Notes under the pieces: model-generated
What the model was told of the DNA's origin: nothing
What the model saw: the letters and a program-made list of their open reading frames with translations, nothing else
Databases searched by the model: none
Translations under genes and position numbers: made by a program
DNA from: Paracoccaceae bacterium
Lineage (GTDB): Bacteria; Pseudomonadota; Alphaproteobacteria; Rhodobacterales; Rhodobacteraceae
Length of the DNA stretch: 64,000 nucleotides
Reading direction: 5' to 3'
Assembly (NCBI GenBank): GCA_027489375.1
Contig: JAIXZW010000019.1
Location: forward strand, 214,326-278,325
Shown here: piece by piece, positions 1 to 64,000 of the stretch
Layout: each line of letters begins with the position of its first letter
How positions within the stretch are numbered: the first letter of the stretch is position 1

Positions 1-264
1 TCGCGCTATGGCATCGACGAGGTTACGGGATCGAGGGACATCCTTGGCGCGCTGCGCGATGCGGCGGGCGGGCGGGCGGATCGTGCGGCGGTGCTGGCGG
101 CGGTCGCCCGCCCCCTGCTGCACGAGATGAAGTCGGGGCGCGGGGTCGGACGGGTGCTGGCAAGCTGGTTCCGCCTGATGGACCCGCGGGCGACGGGACT
201 CGCGCTGCGCGCGTCGGCCATGCGGAACGTGTCCCGCATGGCGCGGCGGTTGCGGCGCGGTTAG
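1..264 (+). CDS. C-terminal fragment of an uncharacterised protein, truncated by the window start
   Basis: Frame 1 is open from base 1 to TAG at 262-264 (SRYGIDEVTGSRDILGALRD...RRLRRG*). No family recognised. Confidence 0.5.
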   Translation, partial: SRYGIDEVTGSRDILGALRDAAGGRADRAAVLAAVARPLLHEMKSGRGVGRVLASWFRLMDPRATGLALRASAMRNVSRMARRLRRG

Positions 265-279
265 GCGCGTGGCGCGGGA

Positions 280-1347
280 TCACTCCTCGGGTTGGAAGAG
301 ATGCGCCTGCGCGGGGTCGAAGCCGAGATCGACGGCGCTTCCGATCGGGTAGACCGCATCGTGGGACAGCGCGGCGATCACCGCCTTGCCGTTGCGCAGG
401 GCCACTTCGACCACGGTTTCCGCGCCGAGACGTTCGGTCAGCGCCACGGTGCCATGCAATTTGCCGGGACCTTCGGCGATGGAGAGGTATTGCGGGCGCA
501 GGCCGAGGATGGCGCGGTCGCCCACGCGGAACGGGCCGCGGCGGGCCGAGACTTCGACCGGATCGAGCGCGTCGTTGAAGACGAGCGCGCTGTTGCCGTT
601 CACCGCCTTGACCGTCACGTCGATGAAATTCATCGAGGGTGCGCCGAGGAAGCCCGCCACGAACAGGTTGGCGGGGTCGTGGTAAAGATCCATCGGCGCG
701 CCGATCTGCATGACCTTGCCATCGCGCAGGACGACGATCTTGTCGGCAAGGGTCATGGCTTCGACCTGATCGTGGGTCACGTAGATCATGGTTGCGCCAA
801 GCTGCTGGTGGAGCTTGCCGATCTCCATCCGCATGTCCATGCGCAAGGCGGCGTCGAGGTTCGAGAGCGGTTCGTCGAACAGGAAGACCTCGGGCTTGCG
901 GACGATGGCGCGGCCGATGGCGACGCGCTGGCGTTGGCCGCCGGAAAGCTGGCTGGGCCGGCGGTCGAGGAGATGTTCCATTTGCAGGATGCGGGCGGCT
1001 TCGGCGACCTTGGCGTCCTTTTCGGCCTTGCTCGCACCGGCGATGGTCAGCCCGAAGGCCACGTTCTCGCGCACGGTCATGTGGGGGAAGATGGCGTAGC
1101 TTTGGAACACCATCGCCACGCCGCGCTGGGCGGGGGGCAGGTCGTTCACCACGGTATCGCCGATGGCGAGGCTGCCCGAGGTGATGTCCTCGAGTCCCGC
1201 GATCATGCGCAGGAGGGTTGATTTGCCGCAGCCGGATGGGCCGACGAAGACGCAGAATTCGCCATCCTGGATGTCGATGTCGACACCCTTGATCACATGG
1301 GCGTTGCCGTAGCTTTTGCGCACGTCGCGCAGGGTGATGCTGGCCAT
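280..1347 (-). CDS. Sugar ABC transporter ATP-binding protein (UgpC/MsmK/MalK-like)
   Basis: Walker A GPSGCGKST, signature LSGGQRQRVAIGRA, Walker B VFLFDEPLSNLDAALR, H-loop YVTHDQVEAM, C-terminal TOBE-like region. Confidence 0.95.
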   Translation of the reverse strand: MASITLRDVRKSYGNAHVIKGVDIDIQDGEFCVFVGPSGCGKSTLLRMIAGLEDITSGSLAIGDTVVNDLPPAQRGVAMVFQSYAIFPHMTVRENVAFGLTIAGASKAEKDAKVAEAARILQMEHLLDRRPSQLSGGQRQRVAIGRAIVRKPEVFLFDEPLSNLDAALRMDMRMEIGKLHQQLGATMIYVTHDQVEAMTLADKIVVLRDGKVMQIGAPMDLYHDPANLFVAGFLGAPSMNFIDVTVKAVNGNSALVFNDALDPVEVSARRGPFRVGDRAILGLRPQYLSIAEGPGKLHGTVALTERLGAETVVEVALRNGKAVIAALSHDAVYPIGSAVDLGFDPAQAHLFQPEE

Positions 1348-1350
1348 GAC

Positions 1351-2346
1351 CTACTCCGCAGCAAGGGAACGGGGCGTGACCCGCAGCAGCCCTTCGGGGC
1401 CGACGGTCACGGGTTCGGGGTCCATCACGTAGCCGCCGAAACGGTCTTTGCCGCCATCGGCGAAGCCGAGGATGACAAGGCCGTCCGGCCCGTCGACGAT
1501 GCGTGCGGCGTAGCGGCGGCAGGGTTCGGCCCCGTCGAAGAACGGGCCGGGGGCGATGCGCCACGGGCCACGGGGATGGTCGGCCACGAGATAGTGGTTG
1601 CCGGTGACGGGGCTTTCGGGATTGTCGCGGCGATACTGTTCCGACCAGTGCTGCGACGAGGTGCAGAACAGGCAATACCAGCGCGAGCCGACCTGAAACA
1701 CCTGGGGCACTTCGAGCTGGCCGAAACCGCCGTGGAAGACGGGGGGCTGGAGTTCCCATGTGACGAGGTCGGGCGAGGTGGCGAAGCCGATGGCGCCGCC
1801 TGCGTTGGGTTCGGGCACGCCGGGAACGCGGGCGGTGAAATACATCAGCCAGCCCTTGCCGTCGGGGTCGCGCATGACCCAGGGGTCGCGCATGGCGCGG
1901 TCGTGCCAATGGCCGACGGCATGGTCGATTTCGTAGCAGTCGGCATTCGGCCCCGCGATGTCGAGGCAGAGGCCGTCGCCGACGCGGGTCCAGTTGTGCA
2001 GGTCGGTCGAGGTGGCGTGGCCGATGCGTTGGTAGAGCGACTGTTCGGCCTTTTTCGTGCCGGTGTAGAACAGGTGCCAAAGCCCGTCGTCGCCGCGCAC
2101 GACGGAGCCTGTCCATGTCGTGCTGTCATCCCATGCCGCGCCGTTGCGCTGCGGGGTGAAGGTGGTGCCCAGATGCGTCCAGTTCACCAGATCGGTCGAG
2201 GTGGCATGGCCCTGCGTCACGTTCAGGTGCCGCAGATCAGGGTCGATCAGGCTTGTCTCGGCCTGCAGGAAATAGCCGTGATAGGTGGCGCCGTCCTTGA
2301 CGTACCAACTGTCCCAGATCCATTTGCCGTCGATTGCGATGACCAT
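1351..2346 (-). CDS. Glycoside hydrolase of the five-bladed beta-propeller type (GH32/43/68-like), no signal peptide
   Basis: 332 codons starting MVIAIDGKWIWDSWYVKDG; motifs WTGSVV, RDPWVMRD, HATSTDLVNW, LEVPQVF; inside the sugar ABC operon. Confidence 0.8.
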   Translation of the reverse strand: MVIAIDGKWIWDSWYVKDGATYHGYFLQAETSLIDPDLRHLNVTQGHATSTDLVNWTHLGTTFTPQRNGAAWDDSTTWTGSVVRGDDGLWHLFYTGTKKAEQSLYQRIGHATSTDLHNWTRVGDGLCLDIAGPNADCYEIDHAVGHWHDRAMRDPWVMRDPDGKGWLMYFTARVPGVPEPNAGGAIGFATSPDLVTWELQPPVFHGGFGQLEVPQVFQVGSRWYCLFCTSSQHWSEQYRRDNPESPVTGNHYLVADHPRGPWRIAPGPFFDGAEPCRRYAARIVDGPDGLVILGFADGGKDRFGGYVMDPEPVTVGPEGLLRVTPRSLAAE

Positions 2347-2357
2347 TTTTCGTCTCC

Positions 2358-3236
2358 TCAGCCCTTCACGCCTGTCGATGCGATCGACGCGATGAAGGCT
2401 TTTTGCAGGTAAAGGTAGAAGGCGAGCACGGGGACGGTGATCATGGAGAGGTAGGCCATCACCTCGCCCCATGCGACGTTGAGCTGGAAGAAGTATTGCA
2501 GGCCCACCATGACGGGGCGGTAGCCTTCCTCCTGCGTGACCATGAGCGGCCAGAGATACTGGTTGTACATCACGAGGAACTTGAGGATCGCCGCCGTGGC
2601 GAGGATCGGGCCGGAAAGCGGCATGACGATCTTGCGGTAGATCTGCGGCCAGCTCGCCCCTTCGACGCGCGCGGCTTCGACGAGTTCGTGGGGCAGGTCT
2701 TTGAAGTATTGCACGAAGAGGTAGATGGTCAGCCCGTCCGCGATGAAAGGCACGATCTGCACGCGGTAGGAATTGAGCCAGCCCCACGTGATCCCGTCCA
2801 GCCCGATCCACGGCAATTTCGACGCGAGCAGGAGGAGGGGGATGGCCGTCGTCTCGAACGGGATGATCAGCGTGGCAAGCAGGATCGAGAGCATGACCCC
2901 GCGTCCCTTCCAGTTGACGAAGACGAAGGCGAAGCCCGCCGCGGAGCAGATTGCGAGCGAGAGGACGACCGTGATGCCCGTCACCAGCACCGAGTTGAAG
3001 ATGAAGGTGGCGACCGGCGCGCGCCGGAAGGCGGCGGAATAGTTTTCAAGGCTGATGTCCCCCACCGGCATGAAGGCGCGGAGCGAGCCGGAGTCCAAGA
3101 GCAATTGCTGGTCGGGCTTGAGGCTCGACATCAGCATGAAGACGAGCGGGAAGATGAAGATCACCGCGATCAGCACCAGAACCGCATAGCGCGTGGCAAG
3201 CCGCAAGCCACGGTTGTCGGGCGAGATGAGGGCCAT
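2358..3236 (-). CDS. Carbohydrate ABC transporter permease (MalG/UgpE-like)
   Basis: Hydrophobic TM segments; EAA loop VEAARVEGASWPQIYRKIVMPLSGP; ATG overlaps the upstream permease stop. Confidence 0.92.
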   Translation of the reverse strand: MALISPDNRGLRLATRYAVLVLIAVIFIFPLVFMLMSSLKPDQQLLLDSGSLRAFMPVGDISLENYSAAFRRAPVATFIFNSVLVTGITVVLSLAICSAAGFAFVFVNWKGRGVMLSILLATLIIPFETTAIPLLLLASKLPWIGLDGITWGWLNSYRVQIVPFIADGLTIYLFVQYFKDLPHELVEAARVEGASWPQIYRKIVMPLSGPILATAAILKFLVMYNQYLWPLMVTQEEGYRPVMVGLQYFFQLNVAWGEVMAYLSMITVPVLAFYLYLQKAFIASIASTGVKG

Positions 3237-4309
3237 CAGCTTTTCTCCCGTGTGAGCCAGCGTTGGATGAGGGAAATCGAAAGGACGATCACGAAGAGGA
3301 TCACCGAGATGGTAGACCCGCCCGAGATGTCCTGTTTGCCATAGCCGCGCTCGATGGCCTGGAACACGATGGTATGCGTGCTGTCGAGCGGGCCGCCGTT
3401 CGTCATCACGTCGATCTGCGCGAAGAGGCCGAAGGCCTGCATGGTGATGACGATGAGGATCAGCACCGCCGTGTTCCGCAGGCCGGGCCATGTGATGTAG
3501 CGGAACACCTGCCATTTCGACGCGCCTTCGATCGCGGCGGCCTCGTAGAGGGTGGGGCTGATGGTTTGCAGGCCCGAAAGCCAGATGACCATGTGGAAGC
3601 CGACCGCCTGCCAGATCGACATGGCGATGATCGAGCCGAGCGCGGTGGACGGATTGCCGAGCCAGTCGATGGGCGGGATCATCCCGAAGCTGAGCGTGCC
3701 GAGCAGGTTGTTCAGCAGGCCGGACTGGCCGTCGTAGATCAGCCGCCAGAGCAGCGAGACGACGACGATCGATACGACGACCGGCATGAAATAGATGGCG
3801 CGGAAGATGTTGATGCCCTTGAGCCTCTGGTTGATCAGCAGCGCGAGGCAGAGGGCAAGGCCGGCCTGAACGGGGGCGACGACGATGACGAAGGTGAAGG
3901 TGTTCACGATCGCCTTCATGAAGACCACATCGCGGGCAAGCACGACCAAGCGCGCATCGCCGCCCGAGGAAAAGCTGAACCACTCGCGCATGCCGTTGAG
4001 GTCGGGGCGGTCGGGGTTGTTGCGGGTGAGGCTGCGGATCGGCGGATATTCGGGCACGCCGTCCTTGAGCACGGTCTGGCCCGCATCGTCCTTTAGCGGT
4101 TCGACCGTCAGCAGGGCGAGGTCGAGGAGCTGGTTGTAATTCGCAAGCCCGACGAACTCTGTCGGGTTGGGCGATACGAGGCGCTGGTTGGTGAAGGACA
4201 GGCCGACCGCAAGCAGGAAGGGCAGGATCACGAAACCCGCGATCAGAAGAACGGCAGGACCGGCCATCAGCCAACCAGTCCTGTTCGATACGGTGAACCG
4301 TGACGCCAT
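3236..4309 (-). CDS. Carbohydrate ABC transporter permease (MalF/UgpA-like)
   Basis: TM segments; EAA loop YEAAAIEGASKWQVFRYITWPGL; start MASRFTVSNRTGWLMAGPAVLLIAGF. Confidence 0.92.
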   Translation of the reverse strand: MASRFTVSNRTGWLMAGPAVLLIAGFVILPFLLAVGLSFTNQRLVSPNPTEFVGLANYNQLLDLALLTVEPLKDDAGQTVLKDGVPEYPPIRSLTRNNPDRPDLNGMREWFSFSSGGDARLVVLARDVVFMKAIVNTFTFVIVVAPVQAGLALCLALLINQRLKGINIFRAIYFMPVVVSIVVVSLLWRLIYDGQSGLLNNLLGTLSFGMIPPIDWLGNPSTALGSIIAMSIWQAVGFHMVIWLSGLQTISPTLYEAAAIEGASKWQVFRYITWPGLRNTAVLILIVITMQAFGLFAQIDVMTNGGPLDSTHTIVFQAIERGYGKQDISGGSTISVILFVIVLSISLIQRWLTREKS

Positions 4310-4421
4310 CGTCGCCTCCGTGCCGGAAAGGTGGGGAAAGGGAGAGCGGTGCGTGACCGCTCTTCCGGTTTCGTGTCGGTTCCCTGCTCCGGCACGGTCG
4401 CCCGTGCCGGAGGAAGGCCGA

Positions 4422-5672
4422 TCAGTGGCCGTAGCCGTTGTTTTTCTCGATATCGGCGTTGATCTCGTCCACGGCGGCGTCGAGCGTTGCGGCAACGTCC
4501 GCACCGTTGGCGATGTCGGCCGCGGCCTTTTCGAAGACCTTGGCTTGCACCAGATAGCCCGGCGTCACCGGACGAACGAGGCCGGACTTGTTCGAGTAGT
4601 CGGCGAAGACGGCGAGCGGGCCGCCCTCTTTGTAGTTGTCGACCATCGCCGCCGCGGTGGGCGTGGCGGGGATCAGGCCGATGCCGTTGGAGAAGTCGGC
4701 GAGGTATTTGTCCTGAAGCGCGAATTCGATGAAGGCGGCAGCGCCTTCGGGGTGCTTCGAATTGGCGGACACGCCGAACTGCCACGAGGCGGCACCGATT
4801 TTCGGCCCGTTGCCAAAGTCGGGCGCGGGCAGGAAGACGGTGTCTTCAAAGGCAGAGAGCGCGCCGAGGGCTGCCCAGTTGCCGTTCCACGAGAAGGCGT
4901 ATTTGCCTGCGGCGAAACCTCCGTCACGGTCGGCGGGGTCTTGCGTCGCCTGGGCGTAGCCGTTCTTGAACAGACCCTGCCACCATTCGCCGAAGGCCAG
5001 AGCGGCATCGCCGTTCAGCGCGCCTTCGGCCGTCTTGTAGGTGGAGCGGTCCACGATGTCGCCGCCGAAGGACTGCAGGAAGGGCGAGAAGGCGTAGGGA
5101 TACCATTCCCCCGTCCATGCCGTGCCGAGGTCGAGCGCGTATTCCCATTTGCCCGACGCCTTGGCGGCATCGAGTGCGGCCATGAATTCGTCCTTGGTCC
5201 ACGGCGCGTCCACGGTCGGGGTGCGCAGCTTCAGCTCTTCCAGCGTGGATTTGCGGGTGACGAGCGCGACGGCGGCGTCCCACAGGCCGATGGAGTAAAG
5301 CTGGCCGTTCCACACGCCCTTGGTGCCGGGGAGGAAGTTGGCGATCTTGGTCTCGTCGATCTTGAGCGGCTGCATGTAGCCTGCCCATGCCCAGTTCGGC
5401 ATGTTCGGGCCGTCGACGTCGAGGATGTCGGGCAGGTTGCCCGCCAGTGCGCCCGCGACGACCGAGTCGTTATAGGCGGCTTGCGGGAAGCTTTGCAGTT
5501 CAACCTTCCAGTCGGACTGGCTTCCGTTGAAGTCGGTGATGATCTGGTTGATGATCTTGCTCTCGACCTCGTTTCCGGCGCCGTGATACCACATCGTCAA
5601 CGTCTCGGCAGAATGCGCCGCAGACGCCCATGCCATGACCGCGACCGAAGCCGCGAGTTTGAAGGCGTTCAT
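4422..5672 (-). CDS. Extracellular sugar-binding protein of an ABC transporter
   Basis: Sec signal MNAFKLAASVAVMAWASAAHSAE; family-1 solute-binding pattern; operonic with permeases. Confidence 0.93.
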   Translation of the reverse strand: MNAFKLAASVAVMAWASAAHSAETLTMWYHGAGNEVESKIINQIITDFNGSQSDWKVELQSFPQAAYNDSVVAGALAGNLPDILDVDGPNMPNWAWAGYMQPLKIDETKIANFLPGTKGVWNGQLYSIGLWDAAVALVTRKSTLEELKLRTPTVDAPWTKDEFMAALDAAKASGKWEYALDLGTAWTGEWYPYAFSPFLQSFGGDIVDRSTYKTAEGALNGDAALAFGEWWQGLFKNGYAQATQDPADRDGGFAAGKYAFSWNGNWAALGALSAFEDTVFLPAPDFGNGPKIGAASWQFGVSANSKHPEGAAAFIEFALQDKYLADFSNGIGLIPATPTAAAMVDNYKEGGPLAVFADYSNKSGLVRPVTPGYLVQAKVFEKAAADIANGADVAATLDAAVDEINADIEKNNGYGH

Positions 5673-5674
5673 TC

Positions 5675-6757
5675 CTAGTCCTCCCTTAGGGTTTTAAACG
5701 TCACAACATTTTCGGGGCGCAGCTCGGGGACCGAGCCACGCCAATGGACCGGTCCGGCCACGAGGACCGGCGCGCGATCATCCCGGCCCTCGCCGGAAAT
5801 CAGGGCCATGAGCCGTTCGCCCGCCCGAACGCCGATGGCGTTGTAGGGCAATTCGACCGTGGTGAGCGGCGGGTAGAGCGTTTCGGCGATGGCGCGGTAA
5901 TTGTCGAAACCGGCGACGCCGATCTCGTCGGGCAGTTTGCGGCCCATCGAGCGCAGGATGCCGTAGACCATCATCGCCATCTGGTCGTTGCCGCAGCAGA
6001 TGACGGTCGGCGGCTGGTCGAGGCGGAGCATGCGGTCGATGCTGTCCCACAAAAGCTGCGGGCCGATTTCCTGCTGGTCGAAATCCACGTGGGCGACAAG
6101 TGCGGGGTCCTGCGCAATGCCCTCTTCGGCGAGCGCGTCACGGTAGCCGAGCGGGCGCAGGCGGCCTGCGACCATTTCGGGGCGCAGCGCAAGATAGGCG
6201 ATGCGGCGGTGGCCCGCGGCGATCAGTCTGCGCACCAGATCATGCTGGAGGCGGCGGTCGTCGGGCAGGACGGACACGGTTCCGCGGCTGTCGAAGCAGT
6301 TCGCCAGAACGAGCGGGGTGTCCTCGGGAAGTTGCGGAAGGTTCACTTCCTGATGGTATTCGGCGACGTAGATCAGCCCTTCGACGCGATGCGACAGGAA
6401 GGTGTCGATCAGATGCGGCACGCGATCCTTGCGGCCCGCCGTATCGGCGATCATCACCGTCATCCCCGAGGATTCAAGCGCACGCTGGATGCCCTGGACG
6501 ATGAAAAGATCGGGCAGGCCCTGTTGCAGGGAGGGTTGGTTGCGGGTCGAGATCGCGCCCGTGATCAGCCCGATGATGCCGGACTTCTGCGCCCGCATCA
6601 TCCGTGCCGCATTGGACCGCACATAGCCGAGGTCGCGCATCGCGGTTTCGACCGCCTCGCGGGTGCGGTCGCCGACCGGCCCGTCGCCGTTCAGCACGCG
6701 GCTGACCGTTTTGGGCGAAACGCCGGCGCGATGCGCGACATCGTAGATGGTCGACAA
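5675..6757 (-). CDS. LacI-family transcriptional regulator
   Basis: N-terminal HTH TIYDVAHRAGVSPKTVSRVLNGDGPVGDRTREAV plus periplasmic-binding-like sensor domain. Confidence 0.95.
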   Translation of the reverse strand: MSTIYDVAHRAGVSPKTVSRVLNGDGPVGDRTREAVETAMRDLGYVRSNAARMMRAQKSGIIGLITGAISTRNQPSLQQGLPDLFIVQGIQRALESSGMTVMIADTAGRKDRVPHLIDTFLSHRVEGLIYVAEYHQEVNLPQLPEDTPLVLANCFDSRGTVSVLPDDRRLQHDLVRRLIAAGHRRIAYLALRPEMVAGRLRPLGYRDALAEEGIAQDPALVAHVDFDQQEIGPQLLWDSIDRMLRLDQPPTVICCGNDQMAMMVYGILRSMGRKLPDEIGVAGFDNYRAIAETLYPPLTTVELPYNAIGVRAGERLMALISGEGRDDRAPVLVAGPVHWRGSVPELRPENVVTFKTLRED

Positions 6758-6819
6758 TCCGGCTCACCTCCCAAGAATGCCAGACGGTGGAGCGGGTCCT
6801 GCCGTGCTGTCCGATGCGG

Positions 6820-6847
6820 TGACATCGGTGTCATGACATCGGTGTCA
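6820..6847. promoter_or_regulatory. Two adjacent LacI-type operators TGACATCGGTGTCA
   Basis: TGACATCGGTGTCA at 6820-6833 and again at 6834-6847. Each is a TGACA-N4-TGTCA dyad, about 63 bp upstream of the lacI-type ATG. Confidence 0.8.
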
Positions 6848-7023
6848 TAACTCCGGTGAGTCTGTCAAGCCGTTGCTTCGCGGGGTGGCTGCGGATGGGT
6901 GAAGCCATCCTTTTGCGCAAACATAGCCTTTTGGGCGCGGCGTGTCGGCTTTCAAAACATGTGTCGGTAAACCATAATCAACTGCGGGCGGTATTTCGCG
7001 CCCGATGTACCTGTCAGATTGAA

Positions 7024-7278
7024 ATGGATTTCCACATGACCGCATTTGATTCCCGAGACATCGCCGCCGATCTGGCTGACCAATTGCTCGTGCTTTCGGC
7101 CATGCACGAGATGATGCGGCAGGCGCCCTTTGACACCCGCGAGATGGTCGAGCTGTGCATCGAAACGGTGGAGCGCTGTCAGGCCTTGACCGTCGCCCTG
7201 TTGCAGGCCCGAAGCGGAGATATGGCGCAGGTCGGCACAAACGAGGCGGAGGCAACGATACACCTTTGGCGGCATTGA
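7024..7278 (+). CDS. Small uncharacterised protein (paralogue 1)
   Basis: MDFHMTAFDSRDIAADLADQLLVLSAMHEMMRQAPFDTREMVELCIETVERCQALTVALLQ...; alternative ATG at 7036; aligns with the product of 7492-7719. Confidence 0.6.
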   Translation: MDFHMTAFDSRDIAADLADQLLVLSAMHEMMRQAPFDTREMVELCIETVERCQALTVALLQARSGDMAQVGTNEAEATIHLWRH

Positions 7279-7356
7279 CGGTTTTGCGCATCGCGTGCTG
7301 CCTTGGGTTGTATTTCGGGAAGGCCATCGCAACCTGACCGCACTGACGCCGCGGCC

Positions 7357-7377
7357 ATTTTATCCTTTTGATAAAAT
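7357..7377. repeat. Perfect AT-rich inverted repeat
   Basis: ATTTTATC-CTTTT-GATAAAAT. Confidence 0.7.
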
Positions 7378-7491
7378 CATATCCGAATGGTCGAGACGGA
7401 TGATCATGGGTGCGCGTGAGGGAAATCCAAATGCTGTCACACTTGGCTTGCGGTGATTCCGGGCATTTACCGGCAATGATTGGAGGACGAA

Positions 7492-7719
7492 TTGAACAAG
7501 AAGCGGATTGACGAGATTACGGTCGGCCTGACGGATGAATTGTTCGCGCTGGCGATGCTGCACGAGTTGTTGGCGCAGCGGGTGGAGGCGCGGCCGATGG
7601 TCGAGATGTGCCAGACCGCAGTGGGGCGTTGCCAGAAATTGACGGCGTGCCTGTCGCTTTCGGGCGCGCAGGCGATGCGGCACGCCGCGGCGCCCGAATC
7701 GGTGCAGCGGGTCGTGTAG
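7492..7719 (+). CDS. Small uncharacterised protein (paralogue 2)
   Basis: LNKKRIDEITVGLTDELFALAMLHELLAQRVEARPMVEMCQTAVGRCQKLTACL...; similar to 7024-7278; TTG start near 7492 after GGAGG. Confidence 0.55.
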   Translation: MNKKRIDEITVGLTDELFALAMLHELLAQRVEARPMVEMCQTAVGRCQKLTACLSLSGAQAMRHAAAPESVQRVV

Positions 7720-7733
7720 AGGCGCGGCGGGGC

Positions 7734-7761
7734 GGCGCAGAGGGCGGCACCTCTCTGCGCC
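7734..7761 (+). terminator. GC-rich stem-loop downstream of paralogue 2
   Basis: GGCGCAGAG/CTCTGCGCC 9-bp stem; no T-tract. Confidence 0.4.
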
Positions 7762-7817
7762 GCGCCAAGAGCGGTTGGCGGTCGAATGTGGCCTTTGCCG
7801 CAGGGCCATGTTAACCC

Positions 7818-10076
7818 GTGGGGATGGAACAACTGCCCACCAAAGACCAGATCCGCCAGTGGATCGCCGAAAACCCGCAGCTCGGGGCCAAGCGCGACAT
7901 CGCCAAGGCCTTCGGCATCAAGGGGGCGGCGCGCATCGAGTTGAAACGCATCCTGCGCGAGCTGGAGGATGAGGGTGGCGTGGTCAAGAAGCGCCGCGCC
8001 TATCGCGAGGCGGGGACGCTGCCGCCGGTGACGCTGCTTACGGTGCTGCCGCCCGATGCGGCGGGCGACCTTTTCCTGCGTCCGATGGAATGGCAGGGCG
8101 AGGGGGATGCCCCGCGCATCCTGTTCATCCCGAAAAAGGGCGATCCGGCGCTGGGAGCGGGGGACCGCATCCTTGGGCGTTTGGCCAAGGTCGATCTGGA
8201 CGATTACGAATACGAGGCGCGGCTGATCCGCCAGTTGGGCAGCAACCCCACCCGCGTGCTGGGCATCTTCCGCGCCGAAACCGAAGGCGGGCGGATCGTT
8301 CCCATCGACAAGGGGGCCGACAAGGAATGGCGCGTGGCGCGCGATTTCACGGCAGGCGCGCGCGATGGCGAATTGGTCGAGGCCGAGCAGACGGGACCGA
8401 AGCGCCTGGGTCTGCCGCAGGCGCGGATCATCACGCGGCTGGGTGATCCGATGGGACCGCGTGCGGTCAGCCTGATCGCCATCCACCAGCATGGCATCCC
8501 CGACCAGTTTCCCGATGCCGTCCTTGCCGAAGCGGATGCGGCCAAGCCCGCGCCGATGGGCCAGCGCGAGGATTTGCGCGATCTGCCGCTTGTCACCATC
8601 GACCCGTCCGATGCCCGCGACCATGACGACGCGGTCTATGCCGAGGCCGACACCGACACCGCCAACCCGGGCGGGCATATCGTCTGGGTGGCGATTGCCG
8701 ATGTGGCGCATTACGTGCGCCCCGGATCGAAGCTTGACCGCGAGGCGAGGAAGCGCGGCAACTCGACCTATTTCCCCGACCGTGTGGTGCCGATGCTGCC
8801 CGATACGCTTTCGGGTGATCTTTGCAGCCTGCACGAAGGGGTGGACCGGCCCTGCCTTGCCGTTCGGATGAAGCTGGACGTGGACGGGGTGAAGATCGGG
8901 CACCGTTTCGTGCGGGGCATGATGCGCTCGGTCGCCTCGTTGCATTACGGCGAGGTGCAGGAGGCTGCCGATGGCCGCCCGAACCCGCGCTGTGCCGCAT
9001 TGATGGGGCGGGTGATCGCGCCGCTTTATGCCGCCTATGAGGCGGCGAAGAAGGCACGCGCGGTGCGCCAGCCGCTCGACCTCGACCTGCCGGAGCGCAA
9101 GATCGTGCTGTCCGAGGAGGGCAAGGTCCTGTCGGTCGATTTCCGCGAACGCTTCGACGCGCACAAGCTGATCGAAGAGTTCATGATCCTGGCCAACGTG
9201 GCCGCAGCCGAGGAATTGACGCGGTTGAAGAAGCCGCTTCTCTTCCGCGTGCATGAAGAGCCGAGCATCGAAAAGCTGGATGCGCTGCGCGAGGTGGCCG
9301 AGGCTTCGGGCTTCAGCCTTGCCAAGGGGCAGGTTCTGAAGACGGCGCATCTGAACCGGCTGCTGTCGCAGGCCGAGGGGACGGAGTTCGACGAGCTTTT
9401 GAACATCACCACGCTGCGGTCGATGACGCAGGCCTATTACCACCCGCAGAATTTCGGGCATTTCGGGTTGGCGCTGCGGAGTTATGCGCATTTCACCTCG
9501 CCCATCCGGCGGTATTCGGACCTGATCGTGCATCGGGCGCTGGTCGCGGGGCATGGCTGGGGCGATGACGGGCTTTCGGCGCAGGATATCGAGGCGCTGG
9601 AAGAGACGGCGAAGCTGATTTCCGATGCGGAGCGCCGGTCGATGGCGGCGGAGCGGGATACGACCGACCGTTACCTTGCCGCCTATCTGTCCGACCGCGT
9701 GGGGGCGGAATTCGCGGGGCGGATTTCGGGTGTGCAGCGGTTCGGCGTCTTCGTGAAGCTGGACGAGACGGGGGCGGACGGGTTGATCCCGATCCGCGAT
9801 CTGGGGCGCGAGTTCTTCCATTACGATCAGGACAGCCAGACGCTGATGGGGGCCGATACGGGGCTGACCATCGGCATCGGGCAGCGCGTGACCGTGCGGC
9901 TGTCCGAGGCGATACCCGTGACCGGCGGGCTGGTGCTGGAATTGCTGACGCTGGAGGGCGACGCCCTGCCGCAGGGCAAGGCGGGGCCGCGCGGGCGCTA
10001 TGCCCCGCGCAAACCGGGGAAGTTCGCCGCCAAGGAGCGCAAGGTGAAGCGCAAGGTCGAACGCAAGCGGCGGTAG
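7818..10076 (+). CDS. rnr: Ribonuclease R
   Basis: RNB catalytic motifs (TIDPSDARDHDDAVYAE, FTSPIRRYSDLIVHRAL), S1 domain and basic C-terminus KRKVERKRR; alternative ATG at 7824. Confidence 0.96.
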   Translation: MGMEQLPTKDQIRQWIAENPQLGAKRDIAKAFGIKGAARIELKRILRELEDEGGVVKKRRAYREAGTLPPVTLLTVLPPDAAGDLFLRPMEWQGEGDAPRILFIPKKGDPALGAGDRILGRLAKVDLDDYEYEARLIRQLGSNPTRVLGIFRAETEGGRIVPIDKGADKEWRVARDFTAGARDGELVEAEQTGPKRLGLPQARIITRLGDPMGPRAVSLIAIHQHGIPDQFPDAVLAEADAAKPAPMGQREDLRDLPLVTIDPSDARDHDDAVYAEADTDTANPGGHIVWVAIADVAHYVRPGSKLDREARKRGNSTYFPDRVVPMLPDTLSGDLCSLHEGVDRPCLAVRMKLDVDGVKIGHRFVRGMMRSVASLHYGEVQEAADGRPNPRCAALMGRVIAPLYAAYEAAKKARAVRQPLDLDLPERKIVLSEEGKVLSVDFRERFDAHKLIEEFMILANVAAAEELTRLKKPLLFRVHEEPSIEKLDALREVAEASGFSLAKGQVLKTAHLNRLLSQAEGTEFDELLNITTLRSMTQAYYHPQNFGHFGLALRSYAHFTSPIRRYSDLIVHRALVAGHGWGDDGLSAQDIEALEETAKLISDAERRSMAAERDTTDRYLAAYLSDRVGAEFAGRISGVQRFGVFVKLDETGADGLIPIRDLGREFFHYDQDSQTLMGADTGLTIGIGQRVTVRLSEAIPVTGGLVLELLTLEGDALPQGKAGPRGRYAPRKPGKFAAKERKVKRKVERKRR

Positions 10077-10224
10077 TCCGCTTCGCCCTCTCACGAGAGG
10101 ATTTGCGTTTTGCGGCTGGCCTGACCCCGTTGCCATGACGGGGCGCGATATCTGCATGCGCGGGATATTATTTCCCTCGCCCCGCCTTTCCTGTCACCAA
10201 AGGGCAAGACAGACGGAGTGCGCC

Positions 10225-11400
10225 ATGAGCTTCCACCCCACCGCAGAATATGACGATCTCCGGCACGGGGTCGCCGCGGTCTGTGCCGGATTTCCGGGCA
10301 GTTATTGGCGCGATCTGGATGCGCGGCGGGCTTATCCCGAAGCGTTCGTGGCAGCGCTGATGCGCGAAGGCTGGCTTGGCGCGATGATCCCCGAAGCCTA
10401 TGGCGGATCGGGACTGAACCTGACGGCGGCTGCGGTGATCCTTGAGGAAATCCACCGGCAGGGGTGCAATGCGGCGGCGTGCCATGCGCAGATGTATACG
10501 ATGGGCACGGTGTTGCGGCACGGGTCCGAGGCGCAGAAACGCCGCTACCTGCCGGAGATCGCGGCGGGCCGGTTGCGGTTGCAGGCCTTTGGCGTGACCG
10601 AACCGACCAGCGGGACCGACACGCTGTCGCTGCAAACCACGGCGCGGCGGGACGGGGACAGTTGGGTCATCAACGGCCAGAAGCTCTGGACCAGTCGGGC
10701 AGAGCATTCCGACCTCATGGTGCTGCTGGCGCGGACTACGCCACGCGATCAGGCGGCATCGCGGACGGACGGGCTTTCGGTGTTTCTGGTCGATCTGCGG
10801 GGGCTGGTGGGGAATGGCATCACCATCCGGCCCATCCGCACGATGATGAACCATGCCACGACCGAGGTGTTCTTCGAGGAGGTCCGCATTCCCGCCGATG
10901 CGCTGGTGGGGGAGGAGGGCAAGGGGTTCCGTTATATCCTGTCGGGGATGAATTCCGAACGCATCCTGATTGCCGCCGAATGCATCGGTGACGCGAAATG
11001 GTTCATCGAAAAGGGCGCGGCCTATGCCCGCGAGCGCAAGGTCTTCGGCGCGCCGATCGGGAAGAACCAGGGGGTGCAGTTCCCGCTTGCCAAGGCATAC
11101 GCGCATATGCTGGCCGCCGAGGCCATCGTCTACCGCGCGGCAGGCAGCTATGACGCGGGCGAAAATCCGGGGGTCGAGGCGAACACCGCCAAGATGCTGG
11201 CCGCGGATGCAAGCTGGGAGGCGGCGGAAGCCTGTCTGCAAACCCACGGCGGTTTCGGCTTTGCCGAGGAATACGATGTCGAGCGCAAGTTCCGCGAGGC
11301 GCGGCTTTATCAGGTGGCCCCGATCAGCACCAACCTGATCCTGTGCTACATCGCCGAGCAGGTGCTCGGCCTGCCGAAAAGCTACGGGGCGGGGGCATGA
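10225..11400 (+). CDS. Acyl-CoA dehydrogenase
   Basis: Motifs FGVTEPTSGTD, WVINGQKLWTS, CLQTHGGFGFAEEYDVERKFREARLYQVAPISTNLI. Confidence 0.93.
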   Translation: MSFHPTAEYDDLRHGVAAVCAGFPGSYWRDLDARRAYPEAFVAALMREGWLGAMIPEAYGGSGLNLTAAAVILEEIHRQGCNAAACHAQMYTMGTVLRHGSEAQKRRYLPEIAAGRLRLQAFGVTEPTSGTDTLSLQTTARRDGDSWVINGQKLWTSRAEHSDLMVLLARTTPRDQAASRTDGLSVFLVDLRGLVGNGITIRPIRTMMNHATTEVFFEEVRIPADALVGEEGKGFRYILSGMNSERILIAAECIGDAKWFIEKGAAYARERKVFGAPIGKNQGVQFPLAKAYAHMLAAEAIVYRAAGSYDAGENPGVEANTAKMLAADASWEAAEACLQTHGGFGFAEEYDVERKFREARLYQVAPISTNLILCYIAEQVLGLPKSYGAGA

Positions 11401-12518
11401 GCCGCGATCTGGAGGGGGTGCTTGTCGTCTCGCTCGAGCAGGCGGTGGCGGCACCGCTGGCCACGGCACGGCTGGCCGATGCGGGTGCGCGGGTGATCAA
11501 GGTCGAGCGGCCCGAAGGGGATTTCGCACGCGGTTACGACCGGCTGGTGCATGGCGAAAGCGCCTATTTCGTCTGGATCAACCGCGGGAAAGAGTCGATC
11601 TGCCTTGACCTGCGGCAGGGGGATGATCTGGCGCTGCTCCGGCGGATGGTCGGGAAGGCTGATGTCTTCGTGCAGAACCTTGCCCCCGGTGCGGCGGATC
11701 GGCTGGGCGTGGGGGCCGAGGCGATGCGGGCGGCGCATCCGGCGCTGATCTATGTGTCGATTTCCGGCTATGGCGAGGACGGGCCTTATCGTGACGCCAA
11801 GGCCTATGACATGCTGATCCAAGGCGAAAGCGGGCTGTTGTCGATCAACGGCACGCCCGAGGGTGCGGCGCGGGTGGGGATTTCGGTCTGCGACATCGCG
11901 GCGGGCGAGACGGCCTTTGCGGGGGTGTTGCAATCCCTGATCGCACGCGGACGGACGGGGCAGGGGCGGCTGGTCGAGGTGTCGCTGTTCCATACGATGG
12001 CCGACTGGATGAACGTGCCTTATCTGCAAGCCGCCTATGGCGGGGCGGCCCCCGCGCGGGTGGGCGTGCGGCATCCGTCGATTGCGCCCTATGGGGCATT
12101 CGCCTGCGCGGACGGGCGCGAGGTGTTGATGGCGGTGCAGAGCGACCGCGAGTGGGTGGCGCTGGCCGCGCAGGTGTTGGGACGGCCCGAATTGGGGCAG
12201 GACCCGCGCTACGCGACGAACGTGGCCCGCGTCGCGCATCGGGCCGAGGTCGAGGCGATGATCGCGCCGGTTCTGGCCACGCATGACCGCGAGGCGGCGG
12301 TTCGTCTGCTGGAGGCGGCGGGCATCGCCTGCGGGCGGGTGTCGGACCTGACGGATTTGCAGGCGCATCCGCAGGCGCGGCATGTGACGGTGGACAGCCC
12401 CACCGGCCCCGTCACGATGATGGGGCGCGGGGTGCGTTTTGCCGATGGCGGGATCGGCACGGGGCCAGTGCCAGCGAAGGGGCAGCATGGCGCGGCGTTG
12501 CGTCAGGAGTTTTCATAA
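11397..12518 (+). CDS. CaiB/BaiF family (type III) CoA-transferase
   Basis: VVSLEQAVAAPLATARLADAGARVIKVERPEGDFARGYD; ATGA overlap with the upstream gene. Confidence 0.93.
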   Translation: MSRDLEGVLVVSLEQAVAAPLATARLADAGARVIKVERPEGDFARGYDRLVHGESAYFVWINRGKESICLDLRQGDDLALLRRMVGKADVFVQNLAPGAADRLGVGAEAMRAAHPALIYVSISGYGEDGPYRDAKAYDMLIQGESGLLSINGTPEGAARVGISVCDIAAGETAFAGVLQSLIARGRTGQGRLVEVSLFHTMADWMNVPYLQAAYGGAAPARVGVRHPSIAPYGAFACADGREVLMAVQSDREWVALAAQVLGRPELGQDPRYATNVARVAHRAEVEAMIAPVLATHDREAAVRLLEAAGIACGRVSDLTDLQAHPQARHVTVDSPTGPVTMMGRGVRFADGGIGTGPVPAKGQHGAALRQEFS

Positions 12519-12533
12519 CCAAGGGGGTCCGGC

Positions 12534-13475
12534 ATGGAACGGCATCTGATCACGGCGGCGGCGCAGATGGGACCGATTGCGCGGTCCGAAACCCGTGCCG
12601 ATACGGTGCGGCGTCTGGTCGAGATGATGCGCGAGGCCAAGGCGCGGGGGGCGGAACTGGTCGTCTTTACTGAGCTTGCGCTGACCACGTTCTTTCCGCG
12701 CTGGATGATCGAGGACGAGGCGGAGCTTGATACATTTTACGAGGCCGAGATGCCCTCGGCCGCGACGCAGCCGTTGTTTGACGAGGCGAAGCGGCTGGGG
12801 ATCGGCTTCAACCTCGGCTATGCCGAGCTGGTGGTGGAAGGCGGGGTGAAGCGGCGGTTCAACACCTCGATCCTTGTGGATGCCACGGGGCGGATCATCG
12901 GGAAATACCGCAAGGTGCATCTGCCCGGCCATGACGTGCCGCAGGCGGGGCGGGCGTTCCAGCATCTGGAGAAGCGGTATTTCGAGCCGGGGAACCTTGG
13001 CTTTCCCGTCTTTCGCGGGTTCGGCGGGGTGATGGGAATGGCGATCTGCAATGACAGGCGCTGGCCCGAAACCTATCGCGTCATGGGGTTGCAGGGGGTG
13101 GACATGGTCATGCTGGGTTACAACACGCCCTTTGACCATACGGGGGATGAGGCTGTGAACAGTCTGACGCTGTTCCACAACCACCTGTCGATGCAGGCGG
13201 GGGCTTACCAGAACGCGACATGGGTCGTCGGCACCGCGAAATGCGGGACCGAGGAGGGGTCGAAGATGGGCGGCCAAAGCGTGATCGTCGCACCCTCGGG
13301 CGAGATCGTGGCGCAGGCGGTGACGGTCGGGGACGAGGTGATCACCGCGAAATGCGATCTCGACATGGGGCGCATCTACAAAGAAACGATCTTCAATTTC
13401 GCCCGCCACCGCAGGCCGGAACATTACCGGCTGATCACCGAGCGGACGGGGGCGATCCTGCCGCCCGAGGTCTGA
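12534..13475 (+). CDS. N-carbamoyl-D-amino-acid hydrolase-like carbon-nitrogen hydrolase
   Basis: Nitrilase-fold triad: VVFTELALTTFFPRW (Glu), GKYRKVHLPGHD (Lys), AICNDRRWPE (Cys). NLGYAELVVEGGVKRRFNTSILVD and FQHLEKRYFEPG match the remembered D-carbamoylase sequence. Confidence 0.85.
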   Translation: MERHLITAAAQMGPIARSETRADTVRRLVEMMREAKARGAELVVFTELALTTFFPRWMIEDEAELDTFYEAEMPSAATQPLFDEAKRLGIGFNLGYAELVVEGGVKRRFNTSILVDATGRIIGKYRKVHLPGHDVPQAGRAFQHLEKRYFEPGNLGFPVFRGFGGVMGMAICNDRRWPETYRVMGLQGVDMVMLGYNTPFDHTGDEAVNSLTLFHNHLSMQAGAYQNATWVVGTAKCGTEEGSKMGGQSVIVAPSGEIVAQAVTVGDEVITAKCDLDMGRIYKETIFNFARHRRPEHYRLITERTGAILPPEV

Positions 13476-13606
13476 AGCGGAGTGTATCTTGTGCACTGAC
13501 CGGGGATCATTGGCGAAAGCAGATATCTCGCAGGCGCATGGATCAGGTCGGGGCCGTGCCCGTTGCGCATTTCCCAACGGGTAAACACCTAGAAAGCTTG
13601 GAGATT

Positions 13607-13641
13607 CGGCCCCGTGCGATGTTGCGCGGGGCCGGTTTGTT
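13607..13641 (+). terminator. Probable intrinsic terminator
   Basis: CGGCCCCGTGC-GATGTT-GCGCGGGGCCG stem followed by GTTTGTTTA. Confidence 0.55.
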
Positions 13642-13736
13642 TATGCGCTGCGGAATTTTCGGTATGCAAAATCCGCTTTGTGGCGGGCGGCTTCCATGTC
13701 TCAATCGCGGTAACAAGATAACAGCGGGGGTGTGGG

Positions 13737-15836
13737 ATGATACGTGTCGGTGTCGATGTCGGCGGGACGTTCACGGACCTTGTGCTTGAACAGGTCGAAG
13801 CGGGCGGCAGGCAGCGGGTGTTCACGCACAAGGTGTCGTCCACCATCGCGGACCAGTCGATCGCGGTGGTGCAGGGCGTGGTCGAGTTGTGCGCCATCGC
13901 GGGCGTGCAGCCGTCACAGATCGACGCGCTGTTCCACGGCACCACGGTTGCCACCAACATCGTCATCGAACGCAACGGGGCCGAGGTGGGGATGATCACC
14001 ACGCGCGGTTTCCGTGACATCCTGCACATGGGGCGGCACAAGCGGCCGCATAACTTCAGCCTGCAATTCGATGTGCCGTGGCAAAGCGCGCCCCTGATCA
14101 AGCGGCGCAACCGGATCGTGGTGGACGAACGCGTCCTGCCGCCGAGCGGTCGGGTGGAAACCGCGCTGGCGCTGGATCAGGTCGAGCAGGCGGCGGAACT
14201 GTTCGCCGAGCGCGGGCTGGATGCCGTGATGATCGGGTTCCTGTATTCCTTCCTCAATCCCGATCACGAGATGAAGGCGGCGGAGATCGTGCGGCGGGTG
14301 CTGCCGGATGCATTTGTCTGCACCTCGTCCGAAGTGGTGAATACGATCCGCGAATACGAGCGGTTCTCGACCGCCGCGATGAACGCCTATATCGGGCCGA
14401 AGGTGGCGCGGTATCTGGACAACCTGAAGCGGCGTCTGGCCGAGGCGGGGGTGAGCGCCTATGTCCGCATCATGCAGTCGAACGGTGGCGTGACCACGGT
14501 GGAACAGGCGAGCCGCAACCCCGTGGGGCTGCTGCTGTCCGGTCCTGCGGGCGGGGTGATCGGCGGGCGCTGGACGGGCGAGGCCTGCGACCAGCGCGAG
14601 ATCATCACCATCGACATCGGCGGAACGTCGGCGGACATCAGCGTGATCCGTGGCGGAGAGCTGACGATCAAGAATCCGCGTGACACCGAGGTTGCGCACA
14701 TGCCCGTGCTGGTGCCGATGATCGACATCGACGCCATCGGCGCGGGGGGCGGGTCCATCGCCTATGTCGACAGCGGCGGCGCGTTCCGTGTCGGGCCGAA
14801 ATCGGCGGGGGCCGAACCGGGACCGGCTTGCTACGGGCGGGGCGGCACGCAGCCCACGGTGACGGATGCGCAGGTGGTTCTCGGACGGCTTGACCCCGAG
14901 CATTTCCTTGGCGGCGGATTGCACATCGACGCGGCGCTGTCGGAGCAGGCGATCCGCACCCATCTGGCGGAACCTTTGGGTTTGAGCGTGAAGGATGCCG
15001 CGTTGGGCGTGTTGCGGATCATCAACAACAACATGGCGCTGGCGATTGCTTCGAACTCGGTCGCTCGGGGGATAGATCCGCGCAATTACAGCCTGATGGC
15101 ATTCGGCGGGGCGGGGCCGCTGCATGGTGTGGCGCTGGGCCAGATGATCGCGGCCAAGAACGTGATCGCGCCGCTGCATCCCGGCATCACGGCGGCGATG
15201 GGGCTTTTGGTGACGGAGCCGCGCTACGAATTCACGCAGTCGTCGCTGACGATCCTTCAATCGGGGACGGAGGCGGATTTCGCCACGGTCAATGCGGTGT
15301 TCGACCGTTTGCAGGCGGAAGCGGCGGCGCAACTGGCGGCGGACGGGATCGCCCCCGAGGGGCAGCGGTTCGAGCGGGTCGCGGAATGCCGCTATGTCGG
15401 GCAAGGGTTCGAATTGCGGGTGGCGGTGCCCGAGGGTCCGTTCACCGCCGCGACGGCGCAAGAGATGGCGCGGCGCTTCTTTGCCGTGCATCGCACCGAA
15501 TACGGGCATGCCTTCGAGGATCAGGGCGTGCAGATGGTGACGCTGCGGGTGATCGGTTCGTCCCTGTCGGACACGCTGCGCTTGCCGCTGCTGGACAAGG
15601 GCGGGCGGCGCAATCCTTCGGAGGCGGCGCTTTACGCGCGGCCCACCACCTTTGACGATGGCGAGACGATCCAGACGCCGCGTTTCGACAGGCTGAAACT
15701 GCGGGCGCAGGATATCGTCGTCGGGCCTGCGGTGATCGTGCAGCAGAATTCCACCACCATCGTGCCGCCGGGCTTTGCCGCGACGGTGATGAAACTCGGC
15801 GATCTGGTGATCGCCCGTGCGACCGAGGGGGCCTGA
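13737..15836 (+). CDS. hyuA: Hydantoinase/oxoprolinase family protein, HyuA-type subunit (pair 1)
   Basis: GVDVGGTFTDLVLE; FHGTTVATNIVIERNG; TIDIGGTSADISVI; GAEPGPACYGRGGTQPTVTDAQVVLGRL. Confidence 0.93.
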   Translation: MIRVGVDVGGTFTDLVLEQVEAGGRQRVFTHKVSSTIADQSIAVVQGVVELCAIAGVQPSQIDALFHGTTVATNIVIERNGAEVGMITTRGFRDILHMGRHKRPHNFSLQFDVPWQSAPLIKRRNRIVVDERVLPPSGRVETALALDQVEQAAELFAERGLDAVMIGFLYSFLNPDHEMKAAEIVRRVLPDAFVCTSSEVVNTIREYERFSTAAMNAYIGPKVARYLDNLKRRLAEAGVSAYVRIMQSNGGVTTVEQASRNPVGLLLSGPAGGVIGGRWTGEACDQREIITIDIGGTSADISVIRGGELTIKNPRDTEVAHMPVLVPMIDIDAIGAGGGSIAYVDSGGAFRVGPKSAGAEPGPACYGRGGTQPTVTDAQVVLGRLDPEHFLGGGLHIDAALSEQAIRTHLAEPLGLSVKDAALGVLRIINNNMALAIASNSVARGIDPRNYSLMAFGGAGPLHGVALGQMIAAKNVIAPLHPGITAAMGLLVTEPRYEFTQSSLTILQSGTEADFATVNAVFDRLQAEAAAQLAADGIAPEGQRFERVAECRYVGQGFELRVAVPEGPFTAATAQEMARRFFAVHRTEYGHAFEDQGVQMVTLRVIGSSLSDTLRLPLLDKGGRRNPSEAALYARPTTFDDGETIQTPRFDRLKLRAQDIVVGPAVIVQQNSTTIVPPGFAATVMKLGDLVIARATEGA

Positions 15837-15840
15837 GATC

Positions 15841-17616
15841 ATGTCCAAGACCATAGATCCGATCACGCTTCAGGTTATCGGCGGGGCGCTTCATGCCATC
15901 GCCGAGCAGATGGGGAACGTGCTGTATCGCATGTCCTATTCGTCGATCATCCGCGAAAGCCAGGACCTTGGCGCGGGGTTGTTCGATCTGGATTACAACA
16001 CGCTGTGCGAAAGCGATTCCACGCCGATGCACATCGGGTCGATCCCCGGTTACATGCGCGGGATCGAGAAGAGCATCCCCAAGAGCGACTGGCGCGAGGG
16101 GGATGTTGTGATCCACAACCACCCCTATTACGGTGCCAGCCATTCGCCCGACATCGGGATTGTCATGCCGATCTTCTACCGTGGCGAACTGGTCGGCTTT
16201 TCGGCCAATACGGCGCACCATCTGGATATCGGGGCGGCGACGCCGGGGCTGATCATCGACGTGCCGGATGTCTTTGCCGAAGGGATGCTTCTGAACGGGT
16301 TGAAGCTGTTCGAGGCGGGAAAGCGCAATGACACGCTGTGGCGCTACATCAGCGGCAATACGCGGGTGCCGGGTCTGGTGATGCGCGACCTTGAAGCGCA
16401 GATCGCCTCGGCCGAGTTGGGGGTGAAGCGGTATTGCGAGTTGATGGACACCTATGGCCGCGACACGGTGGAACAGGCCGCCAAGCAGTTGATGGATTAT
16501 TCGGAAACCATGCTGCGGCGCGAGATCGCAAAGATACCCGATGGCGACTATACCGCCGAGGGGTTCATGGATGACGACGGCCGCACGCGCGGGGTGCGCC
16601 TGCCGATCAAGGTGACGGTGCGGGTGCGGGGCGATGATGTGGAGGTCGACCTTACGGGGTCGTCGCCGCAGGTGCCCACGGCGTTCAACGTGCCTTTCGA
16701 GGGGTCGACCAAGGTTGCCTGCTACTTTGCCTTCCGTGCGCTGCTTCTGGATACCTATACGCATCAGGAATACATCCCGCAGAACGAGGGGTCGTTCCGC
16801 CCGGTCAAGGTGACGGCGCCGCTCGGGTCGATCTTCAACCCCATAGCACCTGCCGCCTGCGAGGCGCGGTTCAACCAGATACAGCGCGTGGTCGATCTGA
16901 TCATCAAGGCGCTGGCGCCCGTGTTGCCCGACAAATGCACCGCCGGAAACGCGGCCTGCCTGTCGTTCGCCTCTTACTCGGGGCTTCGGGACAACGGGGA
17001 CTATTGGGTGCTGATCGAGGTGAACGAAGCCGCGATGGGCGCACGTCCGCGTTCGGACGGGCCGGATACGATCGAGGAATTGATGCGGAATACGCGCAAC
17101 AACCCGCTGGAAGACCTTGGCATGCATCTGCCGATGATCTGCGACCGCTACGAAATCCGCGACGATGTGTTCCCCGGTGCGGGGGAATATCGCGGCGGGA
17201 TGGGCGTAGTGAAATCGCAGCGATTCCTGACGCCGGGGTTCATGACGCATGAGAGCGACCGCAACGAGGACACGCCTTGGGGCATTTTCGGCGGGCATGA
17301 GGGGGCGACCGCCATCGTGCGGATCGAAAACCCCGTGAGCGGCGCGCCTGCGCGGGACGTGGACGCGAAATTCTCGGGGATGCGCGCCGAGTTGGGGGAT
17401 GTCGTGACCTATCTGTCGCCCTGCGGCGGCGGCTACGGCCATCCGCTGAACCGCGATCCAGCCAAGGTGCTGGATGATCTTCTGGACGGATACATCACGC
17501 CCGATCACGCGCGGGAGGTTTACGGGGTGGTCTTCCAGCCGGTGAAGAACGGCTATGGCTGGGGTCTGGACGCTGCCGCAACAGATGCGCTGCGGGCGCG
17601 GATGCGGGCTGCGTAA
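15841..17616 (+). CDS. hyuB: Hydantoinase/oxoprolinase family protein, HyuB-type subunit (pair 1)
   Basis: DPITLQVIGGALHAIAEQMG; VIHNHPYYGASHSPDIG; CGGGYGHPLNRDPAKVLDD. Confidence 0.93.
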   Translation: MSKTIDPITLQVIGGALHAIAEQMGNVLYRMSYSSIIRESQDLGAGLFDLDYNTLCESDSTPMHIGSIPGYMRGIEKSIPKSDWREGDVVIHNHPYYGASHSPDIGIVMPIFYRGELVGFSANTAHHLDIGAATPGLIIDVPDVFAEGMLLNGLKLFEAGKRNDTLWRYISGNTRVPGLVMRDLEAQIASAELGVKRYCELMDTYGRDTVEQAAKQLMDYSETMLRREIAKIPDGDYTAEGFMDDDGRTRGVRLPIKVTVRVRGDDVEVDLTGSSPQVPTAFNVPFEGSTKVACYFAFRALLLDTYTHQEYIPQNEGSFRPVKVTAPLGSIFNPIAPAACEARFNQIQRVVDLIIKALAPVLPDKCTAGNAACLSFASYSGLRDNGDYWVLIEVNEAAMGARPRSDGPDTIEELMRNTRNNPLEDLGMHLPMICDRYEIRDDVFPGAGEYRGGMGVVKSQRFLTPGFMTHESDRNEDTPWGIFGGHEGATAIVRIENPVSGAPARDVDAKFSGMRAELGDVVTYLSPCGGGYGHPLNRDPAKVLDDLLDGYITPDHAREVYGVVFQPVKNGYGWGLDAAATDALRARMRAA

Positions 17617-17619
17617 GCG

Positions 17620-18540
17620 GTGGAGTTTCTGGACCTGCACTATTTCGTCAGCATCGCCGAGACGGGGAGTTTCACCAAATCGGCCTTGCAGAACAACATG
17701 GCGCAATCGGCGCTCAGCCGTCGCGTGCGCGATCTGGAAGCCGAGCTTGGCACCGCGCTGTTCTATCGCAACGGGCGCGGCGTGGTGCTGACCGATGCGG
17801 GCGAGGTGTTCCTGACCCGTGCGCGGGGCATACTCGCCGAGCGAGAGGCGCTGCGGCAGGACATGCGCGCCTCGGCCGGAGAGTTGGACGGGACGGTGAA
17901 GCTTGCCGTGCCCCCTTCGGTCGGGTTGGTGCTGCTGGCGCCGCTGCTGCGGCAGATACGGGCGGAATTGCCGCGCGTGCGGATGCGGGTGATGGAGGGG
18001 TTCAGCGGGCATGTGGCCGACTGGCTGGCGGCGGGCAAGGTCGACCTTGCGGTGCTGTACAAGATGAAGTCGAGCGCGCTGCTGGACGCCGAGCACCTGC
18101 TGTTCGAGGACATGTTCCTGATTTCGGCCCCCGATGCGCCGGTGATCGGCGGCGGTGGTGCGGTGTCGATGGAGGAGCTGGCGGGCGAGGAGTTGGTCCT
18201 GCCCGGTCAGCCCCACGGTTTGCGCGTGCTGGTCGAGGAGGCGGCGGCCAAGGCGGGGGTCACGCTGAACGTGGCGATCGAGCTTGAGACGCTGCCCACG
18301 ATCCACGATCTGGTGGGGACGGGCGGGATCAGGACGATCCTGCCCTTGACGGGGGTGAGCCGCGAGCTGGCGGCAGGAAAGCTGGTGGCGCAGCGGATCA
18401 CGCCGGTGATCAGCCGCGAACTGATCCTTGCCCATGCGCCGCACCGGGCCGCCGCACCCGTCACCAAGGCGGTCGTCCGGCTGATCCGCGCGCAGATTTC
18501 GGAACTTGTCCGCTCCGGTGCATGGGCCGGACGGTTGTAA
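17620..18540 (+). CDS. LysR-family transcriptional regulator
   Basis: GTG start; MEFLDLHYFVSIAETGSFTKSALQNNMAQSALSRRVRDLEAELGTALFYRNGRGVVLTDAG. Confidence 0.93.
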   Translation: MEFLDLHYFVSIAETGSFTKSALQNNMAQSALSRRVRDLEAELGTALFYRNGRGVVLTDAGEVFLTRARGILAEREALRQDMRASAGELDGTVKLAVPPSVGLVLLAPLLRQIRAELPRVRMRVMEGFSGHVADWLAAGKVDLAVLYKMKSSALLDAEHLLFEDMFLISAPDAPVIGGGGAVSMEELAGEELVLPGQPHGLRVLVEEAAAKAGVTLNVAIELETLPTIHDLVGTGGIRTILPLTGVSRELAAGKLVAQRITPVISRELILAHAPHRAAAPVTKAVVRLIRAQISELVRSGAWAGRL

Positions 18541-18555
18541 GAGGGGGAACCAGAC

Positions 18556-19737
18556 GTGACCGAAGCCTTTCCGACACTTTTCTCACCCGTGACGCTTGGT
18601 CGCGTGACGCTACGAAACCGCATCGCAATGGCGCCGTTGACGCGGCAGATGGCCGATGCCGATGGCACGCCGACCGACGAGATGGTCGCCTATTACGCCC
18701 GCCGTGCGCGGGGCGGGCTTGGGCTGATCGTGACCGAAGGCACCTATGAGCAGGACGCGTTCCAGTCGCGGGCCTATCTGTCGCAACCGGGCATCGCCAA
18801 TGCCGCCCATGTGGCGGGGTGGAAGCGGGTTTGCGACGCGGTGCATGAGCATGGCGCGAAAATCGTGATCCAGTTGATGCATGGCGGCCGCGTCTGCGAC
18901 CCGCGCACGCTGGGGGGGGAGCCGCCGGTCAGCGCCTCGGCCACGCAAAGCGGGGGGTGGACGCTTTACACCGACAATGACTACGAAAAGACCATCCGCA
19001 ACATTGCGGGCGACTGGCCCAAGGTGACATTCGGCAAGGCGCGGGAATTGTCGGTCGAGGAATTGCACGCTGTGGCCGACGGTTTTGCCGCGGGGGCCAG
19101 GCGGGCGGTCGAGGCGGGGGCTGACGGGGTCGAGGTGCATGGCGCGAACGGCTATCTGCTGTGGCAGTTCATCACGCCGAAAACCAACCTGCGCACGGAT
19201 GACTTCGGCGGCAGCCCCGAAAACAACGTGCGTTTCGCCAAGCTGGTGGGCGAGAAGATCCGCGCCGCCATCGGGCCGGACAAGCTGCTGATCCTGCGTC
19301 TGTCGCAGGACGGGGTGGACGATTTCACCGGCGCTTGGCCGGGCGGCACGGCCTATGCCGAGGCCATCGGGGCGGCGCTGAAGGAGTCGGCCTATGACGC
19401 GCTGCACTGGGCGAGTTTCAACTACCTCGACAACCGCTTCCCCGCCGATCCGACGCCGATGCCCACCGTGCTGAAGCGTGCCTCGGGCAAGCCGATGATC
19501 ACGAATGGCGGTATTGCCGAGGGGGCGCAGGCGGAAACGGCGCTGACCTCGGGGGCGGCGGATATGGTGGCGCTGGGGCGGCCGATCTTTGCGCATCCCG
19601 ACTGGCCCTATATCGTGCGGTCGGGGGTGGCGTATCCTTGGCTGCCGTTCGACCGGAAGTATGTGATCCAGCCGCCGCTGGATTTCGGCCATGCCTATCC
19701 GATGGGGCTGGTCGATCCGAAGTGGCCACTGCCGTGA
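18556..19737 (+). CDS. NADH:flavin oxidoreductase / Old Yellow Enzyme family
   Basis: LFSPVTLGRVTLRNRIAMAPLTRQMADADGTPTDEMVAYYARRARGGLGLIVTEGTY; GVEVHGANGYLLWQFITPKTNLRTDDFGGS. Confidence 0.93.
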   Translation: MTEAFPTLFSPVTLGRVTLRNRIAMAPLTRQMADADGTPTDEMVAYYARRARGGLGLIVTEGTYEQDAFQSRAYLSQPGIANAAHVAGWKRVCDAVHEHGAKIVIQLMHGGRVCDPRTLGGEPPVSASATQSGGWTLYTDNDYEKTIRNIAGDWPKVTFGKARELSVEELHAVADGFAAGARRAVEAGADGVEVHGANGYLLWQFITPKTNLRTDDFGGSPENNVRFAKLVGEKIRAAIGPDKLLILRLSQDGVDDFTGAWPGGTAYAEAIGAALKESAYDALHWASFNYLDNRFPADPTPMPTVLKRASGKPMITNGGIAEGAQAETALTSGAADMVALGRPIFAHPDWPYIVRSGVAYPWLPFDRKYVIQPPLDFGHAYPMGLVDPKWPLP

Positions 19738-19749
19738 GGGGAGGCGCTT

Positions 19750-20568
19750 TTGGGCGCGTTTGACGACTGGATCGGGCGCGGGTCGCGGCGGGAGGATACA
19801 GTCTCGCCGCGACTGGTCGCGCAATATCGTGCAGCCCTGCCTGACCTTGCCGTTGGCGAAGTGCCGCCGGGCATGTTCTGGACCCTGTCGCCGGATGCCT
19901 ATCCGCCCGCCGATCTGGGGCGGGACGGGCATCCGCGGCTGGGGTTGGAGCTGCCGCCGCTGCCGTTGAAACGGCGGATGTGGGCGGGGGGCGAGGTCGC
20001 TTTTCGCGGCGTGTTCCACGTGGGCGACGCGGTGGTGCGCGACAGCCGGATCGAGCGGATTTCGGAAAAGACGGGGTCCACGGGGCCGCTGATTTTTGTG
20101 TCGGTGCGGCATGATTACAGTGTCGGCGGGAAGGTGATCGTGTCGGAACGGCAGGATCTGGTGTATCGCGAGGACCCTGCCGCCGGTGCGCCTGCGGTGA
20201 TCTATCCCGATGCGCCGGACCTTGGCCCGCCCTTGGCCGAAATGCCGCTGCTGGCCGATCCCGTGCGCCTGTTCCGTTTTTCGGCGCTGACCTTCAACGG
20301 GCATCGCATCCATTACGACGCCGATTATGCGCGGGGTGTCGAGGGTTATGCCGGGCTGGTGGTGCATGGCCCGTTGCAGGCGGTGGCGATGATGGTTCTG
20401 GCCGCGCGGGTGCTGGGGCGGGAGCCTGCGGTGTTCAGCTATCGCGGGCTGTCGCCGCTGACACTGGGGCAGGACGCGGTGGTCGAGGCGCATCGGGACG
20501 GCGACGGGTTGGCCCTGCGCGTGCGGCGTTCGGGCGGTCCGGTCACGATGGCAGGAAGGGCCGTTTAG
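19750..20568 (+). CDS. FAS1-like/MaoC-type dehydratase (mesaconyl-C4-CoA hydratase-like)
   Basis: TTG start; PLPLKRRMWAGGEVAFRGVFHVGD; FRFSALTFNGHRIHYDADYARGVEGYAGLVVHGPLQA. Confidence 0.8.
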   Translation: MGAFDDWIGRGSRREDTVSPRLVAQYRAALPDLAVGEVPPGMFWTLSPDAYPPADLGRDGHPRLGLELPPLPLKRRMWAGGEVAFRGVFHVGDAVVRDSRIERISEKTGSTGPLIFVSVRHDYSVGGKVIVSERQDLVYREDPAAGAPAVIYPDAPDLGPPLAEMPLLADPVRLFRFSALTFNGHRIHYDADYARGVEGYAGLVVHGPLQAVAMMVLAARVLGREPAVFSYRGLSPLTLGQDAVVEAHRDGDGLALRVRRSGGPVTMAGRAV

Positions 20569-21512
20569 GGCGTGACGCTGGCGCGGTAGCTGCTGGGCGT
20601 CTGGCCGAACATCGCCTTGAACAGGCGGGAAAACTGCGCCTGATCGGAAAAGCCGAAGCGGTAGGCGATGTCCGACATCGGGCCGCAGTTCGGCATCTGC
20701 AAAAGGTCGCGCGCCGCGCGCAGGCGCTGTTCGCGCACGAATTGCGAGACGGTGCAATTCACCTCGGCAAAGAGTTCGTGCAGGTAGCGTTTCGAAATGC
20801 CGACACGCTCGGCCACCAGTTCGGGCGAGAGGTCGGGGTTGGACAGTTGCGACAGGATCACCGACTGGGCGCGGCGGCGATGCGCGTCGCGCACCGATGA
20901 GCCTGCACCCTGTTCCACGTCGCTGCTGCGGTCGAGCGAGAGGGCGAGCAGGTCGACGAGGTGGCGGCCAAGCACGTTCGCTGCCAGAGGATCCCCGATC
21001 GCGCCCGTCGCGGTCTGGTGCTGGATCTGCTGCGCCATCGTCGTGAACAGCGAGCCGATCCCTTCGCGTCCGTTGAAGACCAGCGCGCAGTAGCGGTCGG
21101 GGTTGCGCAGCTTTTCCGACAGGATCGGCTTTGCCACCTTGATCACGCAAAGGTCGTTCGCCGCGCCATAGCTGAACCGGTAGGGTTCGTCCCCCCGTTC
21201 GAGGATGAAGCCGCCGGGGTCGCAGCGCACCTCGCGCCCCGACTGGCGGAACTCCACGGGGGACCGGCGCGGGATGGTGATGAGGTATTGCTCCTCGGTC
21301 TCGCGCGAGATGTGGCGGCGGTGGCGTTCGTATTGCACGGCTTCGGTCTGGAGCCGCGACAAGGACAATTCGCCCAGATGGCCGATTTCGAGCCGCCCTT
21401 CGAAGCGGGCGGCGTCGCGGAAGGTGAGGTCGAGCGGGAAATAGGCCTGCGCGATGACAGCGTTCCAGTGATCGGCGCGGGCCGATGCAGGCAGAAGGTC
21501 CGTGCTGTGCAT
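20565..21512 (-). CDS. AraC-family transcriptional regulator
   Basis: C-terminal HTH ISKRYLHELFAEVNCTVSQFVREQRLRAARDLL...MSDIAYRFGFSDQAQFSRLFKAMFGQTPSSYR; alternative GTG start at 21524. Confidence 0.9.
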   Translation of the reverse strand: MHSTDLLPASARADHWNAVIAQAYFPLDLTFRDAARFEGRLEIGHLGELSLSRLQTEAVQYERHRRHISRETEEQYLITIPRRSPVEFRQSGREVRCDPGGFILERGDEPYRFSYGAANDLCVIKVAKPILSEKLRNPDRYCALVFNGREGIGSLFTTMAQQIQHQTATGAIGDPLAANVLGRHLVDLLALSLDRSSDVEQGAGSSVRDAHRRRAQSVILSQLSNPDLSPELVAERVGISKRYLHELFAEVNCTVSQFVREQRLRAARDLLQMPNCGPMSDIAYRFGFSDQAQFSRLFKAMFGQTPSSYRASVTP

Positions 21513-21731
21513 CCGGTTCGTCACGTGGGAATCCCCGACCGCCGCATGTGTGTGGGCCACAATGATCGTCTTTGTCCGCCAGAAGTCAATTCCGTGGCGG
21601 CATGACAGATATGAGAAGCCTTCTTCTTTGGCGAAAGCAGCACTCGGGCGCGCTGGGTGACAAATGCTTGTGCGCGGATCGTCAAGACGGGGGGCGGGGA
21701 AGGGGGCAACCTGACAGGCAATGAATGACAA

Positions 21732-21827
21732 GGCCGGGATTCGGCCGGAGACAGGGAGTGCTGCCAATCCCCCGCCCGAAGGCGGGAGGCGGTGTCCTGT
21801 GGCCGGAGTCCGGCAAGCCAACAGGAG
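21732..21827 (+). promoter_or_regulatory. Structured 5' leader (riboswitch-like candidate) upstream of the pair-2 hyuB
   Basis: GGCCG/CGGCC hairpin; nested stem ACAGG/CCTGT + CTGCC/GGCGG + CCCGCC-CGAA-GGCGGG; GCCGG-AGT-CCGGC hairpin. TCCTGT (21795-21800) can alternatively pair with ACAGGA (21821-21826), overlapping the SD. Confidence 0.45.
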
Positions 21828-21833
21828 ATGCTC

Positions 21834-23588
21834 ATGGCCAGACGGAATGTCGATCCGATCACGCTTTCGGTGGTGCGCGGTGTGCTGGAGACGACCCAGC
21901 GCGAGATGACGCTGGCGCTGGAGCAGACGGCGCGATCCTCGGTCTTCAACCTTGCGCATGACTATTCCACCGCGCTGTTCAACCATGCGCCCGAGATGAT
22001 CCTGCAAGGGCAGGACATTCCGATCCACCTCGGCTCGCTGATCCCCGCGATGAAGTCGGTGGCGAAGTATTTCGAGGGCGACATCCACGACGGCGACCTG
22101 ATGCTGCACAACGATCCGGCCTATGGCGGGTCGCATATCATCGACACCTGCATGTACATGCCCGTGTTCTACGAGGGGGAGCTGGTCTTTTGGACCGTCT
22201 GCAAGGGCCACCTGACCGATATCGGCGGGCCGGTGCCTGCGGGATACAACCCCAACGCCACCGAGATCTATGCCGAGGGGCTGCGCATCCCGCCGATCAA
22301 GCTGTGGGACAAGGGCAAGCCGCGGCATGACGTGATGAACCTGCTTTTGTCGAACATGCGGGCACGGCGGGATCAGGAGGGCGATTTCAACGCGCTGATC
22401 GGCGCTTGTCAGGTGGGCGCGCGCAACCTGAAGCGGCTGATGGACAAATACGGCAAGGCGATGGTTCAGGAGTGCATCGCAGAACTGCTCGACATGGCCG
22501 AGCACCATATGCGCAGCCTGATCGCCGAAGTGCCGGACGGAACCTATACCGGCACGGCCATTCTTGAGGATGCGGGCCACGGTTACGGCGATTTCGAGAT
22601 CACCGCCACCGTGACGATCAAGGGCGACGGGTGCCACATCGCCATCCAGTCACCGCCGCAAATCCCCTATTTCATCAACAGCTACGAAGGGAACAGCCAT
22701 TCGGGCGTCTACCTTGGCCTGATGATGTTCGCCCAGCTTCCGCCGCCCTATAACGAAGGGTTGTATCGCTGCGTCAGCACCGACATGGGCCCCAAGGGCA
22801 CGCTGTGCAACGCCAAGTCGCCCGCGCCGCACATGAACTGCACGACGACGCCGATGGAGACGTTGACGGATGCCGTGCGGCTCGCCTTTGAACAGGCGGC
22901 GCCGCACAAGGTTTCGGCAAGCTGGGGCCATGCCAACGGCTGCAACATCGCGGGCTGGGACAAGCGGCATGACGAGGAATATGTGACGATGGTGCTCGCC
23001 TCGATCATCTCGGGGGCGGGGGCCACGGCGCAGGCGGACGGCTGGCACGCGGTGGGGCCGGAGTGCTGCTTCGGGGCGTTGACCAGCGGCGATATCGAGA
23101 TGCTGGAACACAGCTATCCCATCATCATCCACCGTTATTCGTTGATGGAGGACAGCGGCGGGGCGGGCAAGAACCGCGGCGGATCGGGCACCTGCTGGGA
23201 AGTGGAGCCGCTGGATACGCCGATGACGCTGATCACTTTCGGCGAGGGGCGTCGCATCCCCGCGATGGGGGCGGCGGGGGCGAAATCGGCGATGGTGTCG
23301 AAAAAGGTCGGGCGGCTGGAAGTCACCCGCAACGGATCGACGCAGATCATCACCGACAACGTGATCGAAACCATCCAGCCCGGAGAGCGGGCCGCGAACA
23401 AGAACCCGGGTGGCGGGGGCTATGGCAATGCGTTCGAGCGCGATGTCCAGAAGGTCGTGGAGGATGTGCGCAACGGTCTGGTCAGCCTCGAAGGGGCGCG
23501 GCTCGACTATGGCGTGGTGATCACCGACCGCGAGACGCTGGCGGTCGATGCCGCCGCAACCGCCGCGCTGCGCGCAAGCGCCGCCTGA
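21834..23588 (+). CDS. hyuB: Hydantoinase/oxoprolinase family protein, HyuB-type subunit (pair 2)
   Basis: VDPITLSVVRGVLETTQREMTLALEQTARSS; HNDPAYGGSHIIDT; NPGGGGYGNAFERD; SD AGGAG 6 nt upstream. Confidence 0.92.
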   Translation: MARRNVDPITLSVVRGVLETTQREMTLALEQTARSSVFNLAHDYSTALFNHAPEMILQGQDIPIHLGSLIPAMKSVAKYFEGDIHDGDLMLHNDPAYGGSHIIDTCMYMPVFYEGELVFWTVCKGHLTDIGGPVPAGYNPNATEIYAEGLRIPPIKLWDKGKPRHDVMNLLLSNMRARRDQEGDFNALIGACQVGARNLKRLMDKYGKAMVQECIAELLDMAEHHMRSLIAEVPDGTYTGTAILEDAGHGYGDFEITATVTIKGDGCHIAIQSPPQIPYFINSYEGNSHSGVYLGLMMFAQLPPPYNEGLYRCVSTDMGPKGTLCNAKSPAPHMNCTTTPMETLTDAVRLAFEQAAPHKVSASWGHANGCNIAGWDKRHDEEYVTMVLASIISGAGATAQADGWHAVGPECCFGALTSGDIEMLEHSYPIIIHRYSLMEDSGGAGKNRGGSGTCWEVEPLDTPMTLITFGEGRRIPAMGAAGAKSAMVSKKVGRLEVTRNGSTQIITDNVIETIQPGERAANKNPGGGGYGNAFERDVQKVVEDVRNGLVSLEGARLDYGVVITDRETLAVDAAATAALRASAA

Positions 23589-23613
23589 TCCAGCCCGACA
23601 AAGGACAAAGACC

Positions 23614-25701
23614 ATGCAGAACACCTATCGTCTGGGCATCGACGCCGGCGGCACGTTCACCGACTTCATCCTTGCCGACCGCACGGGAGAGGTGCGCATC
23701 TTCAAGGCGCTCTCGACCCCGCAGGACCCGACCCAAGCCATCCGCAACGGGCTTGCGCTGATCGAGGAGGAGACGGGGATCACCGCGACCGAGATCGTCT
23801 CGAACGCCGATCTGTGCATCAACGGGACGACCGTGGGTCTGAACGCGCTGATCCAGCACAAGGGCGCGCGGACGGGGCTGATCGCCACCGCGGGGCACGA
23901 GGACAGCATCGAAATCCGTCTGGGCCACAAAGAGGACGGCTATCGCTACGACCCCGAATATCCGCCGGCCCGCATGCTGGTGCCGCGCTACCTGCGGCGT
24001 GGCGTGCGCGAGCGCGTGGTTTCGACCGGTGCCGTGCACACGCCGCTGCACGAAGAGGACGTGCGCGACGCCTGCCGCCATTTCCTGCGCGAAGGCGTGG
24101 ATTCGGTCGCCATCAGTTTCGTCTGGTCGGTCCTGCACCCCGAGCACGAAATCCGCGCGGCCGAGATCGTGCGCGAGATGATGCCCGGCGTGCGCCTGAC
24201 GGTCGGCAGTCTGCTTTACCCGCAGGTGCGCGAATACACCCGCACCTCGACCGCGATCGTGAATGCCTATCTTGCGCCGATCCTGTCGCGCTATGTCGAA
24301 GCGGTGGACGGATATTTCCGGCAGTTGGGGGCGAAGAACCCCGTGCGCTACTTCCAGTCCAATGGCGGGCTTGCGCTGGGGTCGGTGGTGTCGGACCAGT
24401 CGGTCTACGCCATCAATTCCGGCCCTGCATCGGCCCCGCAGGCGGCGCTTTACATCGGCGAGCCGTGGGACCTGAAGAACATCATCACCGTCGACATGGG
24501 CGGGACGTCGTTCGACATCACGCTGACGCGGGACGGGCGGGCGAATGTGTCGAAAAACATCGACTTCCTGCGCTACCGCATCGGGATTCCGATGATCCAG
24601 GTGGAAACGCTGGGTGCGGGTGGCGGGTCGATCGGCTGGATCGACAGCATGGGTCTTTTGCAGATGGGTCCGCAGTCGGCGGGGTCGGAGCCGGGACCGG
24701 CCTGCTATGACCAGGGCGGCGACAAGCCGACGACGACGGATGCCAACCTCGTCCTCGGCTATCTGAACCCCGACGGGCTGGTGGGCGGGCGTCTGCCTCT
24801 GGCGGTGGACAAGGCGCGCAAGGCCATCGACGCGAACCTTTCCAAGCCGCTGTCGCTGACGGTGGAGCAGGCGGCTTACGGCATGTTCACCATCGTCAAC
24901 AACAACATGGTCAACGCCATCCGCCGTGTGTCGGTCGAGCGGGGTTACGACCCGCGCGACTTCGTGCTGAATTGCGCGGGCGGGGCGACCGGCGCGCATA
25001 TCACCGCGCTGGCGCGGGAAATGGGCATCCGGCGTGTGCTTGTGTCGAAACTCGCCTCGGGGCTTTGCGCTTACGGCCAGATCATTTCGGACGTGAAGTA
25101 CAATTACATGGCCCCCGCCCCCGTGCGGCTTGAAGGGGCGGCGGCAGCGGCCAAGCTGGACGGGCTGTTCAAGGGGCTGGAAGCGCGGGGGATCGAGGAC
25201 CTGAAGAAGGACGGTTTCACCGAGGACCGCATTTCGATTCGACGCAGCCTCGATATGCGCTACGTGGGACAAGTGCATGAATGCACCGTCGACGTCGATC
25301 CCTTCGCGCTGGACGAAGCAGCGCTGGAGCAACTGAAGGCGGCGTTCCATGCCCGGCACGAAGAGCTTTACACCTATTCCGAGCCGGGAAGCGTGGTGGA
25401 AGTGGTGAACGTGGAAAGCGCGATTTCGGGGCGCGTGGACAGGCCGCGCCGGATGAGCATTCCCAAGGGTGCAGGCGCGGACAAGGCGCTGGCCGGAACG
25501 CGGGCGATGATCTTCGCGGCGGATGGCAAGGCGCAGGAAACGCCGGTCTACACGGGCGAGAAGCTTGGCGCGGGCGACCGGATCATCGGCCCTGCCGTGA
25601 TCGAAGAGGTCACGACCACGCTGGTGGTGGAGCCGGGCTGGAAGGCGGAACTGACGGAGTCGGGTGTCTATCTGCTCGACTATACGGGGGGGACGGCATG
25701 A
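23614..25701 (+). CDS. hyuA: Hydantoinase/oxoprolinase family protein, HyuA-type subunit (pair 2)
   Basis: LGIDAGGTFTDFILAD; NGTTVGLNALIQHKGARTGLI; TVDMGGTSFDITLT; GSEPGPACYDQGGDKPTTTDANLVLGYL. Confidence 0.92.
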   Translation: MQNTYRLGIDAGGTFTDFILADRTGEVRIFKALSTPQDPTQAIRNGLALIEEETGITATEIVSNADLCINGTTVGLNALIQHKGARTGLIATAGHEDSIEIRLGHKEDGYRYDPEYPPARMLVPRYLRRGVRERVVSTGAVHTPLHEEDVRDACRHFLREGVDSVAISFVWSVLHPEHEIRAAEIVREMMPGVRLTVGSLLYPQVREYTRTSTAIVNAYLAPILSRYVEAVDGYFRQLGAKNPVRYFQSNGGLALGSVVSDQSVYAINSGPASAPQAALYIGEPWDLKNIITVDMGGTSFDITLTRDGRANVSKNIDFLRYRIGIPMIQVETLGAGGGSIGWIDSMGLLQMGPQSAGSEPGPACYDQGGDKPTTTDANLVLGYLNPDGLVGGRLPLAVDKARKAIDANLSKPLSLTVEQAAYGMFTIVNNNMVNAIRRVSVERGYDPRDFVLNCAGGATGAHITALAREMGIRRVLVSKLASGLCAYGQIISDVKYNYMAPAPVRLEGAAAAAKLDGLFKGLEARGIEDLKKDGFTEDRISIRRSLDMRYVGQVHECTVDVDPFALDEAALEQLKAAFHARHEELYTYSEPGSVVEVVNVESAISGRVDRPRRMSIPKGAGADKALAGTRAMIFAADGKAQETPVYTGEKLGAGDRIIGPAVIEEVTTTLVVEPGWKAELTESGVYLLDYTGGTA

Positions 25702-26417
25702 CGATCATCAACTGCGACATGGGCGAAGGCTTCGGCCTTTACCGCATCGGCGACGACGAGGGGCTGATGCCGCTGATCGACGTGGCGAACGTGGCCTGCG
25801 GTTTCCATGCGTCGGACTTCAACCACATGCGGCGGACGGTGCAGCTTGCCAAGCAATGCGGGGTGAAGGTGGGGGCGCATCCGTCGCTGCCGGACCTGCA
25901 GGGGTTCGGGCGGCGCGAGATGAAGATCGGGCGCGAGGAACTGGTCAATTGCATGATCTACCAGATCGGCGCGTTGAAGGGGTTTCTGGACGCCGAAGGG
26001 ATGGTGCTGAACCACATCAAGCCGCACGGGTCGCTATACGGCATGGCGGCGCGGATGGAGGATGTGGCCCATGCGGTCGCCGATGTGGCCGACATTTTCC
26101 GCGTGCCGCTTTACGGCATGGCCGGAACGCTGCACGAAAGCGTCTATACCGCGCGGGGGCATGGCTTCGTGTCGGAATTCTACGCCGACCTTGATTACAA
26201 CGATCAGGGCGGGTTGATCATCACCCGCGAACATGCCGCGACCGATCCCGAGGCCGCCGCAACCGCCTGTCTGCGGGCGATGCGCGAGGGCCGCGTGCGG
26301 TCGGTCGGCGGCGTCGACGTGCCCGTGCGCGCCGATGCGATCTGCGTGCATTCCGACACCCCAAACGCCGTGCAGGTGGCCCAAGCCGTGCGCGCTGCGG
26401 TCAAACCGGCTGCCTGA
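25698..26417 (+). CDS. pxpA: LamB/YcsF family, 5-oxoprolinase subunit A-like
   Basis: INCDMGEGFGLYRIGDDEGLMPLIDVANVACGFHASDFNHMRRTVQLAKQCGVKVGAHPSLPDLQGFGRR; overlaps the hyuA stop. Confidence 0.92.
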   Translation: MTIINCDMGEGFGLYRIGDDEGLMPLIDVANVACGFHASDFNHMRRTVQLAKQCGVKVGAHPSLPDLQGFGRREMKIGREELVNCMIYQIGALKGFLDAEGMVLNHIKPHGSLYGMAARMEDVAHAVADVADIFRVPLYGMAGTLHESVYTARGHGFVSEFYADLDYNDQGGLIITREHAATDPEAAATACLRAMREGRVRSVGGVDVPVRADAICVHSDTPNAVQVAQAVRAAVKPAA

Positions 26418-26437
26418 ACCCGAAAAGGAGCATATAC

Positions 26438-26674
26438 ATGGCAAAGCAAATCCTCTCGCCCCTGCCCGGCACGTTCTATCGCCGCCCCTCGCCCGACAAG
26501 CCCGTGTTCAAAGAGGTGGGCGATGCGGTCAAGGTGGGCGATGTGATCGGCCTGATCGAGGTAATGAAGTCCTTCAACGAGGTGGCCGCCGATCAGGACG
26601 GGGTGATCACCGGCTTTCCGGCGGATGACGAGGAACCCGTGATGGCGGGGCAACCGCTGGTCGAGTTGGGCTGA
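26438..26674 (+). CDS. Biotin carboxyl carrier protein, minimal (78 aa)
   Basis: ILSPLPGTFYRRPSPDKPVFKEVGDAVKVGDVIGLIEVMKSFNEV; biotinylation motif EVMK. Confidence 0.9.
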   Translation: MAKQILSPLPGTFYRRPSPDKPVFKEVGDAVKVGDVIGLIEVMKSFNEVAADQDGVITGFPADDEEPVMAGQPLVELG

Positions 26675-26677
26675 GCG

Positions 26678-28054
26678 ATGGCAATCCGCAAACTTCTCGT
26701 CGCCAATCGGGGCGAGATCGCGGTGCGGATCATCCGCGCCGCCAAGGAATTGGGCATCAGGACGGTGGCTGTTCACAGTCTGGCCGATGCGGACAGTCTG
26801 GCAGTGAAACTGGCGGATGAGGCGGTGCCGATCGGTCCGCCTGCGGCGTCGAAGTCCTATCTGAAGATCGAGGCCATTCTGGAAGCCGCCCGCCTGACCG
26901 GGGCGGATGCGGTGCATCCGGGTTACGGCTTTCTGGCCGAGAACGCCGATTTTGCCGATGCGGTGGAAGCGGCGGGGATGGTCTGGGTCGGGCCGAAGGG
27001 CGACAGCATCCGCGTGATGGGCGACAAGGTCGCCGCCCGCATCGCCGCCGAGTCGGCGGGGGTGCCGGTGGTGCCGGGGTCGGACGGGCGGATCGACGAC
27101 CCCGATCAGGCCCGCGCCGTGGCGCTGGCCATCGGATTCCCCGTTATGATCAAGGCCGCCGCAGGGGGCGGGGGGCGCGGTATCCGCATCGCCCATGACA
27201 TGGAAGAATTCGAGCGCCTGATGCCGCAGGCCAGTGCCGAGGCCAAGGCGGCCTTTGGCGACGGTGGCCTTTATATGGAAAAGGTCATCGAACGCGCCCG
27301 CCATATCGAGGTGCAGGTTCTGGGCGACGGCACCCGCGCCGTGCATTTCTTCGAACGCGAATGTTCGCTGCAACGCCGCCGCCAGAAGGTCTGGGAGGAA
27401 GCGCCCTCGGCCACCCTGCCGCAGGCGATGCGGGAACGGCTTTGCGCATCGGCCGTCGCCCTTGCGGAAGCGGTGGGCTATCGCGGGGCGGGGACGCTGG
27501 AATACCTTTATGACGATGCGTCGGGGCAGTTCTATTTCATCGAGATGAACACGCGCATACAGGTCGAGCATCCCGTGACCGAGATGGTGACGGCCGTCGA
27601 TCTTGTGCGCGAGATGATCCGCATCGCGGGCGGAGAGCCGCTGCGCTACCGGCAAGAGGATATCCGCCTGACGGGCCATGCCATCGAGGTCCGCATCTGT
27701 GCCGAGGACCCCGCCAAGGGTTTCGCGCCCGCGCCGGGCACGATTTCGGCTTTGCGCGTGCCGGGGGGGGCGGGGGTACGGTTCGATACGATGCTGTATC
27801 AGGGCTATACCGTGCCGCCGTTCTACGACTCGCTCTTGGGAAAGCTGATCGTCTGGGACGAGGACCGCGCGTCGGCCATCGCCCGCATGCGCCGCGCTTT
27901 GGACGAACTGGCGGTCGAGGGGCTGCCGACGACACGGCCCCTGCATATGCTTTTGGCCCGCGACCCCGAGGTCGCCGAGGCCGCTTTCCACACGCGCTGG
28001 CTGGAACCCTGGCTAGAGCGGAACGCACACCGGCTTGAGGAGACCCCGGAATGA
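26678..28054 (+). CDS. Biotin carboxylase (AccC-like)
   Basis: LLVANRGEIAVRIIRAAKELG; KAAAGGGGRGIR; ECSLQRRRQKVWEEAP; FIEMNTRIQVEHPVTEMVTAVDLV. Confidence 0.95.
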   Translation: MAIRKLLVANRGEIAVRIIRAAKELGIRTVAVHSLADADSLAVKLADEAVPIGPPAASKSYLKIEAILEAARLTGADAVHPGYGFLAENADFADAVEAAGMVWVGPKGDSIRVMGDKVAARIAAESAGVPVVPGSDGRIDDPDQARAVALAIGFPVMIKAAAGGGGRGIRIAHDMEEFERLMPQASAEAKAAFGDGGLYMEKVIERARHIEVQVLGDGTRAVHFFERECSLQRRRQKVWEEAPSATLPQAMRERLCASAVALAEAVGYRGAGTLEYLYDDASGQFYFIEMNTRIQVEHPVTEMVTAVDLVREMIRIAGGEPLRYRQEDIRLTGHAIEVRICAEDPAKGFAPAPGTISALRVPGGAGVRFDTMLYQGYTVPPFYDSLLGKLIVWDEDRASAIARMRRALDELAVEGLPTTRPLHMLLARDPEVAEAAFHTRWLEPWLERNAHRLEETPE

Positions 28055-28926
28055 AGACCAGATACTCCTTTGGCGGCGACGAGCACATCTTTGTCGAATG
28101 CGATGAGGAAATGTCGCTTGAAGCCTTTTTCAAGGGCATGTCGATCACCAGCGCCCTGCGCGAGGCCAAGATCAAGGGCGTGACCGAGATTTGCCCCGCC
28201 AACGCGTCGTTTCAGGTGCGGTTCGATCCTGACGTGATCTCGCCCGACGATATGATGGCCGAGTTGAAAAAGCTGGAAGCGGTTGCCCAATCGGCGGCGC
28301 CGACCTTGCAGACGCGGATCATCGAAGTGCCGGTCCTGTATAACGATCCGTGGACGCACGAGACGCTGATGCGGTTCCGCGAAAGGCATCAGGACCCGAC
28401 CTCGACCGACATCGAATACACGGCGCGGATCAACAACCTCGACGGTGTGGACGGGTTCGTTAAGGCCCATTCCGGCGCGCCGTGGTTCGTGTCGATGGTG
28501 GGCTTCGTGGCGGGTTTGCCGTTCCTTTACCAGATGGTGGACCGCAAGCGGCAGATCCAGTCGCCGAAATACCTGCGCCCGCGCACCGATACGCCGCGGC
28601 TGACCGTGGGGCATGGCGGCTGCTTTGCCTGCATCTATTCCGTGCGCGGGGCGGGGGGCTACCAGATGTTCGGCATCACGCCGATGCCGATCTATGATCC
28701 GAACCAGACGGTGCCTTACCTGCGCGACTTCATGTGTCTGTTCAGCCCCGGCGACATCGTGAAGTGGAAGCCCATCGACCGCGCCGAATACGACCATACG
28801 GTCGCCGAAGTGGACGCGGGCCGCTGGATGCCGCGCATCGCGCCGGTCACGTTCTCGCTCACCGAGTTCCAGAAAGACATCGACGGCACCAATGCCCGCA
28901 TCATGGAGGCGCTCAATGGCCATTAA
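28051..28926 (+). CDS. pxpB: 5-oxoprolinase subunit B-like (KipI/AHS1, carboxyltransferase subdomain)
   Basis: MKTRYSFGGDEHIFVECDEEMSLEAF; GFVAGLPFLYQM, CFACIYSVRGAGGYQMFGITPMPIYDP. Confidence 0.88.
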   Translation: MKTRYSFGGDEHIFVECDEEMSLEAFFKGMSITSALREAKIKGVTEICPANASFQVRFDPDVISPDDMMAELKKLEAVAQSAAPTLQTRIIEVPVLYNDPWTHETLMRFRERHQDPTSTDIEYTARINNLDGVDGFVKAHSGAPWFVSMVGFVAGLPFLYQMVDRKRQIQSPKYLRPRTDTPRLTVGHGGCFACIYSVRGAGGYQMFGITPMPIYDPNQTVPYLRDFMCLFSPGDIVKWKPIDRAEYDHTVAEVDAGRWMPRIAPVTFSLTEFQKDIDGTNARIMEALNGH

Positions 28927-29887
28927 CGTCATCAAGCCGGGCCTTTCCACCACGGTTCAGGACCTTGGCCGCCCCGGATATTACCACATCGGGATTCCCA
29001 CCTCGGGCGGGATGGATACGCTGTCGCTGGCCGCAGCCAACCTGCTGGTCGGGAACGCGGCGGGGGATGCGGTGCTGGAAGCCGTGTTCATGGGGCCGGA
29101 GCTTGAATTCACCGCCGATGCAACCGTTGCCGTGACGGGGGCCGACATGCCGCCGAAGGTGGATGGCGAAGAGCGTGCAGGCTGGACTTCGTTCAGGGTG
29201 AAGAAGGGGCAGGTCCTGAGCTTCGGCTTCCTGAAGGCAGGGGCGCGGGCCTATATCGCCGTGTCGGGCGGGATCGACGTGCCTGTCGTTCTCGGTTCGC
29301 GCTCGACCTATACGCTCGGCGTGCTGGGCGGGTTCAAGGGACGCAAGCTGGAAGCGGGCGACCAGTTGCCCGTGGGGGCGGGGAAAGCCGTGGCCGAGGG
29401 GCGGACCCTGCCCGAAAACCTGCGCCGCAAGCCGGGAATGCCTGCCGAATTGCGGATGCTGCCGGGGCTTTACTGGCACCGCATCACCGAAGCGGCGGGG
29501 CGTAACTTCTTCGAGGACACGTGGAAGGTCGCACCCGAGGCAGACCGCATCGGCTATCGTTTCAAGGCGGGGCGACCTTTGGAATTCGTGGACCGTGAAC
29601 AGCCCTTTGGCGCGGGGTCCGATCCGTCGAACATCGTGGACGCCTGTTACCCCTATGGCTCGGTGCAGGTGCCCGGGGGGACGGAGCCTATCGTGCTGCA
29701 CCGCGATGCGGTGTCGGGCGGCGGGTATTTCATGGTCGGAACGGTCGTTTCGGCGGACATGGACCTGATCGGTCAATTGCAGCCGCATACGCCGACCCGT
29801 TTCGTGAAAGTGACGATGCAAGAGGCGCTGCAGGCGCGGCACGACCGCAAGGCCGTGCTTGACGCGATCACCGCCGCGCTGGTCTGA
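28916..29887 (+). CDS. pxpC: 5-oxoprolinase subunit C-like (KipA/AHS2, biotin-dependent carboxyltransferase)
   Basis: INVIKPGLSTTVQDLGRPGYYHIGIPTSGGMDTLSLAAANLLVGN; AYIAVSGGIDVPVVLGSRSTYTLGVLGGFKGRKLEAGDQL. Confidence 0.9.
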   Translation: MAINVIKPGLSTTVQDLGRPGYYHIGIPTSGGMDTLSLAAANLLVGNAAGDAVLEAVFMGPELEFTADATVAVTGADMPPKVDGEERAGWTSFRVKKGQVLSFGFLKAGARAYIAVSGGIDVPVVLGSRSTYTLGVLGGFKGRKLEAGDQLPVGAGKAVAEGRTLPENLRRKPGMPAELRMLPGLYWHRITEAAGRNFFEDTWKVAPEADRIGYRFKAGRPLEFVDREQPFGAGSDPSNIVDACYPYGSVQVPGGTEPIVLHRDAVSGGGYFMVGTVVSADMDLIGQLQPHTPTRFVKVTMQEALQARHDRKAVLDAITAALV

Positions 29888-29904
29888 AGGAGGCGACCGA
29901 AACA

Positions 29905-29929
29905 GGCGGGGGAGGACACGCCCCCCGCC
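29905..29929 (+). other. GC-rich intra-operonic stem-loop
   Basis: GGCGGGGG-N9-CCCCCGCC, 8-bp stem between pxpC and the next gene. Confidence 0.45.
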
Positions 29930-29948
29930 ACCCAGAGCGAGTGACCCG

Positions 29949-31181
29949 ATGAAGGACCAAGCCCAAGCCGATCTTGCCGCCCCGCCGACGATTCCACGGC
30001 GGAAACTGCGTGTGCTTGGCACGTCGATCACCCTTTTGCGCCCCGTGCGGGAAAAGGCGAAAGAGGAACTGGGGTTCGAACTCGACTTCGAGAAGATGGA
30101 TTTCCTGTCTTGCCAGCGGCGCGCGGCGATGGAGCCGGAAAGCTACGATGTCTACGAGCAGTGCTTCCACAACCTTGATATCGTGTGGTTCTGGGGGGCG
30201 CTTCAGCCCATCGACATCAACCGCATTCCGGAATGGGACAATATCTCGGACCTCGCCAAACTCGGCGGGGTGAGCAAATACGCGGGACGCGGTCGGGGCG
30301 ATGCTCCGGCCAAGAAACTGTACGTTCAGCCCGGCGGCTTTCTGGGACCCAAACCGTCGCGCTACATCAGCATGCTGCCGACCGTGCACAATATGGACAG
30401 TTTCGGCTACGACTCGCGCATTTTCGGCGAGGGGCCGGATGTCCGGCCAAGCTGGGCGTGGCTGCTTGACCGTCGCGCCAAGGGGCGGATCGCGCTGGTC
30501 GACGAACCCGCCATCGGCTTTTTCGACGCGGCACTGGCGGCGGAAGCTTCCGGCGCGCTCGAATTCGCCGATATCGGCAATATGACGATCGACGAGATCA
30601 ACGCTCTCATGACGCTGCTCGAGGATCGCCGCGCCGAAGGGTTTTTCCGCGGCACGTGGCGCGACGGTCTGGAGGCGGCGGAACTGGCCGAGCAAGGGGC
30701 GGTCGCCGTGCAAAGCATGTGGTCGCCGGTCTATGGCAAGCTGCGCAAGGCGCGGTCGCATTTCGTCGAATCCGCGCCCTCCGAGGGGTATCGCGCGTGG
30801 CATGGCGGGGGGAGCCTGTCGCGGCATCTGCGCGGGGCCGAACTGGACATGGCCTATGAATACCTGAACTGGTGGCTTTCGGGTTATGCCGGTGCCGTGA
30901 TGGCGCGGCAGGGATATTATATCTCGAACCCGCAACGGGCGCGGGAATGGCTTGCCCCCGAGGAATGGTCCTATTGGTACGAAGGGGCTGCGGCATCGCG
31001 TGACCTTGCCGGGCCGGATGGCGAGGTGGCGGTTTCGGCGGGCGGACGGCGGGCGGGTGGCCCCTATGTCGACCGCGCTCGCCGGATCGTCATCTGGAAC
31101 ACGGTCATGGACGAATACAACTATGCCGCACGGGCATGGGACAGGTTCGTCCGCCGCGTGAACGAAGGGGTCGCAGCATGA
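29949..31181 (+). CDS. PotD-like ABC solute-binding-protein homologue without a signal peptide
   Basis: MKDQAQADLAAPPTIPRRKLRVLGTSITLL has no hydrophobic signal. C-terminal half aligns with the 36760-37983 SBP (YEYLNWWLSGYAGAVMARQGYYISNPQRAREWLAPEEWSYWYEGA versus YADYWLSGGPAVAVSEQGYYSPNDKVKSVMAPEKYAFWYEGA). Confidence 0.75.
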   Translation: MKDQAQADLAAPPTIPRRKLRVLGTSITLLRPVREKAKEELGFELDFEKMDFLSCQRRAAMEPESYDVYEQCFHNLDIVWFWGALQPIDINRIPEWDNISDLAKLGGVSKYAGRGRGDAPAKKLYVQPGGFLGPKPSRYISMLPTVHNMDSFGYDSRIFGEGPDVRPSWAWLLDRRAKGRIALVDEPAIGFFDAALAAEASGALEFADIGNMTIDEINALMTLLEDRRAEGFFRGTWRDGLEAAELAEQGAVAVQSMWSPVYGKLRKARSHFVESAPSEGYRAWHGGGSLSRHLRGAELDMAYEYLNWWLSGYAGAVMARQGYYISNPQRAREWLAPEEWSYWYEGAAASRDLAGPDGEVAVSAGGRRAGGPYVDRARRIVIWNTVMDEYNYAARAWDRFVRRVNEGVAA

Positions 31182-32161
31182 TCCGTTCGGTCAACCCTCT
31201 GGCGCAGGAGCCCCGATACGAGCTGATCGGGCGGGTCTTGCGCGAAAACATCCTGTCCGGCGTGCTGCCGCAAGGATTCGTCCTGCTCGAAGGGCCGATC
31301 GCGGCGGTGATGCAGACCAGCCGCGTGCCGGTCCAGTCGGCGCTGCGCCAGTTGCTGGAGGAGGGGTTGATCCACCGCTTCGACGGGCGCGGCTATCTCG
31401 TGGGGAGCGGGCTGGGCGGGGTGGTTCCCATCCGGCGCGATATCCGCGACCTGTCGCTGGACATTCCGCAAGTGGTGGACGAGGCGCTGCAGACGCGCGG
31501 GACCTGGCGGCATGTCTATGATCAGGTGGAAGAGGAGGTCGCCTCGTGCCAGATTTTCGGAGAGTTCCGCATCGTCGAGACGGAGCTTGCCGATCACCTC
31601 GGCGTCAGCCGGACCGTGGTGCGCGACGTGTTGGCGCGGTTGCAGGAGCGGGGGCTGATTCGCAAAAGCCAAAGCTCGCACTGGATCGCCGGACCCCTGA
31701 CCGCCCGCACCGTGCGCGAGAAATTCGAGCTGCGCGAGATCGTCGAACCCGCCGCGCTGCGCCTTGCCGGTCCGCATATCCGATATGCCGAAGTCGAGGA
31801 TTTGCTTGAACGTGTCGGGAACGACCCCGGGATCACGCCCCAGTTTCTGGGGGATGCGCTCATGGAACTTTGCATTGCGCAGGCACCAAACACAGCCTTG
31901 GTCGAGATGATCCGGTCAAACCGGCTGCTGCTGTCGGCGGTGGACCGCGCCCTGATCCTGCTTGGCCTGCCGAGGGATGAGGACACGATAGAGCAATATC
32001 AGACCCTGCTTGATCTGATTACCCACCATCCCATTGATTCTGCTTGTGAATATCTTCGTTATCACCTGTCCATCACGGCCCGACGATATCTGGCCCGCAT
32101 GAAGATCGTCGCTGTGATCAAGGAGACGGGTGCCTTCGCGCCGTATCTCAGTCCTCAGTAA
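31178..32161 (+). CDS. GntR-family regulator with two winged-HTH segments
   Basis: HTH1 YELIGRVLRENILSGVLPQGFVLLEGPIAAVMQTSRVPVQSALRQLLEEGLI; HTH2 ADHLGVSRTVVRDVLARLQERGLIRKS; FCD-like C-terminus; ATGA overlap with the upstream gene. Confidence 0.82.
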   Translation: MIRSVNPLAQEPRYELIGRVLRENILSGVLPQGFVLLEGPIAAVMQTSRVPVQSALRQLLEEGLIHRFDGRGYLVGSGLGGVVPIRRDIRDLSLDIPQVVDEALQTRGTWRHVYDQVEEEVASCQIFGEFRIVETELADHLGVSRTVVRDVLARLQERGLIRKSQSSHWIAGPLTARTVREKFELREIVEPAALRLAGPHIRYAEVEDLLERVGNDPGITPQFLGDALMELCIAQAPNTALVEMIRSNRLLLSAVDRALILLGLPRDEDTIEQYQTLLDLITHHPIDSACEYLRYHLSITARRYLARMKIVAVIKETGAFAPYLSPQ

Positions 32162-32283
32162 AACGGTTGTAGTACGCAAGATACAAATTCATACCCCCAA
32201 GGCGTTGGCGTCTTGGTCGCTTTTTGGGCGAATTTTTGGGTTTACTTGCTGTTTTTTGACCAATCGAGCAATTTAATAACCTG

Positions 32284-32314
32284 TTGACAGATAGAAAAAC
32301 CACCTATGTTATAC
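32284..32314 (+). promoter_or_regulatory. Candidate sigma70-type promoter for the transporter operon
   Basis: TTGACA at 32284-32289; TATGTTATAC at 32305-32314 (e.g. GTTATA, 18-bp spacer) in a locally AT-rich intergenic region. Confidence 0.45.
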
Positions 32315-32415
32315 GAAGTACAGTTTTAACGGGGTGAATCGCCGGACTGGCAGCCCCCGCTTCTGACCAAAAAAACAGGCCGGTCCCATCGAGGGCGGGT
32401 CGAACTTCAGGCGAG

Positions 32416-33495
32416 GTGACGGTGGACACGGCGGTCTTCAGACTCGACGGCGTGACGAAACGCTATGGCGATTTGGTCGCGCTCAACAACGCGACGCTCG
32501 AGGTGGGCGCGAACGAATACCTGTCGTTCCTTGGCCCTTCGGGGTCGGGCAAGACCACGCTGCTGCGCGTGATCGCGGGGTTCGAGGCACCTGAAGCGGG
32601 GCGTGTCCATTTCGAGGGGCGCGACATCACCAACGTCCCCGCGCACGAGCGCGGGATCGGCTTCGTCTTCCAGAACTTCGCCCTCTTTCCGCATCTGACG
32701 GTGATCCAGAACGTCGGCTTCGGGCTGACCCACGGCAAATCGGGGCTGAGTTCCGCCGAGATCGAGCGCCGTGCCGTCGAGATGATCGACCTTGTCGGTC
32801 TGTCGGGCATGGAGGGGCGCGGGGTCGACCAGATTTCGGGCGGGCAGCGGCAGCGGGTGGCGCTGGCGCGGACCCTTGCGATGCGCCCGAAGCTCGTGTT
32901 GCTGGACGAACCGCTTGGCGCGCTGGATGCGAACCTGCGTGGCCGGATGCGGAACGAATTGCGTGCCATCCGCGAAAGGCTGGGCGTGACCTTCCTGCAT
33001 GTCACGGGAAGCGAGACGGAAGCCCTTGCGATGGGTGATCGCGTGGTCGTTCTGGATCGTGGAACGATCATCCAGACCGGCACCCCGGGCGAAATCTACG
33101 ACCGGCCCGCGTCGCCGGACGTTGCGCATTTCCTCAACCGTTTCAACCTGTTCGACGGTAGCCTTTCGCGGGGCAGCTTTACGGGGGCTTTCGGCACGGC
33201 CGCGGTGCCGCAGGCAACGCGTGCGAACCGCGATGTCTATGCCGTGCGCTATGACCGCATGAAGGTCCTGCCCGCGTCGGCAAGCACGGACGGGCCAAAG
33301 CTGCGGGCGACCTTTATCGCGTCCGAATACCTTGGCTCGTCGGTGATGAACTTCTTCGATGCGGGCCACGGACATCTGATCGAGATGGAGCACCATCTGA
33401 GCCTTGGCGCGCCCGATACCTATGAACCCCGGCAGGATTACCTGCTGACCTGGAACCCCGAACAGGCCATCGTCTTTGGCCGCGAGGCAGGCTGA
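32416..33495 (+). CDS. ABC transporter ATP-binding protein (PotA-like) with degenerate H-loop
   Basis: GPSGSGKTT, ISGGQRQRVALART, LVLLDEPLGALDANLR; H-loop position reads FLHVTGSETEAL (Gly, codon gga, where His is expected). Confidence 0.92.
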   Translation: MTVDTAVFRLDGVTKRYGDLVALNNATLEVGANEYLSFLGPSGSGKTTLLRVIAGFEAPEAGRVHFEGRDITNVPAHERGIGFVFQNFALFPHLTVIQNVGFGLTHGKSGLSSAEIERRAVEMIDLVGLSGMEGRGVDQISGGQRQRVALARTLAMRPKLVLLDEPLGALDANLRGRMRNELRAIRERLGVTFLHVTGSETEALAMGDRVVVLDRGTIIQTGTPGEIYDRPASPDVAHFLNRFNLFDGSLSRGSFTGAFGTAAVPQATRANRDVYAVRYDRMKVLPASASTDGPKLRATFIASEYLGSSVMNFFDAGHGHLIEMEHHLSLGAPDTYEPRQDYLLTWNPEQAIVFGREAG

Positions 33496-34367
33496 TGACC
33501 AGCACCGTCACCATTCAGGACCGCCAGTCCAAAGTCACCCGCTGGCTGCTGATCCCCGGCATCGTCTGGATGTCGCTTTTCCTTGTCGTGCCGATCGCCA
33601 TGATCGTCTACGTCTCGTTCTGGACGCAGACGACCTTCAACATCTCGTCCGATCCGACGCTGGCAAGCTGGAAGCAGTTCTTCACCTCGGACACCTACAC
33701 AGGCTCGCTCTGGACCACGATCCGCATCTGGCTGATCGTGCTGGCGACGACCTTCATCGTGGGCTATCCGACCGCGCTTTTCGTCGGGCTGTTCGTGAAG
33801 TCCAAGACCCTTTCGACCGTGCTTCTGGTCATCTGCGTCATTCCGTTCTGGACCTCGTTCCTGATCCGCGTTCTGGCGTGGCGGCCGATGCTGGGCAAGG
33901 AGGGCGCGATCAACATCGTCCTGATGAAGCTCGGCATCATCCAGCAACCCATCGAGGTTCTGCTGTTCACCGAACTGTCGGTCATCATCGGCATGACGCA
34001 GATATACTGCGTGTTCATGGTCGGCCCCATCGCCTTCATGCTGAGCAGGATCGACCGCAACATCATCGAGGCGGCGCGCGATCTGGGCGCGGGCTTCGGG
34101 CGCATTTTCTGGAAGATCATCTTCCCGCTTTCCCTGCCCGGGGTCGTCGTCGGCGCGATTTTCGTGTCGGTCATGGTTCTGGGGGAGTTCGCCACCTCGG
34201 GTGCCCTGTCGGGCCGCAAGGTCAACCTTTTGGGCAACATCATCGTGACGCAGGTGGGGTCGCTGAAATGGGCGATGGCCTCGGTCGTGGGCGTGGTGCT
34301 GACCGTCGTGATGGGCATCGTGATCGCCGGTTTCCTGCGCATCGTCGATCTGAAGCGGGAGCTGTAA
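33495..34367 (+). CDS. ABC transporter permease (PotB-like)
   Basis: TM segments; EAA-type loop IEAARDLGAGFGRIFWKIIFPLSLPGV; ATGA overlap. Confidence 0.92.
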   Translation: MTSTVTIQDRQSKVTRWLLIPGIVWMSLFLVVPIAMIVYVSFWTQTTFNISSDPTLASWKQFFTSDTYTGSLWTTIRIWLIVLATTFIVGYPTALFVGLFVKSKTLSTVLLVICVIPFWTSFLIRVLAWRPMLGKEGAINIVLMKLGIIQQPIEVLLFTELSVIIGMTQIYCVFMVGPIAFMLSRIDRNIIEAARDLGAGFGRIFWKIIFPLSLPGVVVGAIFVSVMVLGEFATSGALSGRKVNLLGNIIVTQVGSLKWAMASVVGVVLTVVMGIVIAGFLRIVDLKREL

Positions 34368-34370
34368 GTC

Positions 34371-35222
34371 ATGGAATCGCGTATCATCAAACCCGCGCTT
34401 GGCGTCTATGTCGCGCTTTTCGTGCTGTTCCTCTATGGCCCCTTCGTGGTGCTGACGATCATCTCGTTCCAGCAGGGGCCGGATGGAGGACCGCAGTTCC
34501 CGATCATCGAATGGTCGACCTATTGGTACCGCCAGATCTTCGGCCTGACCCCGCCGTCCCGCGTTGCCCCGCTGCCCTTTGGCGAGGCGCTGATCCGGTC
34601 GCTCGTGCTTGCGCTGATGACGATGGTGGTATCGACGGTGCTCGGTGTCATGTCGGCACAGGCCTTCCGGCGGAACTTCAAGGGATCGGCCGTGGTGTTC
34701 TACCTGATCGTGCTGGGCATGATGGTGCCGGGCGTGCTGACGGGGCTTGGCACGTCGCTTCTGGCAAACAACATCATCGGGATCGAGCGGCACTGGTATA
34801 CGACCGCCTTTGCAACCCATGTCGCCTATACGTTCCCCTTCGCCTTCCTTGTGATGCTGGCGATCCTGAACAGGTTCGACTCATCGGTGGAAGAGGCGGC
34901 ATGGTCGCTGGGTGTCGATCCGTGGACGACCTTTCGCAAGGTCACGTTCCCTCTGATCTTTCCGGGCGTCCTGTCGGCGATGCTTTTTGCCTTTACGCTG
35001 AGTCTGGACGAATTCCCGCGCACGCTGTTCGCATCGGGGCGTGACCAGACGTTGCCGTTGGCGATTTATGGCACCTTCTCGGTCGAGATCCACCCCAACA
35101 TCTTTGCCTTCGGGGTGCTGACCACGCTGTTCTCCTTTGCGCTCTTGTCGGTCTACGGCATCCTGATGGCGATGTCGGTTCGCCGCGCCAAGAAGATGGC
35201 GATGCAGGAGGACATTGCATGA
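34371..35222 (+). CDS. ABC transporter permease (PotC-like)
   Basis: TM segments; VEEAAWSLGVDPWTTFRKVTFPLIFPGVLSAMLFAFTLSLDEFPRTLFASG. Confidence 0.93.
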   Translation: MESRIIKPALGVYVALFVLFLYGPFVVLTIISFQQGPDGGPQFPIIEWSTYWYRQIFGLTPPSRVAPLPFGEALIRSLVLALMTMVVSTVLGVMSAQAFRRNFKGSAVVFYLIVLGMMVPGVLTGLGTSLLANNIIGIERHWYTTAFATHVAYTFPFAFLVMLAILNRFDSSVEEAAWSLGVDPWTTFRKVTFPLIFPGVLSAMLFAFTLSLDEFPRTLFASGRDQTLPLAIYGTFSVEIHPNIFAFGVLTTLFSFALLSVYGILMAMSVRRAKKMAMQEDIA

Positions 35223-35950
35223 CCACGGCAGGGACGGCCATCGTCACCGGCGCGGGGTCTGGCATCGGGCGGGCCATCGCGCTGCGTCTGGCGGCGGATG
35301 GCTACAGCGTGATGGTGAACGATTTCCGTGCCGCTGCGGCAAGTGCGGTGGCGTCGGAAATCGGGATGAGGGCGCGGAGCACGGGTGGCGACGTGTCGGA
35401 TGCGGGCGACGTTGCGGCGATGGTCGCGGAAACGGAAGCCGCTTTCGGACCCGTGACCCATCTGGTGAACTGCGCAGGCCACGTGCATCAGGCGCGGTTC
35501 GATGACCTGACGGTCGAGGATTTCGACCGCATGATCGCGGTGCATCTGCGCGGCACGTTCCTGTGCACCCGTGCGGTGATCGGCGGCATGCTGGCGCGGA
35601 AGTCTGGCGTGGTGGTCAACGTCGCCTCGCAGCTTGGCCAGATCGGCGGGGTGGAGCTGGTGCATTATTCCGCGGCCAAGGCGGGGATCATCGGCATGAC
35701 CAAGGCCCTGGCGCGCGAGGTGTCGGCGCAGGGTGTGCGCGTGAATGCCGTGGCACCCGGACCGATCAACACGCCGCTGGTGCGCAGCCTGTCGGAAGAC
35801 TGGCGCCGCGCCAAGGCCGCCGAACTGCCGCTGGGCCGCTTCGGCGAACCCGAAGAGGTGGCCGAGGCCGTTTCCTTCCTTTGCTCGCCCGCCGCGTCGC
35901 TGTTCGTCGGCCAGACGCTGGGGCCGAATTCCGGAGATGTGATGCTATGA
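35219..35950 (+). CDS. Short-chain dehydrogenase/reductase
   Basis: AIVTGAGSGIGRAIALRLA; NCAG; YSAAKAG; ATGA overlap. Confidence 0.93.
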   Translation: MTTAGTAIVTGAGSGIGRAIALRLAADGYSVMVNDFRAAAASAVASEIGMRARSTGGDVSDAGDVAAMVAETEAAFGPVTHLVNCAGHVHQARFDDLTVEDFDRMIAVHLRGTFLCTRAVIGGMLARKSGVVVNVASQLGQIGGVELVHYSAAKAGIIGMTKALAREVSAQGVRVNAVAPGPINTPLVRSLSEDWRRAKAAELPLGRFGEPEEVAEAVSFLCSPAASLFVGQTLGPNSGDVML

Positions 35951-36702
35951 GCGAAACCGTCCTCATCACCGGCGCAGGGATCGGCATTGGCCGGTCTGCC
36001 GCGCTCGCCTTTGCCAAGGCGGGGCACCATGTCGTCGTGACCGACGTTCTGGATGCCGAAGGGCAGGCCGTGGTTGCCGAAATCAAGGCCGCGGGTGGCA
36101 GCGCGGAATACCACCGGCTTGACGTGCGTTCGACCGCGGATGCCGATGCGCTGGTGGCAAAGATCGAGGCTGCGCGGGGCGGTATCGACGTGATCGTCGC
36201 CAATGCGGGCATCGCCCACAAGGTGCCGCTGCCCGCGCTGACCGACGAGAAGTGGGACCACACCTTCGACATCGACCTGAAGGGAATCTTCCGCGTGATC
36301 CGCCCTGCGCTGGCCGGGATGAAGGCCCGCAAGAAGGGTGCGATCGTCGCGCTGTCGTCGATCATGGGCGTGGCCTACGGCTGGGATGAACATGTCCACT
36401 ATTCGGCCGCGAAATCCGGCGTGGTGGGGCTGGTGCGCGGGCTTGCCGTCGAACTGGCCAAGGAAGGCATCCGCGTGAACGGCGTGGCGCCGGGCTACAT
36501 CCGCACCGCGCAACTGTTATCGAAGGAGAACTCGCTTGGTCCCGAAGGGGCGGCCAAGGCGGGCGAATTCATCCCGATGGGCCGCATCGGCGAGCCGGAT
36601 GAAATCGCCGATGTGATCCTTTTTCTCGCATCCAACGGCGCCCGATACATGACAGGACAGGTCGTGGTCGTGGACGGGGGACTGCTCGTCGGGCGCTACT
36701 GA
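35947..36702 (+). CDS. Short-chain dehydrogenase/reductase
   Basis: VLITGAGIGIGRSAALAFA; NAGIAH; YSAAKSG; TGQVVVVDGGLLVGRY. Confidence 0.93.
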   Translation: MSETVLITGAGIGIGRSAALAFAKAGHHVVVTDVLDAEGQAVVAEIKAAGGSAEYHRLDVRSTADADALVAKIEAARGGIDVIVANAGIAHKVPLPALTDEKWDHTFDIDLKGIFRVIRPALAGMKARKKGAIVALSSIMGVAYGWDEHVHYSAAKSGVVGLVRGLAVELAKEGIRVNGVAPGYIRTAQLLSKENSLGPEGAAKAGEFIPMGRIGEPDEIADVILFLASNGARYMTGQVVVVDGGLLVGRY

Positions 36703-36759
36703 GCCGGACGGGACACTAAGAAGAAGACGAAACGCAACAGACGTAACAGGAGGTAGAAG

Positions 36760-37983
36760 ATGAACGATATGTCGCTGTCACGGCGCAAGTTCCTGCAAGG
36801 CACCGCAGGCACAGCCGCCATCGCCGCAGGGGGGATGCCCTTCCTTGGCGCGCAGCAGGCTTTTGCAGCCGACCTCGCCTCGCAGGAGCTGCGCACGGTC
36901 GGTCTTTCGGTGACTGTGCAAGAGCGTATCCTGAACGACTTCAAGGCGGCTTCGGGCGTGAAGGCAGTGTCGGGCAAGGCCGACATCTTCCCCAACACCC
37001 AGACCGAACTGCTGTCGGGTTCCACCGCGTATGACTGCTGGGAAACCATCGGCGAGCGTCTGCCGTCGATCGTGCAGACGGGCCTTGTCTCGCCTATCGA
37101 GACGAAGAACCTGACGAACTGGACGGGCGTCGGGGAAAGCTTCCTCAAGCCGTCGGACAAGTGGGAAGCCCGCGCCCAGATCGTCGGCCAAATCTGGACC
37201 GACGAATCCCAGACCGCGCTGAACATGGTGCCGACCGTCTACAACTTCGACTCCATCGGCTTCCGTCCCGACCTCGTCGATGCGGAAGAGGCGGCGATGT
37301 GGTCGTCGCTCTTCGATCCGAAGTTCAAGGGCAAGACCGGTCTGAACGTCGACCCGCTGATCGCTTTCGGTCAGGCCATCATGGCGATGAACGAAATGGG
37401 TCTGCTGGAAGTGCCGAACCCGGGCAACCCGGATGCGGCGGCGATCGAAGAGGCGTCGAAGTTCCTGATCGCGAAGAAGAAGGAAGGCCAGTTCCGCGCC
37501 CTGTGGGGTGACTTCGGCGAACTCGTGAACCTTCTGGCATCGGGCGAGATGATCCTTGCCGACGCGTGGCAGCCCGCCGTCATGGCCGTCAAGGCACAGG
37601 GCGTCCAGTGCTCTTATGCCACGATGAAGAACGGCTACCGCGGATGGGCCATCGGCGTCTCGGCGCTGAAATCCTCGCCCAACCTCGATGCCGTGACCGC
37701 CTATGCCGATTACTGGCTGTCGGGTGGTCCGGCGGTGGCCGTGTCGGAACAGGGCTACTATTCGCCCAACGACAAGGTCAAATCGGTCATGGCCCCCGAG
37801 AAGTACGCCTTCTGGTACGAGGGCGCACCGTGGGTCGGCGCGGAAGAGCGCGGCATCAAGGAAGGCGATCTGCGCGATGGCGGCTCGCTGGCAACCCGTG
37901 CGGCCAACGTCGCCTACTGGCACCAGTGGCCGGATGAATACGACCTGCTCATCTCGAAGTGGGACGAATTCCTGTCGGCCTGA
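36760..37983 (+). CDS. ABC transporter solute-binding protein (PotD-like), Tat-exported
   Basis: Tat motif SRRKFLQGTAGTAAIAAGGMPFLGAQQAFAAD; PotD-like C-terminus. Confidence 0.9.
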   Translation: MNDMSLSRRKFLQGTAGTAAIAAGGMPFLGAQQAFAADLASQELRTVGLSVTVQERILNDFKAASGVKAVSGKADIFPNTQTELLSGSTAYDCWETIGERLPSIVQTGLVSPIETKNLTNWTGVGESFLKPSDKWEARAQIVGQIWTDESQTALNMVPTVYNFDSIGFRPDLVDAEEAAMWSSLFDPKFKGKTGLNVDPLIAFGQAIMAMNEMGLLEVPNPGNPDAAAIEEASKFLIAKKKEGQFRALWGDFGELVNLLASGEMILADAWQPAVMAVKAQGVQCSYATMKNGYRGWAIGVSALKSSPNLDAVTAYADYWLSGGPAVAVSEQGYYSPNDKVKSVMAPEKYAFWYEGAPWVGAEERGIKEGDLRDGGSLATRAANVAYWHQWPDEYDLLISKWDEFLSA

Positions 37984-37998
37984 TCCAAGCCTGAAACC

Positions 37999-38025
37999 GT
38001 GGCCGGGGCAGATTGCTCCGGCCAC
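37999..38025 (+). other. Intergenic stem-loop between SBP and ATPase genes
   Basis: GTGGCCGGGGC-AGATT-GCTCCGGCCAC, 11-bp stem with one G-U; no T-tract. Confidence 0.6.
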
Positions 38026-38051
38026 ACCCAACGACAAACGGGGACTTTCCA

Positions 38052-39152
38052 GTGGCCTACGACCTGCAGCTTTCGCACATCGGCAAGGTTTACGACAACG
38101 GCACGCCTGCCGTGATCGACTTCAACCTCGATGTGGACAAGGGCGAGTTCATCGCCTTCCTTGGCCCGTCGGGCTGCGGCAAGACCACGACGCTGCGCAT
38201 GATCGCGGGGTTTGAATCGATCACCTCGGGCGATTTGCTGATCCGCGGCAAGCGGGTGAACGACTTGCAGCCGGAAAAGCGCCCGACGTCGATGATCTTC
38301 CAGAATTACGCGCTGTTTCCGCATATGACGGTGCGCCAGAACGTGATGTTCGGGCTTGAGGTCAAGCAGTTGCCGGTGGCCGAGGCGAACCGGAAGGTGG
38401 ACCGCATCCTCGACAAGCTGGGCCTGACCGAGGTGGCGAACGTGCGCCCGACGCGGCTTTCGGGCGGGCAGCGGCAGCGGATCGCGCTGGCGCGGTCACT
38501 TGTGGTGGAACCCGATATCCTGCTGCTTGACGAACCGCTGGGCGCGCTGGACGCGAACCTGCGAAAGTCGATCCAGAACGAATTGAAGCTGTTGCAGCGC
38601 GACCTTGGGATCACCTTTGTCTTCGTGACCCATGCGCAATCGGAAGCCTTGGCGCTGTCGGACCGGATCGTGGTGATGAACGCGGGCCGCGTGGAACAGA
38701 TCAGCCCCCCGCGCGAGCTTTACACCCGCCCGCAAAGCATTTTCGTCGCCCGTTTCATCGGCGCCAACACTCTGATTTCCGGCAAGGTGCGGAACGTCGA
38801 GGGCGGGGCGGTCAGCCTTGACACCCCCTTTGGCGCTTTGGTGGCCGAACCGCCGGCGGCGTCGATCACCACGGGGGCGTCGGCGTCTATCGTGCTGCCT
38901 GCCGAGGCGATGAACGTCCTGCCCGGTTCGATGGCCGAGGCGGAGGTGCGCGCCAAGCATGGCAATGTGGTGCCGTGCCAGATCAACCGCTTGCAGCTTG
39001 TCGGGCATATCCTGCAAATCGGCATGACCCTGCCGAGCGGCGAGAGTGTCTCGCTCGAAGGCCATGCGGACAAGTATCGCGATACGTTGCGGGCAGGGGC
39101 TGCGGGCTATGTCGCGTGGAACCCTGCGGATACCACGCTGATCGCGCAGTAA
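38052..39152 (+). CDS. ABC transporter ATP-binding protein (second ATPase, canonical)
   Basis: GPSGCGKTT, LSGGQRQRIALARSL, ILLLDEPLGALDANLR, H-loop FVTHAQSEAL; GTG start. Confidence 0.93.
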   Translation: MAYDLQLSHIGKVYDNGTPAVIDFNLDVDKGEFIAFLGPSGCGKTTTLRMIAGFESITSGDLLIRGKRVNDLQPEKRPTSMIFQNYALFPHMTVRQNVMFGLEVKQLPVAEANRKVDRILDKLGLTEVANVRPTRLSGGQRQRIALARSLVVEPDILLLDEPLGALDANLRKSIQNELKLLQRDLGITFVFVTHAQSEALALSDRIVVMNAGRVEQISPPRELYTRPQSIFVARFIGANTLISGKVRNVEGGAVSLDTPFGALVAEPPAASITTGASASIVLPAEAMNVLPGSMAEAEVRAKHGNVVPCQINRLQLVGHILQIGMTLPSGESVSLEGHADKYRDTLRAGAAGYVAWNPADTTLIAQ

Positions 39153-39156
39153 GATC

Positions 39157-40503
39157 ATGGCAGAAACCGCAAAGGCACTGGCCGATGATCTGCGCACGGG
39201 GCGCAAGGACCCCGTGGAACTGGTGGCCGAGGTTTACGACCGCATCACCGCCCACGGCGACGATGCGCTGTTCATCCGACTGACCCGCGACCGCGCCGAG
39301 GCCGAGGCCCGCGCCGCCCGCGAAAGGCTGCGGGCGGGAAACCCCGCAAGTTTGCTGGATGGCGTGCCGCTGGCATGGAAAGACCTGTTCGACCTGAAGG
39401 GCACGGTCACGGCCGCGGGGTCTGCCGTGCTGCGCGGGGCGGCGCCTGCCGTTGCGGATGCCGCCTTGGTGCGGGCGGGAATGCGGGCGGGGCTTGTGAC
39501 GGTGGGGGCGGTGAACATGACCGAATTCGCCTATTCCGGCATTGGCCTTAACCCGCATTACGGCACGCCGCGCAACCCGCGTGATCCGAAGGTCGCACGT
39601 TCGCCGGGCGGGTCTTCGTCGGGCAGCGGGGCGGTGGTGGCGGCGGGGATCGTGCCCCTGTCCATCGGCACCGATACGGGCGGGTCGATCCGGATTCCCG
39701 CCGCCTTCAACGGGGTGGTCGGTTACAAGACATCGACCGGCCATCACCCGATGGGTGGGGTTTTCCCGCTGTCGCCCACGCTTGATACGCTGGGGCCGCT
39801 TGCGAATACGGTCGAGGATTGCGTTCTGGCCGATGCCGCGTTGCGCGGCTTGGCGGCCCCTGCGGTCGGGCCTGCCGATGTGGCGGCGCTGGATTTCGTG
39901 GTGCCCGATGCGGTGATGTTCGACGATCTGGACCCCGCCGTTGCCGAAGCCTTTGATGCGACGGTTGCGCGTCTGGGTGCGGCGGGTGCGCGGGTGCGCC
40001 GGATCGCCCTGCCGGAGCTGCGCGAGACGGTCGAGTTGATGGGGCGCTATGGCCCGCTGGCCTCGGCCGAGGCGATGGACATCCATTGGGACCGTCTGCA
40101 CGGACCCGACGAAGCGAAGATGGACGCCCGCGTCGTGCGCCGCATCCGCATGGGCGAGAAGATGACGGCGGTCGATCTGATCCGCCTGCATCGCAGCCGT
40201 GCGGCAATGATCGCAAGGGTGAATGGCCTGCTGGGCGACGCGCTGCTGATCTGCCCGACGACCCCCAGCGTGGCCATGCCCATCGCGCCGCTCGAGGCGG
40301 ATGTGGAGGTGTTCTTCCACCACAACTTCCGCACGCTGCGCCATACGGCCATCGGCAACTTCCTCGACTGGTGCGGGTTGTCGATCCCGAACGGGGCCGA
40401 CGCTGGCGGGATGCCGACGGGGTTGATGGTCTGCGCCCGCCACGGCCGCGATGCGGCGTTGTTGGCGGCGGGACTTGCGCTTGAATCGACGATCCGCGGC
40501 TAG
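39157..40503 (+). CDS. Amidase signature family protein (GatA/AtzF-like)
   Basis: DGVPLAWKDLFDLKGTVTAAGS; PGGSSSGSGAVVAAGIVPLSIGTDTGGSIRIPAAFNGVVGYK. Confidence 0.93.
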   Translation: MAETAKALADDLRTGRKDPVELVAEVYDRITAHGDDALFIRLTRDRAEAEARAARERLRAGNPASLLDGVPLAWKDLFDLKGTVTAAGSAVLRGAAPAVADAALVRAGMRAGLVTVGAVNMTEFAYSGIGLNPHYGTPRNPRDPKVARSPGGSSSGSGAVVAAGIVPLSIGTDTGGSIRIPAAFNGVVGYKTSTGHHPMGGVFPLSPTLDTLGPLANTVEDCVLADAALRGLAAPAVGPADVAALDFVVPDAVMFDDLDPAVAEAFDATVARLGAAGARVRRIALPELRETVELMGRYGPLASAEAMDIHWDRLHGPDEAKMDARVVRRIRMGEKMTAVDLIRLHRSRAAMIARVNGLLGDALLICPTTPSVAMPIAPLEADVEVFFHHNFRTLRHTAIGNFLDWCGLSIPNGADAGGMPTGLMVCARHGRDAALLAAGLALESTIRG

Positions 40504-40549
40504 GGCCGCGTAACGAAAAACGACGACTTCTCAACAGGAGGAAAGACTG

Positions 40550-41452
40550 ATGGCGAAAAAGATCATGTGTGCCTTCGGCACCGACATCGACTCGGTGGCG
40601 GGCTGGATCGGGTCTTACGGCGGCGGCGACAGCCCGTCCGACATCCAGCGCGGCATCTTTGCAACCGAAGTGGGCGTGCCGCGCCTGCTGCGCTTGTTCA
40701 AGAAATACGACCTCAAGACCTCGTTCTTCATTCCGGGGCACAGCCTTGAGACCTTCCCCAAGGAAATGGAGATGATCGTCAAGGACGGTCACGAGGTCGG
40801 TGCGCATGGCTACCTGCACGAAAACCCGATCGCCATGACGCCCACGCAGGAAGAGGACGTTCTGGTCAAGTCGATCGAGCTGATCAAGGGTCTGACCGGA
40901 CAGGCTCCGCGCGGCTATGTGGCGCCGTGGTGGGAGATGTCGAATTCGACCGCCGCGCTGCTTTTGAAGCACGGCTTCACCTATGACCACAGCCAGGGCT
41001 ACCGCGACTTCCAGCCCTTCTATGCCCGCGTGGGGGACAGCTGGAATACCATCGACTATTCCAAATCCGCCAAGGACTGGATGCACCCGCTGAAGCATGG
41101 CACGGAAATCGACCTCGTGGATATCGCGGCCAACTGGTATGTCGACGACCTTCCGCCGATGATGTTCATGAAGAAGGCCCCGAACAGCCACGGGTTCGTC
41201 AACCCGCGCGATATCGAGGAAATGTGGCGCGACCAGTTCGACTGGGTCTACCGCGAGATGGATTATGCGGTTTTCGCATTCACCATCCACCCCGATGTGG
41301 CGGGTCGTCCGCAGGTGCTGCTGATGCTTGAGCGGCTGATCGAATACATCTCGAAGCATTCGGGTGTGGAATGGGCGACGTTCGAAGACATCGCCAATGA
41401 TTTCCGCAAGCGGTATCCTTTCGCAGGCGGCAAGCGCCCCGAAGTGATCTGA
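40550..41452 (+). CDS. Polysaccharide deacetylase (NodB) family protein, PuuE-allantoinase-like
   Basis: [79 protein letters not shown]. Confidence 0.88.
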
Positions 41453-41458
41453 TCTTTG

Positions 41459-41482
41459 GCGGGGGGCGTCGGCGCCCCCCGC
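41459..41482 (+). other. Strong GC-rich stem-loop downstream of the deacetylase
   Basis: GCGGGGGGCG-TCGG-CGCCCCCCGC, perfect 10-bp stem, tetraloop; no T-tract. Confidence 0.6.
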
Positions 41483-41498
41483 TTCCCCCGTGGAGGCC

Positions 41499-41795
41499 AT
41501 GATGTGCAACGCCTGCGGCAATCCCGCCGCCCCCGGCCACTGGACCGAGGCCGGAGCGGCCACCCCGAGCGACCGCCTGCGCGCGCGGTTCCATCGCGCG
41601 CGGGTGCTGGATGACATCCTGCGCCCCTATGGCCTGACCGCGCATGACGGTGGCGTCGTGCCGGGCATCCAGCTTGGCACGATGGCGGGGGCAAGCAGTA
41701 TCGTGCACAACCTGTCCGAAGTCTGGGCCGAGGCCGAGCGGCTGCGCGGTGCGCCCATCGACCCGCTCGATCCGCGGTATCTGGATGACCTCTGA
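41499..41795 (+). CDS. Small CxxC-containing uncharacterised protein
   Basis: MMCNACGNPAAPGHWTEAGAATPSDRLRARFHRARVLDDILRPYGLTAHDGGVVPGIQLGTMAGASSIVHNLSEVW...; overlaps the cobW-type gene by 11 bp; alternative ATG at 41502. Confidence 0.75.
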   Translation: MMCNACGNPAAPGHWTEAGAATPSDRLRARFHRARVLDDILRPYGLTAHDGGVVPGIQLGTMAGASSIVHNLSEVWAEAERLRGAPIDPLDPRYLDDL

Positions 41796-42756
41796 CACGC
41801 GCCTGCGCCTGACGCTGCTGGGCGGCTATCTGGGGTCCGGCAAGACGACATGGCTGCGGCACCAGTTGCATGTGGGGGCGTTCGGCCCGCGGGTGCATGT
41901 CGTGGTGAACGAGGCCGCCGAAACCCCCGTGGACGACGCGCTTCTGGTCGGGGCCGAGGGGATGACCCTGCTGGCGGGTGGATGTTGCTGCTGCGTCGGG
42001 CGCGAAGAGATGATCGCGGCGCTACGGCGGCTTTGCGATGCCCGCAGCCGCCTTTCCGCAACCGAGGCGCGGCTTGAGCGGATCGTGCTGGAAACCAGCG
42101 GACTGGCCGATCCGGCGGCGATTGTCGCGGCGATTCAGGGCGACCCCGTGTTGGTCAACCACATCGTCGTCGAGGAAACGGTGGTCGCGGTCGATGCGCT
42201 GCACGCGCTGGCGCAACTGGCGACCGAGCCATTGGGGCGGCGGCAGGTGGGGGCGGCGGACCGGATGGTCCTGACCAAGACCGATGCCTGCGCGCCTGCG
42301 GCACTGGCAACATTGCGCGCCACGCTGGCGACGCTGAACGGACATGCCACGGTTTCGGCGGCAGTGCTGGGGGTGGAGGCCGCTTTGCCCGCCTTGTCCG
42401 CCGATGCGATGCCCGTCCCGCTGCCGGACCTTGGCGGTGAGGATGCGCGGGGGCCGATCCAGCCCACGCAGGTTGCATTGCCCGAGGATCTTGACTGGTC
42501 GGCCTTTACCCTGTGGCTTTCCGCGCTCTTGCATGCGCGGGGGGATGATCTGGTGCGGGTGAAAGGCGTGCTCAGGACCCCTGCGGGGCGGTTGCTGTTG
42601 CAGACCGTGCGCAAGGTGGTGCAATCGCCGGAAATCCTGCCGGAACAGGGTGTAAGCCGCAGCGACAATGTGATCGTATTCATCGGGCGCGGCTACCGGC
42701 CCGAAGACCTTGGCCGTTCGATGCGGCGTTTCCTTTCCCCGACGAGGACGACATGA
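41785..42756 (+). CDS. CobW/P47K (G3E) family GTPase, putative metallochaperone
   Basis: Walker A GGYLGSGKTTWL; CxCC motif GGCCCCVGREEM; VLETSGLADPAAI; TKTD. Confidence 0.9.
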   Translation: MTSDTRLRLTLLGGYLGSGKTTWLRHQLHVGAFGPRVHVVVNEAAETPVDDALLVGAEGMTLLAGGCCCCVGREEMIAALRRLCDARSRLSATEARLERIVLETSGLADPAAIVAAIQGDPVLVNHIVVEETVVAVDALHALAQLATEPLGRRQVGAADRMVLTKTDACAPAALATLRATLATLNGHATVSAAVLGVEAALPALSADAMPVPLPDLGGEDARGPIQPTQVALPEDLDWSAFTLWLSALLHARGDDLVRVKGVLRTPAGRLLLQTVRKVVQSPEILPEQGVSRSDNVIVFIGRGYRPEDLGRSMRRFLSPTRTT

Positions 42757-43196
42757 CCACCATCCGCCCCCTGCGCCCCGAAGACCGTGCCGACTGGGAC
42801 CGGCTTTGGACCGGCTATCTTGACTATTACAAGACCACCGTGCCGCAGGCGGTCTATGACAGCACATTTGCCCGTCTGATCGGGGATGATCCGCAGGATT
42901 TCACCTGCCTGATCGCCGAGGTGGATGGTCGCCCCGTCGGGCTGGTGCATTACCTGTTCCACCGGCATTGCTGGAAGATCGAGAACATCTGCTACCTGCA
43001 AGACCTTTACGCCGACCCGTCGGTGCGGGGTCAGGGTGTCGGACGGGCCTTGATCGAGGCGGTCTATGCCGCCGCCGATGCCAATGGCACCCCCGCCGTC
43101 TATTGGCTGACGCAGGATTTCAACACCGAGGCGCGCAAGCTTTATGACCGCATCGCACAGGTGACGCCCTTTATCCGCTATAACCGGAAGCTCTAG
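42753..43196 (+). CDS. GNAT-family N-acetyltransferase
   Basis: ICYLQDLYADPSVRGQGVGRALIEAVYAAAD; ATGA overlap. Confidence 0.9.
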   Translation: MTTIRPLRPEDRADWDRLWTGYLDYYKTTVPQAVYDSTFARLIGDDPQDFTCLIAEVDGRPVGLVHYLFHRHCWKIENICYLQDLYADPSVRGQGVGRALIEAVYAAADANGTPAVYWLTQDFNTEARKLYDRIAQVTPFIRYNRKL

Positions 43197-43858
43197 GTCC
43201 GGTTCTTGCGGTAGCTGTCCTTCAGCGCGATGAGATCGCCTGAAAAGCGGAAGATGTCGCAGCCCTGCACGTCGACCTGCTTTCCCGTCTTGTCGGTGCC
43301 GACAAAGCGCCATTCCGACAGGCCCGTGTCGCCCGCGACGTGGTGGCTGTCGGCGGTCCATGCCGCCTGGGGGAATGTCTCGAACATCGCGGCGTATGAG
43401 GCGCGCACGGCCTCGCGCCCGGTGAAGCGGCGGCCTTCGGCATCGGGACCGGCCGAGGCGTGAAAGGCGCAGTCTTCGGCCATGCAGGCCATCAGCGCAT
43501 CGACATCGCGGGCGTTCCACGCCGCCATGAAGCGGACAAGCGTGTCGCGGCGGCGGTGGGCGGTGGCGTCGGCGACGGTTTCGATTTCAAGGAATGAAAG
43601 CGGGGCGTTGCCTGCGTTGGTGACGTTGTGATGCACCCCTTCGCGGCGGGAATAGGGAACGCCTTGGGTCAGCGTGGCGGTAAAAGGCGCGCCGTCGGGG
43701 ATGTCGAGGCCAAGCGTGCCATCGGTCAGCGGCACGATGACGTAATCATGCCCGTGGACATGCCAGCCCGTTTCCGCCCCCGCCGCAAAGCGCCATTCGG
43801 TGACTTTGAAGCGGTCGTCGTCTATGTGGGTGACGCTGGTAGCCTGTGCTTTGGTCAT
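43193..43858 (-). CDS. Cupin-SnoaL/NTF2-like fusion protein
   Basis: N-terminal cupin WRFAAGAETGWHVHGHDYVIVPLTDG; C-terminal SnoaL-like FMAAWNARDVDALMACMAEDCAFHASAG...FRFSGDLIALKDSYRKN. Confidence 0.8.
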   Translation of the reverse strand: MTKAQATSVTHIDDDRFKVTEWRFAAGAETGWHVHGHDYVIVPLTDGTLGLDIPDGAPFTATLTQGVPYSRREGVHHNVTNAGNAPLSFLEIETVADATAHRRRDTLVRFMAAWNARDVDALMACMAEDCAFHASAGPDAEGRRFTGREAVRASYAAMFETFPQAAWTADSHHVAGDTGLSEWRFVGTDKTGKQVDVQGCDIFRFSGDLIALKDSYRKNRT

Positions 43859-43867
43859 GTCGGTTCC

Positions 43868-44386
43868 TCAGGGTGCGGGGTGACGCCAGATTTCCATCGG
43901 GCCGAGGCGGCTGTGGTCGAACACCCCCTCGAACCCGCAGCCCAGCCGTTCGGCAAGGCGGATGGAGCGGGCGTTGGCGGGGTCGATCATGCTGACCGCC
44001 GTGGTCCAGCCGAGGGTGCCATAGGCATAGTCGCGGGCGGCAAGGGCGGCTTCCTGCGCCACGCCGCGCCCTTCGGCGTGGTGCATCATGACCCAGCCGA
44101 CTTCGGGCGCGAACCAGCCCTCGGGGAACCAGAGGCCGACATGGCCGCAGAACCGTCCCGTTGCCTTTTCCTCGACCGCCCAGAAGCCGTAGCCGCGCAG
44201 CGCCCAATGCCCGAGATGCGTGGCAAGGCCGCGCCAAGCCATTTCGCGGGTCAGCGGGCCGCCGATGAAATGCGAGCGTTCGGTATCGTAAAAGGCGGCG
44301 AAGTCGTCGAAATCCGACTGGCGGTATTCGCGCATCAGCAGCCGTTCGGTTTCAAGGCGGGGGATGGTGACGGTATAGGCGGACAT
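43868..44386 (-). CDS. GNAT-family N-acetyltransferase (RimJ/RimL-like)
   Basis: LETERLLMREYRQSDFDDFAAFYDTERS; RGVAQEAALAARDYAYGTLGW; NARSIRLAERLG. Confidence 0.88.
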   Translation of the reverse strand: MSAYTVTIPRLETERLLMREYRQSDFDDFAAFYDTERSHFIGGPLTREMAWRGLATHLGHWALRGYGFWAVEEKATGRFCGHVGLWFPEGWFAPEVGWVMMHHAEGRGVAQEAALAARDYAYGTLGWTTAVSMIDPANARSIRLAERLGCGFEGVFDHSRLGPMEIWRHPAP

Positions 44387-44473
44387 GGGCAACCCGTGCT
44401 TCCTTTGCCCCAAGCTAACGGGGCGGGGCGGGGGGCGGAAGTGCCTTTGCACGCAAGCTGATATGCGGGCATG

Positions 44474-44504
44474 AAAAAAGGCCGGCCATGGGAGCGGCCG
44501 GCCA
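44474..44504 (-). terminator. Rho-independent terminator of the pair-3 hyu operon
   Basis: Minus strand GGCCGGCC-GCTCCCAT-GGCCGGCC-TTTTTTC, just downstream of the 44536 stop. Confidence 0.85.
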
Positions 44505-44535
44505 GTTTGTGCAGCGCGGGGAGGCGCCACAGGGA

Positions 44536-46317
44536 TCAGGTCCGGCGCAGTGCCTGCCGCAGCTTTTCGGTGGCCGCCATATCCACCGTCTCGGTGTCGA
44601 GGTTCACCGCCACGCCGTAAACCGTGCGGGCGTGGTCGACGCTGCAAAAGCCGTCGAGGACATCTTCCAGCACCTTGACCGGCGGGCGGTTCAGCGGATC
44701 GCCGTAGCCGCCGCCGTTGGGGCTGTAATAGGTCATGACGTCATTGGCTTCGACCGCGAGGCCCGAGAACTTCGAGAACATCTCGCGTTCCTCGCCGGGG
44801 CGGGCGGGGTTGGTGATGGTGCAGCGCCCCACCACCCCGTCATGCCCGCCGAAGATGCCCCAAGGCGCGTCGTGGTGGCGTTCGGATTCGTGGGTGATGA
44901 AGGCGGGCGTCAGCACGCGCTGCGATTTGACCACGCCGATCCCGCCGCGAAACTCGCCCGCGCCGGGGGGCATGTCGTCGCGCAATTCGTAGCGGTCGCA
45001 GATCATCGGGATATGCATCGCAAGATCTTCGAGCGGGTTGTTGCGCGTGTTGGCCATCAGGTTGTCGATGCTGTCGGGACCGTCGGAACGGGGGCGGCCG
45101 CCGTAGGCGCCTTCGTTCACCTCGAGGAACACCCAGTAGTCGCCCGAGGGGCGCAGGCCCGAATAGGCGGCGAAGCTGATCGAGGCGGAAGAGCCCGCGA
45201 TCACGCGGTCGGGCATCACGGGGGCAAGGGCGCGGATGATCAGGTCGATCATGCGGTTGCACTGGGTGAAGCGGGCCTCGGCTGACGCGGGTGCCTTGGG
45301 GTTGAAGATCGACCCCAAGGGGGCAGTCACCTTGATCGGGCGGAACGACCCTTCGTTCGACGGCACGCGCAGGTCCGATGTCGCGGCGTCCAGCAGCAGC
45401 TTGCGGAAACCCGCATAGGCCGCGACCTTGGTCGACCCCTCGAAGGGCACGTTGTAGGCGGTGGGCGTCTGGTCGGCGGAGCCTGTCAGGTCCACCTCGA
45501 CCTCGTCGCCGCGGACGCGGATCGTGACCTTGACCTTGAGCCGCTTGTCGCGGTTGCGGCCATCGTCATCGAGCCAGCCTTCGGCGGAGTAATCGCCATC
45601 GGGGATTTCGCTGATGCGCTGGCGGGTCATGCGCTCGGCATAGTCCATAAGCTGGTTGGCGGCGGCGAAAACCATGTCCTCGCCGTATTTCTCAAGCAGT
45701 TCGACGAAGCGTTTCGCACCCAGGCGGGCCGAGGCGACCTGCGCTTCGATATCCATGACCAACTGCCCCGCCGCGCGGCTGTTGCGGCGGATGTAGTTCC
45801 ACATGGCGTTGTTGGGCTGGCCCTTGCGGTAAAGCTTGGTTCCGGCAAAGAGCATACCTTCGGCAAAGACGTCGGGGACGTCGATGATGAGGCCCGGTGT
45901 CGCCGCGCCGATGTCGACATGGTGGGCGGTGTTTCCGGCAAAGCCGACAAGCCGGTCCTGATAGAAAACCGGAACGACGATGGCGAGGTCGGGTGTGTGG
46001 CTCGATCCGTAATAGGGGTGGTTGTGAACGACGACATCGCCGTCATACCATTCGCCATCTTCCAGCGTCTGGTCGATCCCGCGCAGATAGGCGGGGATCG
46101 AGCCGATGTGCATCGGGGTGGATTCCGACTCGCACAGGGTGTTGAAATTCACGTCGAACAGGCCCGCGCCAAGGTCCTGGCTTTCGCGGATGATCGAGGA
46201 AAAGGACATGCGGTAGAGCACATGGCCCATCTCTTCGGCGATGGTTTCAAAGCTGCCACGGATCACTTGCAGCGTGATCGGATCGACGGTGACGGCGGTC
46301 GGGGAAATCAGGTTCAT
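44536..46317 (-). CDS. hyuB: Hydantoinase/oxoprolinase family protein, HyuB-type subunit (pair 3)
   Basis: VDPITLQVIRGSFETIAEEMGHVLYRMSFSSIIRESQDLGAGLFD; VVHNHPYYGSSHTPDLA; similar to pair 1. Confidence 0.93.
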   Translation of the reverse strand: MNLISPTAVTVDPITLQVIRGSFETIAEEMGHVLYRMSFSSIIRESQDLGAGLFDVNFNTLCESESTPMHIGSIPAYLRGIDQTLEDGEWYDGDVVVHNHPYYGSSHTPDLAIVVPVFYQDRLVGFAGNTAHHVDIGAATPGLIIDVPDVFAEGMLFAGTKLYRKGQPNNAMWNYIRRNSRAAGQLVMDIEAQVASARLGAKRFVELLEKYGEDMVFAAANQLMDYAERMTRQRISEIPDGDYSAEGWLDDDGRNRDKRLKVKVTIRVRGDEVEVDLTGSADQTPTAYNVPFEGSTKVAAYAGFRKLLLDAATSDLRVPSNEGSFRPIKVTAPLGSIFNPKAPASAEARFTQCNRMIDLIIRALAPVMPDRVIAGSSASISFAAYSGLRPSGDYWVFLEVNEGAYGGRPRSDGPDSIDNLMANTRNNPLEDLAMHIPMICDRYELRDDMPPGAGEFRGGIGVVKSQRVLTPAFITHESERHHDAPWGIFGGHDGVVGRCTITNPARPGEEREMFSKFSGLAVEANDVMTYYSPNGGGYGDPLNRPPVKVLEDVLDGFCSVDHARTVYGVAVNLDTETVDMAATEKLRQALRRT

Positions 46318-46329
46318 CTGTCGTCCTCC

Positions 46330-48408
46330 TTATGCGCCGATGGCACGGATGCGGGTGTTGCCGTAGTCGAGCGTTTCGGCCACGTAGCCGGGCGGCACGA
46401 GGGTCGTCGCGTTGTGCTGGTGCAGCAGGGCGGGGCCGGGGACGCGGTCGCCCGCGAACAGTTTGGTGCGGTCGTAGCGCGGGGTTTCCAGCGTGCGGCC
46501 ATCGTCAAAGGTGGTGGCGCGCACGAACATCAGCGCGCGGTCGATGCTGGAGCCGTCGGTCTTGGCGATCGTCGGAATCTCGATCCGCCGGACCGAGGCC
46601 GAGCCGATGGCGCGCAGGGTGATCAGTTCCACCTCGGCGTCGCGGTAGCTGTAGCCGTAGTCTTGCTGGTGCTGGTCGTGGAAGCTGTCGGCGATGGTCT
46701 TGACGTTGGCCGCCGTGACCGCGCCCACGGGCATGTCGGCGCGCAGTTCGAACCCCTGGCCGTGGTAGCGGCACTCGGCGACGACGGTCAGGCGTTGCTG
46801 GTCGCGGGGGATGCCGTCGCTGTCGAGTTCTTCGGTCACGCGGTCGCGCAGCGCGGCGGTGGCGGCGTTGATGCGGGCGAATTCTGCCGCCCCCGCCTTG
46901 TTCAACTCGACGATCACCGCTTCGGTGTGTTCGTATTGCAGGTCGGTTTTCAGCAGGCCCACGGCGGCGGTGATGCCGGGGGCGACGGGGACGATCACAT
47001 CGCGGCAGGCCATCGCCTCGGCCAGTGCGACGCCGTGCAGGGGGCCGGCACCGCCAAAGGGCATGATGGAAAACTCGCGCGGGTCGACGCCGCGCGCGAC
47101 CGAGTTGGAGCGGATCGCGAGGGCCATGTTGTTGTTGATGATCTTGATGATGCCAAGGGCGGCTTCCTTGACGGTCATGCCCAGCGGGCGGGCGATTTTC
47201 TCTTCGATGGCCTTGTAGGACAGGCTGGCGTCAAGCTTGAGGTCGCCGCCAAGCGCCATGTCGGGGTCGAGCCGTCCCAGCACGATCTGCGCGTCGGTCA
47301 CGGTGGGCTCCACCCCGCCGCGCCCGTAGCAGGCGGGGCCGGGTTCCGACCCTGCCGAGCGCGGGCCGACGTGGAAAGCGCCCGCCTCGTCGATGAAAGC
47401 GACCGAGCCGCCGCCCGCGCCGATGGTGACAAGGTCGATCATCGGCGTCAGGACCGGATGGCCCGAGACATAGGTATCGCGCGGGTTCATGATCTTCACC
47501 TCGCCTGCCGGAATGGTCGAGATGTCGGCCGAGGTGCCGCCGATATCGACGGTGATGATATTGGCGACTCCGGCCATGCCGCCCTCGGACGCGCCGCCGA
47601 TGACGCCGCCCGCGGGGCCGGACATCAGGATGCGGATGGGCCGTTTGGCGCAGGCTTCGACGGTGGAGACCCCGCCGTTCGACTGCATGATCCGCAGTTT
47701 CGACATCACCCCCGCCTCGCGCAGGCGGGCGTCGAGGTCGCGCAGGTAAAAGGCGGTCTTGGGACCGACGTAGCAGTTCATCGCGGCGGTCGAGAAACGT
47801 TCGTATTCGCGCATCACGTTGGCCACTTCGGACGAGAGCGTGACATAGGCGTCGGGCATTTCTTCCAGCACGATTTCCTTGGCGCGGCGTTCGTGGCTGT
47901 CGTTCAGGAAGGCGAACATGAAACCGATGACGACCGAATTGATCCCGCGTTTGCGGAACACGGCGCAGGCGTCGCGGACGGCCTGTTCGTCAAGCGGGGT
48001 TTCGATTTCGCCCGTCGGCGGCAGGATGCGTTCGCGCACGGAAATGCGGTTGCGGCGTTTCACCAGCGGCTGGCTTTGCCACGGCACGTCGAAATGCAGC
48101 GAGAAGTTGTAGGGCCGTTTGTGGCGGCCGATGTGCAGGATGTCGCGGAAGCCTTCGGTCGTGATCATCCCGCATTCCGAGCCGTTATGCTCGATGGTGA
48201 TGTTGGTCGCGGTGGTGGTGCCGTGGACGATCACATCCACCTCGGCGGGGTCGATGCCCGCCATGTTGCAGATGCCCTGCACGCCCTGCACGACGCCGAT
48301 GGACTGGTTTTTCAGCGTGGTGGGGACTTTGTGGTAGAACACCCCCTTGGTGCATTCGAGGACGAGATCGGTGTTCGTCCCTCCGACGTCGACGCCAATT
48401 CTGGCCAT
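46330..48408 (-). CDS. hyuA: Hydantoinase/oxoprolinase family protein, HyuA-type subunit (pair 3), candidate N-methylhydantoinase
   Basis: IGVDVGGTNTDLVLE; VHGTTTATNITIEHNGSECGMITTEGFRDILHIGRHKRPYNFSLHFDVPWQ; GSEPGPACYGRGGVEPTVTDAQIVLGRL. Confidence 0.93.
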   Translation of the reverse strand: MARIGVDVGGTNTDLVLECTKGVFYHKVPTTLKNQSIGVVQGVQGICNMAGIDPAEVDVIVHGTTTATNITIEHNGSECGMITTEGFRDILHIGRHKRPYNFSLHFDVPWQSQPLVKRRNRISVRERILPPTGEIETPLDEQAVRDACAVFRKRGINSVVIGFMFAFLNDSHERRAKEIVLEEMPDAYVTLSSEVANVMREYERFSTAAMNCYVGPKTAFYLRDLDARLREAGVMSKLRIMQSNGGVSTVEACAKRPIRILMSGPAGGVIGGASEGGMAGVANIITVDIGGTSADISTIPAGEVKIMNPRDTYVSGHPVLTPMIDLVTIGAGGGSVAFIDEAGAFHVGPRSAGSEPGPACYGRGGVEPTVTDAQIVLGRLDPDMALGGDLKLDASLSYKAIEEKIARPLGMTVKEAALGIIKIINNNMALAIRSNSVARGVDPREFSIMPFGGAGPLHGVALAEAMACRDVIVPVAPGITAAVGLLKTDLQYEHTEAVIVELNKAGAAEFARINAATAALRDRVTEELDSDGIPRDQQRLTVVAECRYHGQGFELRADMPVGAVTAANVKTIADSFHDQHQQDYGYSYRDAEVELITLRAIGSASVRRIEIPTIAKTDGSSIDRALMFVRATTFDDGRTLETPRYDRTKLFAGDRVPGPALLHQHNATTLVPPGYVAETLDYGNTRIRAIGA

Positions 48409-48457
48409 GTTCTCTCTCCTGCTGTGGCTGGCTTCCGCCTCTGACGGGCGGTGGTCG

Positions 48458-48484
48458 GCCAGACCCGCCCGATGCGGGTCTGGC
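48458..48484. other. Perfect 11-bp stem-loop between the amidase and hyuA genes
   Basis: GCCAGACCCGC-CCGAT-GCGGGTCTGGC. Confidence 0.6.
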
Positions 48485-48496
48485 GCTTTGGTCAGG

Positions 48497-49219
48497 TCAC
48501 TCGGCGGCGATCTTCTGCGCGGCGAGGCCGTTGACGTAGTTCACGCAGGTCTCGACCGTTTCGACGTCGCCGAACTTGGCGTCGATGTCGAAGAGGTTCC
48601 ACGCCACGGCACCCGGCACGCGGTCGCCGATGGCCTCTTTGACCGCGATGGGGCGGAAGCCGTCGGCAAGGCCGTCGCAGATGGTCTGGCGGACGCAGGC
48701 GCAGGCGGTGACGCCGGTCACGAGGATCGTGTCGACGTTGTTGGCGCGCAGGATGCCGGCGAGTTCGGTGCCGTGGAAGGCCGAGGCGCGCTTTTTCAGC
48801 AGCGTGTATTCGCCGTCGATCGGGGCGATGCGGCTGTCGATGGCCCAGAGGTCTTTGTCTTTCAGGTTCACGACATCGACGGGGATCTTGTTGTGCCACA
48901 GGCCCATGTCGGTGAAATCGGCGTTGCGGTCGGTGATTTCATAGGCGGTGGTCACATGGATCACCGGCAGATGCGCGGCGCGGAAGGCTTTCAGCAGCGC
49001 CTGCATGCCGGGGATGATCTCGTTGTCCATCTTCTCCTGATCGCAGGTGAAGGGGTTGCCGGGGCGGGTCCATGCGTTGGCAAGGTCGACGCTGACCAGC
49101 GCGGGGCGCTTGCCAAAGCCGACGCGGCGCTGGAAGCCGCGCTGTTGGTAAAGCTTGCTGGCCGTGTCGAAGGCGGCTTGCAGCAGGCGGTCAAGTTCCT
49201 TGGTGTCGACGTCGCTCAT
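48497..49219 (-). CDS. Isochorismatase-family cysteine hydrolase, N-carbamoylsarcosine amidase-like
   Basis: PALVSVDLANAWTRPGNPFTC; RASAFHGTELAGIL; VTGVTACACVRQTICDGLADGFRPIAVKEAIGDR (catalytic Cys region). Confidence 0.85.
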   Translation of the reverse strand: MSDVDTKELDRLLQAAFDTASKLYQQRGFQRRVGFGKRPALVSVDLANAWTRPGNPFTCDQEKMDNEIIPGMQALLKAFRAAHLPVIHVTTAYEITDRNADFTDMGLWHNKIPVDVVNLKDKDLWAIDSRIAPIDGEYTLLKKRASAFHGTELAGILRANNVDTILVTGVTACACVRQTICDGLADGFRPIAVKEAIGDRVPGAVAWNLFDIDAKFGDVETVETCVNYVNGLAAQKIAAE

Positions 49220-49369
49220 GGCGGGTTCTCCTGTCGTTGATGCGGCGGGCGCCATGCCCGTCCTGTGACTGCGAGCTTTCGCCTTTCCCTTGCCGTGTTG
49301 GGAAATGCCGCTCTGACAGGGATGATCGCGAAAGGATGGCTTGCTGTGAAATGGCATATGGGCAAATAT

Positions 49370-49388
49370 TGATGCGCTGGGTGCATCA
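49370..49388. promoter_or_regulatory. Candidate LysR-type operator in the divergent promoter region
   Basis: Perfect dyad TGATGC-GCTGGGT-GCATCA containing T-N11-A, 17 bp upstream of the LysR ATG. Confidence 0.6.
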
Positions 49389-49405
49389 CTGGAAGCGGGG
49401 CGCAT

Positions 49406-50302
49406 ATGCGGGAATTGGCGGGGCTGGATACGGTGCAGTCTTTCCTTGTGCTGGCCGAGGAGCTGAACTTTCGCCGCAGCGCGGAACGGCTGCATCTGGA
49501 CCAGTCGGCGCTGACGCGGCGCATCCAGAAGCTTGAGCATCTGTTGGGGTTCCGCCTGTTGGAGCGGTCAACGCGCGAGGTGTCGCTGACGCAGGCGGGG
49601 CGCAGTTTCTACGAGGACAATGCCCATCTGATGCGCCGCTACGAAGAGTCGGTCCAAGCCGCCCGCCGCATCGCCGAGGGCAAGGCGGGGCAGTTGCGGG
49701 TCGCCTATATGGCCTTTGCCGCGACCGAATTGATGCCCGCCGCCGTCGCGCGTTTCCGGCAGGTGCATCCGCATGTGGACATGCGGCTGAGCTATATCCG
49801 CACACAGGGGCAGAAGATCGCGCTGGCCAATGACGAGATCGACCTTGGCTATATGATCGGCCCGTTCGACCACCCCGATTACCATTCGGTCGCGCTGTCG
49901 TCGGAGCCGCTTTACGTGGTGACGCCGCGCAGCCATCCGTTGTTGCTCTTGCCCAACATCACGCCGCAAGACCTGATCGGGCAGGACATGATCCTTGGCG
50001 ACATGCGGGAATGGGACGAATACCGCTGGCGGCTGAACGACCTGTTCAGCGCCGAGGGGGTGGCGCTGAAAGTCACGCTCGAGGCGTCGAACACGCTGGC
50101 GCTGATCGGGCTGGTCGCGGCGGGGTTGGGGGTGACGATCTATCCCGAAAGCCTGATCGGGTTTCTTGGCCGCACGGTCGAGGTGCGCCAGATCATGCAC
50201 CCCGCCTTCCGCAACCGCACCATCCTTGTCTGGAAGCGGTCGAACCGTTCAAATCAGGTGCGGGCCTTTGTCGAGATCGCCAAGCACATCGGCGCAAGGT
50301 AG
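49406..50302 (+). CDS. LysR-family transcriptional regulator
   Basis: LAGLDTVQSFLVLAEELNFRRSAERLHLDQSALTRRIQKLEHLLGFRLLERSTREVSLTQAG. Confidence 0.93.
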   Translation: MRELAGLDTVQSFLVLAEELNFRRSAERLHLDQSALTRRIQKLEHLLGFRLLERSTREVSLTQAGRSFYEDNAHLMRRYEESVQAARRIAEGKAGQLRVAYMAFAATELMPAAVARFRQVHPHVDMRLSYIRTQGQKIALANDEIDLGYMIGPFDHPDYHSVALSSEPLYVVTPRSHPLLLLPNITPQDLIGQDMILGDMREWDEYRWRLNDLFSAEGVALKVTLEASNTLALIGLVAAGLGVTIYPESLIGFLGRTVEVRQIMHPAFRNRTILVWKRSNRSNQVRAFVEIAKHIGAR

Positions 50303-50327
50303 CGGCGCGGGCGGTGGCCCGCGCCGC
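50302..50327. terminator. Stem-loop in the convergent intergenic gap (possible bidirectional terminator)
   Basis: GCGGCGCGGGC-GGTG-GCCCGCGCCGC, perfect 11-bp stem; no T-tract. Confidence 0.5.
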
Positions 50328-50333
50328 GACTGC

Positions 50334-50735
50334 TCATTTCAGGCTGGCGAGGTAGGCCGCCATATCCTCGGCCCCCTTGGTCAGTTTGAAGGTCATCTTG
50401 GCCTTGGCCGCCGGATCGCCCGTCTGTTCCTTGAGCCATGCGGTCGGGTCGGTGATGTAGGCCGCAAGCAGGGCTTCGTCCCAGACGGTGCCCTTGGCCC
50501 CTACGGCCTTGATCGATTCGCCATAGGCGAAGTCGGCCGAGGCGACGGGGCGGCCCAGGACGCCGAAAAGGTTGGGTGCGGTCTTGCCGCCCTTTTGCAC
50601 GGCGGTGCCATCGGGGGCGATGGCGGAATGGCAGGCGCGGCATTTCTTGAAATCGGCTTCGCCCTTGGCGGCGTCACCGGCATGGACGGGCAGGGTGGCA
50701 AGCGCCAGAAGCGCTGCGGTCAAGAGGGGTTTCAT
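50334..50735 (-). CDS. c-type cytochrome
   Basis: Sec signal MKPLLTAALLALATLPVHAGDAAKGEADFKKCRACHSA (CxxCH). Confidence 0.92.
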   Translation of the reverse strand: MKPLLTAALLALATLPVHAGDAAKGEADFKKCRACHSAIAPDGTAVQKGGKTAPNLFGVLGRPVASADFAYGESIKAVGAKGTVWDEALLAAYITDPTAWLKEQTGDPAAKAKMTFKLTKGAEDMAAYLASLK

Positions 50736-50746
50736 GGGAAATCCTT

Positions 50747-51655
50747 TCAGACGGGTAGGGCGGCTTCGAGCCGCGTTCGGGGAAAGCGGGAGAGTGCGGC
50801 CTCGATCGCCGCGCGGTCGGGCATGAGGCAGGCCGCCGTGGACAGCGCATCGGCCAGAGCGGCCGAGGGGGCCGAGACCGACACGGCCTGCCAGACCGCA
50901 GGGGCGGGTTCGCCCGTGGCGGGGTTCAGGATGTGGCCGACCTTGCCCGCCGCATCGAAGACGGTGCCAAGCGGGGCCGAGGTCGCAAGCGCGCGGTCGG
51001 CAAGGCCGATCCTGCGCCCTTCGGGGGCAAGGGTGACGGGCCAGTCCCCGCCTGCGGGGTTCTGGCCCAGAGCGCGGAACTCGCCCGTGTCGATCAGGAT
51101 GTCGGTCAGGCCTTCGGCCTCGAGCAGGGCGGCGATGCGGTCGGCGATGTAGCCTTGGGCGATGCCGTTGAGGGTCAGCGCCATCCGCGGGCGCAGGGTG
51201 ATGGCGGATTCGTCCAGCGTGACACCCTGCCATCCGGTCAGGGCGAGGGTGGCTTGGCGGTCGCCTTCCGTCAGGTCACGCCCTGCCTCGGCGGCTTCGG
51301 CATGGGCCTGCCAAAGGCGCTGCACGGTGGGGTCGAACAGGCCACCCGTCGCGCGGTGGACGCTGGCCGAGAGGGTCAGGCATTCCAGCAGCTCGAAGGG
51401 TGGCGCGTCGAGGCGGCTTCGGGTGTTGAGTTGGCTCAGCGCCGAATTGGCTCGGTAGAGGCTGAACACCTGCTCCAGCCGTTCGATTTCCGCCGCGGCG
51501 CGGGCGGTGATTTCGGCGGCCTTCGGGTGGGTCAGGCGGATCGTGGCGCGGGCGCCAAGGGCGGCGCCCTGCCAGACGAAGGGGGCGGCGCGGGCGGCGG
51601 TGCCTGTGGCCATTGCGGCGGCGGCGATCATCAGGAAGCGGCGGCGTGTGGTCAT
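50747..51655 (-). CDS. nosX: NosX, ApbE-family FAD:protein FMN transferase
   Basis: ApbE pattern LNGIAQGYIADRIAALLEAEGLTDILIDTGEFRALG; Tat-like start MTTRRRFLMIAAAAMATG; adjacent to nosL. Confidence 0.9.
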   Translation of the reverse strand: MTTRRRFLMIAAAAMATGTAARAAPFVWQGAALGARATIRLTHPKAAEITARAAAEIERLEQVFSLYRANSALSQLNTRSRLDAPPFELLECLTLSASVHRATGGLFDPTVQRLWQAHAEAAEAGRDLTEGDRQATLALTGWQGVTLDESAITLRPRMALTLNGIAQGYIADRIAALLEAEGLTDILIDTGEFRALGQNPAGGDWPVTLAPEGRRIGLADRALATSAPLGTVFDAAGKVGHILNPATGEPAPAVWQAVSVSAPSAALADALSTAACLMPDRAAIEAALSRFPRTRLEAALPV

Positions 51656-51659
51656 GGCG

Positions 51660-52232
51660 TCAGCCCCCCGTGTGCTGGTGGTGGTGCGACAGCGATTTCA
51701 GGCGGTCGGAGTAATCGTCATCTTCGGCAACGGCGGCTTCGGGTTCGTCGGGCGGGATCACGGCGCTGTCCGGCACCTCGGCCAGCGTCACTACCTTGCC
51801 GCCGTTGGTGGCGGCAAAGGCTGCGGCCTTGGCGGGGTCGGAGAAGGGGACGAGTTCCGGCGACCCCATGCCGCCCAGTTTCGACGAGCCGATCACATAG
51901 ACCGCCGTTTGCGCGTCGATCCAGTTCGTGGCTCCCGGTTCGTCCCAAGTGGCCCCGTCGGCACCCATGTCGTTGACCCAGATGGCAAGGATGCGGTGCG
52001 TCTGTTCGGGCATGCGTGCATAGGCCACCGTATCGCGGATCTGGGCAAAGAAGAGCGGCGCTTCGGGCAGGCCTTCGAGATGGACCTGCCCCTTGGGGCC
52101 GGAGTGTTCGGTCACGTTCATCTGGCAATAGTGGTCGATGGCATCGGCGGTCAGGGCCACGGGATCGGTGGCCTGAGCGGTCTCTTCGCGGCAGGCGGCG
52201 AGGATGAGGATGAGGATGAGGGCTTTTTTCAT
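51660..52232 (-). CDS. nosL: NosL copper-chaperone lipoprotein
   Basis: Lipobox LILAAC; HYCQMNVTEHSGPKGQ; His-rich tail SHHHQHTGG. Confidence 0.92.
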   Translation of the reverse strand: MKKALILILILAACREETAQATDPVALTADAIDHYCQMNVTEHSGPKGQVHLEGLPEAPLFFAQIRDTVAYARMPEQTHRILAIWVNDMGADGATWDEPGATNWIDAQTAVYVIGSSKLGGMGSPELVPFSDPAKAAAFAATNGGKVVTLAEVPDSAVIPPDEPEAAVAEDDDYSDRLKSLSHHHQHTGG

Positions 52233-53056
52233 GGTGTGACCTTGCGGAAGGCGAAGATGGCGAGGCCGAGTGCGGCGACGGGCCAAAGGACGAGGGAGAG
52301 CGCCGAGTGCCAGAGCGGGATGGTCGTTGCCGCCCCGCCCACGCCAGCAGCGGCAGCGGTCGCCTGCGAGGCGGCGAGGTTGTAAAGCCGGAAGGCATCG
52401 GCGGGGTTCACGAGCAGCAGCTTGGGAAAGAGCGACAGGGTGAATGCCCCGCCATCGTCGGCCACCACCCCCGCAAGAAGGCCGAGGTCGTAAAGCACGA
52501 CAAGGCCGAGCCACAGCCCCACGGCCAGCCCCGCCGCACCCGAGGGGCGACGGCTGAGGGCCGAAAGCGCATAGCCCGCGCCAAGGAAGGTCGCGCCCAG
52601 AAGGATCGAGGTCCATGTCAGCCGCCAGAGCGCGGACAGCCCTTGGGCGGCGTTGGCATCGGTGGCGAAGGCCGCGATGGCTGCCGCGCCGTAGCCCGCC
52701 GTCACCGCGAGCGCCAGCACGGCCAGATGGGCCAGCAGCTTGCCGCCAAGGATTTCGGCCCGCGCCACGGGATAGGCGAGGATGAGCGAGAGGGTTCCCC
52801 GCTCCACCTCTCCCGCAATGGCGTCGAAGGACATGAGCAGGGCGACGAGCGGCACGAGATAGACCGCAAGCGAGGTGAGCGAGGCCACGGTGACGGAAAG
52901 GCGGTCGACCCCCACCCCGCCCGTCGGCGCGGAGCCAGCGGCGGCAAGGACGAGCGAAAAGACGAGCATAAGCACCACGGCAATCGCCACCCAACGGTTG
53001 CGGAGCGCGATGCGGAATTCGGTGGAAGCGGTGGCAAGGATACGGTGAGGGGTCAT
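52229..53056 (-). CDS. nosY: NosY, ABC-2 type permease
   Basis: TM protein MTPHRILATASTEFRIALRNRWVAIAVVLMLVFSLVLAAAG; MSFDAIAGEVERGTLSLILAYPVARAEILGGK. Confidence 0.93.
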   Translation of the reverse strand: MTPHRILATASTEFRIALRNRWVAIAVVLMLVFSLVLAAAGSAPTGGVGVDRLSVTVASLTSLAVYLVPLVALLMSFDAIAGEVERGTLSLILAYPVARAEILGGKLLAHLAVLALAVTAGYGAAAIAAFATDANAAQGLSALWRLTWTSILLGATFLGAGYALSALSRRPSGAAGLAVGLWLGLVVLYDLGLLAGVVADDGGAFTLSLFPKLLLVNPADAFRLYNLAASQATAAAAGVGGAATTIPLWHSALSLVLWPVAALGLAIFAFRKVTP

Positions 53057-53949
53057 TGCCCGTCCCTTTTGCTGTAATGGCTGTAGATATCCTCGAGCGA
53101 GGGCGGCACGATTTCGATATCCGCCACCTTGGGGCGCAGGTCGGAAATGCGGGCGAGGAGGGGGAGCTTTTCGTCGGGGCGGCAGGTCAGACGCAATTCG
53201 CTTCCCGTGCGGATGGCTTGCGGAAGGGCGGCGGCAAGGTCGCTTGCATAGCCGTTGATCGCCGAGACGTGGATCGACACGGGCAGGTCGGCCTTGGCCC
53301 GCAGGTCGGACAGGCTGCCCGTCGCCACCATCCGCCCCTTGGACAGGATGACGATGCGGTCGGTCCGCGCCTCGACCTCGGTCAGTGCGTGGGAGGAGAG
53401 GAGGATGGAGGCACCCGTGGCGGCCAGTTCGTCGAGCAGCGCGTAGAAATCGCGGCGCGAGACGGGGTCGAGGCCGGAGGTGGGTTCGTCCAGCACCAGA
53501 AGCTTCGGGTGGCCGATCAGGGCTTGGGCAAGGCCGACGCGCTGGCGCATGCCCTTGGAATAGGTGCCGACACGGCGCTTGGCCGCATGGCCCAGCCCCA
53601 CGCGGTCGAGCAGCGCGGGGGCAAGGGCCGCACGTTCCCCGCGCAGGCGCAGGTAATGGCCGAGGTGTTCGAGCCCCGTCAGCGCGGGGTGGAAGGCCAC
53701 GTTTTCGGGCAGGTAAGCCACCTGTTGCCGCGCAAGGGCCGAACCGGGTGCTGCGCCGCAGATCGACACCTCGCCGCCCGAAGCGGGGATCAGGCCGAGG
53801 ATGATCTTCATCATCGTCGACTTGCCCGCGCCGTTATGGCCCAGAAGCGCCACCCGCTCGCCCGCGGCGATGGTGAAGGACACGTCCGTCAGGGCTGCGA
53901 CCTCGCCCCAGCGTTTACTGAGTTTCGATATCGTCAGTGTCGGTGTCAT
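53053..53949 (-). CDS. nosF: NosF, ABC ATPase
   Basis: LLGHNGAGKSTMMKIILGL; YSKGMRQRVGLAQALIG; LLVLDEPTSGLDPVSRRDFY. Confidence 0.95.
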   Translation of the reverse strand: MTPTLTISKLSKRWGEVAALTDVSFTIAAGERVALLGHNGAGKSTMMKIILGLIPASGGEVSICGAAPGSALARQQVAYLPENVAFHPALTGLEHLGHYLRLRGERAALAPALLDRVGLGHAAKRRVGTYSKGMRQRVGLAQALIGHPKLLVLDEPTSGLDPVSRRDFYALLDELAATGASILLSSHALTEVEARTDRIVILSKGRMVATGSLSDLRAKADLPVSIHVSAINGYASDLAAALPQAIRTGSELRLTCRPDEKLPLLARISDLRPKVADIEIVPPSLEDIYSHYSKRDGQ

Positions 53950-55240
53950 AGATGTTTCCTTGCGGCCAGCGACCGGTGGTTTCGGCCTCATAGCCTGCGA
54001 TATCGGACGGGACGGGGATGTCGGGCGGGGACATCAGCGGGAAGCTGTCGACCACCCCGCCCGGAAGCGTTGCGGGAAAGCTGGATTGGCTCCAGCGGAT
54101 CAGTTGCACGGCGGGCGCGCCGATCAGAAGGGCTGCGGCGGGTTGCGACCAGAGGATCTGGTCCATCATGTCATTCGGGCGGAAGACGCCATCGGCGATG
54201 CCGTCGCCGTCCAGGTCATAGGCGGGGTGGTCGGACCAGTAGTTGCCGTGGCCGTCATGGCTCCATTCCATATGGCGGGTGCCGACGTATTTGACCTGCA
54301 TCCGGTTGCCAACGAAGGCGTTGCCGGTCATCACGTTGCGCTCGGACCCTGCGGTGAAGTGGATGCCGATGCCGCAGCCCTGGAAGCGGTTGTCGAAGAT
54401 CAGGTTCTTGTGGGCGTTGTAGATGAAGAGGCATTTCTTCTGCCCGCCGCGGATCAGGTTGCCCGACACATCGGCGCTGTTGGCATAGTTCAGCATCAGC
54501 CCGTGGTCGCGGTCGTTCAGGGACAGGTTGTCCTTCACCACCACGCGGTCCGAGAACATGATCGCAAAGCCGAGGTGGTTGCCGACCGACACGTTGCCCT
54601 GAACCGTCGAGTCGTTGGTATACATGTAATGCACCGCAAAGCGCAGGTCGCGGAACAGGTTGTTGCGGTATGTCCCCTTGCGCGAGGCGTTGGAGAAGAT
54701 GCCGTCGCGGCCCCAGCGGACCGAGTTGCCCTCGACCACCGTTCCCGGCGCGTTCCAGACGTAGATGCCGTTGCCGCGTTCGATCATGCGGGGGTTCTGG
54801 CGGCCAAGGATCGTGTTGCCGCGCACGGTGCTGTCGTGGCTGCCGTGGACGTCGATGCCGTGCATGTTGCCCGAAAGGGTGTTGCCCTCGACCAGCGCGC
54901 GGTCGGCGCCTTTGACGATCTTGATCCCTGCGTCGAGGTTCTGGTTTTGCGACCCCGAACCCGTGACCGTCAGCCCGCGCAGCGTGACGTCATCGGCGGT
55001 GATGGAGACGACCGTTCCCTGCCCCTGCCCGTCGATGACGGCGGTGGGAGGACCTTGCAGCGTCAGGGAACGGTCGATGGTTACGGGGCCGAGATAGGCC
55101 CCGCCCGTCAGCCGCAGCACATCGCCGGGGGACGATCCGGCGATGGCTGCGGCCAGCGTGCCCGCCCCCGGCGGCACGTCCCGTTCCGCCGCAAGAAGCG
55201 GCGAGGCGAGAAGCGTCAGGATCAGGGGCAGGACGCGCAT
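53915..55240 (-). CDS. nosD: NosD, periplasmic right-handed beta-helix copper-processing protein
   Basis: Signal MRVLPLILTLLASPLLAAERD; repeated beta-helix motifs (GNTLSGNMHGIDVHGSHDSTVRGNTILG). Confidence 0.95.
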   Translation of the reverse strand: MRVLPLILTLLASPLLAAERDVPPGAGTLAAAIAGSSPGDVLRLTGGAYLGPVTIDRSLTLQGPPTAVIDGQGQGTVVSITADDVTLRGLTVTGSGSQNQNLDAGIKIVKGADRALVEGNTLSGNMHGIDVHGSHDSTVRGNTILGRQNPRMIERGNGIYVWNAPGTVVEGNSVRWGRDGIFSNASRKGTYRNNLFRDLRFAVHYMYTNDSTVQGNVSVGNHLGFAIMFSDRVVVKDNLSLNDRDHGLMLNYANSADVSGNLIRGGQKKCLFIYNAHKNLIFDNRFQGCGIGIHFTAGSERNVMTGNAFVGNRMQVKYVGTRHMEWSHDGHGNYWSDHPAYDLDGDGIADGVFRPNDMMDQILWSQPAAALLIGAPAVQLIRWSQSSFPATLPGGVVDSFPLMSPPDIPVPSDIAGYEAETTGRWPQGNIYDTDTDDIETQ

Positions 55241-55243
55241 GGG

Positions 55244-57193
55244 TCAGGCGGCCTTCGGTTCGACGAACATGCGGCCGCGCATTTCCATGTGCAGCGCGTG
55301 GCAGAACCACTGGCAGTAATACCAGTAGACCCCTGCCGCCGCCGCGACAAAGGTGACGGACGCTGTAGCCTGCGGCCCGATCTCCATCGCGACGCCGTGG
55401 TTGCCCATCGTGAAGCCGTGGGTCAGGTCGTCGATGTCGTCGAGGTTGGTGATGATGACCGTCACCTCGTCGCCTTCCTTCACGGTGAAGGATTCGAGCG
55501 CGTAGTTGGGCGCCTGGCTCGACATGTAGACGCGGACCTTGGTCGGGTCGTCCTTGTCGCGGATGACGGTATCCTGCCAGTCGTCAAGGTTGATCCCGTC
55601 CGCTTCGGCCTGCTTGCGGGTTTCGGCCCACATCGGATCCTGGCGGTCCCAGACGGATTTGATGTTCGTCATCTTCGAGGCATGGACGGCGATTGCGTCA
55701 TGCGGTTCGGCGAAGTTCGGGCCATCGTGGACGACCTTCATCTTGTCGCCCGAAATGTCGATGAGCTGGTCATTCTCGGGCTTCAGCGGGCCGACGTTCA
55801 GGAAGCGGTCCTTCGAGAATTTGCAGAGGCAGACGAGCCATTTGCCATCGGCTTCCAGCGTCTCGCCCATCGAGGTTTTCAGGTGGCCGGGCTGGTATTG
55901 CACGTCGACCTTGTCGAGGATCGGATCGACCTGTTCGCCGTTATAGGCGGCGATGGCCTTTTCGATGTTCCATTTGACGACCTGACTGTCGAGGAAGAGC
56001 GAGGTGTAGACATTGCCCTGCCCGTCGAAGGCGTTGTGCAGCGGGCCGAGGCCGAGTTCCGGTTCCGCCACCACGACCGAGCGCGGGTCGGCATCGGTGT
56101 CGAAGATGGTCTGCAGCTTGGTCACGTCGATCACCGTGACGGTGGGCGAGAGTTTCCCGCCGATGCAGAGGTGCTTCTTGTCGGGGGCCATGTTGCAGCC
56201 GTGGGGGTTGTTCGCCACGGGGATGTAACGGGTGTAGTTCTTGTTCTGGCCCTTGCGCCCGTCGATGACCTTGACGCCGTTCACCTCTTGGAAATCGCCG
56301 GAAGCGATGCCCTTTTCGATCTCGGCAATGTTGAAGACGACGACGTGGTCCATTTCGGAGGCCGTCATGTCGGCAAGGTTCATCCCCATTTCCGAGTTGT
56401 AGGAAGTGGAGAAGGCCCATTTGCCCTCATAGTCCGCATCGGTGTTGTCGAGGTTGCCGGACACCAGCACCTGCCATGCGACATCCCATTTGTCGGCATC
56501 GACGGCGGTGAAGACGTTCACATAGGTCGCCACATCGCCCATCGTGGTGCCGTCATTGACGAGCGGGGCTTCGTCTTCGCCGTTGCAGAAGACATAGTTG
56601 GTGCGGGGCCATTTCTGCGGGCGCAGGCCGTGGATGCCCTTGGCGTTCGGAATTTCGAGGATGGCATCGCATTTCATCACGTCACCGCGCACGCGGGCGA
56701 CGCGGGTGTTGGCCTTGTCGTTCATGTAGAGGAAGCGGCCGTCATACTTGCCTTCGGTAAAGGACATGTGGACGTGGTGCAGGTCGCCGTTGTCGTGGAC
56801 CTTCTTGCCATTGGCGGCGAGGAGCTTCTTGGTCTTTTCGGTCATCGTCCGCTGGTGGATGCGGATCGATTCATTCGTCTCGCCCCAGCCCGTGGCCGAG
56901 CAGCGGTTGAACACCGGAACGCGCATCAGTTCGCGCATCGAGGGGATGCCGAGGATGCGCATCTCGCCCGTCTGGCCCGAGGACCAGAAGCCGTAATATT
57001 CGTCCAGCATGCCGGGGGCGACTTCGATGCTCGCCTCGGCAGCGGCGGCGGCCCCTGCGGCAAGGGCGGAAAGCCCCACGGACCCCGAGCCGAGCGCGAG
57101 GCGCCCGCCGAAGGTGCCGGCGAGGGCCGCGCCCCCGGCGGTTGCGCCCAGAAGGCCACGGCGAGAGATGCCGGTTTTCATTTCCTCTGACAT
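55244..57193 (-). CDS. nosZ: NosZ nitrous-oxide reductase (Tat-type)
   Basis: Tat [12 protein letters not shown]; CuA motif [50 protein letters not shown]. Confidence 0.97.
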
Positions 57194-57204
57194 GATCTGT
57201 CCTT

Positions 57205-59385
57205 TCAGTTGGAAACGGGTTTTGCGTTGGGATGGTTGCGCGGGATCGGCTTGAGGTCGGGGACCCCAGTCGTCTCGCGCCGTTTGAGTTTCTTGATGAC
57301 CACGGGGCAGGTGGTCTTGGACTGGTAGAGCACCTGACAGTGCAGGCAGTTCACGCATTCGTTCGGGTTGATCTCGCCCGTGGGGTGGATCGCCTGAACG
57401 GGGCATTGGTTGGCGCAGGTCTGGCAGGGGTTGCCGCATTCGTGGTAGCGCTTGAGCCAGTCGAACATCCGCAGGCGGGCGGGGATCGCCAGTGCCGCGC
57501 CAAGCGGGCAAAGGTAGCGGCAGTAGAAGCGTTCGACGAACAGCCCCGCCGCGAGCAGGCCCACGGCGTAGACAACGAAGGGCCATGCGCGGACGAATTT
57601 CAGGATGATCGCGGTCTTGAAGGGTTCGACCTCGGCCAGATGTTCGGCCTGTTCGATGCTCATCAGGCTTGCGCCGAAAAGGCCGAGGAAGATCATGTAT
57701 TTCACGGGCCAGAGCCGTTCGTGCAGACCCCAAGGCAGGGTCCATTGCGGCACATGCAGGGCGCGGGCGATCTTGTTCGTGATCTCTTGCAGCGCGCCGA
57801 AGGGGCAGAGCCAGCCGCAATAGGCGCCGCGTCCCCAGAACAGCAGGGCGGCGGCCACCGCGAACCACAGGATGAAGGTGAGCGGGTCAAGCAGGAACGC
57901 CTGCCACGAGAAGCCCGACACCAGCGCACCGAACAGGGCCATCAGGTTGACGACCGACAGTTGGGCGTTGGCATGCCAGCCGAGAAAGACGAGCGTCACC
58001 GTCAGGAAAGACATGCGGAACCAGAAGAAGGCCCGTTCATTCCGCGTGGCGAAGCCCTGGAAGAAGAACACGCCCGTCAGCACCAGCAGCATCGCGGCGA
58101 GGACGCCGATCTCGAGCTTTGATCCGAGCCAGATTTTCTTCCAAAGGTCGGCTTGGGCCGAGGTTTCCTCTTGTGCTGCGACCGCTTCGGCGGGGTTCGG
58201 CGCGGGGGGCGCGGCGGCTGCCACGGGGCGCAGGTATTGCGCGGGAAGCTGGTAGCCGAGGTCGAAGGTGGTGAAGAGTTTCTCCACCGGCCCCACCGCG
58301 CGTTGCACCAGAAGCTGGATGCGGAAGGGTTTGGCGGGGTCGAAGCCCGTGTCGGCGGGTATTTTGAAGATGTCGGCTTCGGCAAAGTCGGGCGCGTCGG
58401 GGGTGGCGACGGCGACAAGGCGGCGGTGCATCTTGTCGCGGAAGCGCACGGACACATCGTCCTGTATCAGCACGATCCGGTCGAAGATGCCGCCGCGCAC
58501 GTAGCCCGACCCTTTGAAGCTGTAGAGACCGCGCCCGACGATGACGATGGCTTGGTCGCCCTTTTGCAGCCAGCCTTGCAGGTTGGCGTTCTCGCTTTCG
58601 CCCAGGATCGCCTTGCCGATGGCGGGGACCGAGACGAGGGCGGTCTGCATCTCGACGAATGTGGTTTCGGGCGGTTCGGGTTGGGGGCGGGCGGCGGCGC
58701 GCTTGTCTACCAACGCGGCGAAGGCGGCGTTCACCTGCCCTACGTCGAGCGAGAGGCGGCGCAGGGTGCCGTCGCCCTCCATCTGCGTCCAGCTTGCGGG
58801 GGCGGCGGTGTCGGGGTTGATCTCGAACTGCGGCCCCGTGGCGGCGGCTTCGGGTTTCAACCCGCCAAGGCCGAGGGCGCGGGCGACCTTCAGTCCCGAG
58901 CGCACGATGGAATCGTCGATCACCATGACGGTCACGGTCGCGCCCGAGATGATGTCCACATCATGGGACGACCCGCCCGAGGCCGCTTCGGCCACCAGAT
59001 CGAGGCCGACATAGCCCGCCACCATCGCCTTGACCTTGGCATCGGGGATGCCGATCAGGACGATGGGTTCGGAGTGTTTGACCAGCTTTACGCCGATCAC
59101 ATGCGCCGTGTCGTCGATGGCGACCATCGTGTGGATCGGCTTGCCGGAATAACCCGTGGTGCCGACGAAATCCGAGGTGACGAAGGCCCAGCCCACCTGC
59201 TGCCCGCCCTTGAGCACGGGCGCGGCGGCGAGATCGTCACGGATCGCGCCGAAGCCGTCCGCGCCTGCCACCAGCTCGGCTGCGGGCACGTCGGGAAGGA
59301 GCTTTTGCAGGAAGCTCTCGGCCCGAGCGGGAAGCGCTGCGAAAAGCAGTAGCGCGAAGACAGCAAGCAGACGGGCGGGCGACAT
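57205..59385 (-). CDS. nosR: NosR, FMN/4Fe-4S membrane regulator of N2O respiration
   Basis: [73 protein letters not shown]. Confidence 0.96.
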
Positions 59386-59439
59386 TGGTGATTTCCGTTA
59401 ATTTCGTCTAGCCAATCGCATGCTGCGGCGCAGAGCGCC

Positions 59440-59453
59440 TTGATTTCGATCAA
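59440..59453. promoter_or_regulatory. FNR/NNR box upstream of nosR
   Basis: TTGATTTCGATCAA, a perfect match to TTGAT-N4-ATCAA. Confidence 0.85.
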
Positions 59454-59614
59454 TCCAAGCGAGAAGGGCGCAATTTTCGGACCGAGTGTCGGTCGCAGGT
59501 GGCGGGATTCCATATAGTATAATGAAATAATTGAAAAAAATTCTTCATGAATCCCAAACATGATTTTTTTAGACTGCTTCTGAAAGTCGGGTGCTGCGAT
59601 TATTTTTCATTAAA

Positions 59615-59628
59615 TTGACAAATATCAA
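59615..59628. promoter_or_regulatory. FNR/NNR box upstream of the Crp/Fnr regulator gene (distal)
   Basis: TTGACAAATATCAA. Confidence 0.8.
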
Positions 59629-59662
59629 TCATATCAGCGGGCAACATTAATCTTTCTTAAGA

Positions 59663-59676
59663 TTGACTTTGATCAA
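59663..59676. promoter_or_regulatory. FNR/NNR box upstream of the Crp/Fnr regulator gene (proximal)
   Basis: TTGACTTTGATCAA. Confidence 0.75.
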
Positions 59677-59717
59677 GTCATGTTGAATTTCAGTCCCGTC
59701 CCAAGTGGAGTGATCCG

Positions 59718-60416
59718 ATGCGCCCCAGCGATCTGCCCGAGATTCGCCACCTGCCGCTGTTCAGCGAGATGCTTCAGGCAAATTTCGAACAGTTGATGCA
59801 GGGCGCCTATGCGCAGAACTTCCCCGCCGGAGTCGAGTTGATCCATCAGGGCGATCCGGCCGATTTTCTGCACATCGTCGTCGAAGGCGCGGTGGAGTTG
59901 TTTGCCGAATGGGGCGGGCAGTCCTGTACGATGGCGCTGGTGCAGCCGGTGGGCACCTTCATCCTTGCGGCCTGCATCAAGGATGCGCCTTACCTGATGT
60001 CGGCGCGGACGCTGGAAAAATCGCGGATCATCCTGATCCCCGCCCCCGATCTGCGGGCCGTGTTCCGGCGCGATCCCGAATTCGCGGTGTCCACGATCAA
60101 CGAGCTTGCGGGCTGTTACCGTGCGGTGGTGCGCCACGCGAAAGGTCTGAAGCTCCGCTCCTCGCGCGAGAGGGTGGCGGCCTATCTGGTCAAACACCTG
60201 CGCCGAGTCGCGCCACGGCAATGTTTCGATCTGCCGGTGGAAAAGCGGCTTATCGCCTCATACCTCGGGATGACTCCCGAAAATCTGTCGCGCACGCTGC
60301 GGCTTCTGGAGGCCGATGGCGTGACGGTGCTGGGCACGCGCGTCACGGTGACGGATTATGCCCGCCTTGCCGCCGTAGCCCAGCCCGATCCGCTGCTTGA
60401 CGGACCCGATCCATAG
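59718..60416 (+). CDS. Crp/Fnr-family regulator (DNR/NNR-like)
   Basis: cNMP-binding-like domain; C-terminal HTH ASYLGMTPENLSRTLRLL with the E-xx-SR recognition pattern; no N-terminal FNR Cys cluster. Confidence 0.9.
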   Translation: MRPSDLPEIRHLPLFSEMLQANFEQLMQGAYAQNFPAGVELIHQGDPADFLHIVVEGAVELFAEWGGQSCTMALVQPVGTFILAACIKDAPYLMSARTLEKSRIILIPAPDLRAVFRRDPEFAVSTINELAGCYRAVVRHAKGLKLRSSRERVAAYLVKHLRRVAPRQCFDLPVEKRLIASYLGMTPENLSRTLRLLEADGVTVLGTRVTVTDYARLAAVAQPDPLLDGPDP

Positions 60417-61139
60417 TCAACCCGGCTTGTCCTGCTGCGGCACCGTTCCCGGACCTCCGGCAAGCAGTTCGCGCATCAGCTTTTGCGTCATGGCCGCGCC
60501 GAAACTTTCCAGTCCGTCGACATGCAGCACAAAGGCGAAGGGTCCGCTGATCAGGTTGTCCGCGTAGTAGCGGGGCAATTCGGCGTCTTCCGTGGTGATC
60601 GCCAGCGCGTTGACGGTGATCCCCTTCCGTTCGGCGTGTGCCCGTGCCACGGCAAGCGAGATGACGGGTTTTCGCCCCGTCTCGAACGAGGCGCGGCCAT
60701 CGCCCGAAAGGTCGATCAATTGCCGCTCCGAACAATGGCCGGCAGCTTCGAACAGCGCCATCGCCGCCGCAAGCCCGTTGCCGATATGCGTATCCCCCGA
60801 CATCTGCCGCGGTGCGGCCAGAAGCGCTGCCGAAAAACGGGCGAGGTCGGCTGCCGAGGTGATGCGATGCCACGGCACCACCTGCGGTTGGTAGCTGCTG
60901 TCGCCCCAGAAGACTGCAGCCACGTCCACGACCCCCGCTTCGGCAAAGGCCAGTGTGACGGGCGGTGCCAGAAGTGCCGTGGCATAGCCCTGGCGCTGGA
61001 TGTCGAATTCGGTCCCGCTGATGCTGCCCGAAGCGTCGATTGCCAGCACGAGGCCCACATCCGCACAATCGGCCCGCGCCTGGGGCGCAGGGCAGGCCAA
61101 AAGGCCAGCGACCGCCGCCGCCAGAATGCGCAGCGTCAT
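60417..61139 (-). CDS. DUF1194-like / von Willebrand A-type secreted protein
   Basis: Signal MTLRILAAAVAGLLACPAPQARA; VGLVLAIDASGSISGTEFDIQRQGYATAL; LIDLSGDG. Confidence 0.8.
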   Translation of the reverse strand: MTLRILAAAVAGLLACPAPQARADCADVGLVLAIDASGSISGTEFDIQRQGYATALLAPPVTLAFAEAGVVDVAAVFWGDSSYQPQVVPWHRITSAADLARFSAALLAAPRQMSGDTHIGNGLAAAMALFEAAGHCSERQLIDLSGDGRASFETGRKPVISLAVARAHAERKGITVNALAITTEDAELPRYYADNLISGPFAFVLHVDGLESFGAAMTQKLMRELLAGGPGTVPQQDKPG

Positions 61140-61351
61140 GTGAAGGCCAGACCCTGCCCGACAACCACACCGGCTACGAAGACGAAGCCGAGCAGGGAAA
61201 TACTGATCCGCCGCCGCGGGCGCTCGGCCAATTCGGCATGGACGGCTGCCAACAAGGCGGCATGTTCCGCGATTTCGGGGTTCAATTCGTCGAGCGAGCG
61301 GGCAAAGCGGCGGGTCGGGGTCGCCAGAGTCAGTTCATATCCGTGGTGCAT
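61136..61351 (-). CDS. Small single-TM protein
   Basis: MHHGYELTLATPTRRFARSLDELNPEIAEHAALLAAVHAELAERPRRRISISLLGFVFVAGVVVGQGLAFT; overlaps the DUF1194-like start. Confidence 0.6.
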   Translation of the reverse strand: MHHGYELTLATPTRRFARSLDELNPEIAEHAALLAAVHAELAERPRRRISISLLGFVFVAGVVVGQGLAFT

Positions 61352-61602
61352 AATGACCTCCCCAAGCGCGCCTGTGTCGCAGGCGGCCTGTCGTTTCCAA
61401 TGCCTGAACGATGGCACAGGTGGCGTTAGGCCAGCGCTAGGGTGACGCAACGGCACGGGCCTGCCGCGCAAGCGACGGCGCAACGCGGCGCAATTCCTGC
61501 GTTATTCGTGCGTTAGTTTCGGGTTTCTTGCCGGATTTCGGGGCCATGCCTTTGGCGATGGATTGACAGACTCGGCTGGGTCCAAAACAATCTTAGGATT
61601 AG

Positions 61603-63588
61603 TTGAGACATTGCTTTGAATCATTTGCGGAAAGGATCGCGCCCATCAAGGACGAGGCCGCATATCGCATTTGCCATTTGCGCACGCTGGGCGACTGGTC
61701 GCTTGTTGATGCGTCCGGCCAGCCATTGCCGAAGCTTGGGCGCAAGGCCTTTGCGCTTCTCGTCTATCTCTCTGTTTCCGGCGGGCGTGCGCCGCGCGAC
61801 CGTCTGGCCGACCTGCTTTGGCCCGACCGTGACAGCGTGCAGGCCCGCAATTCGTTGCGCCAGACCTTGGCGGTGATCCGTTCCCTCCTCGGCGATGCGG
61901 GGAGGCATCTGCTTGTCGCCGACCGTGACATGATCGCGCTTGAGGCGGGGCGGTCGCATTGCGATGCGCAGCACCTGCTCGACCTTGCCGACGAACCGGC
62001 CAAGGCCGCCCTGGTGGCCGAGGTTTACAGGGGGCCATTCCTCGACGGGTTCTATTCGGGCAGTCAGGTGTTCGAGGATTGGGCCGCCAACCTGCGCGAG
62101 ACGCTCGTTGCCCGCGCGGCACAGGCAATGCATTTCCATGTGCGCAGCGCTCCGGCGGAGCAGGGGCTGGCACTCTTTCCCCGCCTTGTCTCCGTAGATC
62201 CGCTGCGCGAGGCGACCTATCAGCTTGGGATGGAACTGCATGCCGCGCTGGGCCAGCGGGATCAGGCGCTGCGGCTTTACGAAACCTGCAAGCAGATGAT
62301 GTCGCGCGAATATGGCGTGACGCCCAGCCCGGAAACCGAACGCATCCGCCGCCGCGTGCTCGACGGCTTGCCTGCAGGGGCGACCCCGGCCCATCCCGCG
62401 CCCGCCGCGCAGGGCAGGGCAAAGCCTGTCGTGCGCGTGACACGCTTTGCCAACCTTTCGACCGAAGCGGCCCATTCCCGCTACCTCGAAGGGCTGTTCG
62501 AGGCGATCGTGATCGAACTTTCGCATATGCGCGAAGTGGCGGTCGTGCGCGAGGCGGAAGAAGGCCGTTCGCAACCGCCGGCAGATTTCGTCCTGACCGG
62601 CAGTATGATGGAACAGGGCGGGCGCATCGAAATCATCGTGCGCCTTGTCGATGCCGAAAGCGGGCAGAACCTGTCGGGCGAAAGGTTCCGCGGCACCGTG
62701 TCGGATCAGCTCGATCTCTTGCATGCCGTCAGCCAGTCCGTTGCGCTGTCGACGCGGTTCGAAATCCTTCAGGCGGGCTGGAAATTGCAGGACTTGCTGC
62801 CTGCCGACGACCATCCCGTGCGCCTGCTCGTCCTGCGGGCGCATTCGCGCTATTACGAATTGACGGCCGGGTCCCTGCGCGATGCCGTCCGGCTTTGCGA
62901 AGAGGCGCTAAGTCTCGACCCGTCCAGTCTGCGCGCCCAGAGGATGCTGTCGCTTGCCCTGTCGGGAAGCATGGTGCAAGGCGTCCTTCCCCGCGAACCG
63001 GCAGTCTACGGGCGGGCGGTGGAGCTTGCCCGTCGGGTGGCGCGTGCGGTGCCGGATGATGTCTTTGCCCGCTGCGTTCTGGCATGGGCCTTGGGCAATG
63101 CGGACCAGCACGAAGCCGCGATCGAGGAACTGCGCTATGCGATCCGCCTCAACCCGCTTTATTGCACGCTCCATTCAGATCTGGCCGAACATTACGCCCT
63201 GCTCGGCTATGTCAGCGAAGCCATTGCCGAATGCGACGAGGCGATCCGCCTCAGCGCCGACGACGTGGTCAGTTTCTGGCGCTACCATTCCATCGCGGTG
63301 GCGCAATTCGCCGCCGGAAACTATGCCGAAGCGCTGGAAAACGCCCGCCGCGTGATGCGCGAAAAGCCGGGCCTCCTGCGCGGCGCCCTGATCCGCGCCG
63401 CCGCCGCAGCTGCACTCGGTCTTCGGGACGAGGCCGGGCAGACCGTGGCCGACATCCTGCGCGAAAGGCCCGACCTCCGCATCTCGACGGTCACGCCCGC
63501 CTTCATGCCGCGCTATGTGCAGGACGGGCACCAGTGCGTCTTTCTCGACATGCTGGCCAAGGCGGGCCTTCCCCTCACGCCGGCGTGA
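61603..63588 (+). CDS. SARP/BTAD-type transcriptional regulator with TolB-like and TPR-like C-terminal regions
   Basis: Winged HTH LGRKAFALLVYLSVSGGRAPRDRLADLLWPDRDSVQARNSLRQTLAVIR; BTAD-like ATYQLGMELHAALGQRDQALRLYETCKQMM; VLTGSMMEQGGRIEIIVRLVDAESGQNL; TPR-like C-terminus; TTG start. Confidence 0.8.
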   Translation: MRHCFESFAERIAPIKDEAAYRICHLRTLGDWSLVDASGQPLPKLGRKAFALLVYLSVSGGRAPRDRLADLLWPDRDSVQARNSLRQTLAVIRSLLGDAGRHLLVADRDMIALEAGRSHCDAQHLLDLADEPAKAALVAEVYRGPFLDGFYSGSQVFEDWAANLRETLVARAAQAMHFHVRSAPAEQGLALFPRLVSVDPLREATYQLGMELHAALGQRDQALRLYETCKQMMSREYGVTPSPETERIRRRVLDGLPAGATPAHPAPAAQGRAKPVVRVTRFANLSTEAAHSRYLEGLFEAIVIELSHMREVAVVREAEEGRSQPPADFVLTGSMMEQGGRIEIIVRLVDAESGQNLSGERFRGTVSDQLDLLHAVSQSVALSTRFEILQAGWKLQDLLPADDHPVRLLVLRAHSRYYELTAGSLRDAVRLCEEALSLDPSSLRAQRMLSLALSGSMVQGVLPREPAVYGRAVELARRVARAVPDDVFARCVLAWALGNADQHEAAIEELRYAIRLNPLYCTLHSDLAEHYALLGYVSEAIAECDEAIRLSADDVVSFWRYHSIAVAQFAAGNYAEALENARRVMREKPGLLRGALIRAAAAAALGLRDEAGQTVADILRERPDLRISTVTPAFMPRYVQDGHQCVFLDMLAKAGLPLTPA

Positions 63589-64000
63589 CGCCCCTGAGTT
63601 TTTCGCTTCTTCTGCGCAGGAGTTCGACGGTTGCGAGGAGGGCGATGGAGATGATGACGAGGATGGTTGCGACGGCGAGGATGGCGGGGCTGATGGCTTC
63701 GCGGATGCCGTTCCACATCTGGCGGGGGATCGTCTGCTGTTCGGGTCCTGCGATGAAGAGGACGGCGACGACCTCGTCGAAGCTGGTGACGAAGGCGAAG
63801 AGGGCACCCGACACCACGCCCGGCGTGATCAGCGGCAGCACCACCTTGAAGAAGGTGCGCGAGGGCGATGCGCCGAGCGAGGCACCGGCGCGGATCAGGC
63901 TCTGGTCGAAGCCCGACAGCGTCGCGGTCACGGTGATGATGACGAAGGGGATGCCCAGCGTCGCGTGGGCCATGACGATGCCGGTATAGGTGCTCGTCAG
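63575..64000 (-). CDS. ABC transporter permease (PotC-like), truncated by the window end
   Basis: Reading frame open to the window edge (LTSTYTGIVMAHATLGIPFVIITVTATL...); IRAGASLGASPSRTFFKVVLPLITPGVVSGALFAFVTSFDEVV. Confidence 0.9.
   Translation of the reverse strand: MTSTYTGIVMAHATLGIPFVIITVTATLSGFDQSLIRAGASLGASPSRTFFKVVLPLITPGVVSGALFAFVTSFDEVVAVLFIAGPEQQTIPRQMWNGIREAISPAILAVATILVIISIALLATVELLRRRSEKLRGVTPA

Follow-up and report, generated by a model that had tools for sequence, protein, structure and literature searches.

Upstream of capB in the window (the whole 64,000-nucleotide stretch of DNA that was analyzed) lies a leader whose parts can pair in mutually exclusive ways. It is probably a bistable 5' leader RNA of about 115 nucleotides (nt), specific to capBA, that sets how open the Shine-Dalgarno (SD) sequence of capB is. 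In its anatomy, the leader is well supported as bistable, translational, and gene specific; that it switches in cells we infer. The case for two states rests mainly on two helices, P1 and the long stem b:c: they share the b1 bases, which makes them mutually exclusive, yet both are conserved. In dozens of Rhodobacterales species, the lactamase operon is preceded by this structured-RNA candidate, which is absent from Rfam. Searches of the literature turned up no previous description of it.

The capB locus and its leader

The features of the locus are given in Table 1. The original prediction called the first two genes hyuB and hyuA; as NCBIfam equivalogs of the caprolactamase subunits they are best named capB and capA. 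The NF050156 match begins at residue 27 of capA, and the true start of this gene is probably later than position 23548. A single PxpBC gene had also been proposed, but PxpB-like and PxpC-like carboxyltransferases are encoded by separate, overlapping open reading frames (ORFs).

Table 1. Features of the capB locus, numbered from the first nucleotide of the window
Feature	Position	Strand	Details	Basis
Divergent AraC-family regulator	20565-21530	-	AraC_binding_2 and HTH_18, FeaR-like	
Two direct repeats	21650-21688	+	GCGC-N7-CAA, 22 bp apart; overlap the -35 region	
Inferred -10 element	21707-21712	+	CAACCT	
P1 hairpin	21732-21746	+	strand a, GGCCG, 21732-21736; loop, GGATT; strand b1, CGGCC, 21742-21746	sequence, covariation
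Strand b	21740-21756	+	3' half of P1 plus SD-like ACAGGG, 21751-21756; partner is a or c	constrained folds, swap test
Inner hairpin P3	21761-21792	+	CTGCC, 21761-21765, with GGCGG, 21788-21792; CCCGCC, 21771-21776, with GGCGGG, 21781-21786; loop, CGAA, 21777-21780	
Strand c	21795-21814	+	TCCTGTGGCCGGAGTCCGGC; pairs with strand b; TCCTGT is the anti-SD	
SD region	21821-21827	+	ACAGGAG; AGGAG at 21823-21827	read from sequence
capB/hyuB, caprolactamase beta-subunit equivalog	21834-23588	+	NF050157, 1109 bits (cutoff, 1000)	
capA/hyuA, caprolactamase alpha-subunit equivalog	23548-25701	+	NF050156, 1224 bits (cutoff, 1000)	
LamB/YcsF (PxpA) domain	inside ORF 25281-26417			
Biotin carboxylase	26678-28054	+		
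PxpB-like CT_C_D ORF	28051-28926	+		
PxpC-like CT_A_B ORF	28892-29887	+		

By its NCBIfam equivalogs, CapBA belongs to the same enzyme family as the caprolactamase CapAB of Pseudomonas jessenii (PMC6061476 and PMC8453981). In PMC6061476, the regulators named near capAB are of the CsiR and IclR types, and an AraC type is not mentioned. Upstream of the capB locus in the window, at 13737-17616, another hydantoinase A/B pair, a paralog of capAB, is accompanied by a LysR gene. At the end of the operon, the product of the ORF at 31136-32161 matches the GntR-type winged helix twice and then an FCD-like domain; such a double-headed GntR regulator is an unusual architecture.

The direct repeats upstream of capB consist of GCGC at 21650-21653 with CAA at 21661-21663 and of GCGC at 21672-21675 with CAA at 21683-21685. 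A column tally of 59 orthologous promoters gave tGCgC.ga..g.CAAA...t.gtGC.C.c.gcg.CAAGAC, and the divergent AraC-type regulator probably binds at these repeats. Some related promoters (L126 and L132) have extra repeat units. In 57 of the 59 promoters, [CT]AnnCT occurred 24 to 26 nt from the start of the CAAGAC box, and the -10-like element was 37 to 48 nt (mostly 43 to 46 nt) before the ACAGGG motif in leaders of types A, B, and D (defined below). Because the spacing from promoter to motif is fixed, the capB mRNA would start near 21719, which would place the whole structure within the transcript and should put P1 about 13 nt into it. The original prediction had named a start downstream of about 21800 as fatal to it; the likely start is upstream of the entire structure. 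No site resembling an intrinsic terminator was found on the forward strand between 21400 and 21900.

A direct reading of the window found each of the pairing segments first described exactly in place. ACAGG (21751-21755) is complementary to CCTGT (21796-21800), and TCCTGT (21795-21800) is complementary to ACAGGA (21821-21826) in the SD region. A GCCGG-AGT-CCGGC hairpin occupies 21802-21814, and GGCCGGAG is directly repeated at 21743-21750 and 21801-21808. The AGGAG sequence serves the ATG at 21834; a further in-frame ATG is at 21828. The predicted minimum free energy (MFE) fold differs from the arrangement first described: the 3' half of P1 (about 21740-21746) is opened there and paired with 21801-21807, which prolongs the ACAGG/CCTGT stem into a longer hairpin. 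Folding energies were computed with ViennaRNA at 37°C. Relative to dinucleotide shuffles, the fold of a 91-nt core that stops 14 nt short of the start codon had a z of -3.5, and that of the 151-nt leader had a z of -1.9. These values are modest for GC-rich DNA, so comparative tests were needed. It is these tests that carry the case, and, judged by comparison of sequences, the structure of the window leader is not a chance effect.

Orthologous leaders and covariation

We compared 94 distinct leaders of orthologous capB/hyuB genes, mostly from Rhodobacterales; the orthologs came from the genus, a public genome collection, and a sample of the family. (In L008, from genome G002, the capB frame breaks soon after DPITLSVVRG and the rest is conserved, reflecting either a frameshift or a sequencing error.) By sequence, the leaders fell into subtypes A (GGCCGGGATTCGGCC, including the window), B (GAGGCYGGAnARCGGC), C (Paracoccus), D (GGCGCAACAGACGCC), and E (GACGTGCAGGAGGAGCAC), and the remaining group has short or different leaders without the element. 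Subtypes A to D share a layout of a 4- to 5-bp hairpin, an (A/T)CAGGGA-type motif, a variable inner hairpin, strand c, and the SD; in most leaders the hairpin precedes the motif at 17 to 23 nt. The inner hairpin, P3, keeps its place among the relatives and varies in sequence. The sequence of P1 is strongly conserved within a subtype (CAAGRCCGGGATTCGG in A and GTGCAGGAGGAGC in E). No aptamer core was found across lineages; subtypes A to E share only the hairpin and an SD-like purine motif, and their P1 loops differ.

Only some close relatives have the exact match of TCCTGT to the ACAGGA of the SD; others have the same logic in different sequences. In place of the ACAGGG, TCCTGT, and ACAGGAG of the window, one leader (L065) has ACACGGGG, CCCGTGT, and ACACGGAG, and another (L154) has TCAGGG, CCCTGA, and TCAGGG at the corresponding places. 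Because the leaders differ in sequence and have the same competing pairings, they amount to a set of natural compensatory mutants with which the tuning of a strand-displacement switch could be studied. Type E reaches the layout of A to D by other sequence, and its homology is one of position and logic, not of sequence. The loop of its P1 hairpin is AGGAGGA, and its SD is covered by a hairpin, CCUUUGC/GCAAAGG, in which a U-A to C-G exchange occurs. Cells of the SD hairpin were 90% paired, as were those of an alternative pairing, of CCUUUGC with GUGCAGGAGG in P1 (a:c), but conservation of the alignment weakens the shuffle controls for type E.

The original prediction held covariation in homologous leaders to be essential, and we found it for both helices. 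Among 29 distinct P1 15-mers, each chosen as the best-pairing stretch near the motif (a choice that favors pairing but not covariation), 89% of cells were paired versus 66% when shuffled. The covariation score was 0.514 versus 0.157 for shuffled sequences (equaled in 0 of 500 shuffles), and registers slid along the leader reached at most 0.268. P1 strands also paired better with their own partners than with swapped ones (z = -5.1; P < 2e-5).

For the long stem, each leader's b strand was paired with its own strand c or with the strand c of another species. In 29 leaders less than 80% identical, own pairs averaged -19.98 kcal/mol and swapped pairs -17.43 kcal/mol (z = -4.9; P < 2e-5), and 0 of 50,000 permutations were as good as the own pairs; the tests were devised for this analysis, their windows were picked after inspection of the sequences, and permutations remove relatedness only in part. 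At lower identity the P values were 0.001 (<75%), 0.01 (<70%), and 0.04 (<65%, four leaders). Swapping whole halves of the duplex was noisy; restricted to the motif-anchored strand, the test gave a clear signal. There was no signal when the b:c geometry was moved 60, 80, or 100 nt upstream (z = +2.1, +0.4, and +2.2), or when the swap test was applied to other leader segments and to unstructured capB leaders.

The element appears to be confined to capB. A type E covariance model run on 397 sampled genomes of the family gave three strong matches (76, 70, and 44 bits), all before capB; among the best 10 candidates per genome, under strict filters, the next match had 29 bits and was taken as noise. 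The type A motif gave three other matches in the 397 genomes, and by eye none was a capB leader or had the P1-ACAGGG layout. A repeat or mobile element was considered and rejected: the leader is single copy in its genome, and in 19 genomes of the genus, matches with E ≤ 0.001 were leaders of the same gene only. Strong type E matches before capB only, together with the single copy, mark it as a cis element that belongs to a single operon, as opposed to a dispersed repeat.

Pairing and accessibility of the SD region

Complementarity between strand c and the SD was greater for own than for swapped pairs in 38 leaders (P = 0.006; control leaders, P = 0.51), but type A leaders taken by themselves gave no significant difference (P = 0.26). 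Thus, c:SD pairing appears to be kept more weakly than b:c. The similarity of the SD-like motif to the leader's own SD did not exceed that in swaps (P = 0.12).

We computed the accessibility of the SD with P1 forced or blocked. The mean was 0.39 with P1 forced versus 0.49 with P1 blocked, and the value was lower in 23 of 28 leaders (P = 0.002). Forcing P1 changed accessibility by -0.101 in the leaders themselves versus -0.033 in chimeras with swapped 3' parts (P = 0.005). In the window leader, the SD was unpaired at 0.69 when folding was free, 0.38 with P1 forced, and 0.68 with P1 blocked. The computed effect was modest on average; it was clear in the window and several A and B leaders, and about zero in subtype D and several other A and B leaders. 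Mutually exclusive structures, one of which covers the SD, are therefore predicted as pairing potential. The original prediction had CCTGT choosing between ACAGG and the SD; these pairings are indeed exclusive, and one of them involves the SD, but they are not the whole of it: the key competition is between P1 and the extended stem, which need the same strand.

A bistable leader could work as follows. Soon after transcription starts, strand a would pair with b1 to form P1. Once made, strand c could drive a off and take up the whole of b (b1 and the SD-like ACAGGG) in a long hairpin that stops just short of the SD; with c occupied, the SD would be fairly open (ON). If P1 persisted, c could instead pair with the SD region (OFF). 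The switch presumably runs in this direction, and its balance may be set by a trans-acting factor such as a protein or a small RNA, by a metabolite, by temperature, or by folding kinetics alone. Substrate induction probably also acts at the promoter, via the divergent AraC protein. The capB leader would add a posttranscriptional layer to lactam catabolism.

Alternative explanations and known systems

The strongest rival, possible although unlikely, is a static hairpin: a 5' hairpin selected for mRNA stability, as an RNase site, or for keeping the SD clear, which would stabilize or insulate the message without switching. It fits the facts that most leaders have b:c as their MFE fold, that this hairpin does not reach the SD, that the sequence of P3 is free to vary, and that the effect on the SD is modest. 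However, it leaves unexplained both the equally strong covariation of the competing P1 (z = -5.1) and the SD complementarity kept by strand c (P = 0.006).

A true riboswitch, in which a small molecule (a lactam, an amino acid product, or another compound) binds P1/ACAGGG and shifts the balance between a:b1 and b:c, seems to us distinctly doubtful. Like translational riboswitches of the anti-SD/anti-anti-SD kind, the leader lies in the 5' untranslated region of a metabolic operon and has an upstream strand, an anti-SD, and an SD whose pairings are mutually exclusive. One element stands before one catabolic operon, and P1 is conserved within subtypes. Unlike translational riboswitches, the leader has no recognized aptamer core, is absent from Rfam 15, and has stems that drift in sequence; the subtypes have no common sequence core beyond the SD-like purine motif. 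The bases conserved within a subtype are those that take part in two alternative pairings, so their conservation is explained without a ligand. At the gathering score, Rfam 15 gave no match, to a riboswitch or otherwise, in the window or in 18 related loci, and with an E-value threshold the best match to the leader was weak (17.7 bits; cutoff, 49). Many riboswitch classes stand before several genes, whereas this element precedes capB only, and the AraC regulator already at the promoter could account for induction. Thus, of the riboswitch-like leader originally suggested, the structure, the exclusive pairings, and the compensatory changes stand; a ligand-binding aptamer and a cyclic amide as its ligand are not supported. 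Slightly harder still to credit is a new ligand-binding class in Rhodobacterales, one that would gate caprolactamase translation in response to a lactam or its product, with divergent subtypes built on one three-way scheme (P1, long stem, and SD). If a lactam or its product were the trigger, the leader would be a biosensor for the breakdown of the nylon-6 monomer.

We think it improbable that a trans-acting small RNA (sRNA) with an anti-SD CCUCCU loop acts on the leader and has the SD-like loop or strand as its landing site. Alphaproteobacterial AbcR/NfeR-like sRNAs carry such loops. The AGGAGGA in the P1 loop of type E and ACAGGGAGA in the joint of types A to D are both complementary to them, and, as in targets of AbcR-, NfeR-, and CcsR-type sRNAs, an accessible sequence like AGGAGGA or AGGGAGA lies in the leader of a catabolic operon. 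The capB motif differs from those targets in having an intramolecular partner; it is equally well explained as the partner of strand c, and it varies between subtypes. The sequence CCUCCUCCC occurs in PMC3927594 and PMC10746234, papers on such sRNAs.

That P1 acts in the DNA, as a palindromic operator, and has no role as RNA is very improbable. A short hairpin always corresponds to a dyad in the DNA, and in types A to D, sense and antisense folding were about equal (P = 0.75), and deviations in P1 were 10 GU and 10 AC. In type E, GU pairs far exceeded AC (53 versus 7 over three helices, two of which share bases). Wobble pairs thus favor the RNA strand in type E; for A to D, they do not prove it. 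Against an operator, P1 would lie about 13 nt downstream of the likely start of transcription, its stem changes by compensatory pairs between species, unlike an operator, and the long, bulged b:c stem covaries too.

We give equally little credence to ACAGGGA as the SD of a leader ORF, with the structures acting in translational coupling or attenuation. In three of four Paracoccus leaders (L106, L107, and L108), an ORF begins 8 nt past CAGGGA, runs for about 22 codons, and has a stop that overlaps the capB start (ATGA), which suggests translational coupling in that lineage. However, of 47 leaders just 13 have an ATG or GTG within 2 to 13 nt of the motif, the window leader is not among them, and frames and lengths are not conserved; a leader peptide was therefore rejected as a general feature.

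An RNA thermometer also fits poorly: like ROSE and fourU elements, the short capB leader can pair its SD region with an upstream strand, but there was no Rfam thermometer match in the window or the 18 loci, the helices are very GC-rich and not AU-rich, a competing upstream hairpin covaries, and the gene is catabolic, not heat shock.

Seven orthologs (L092, L095, L096, L101, L105, L109, and L111) have the same AraC-type boxes and short leaders without the bistable element. The element is therefore dispensable in some orthologs, and these leaders are natural deletion variants with which the longer ones can be compared.
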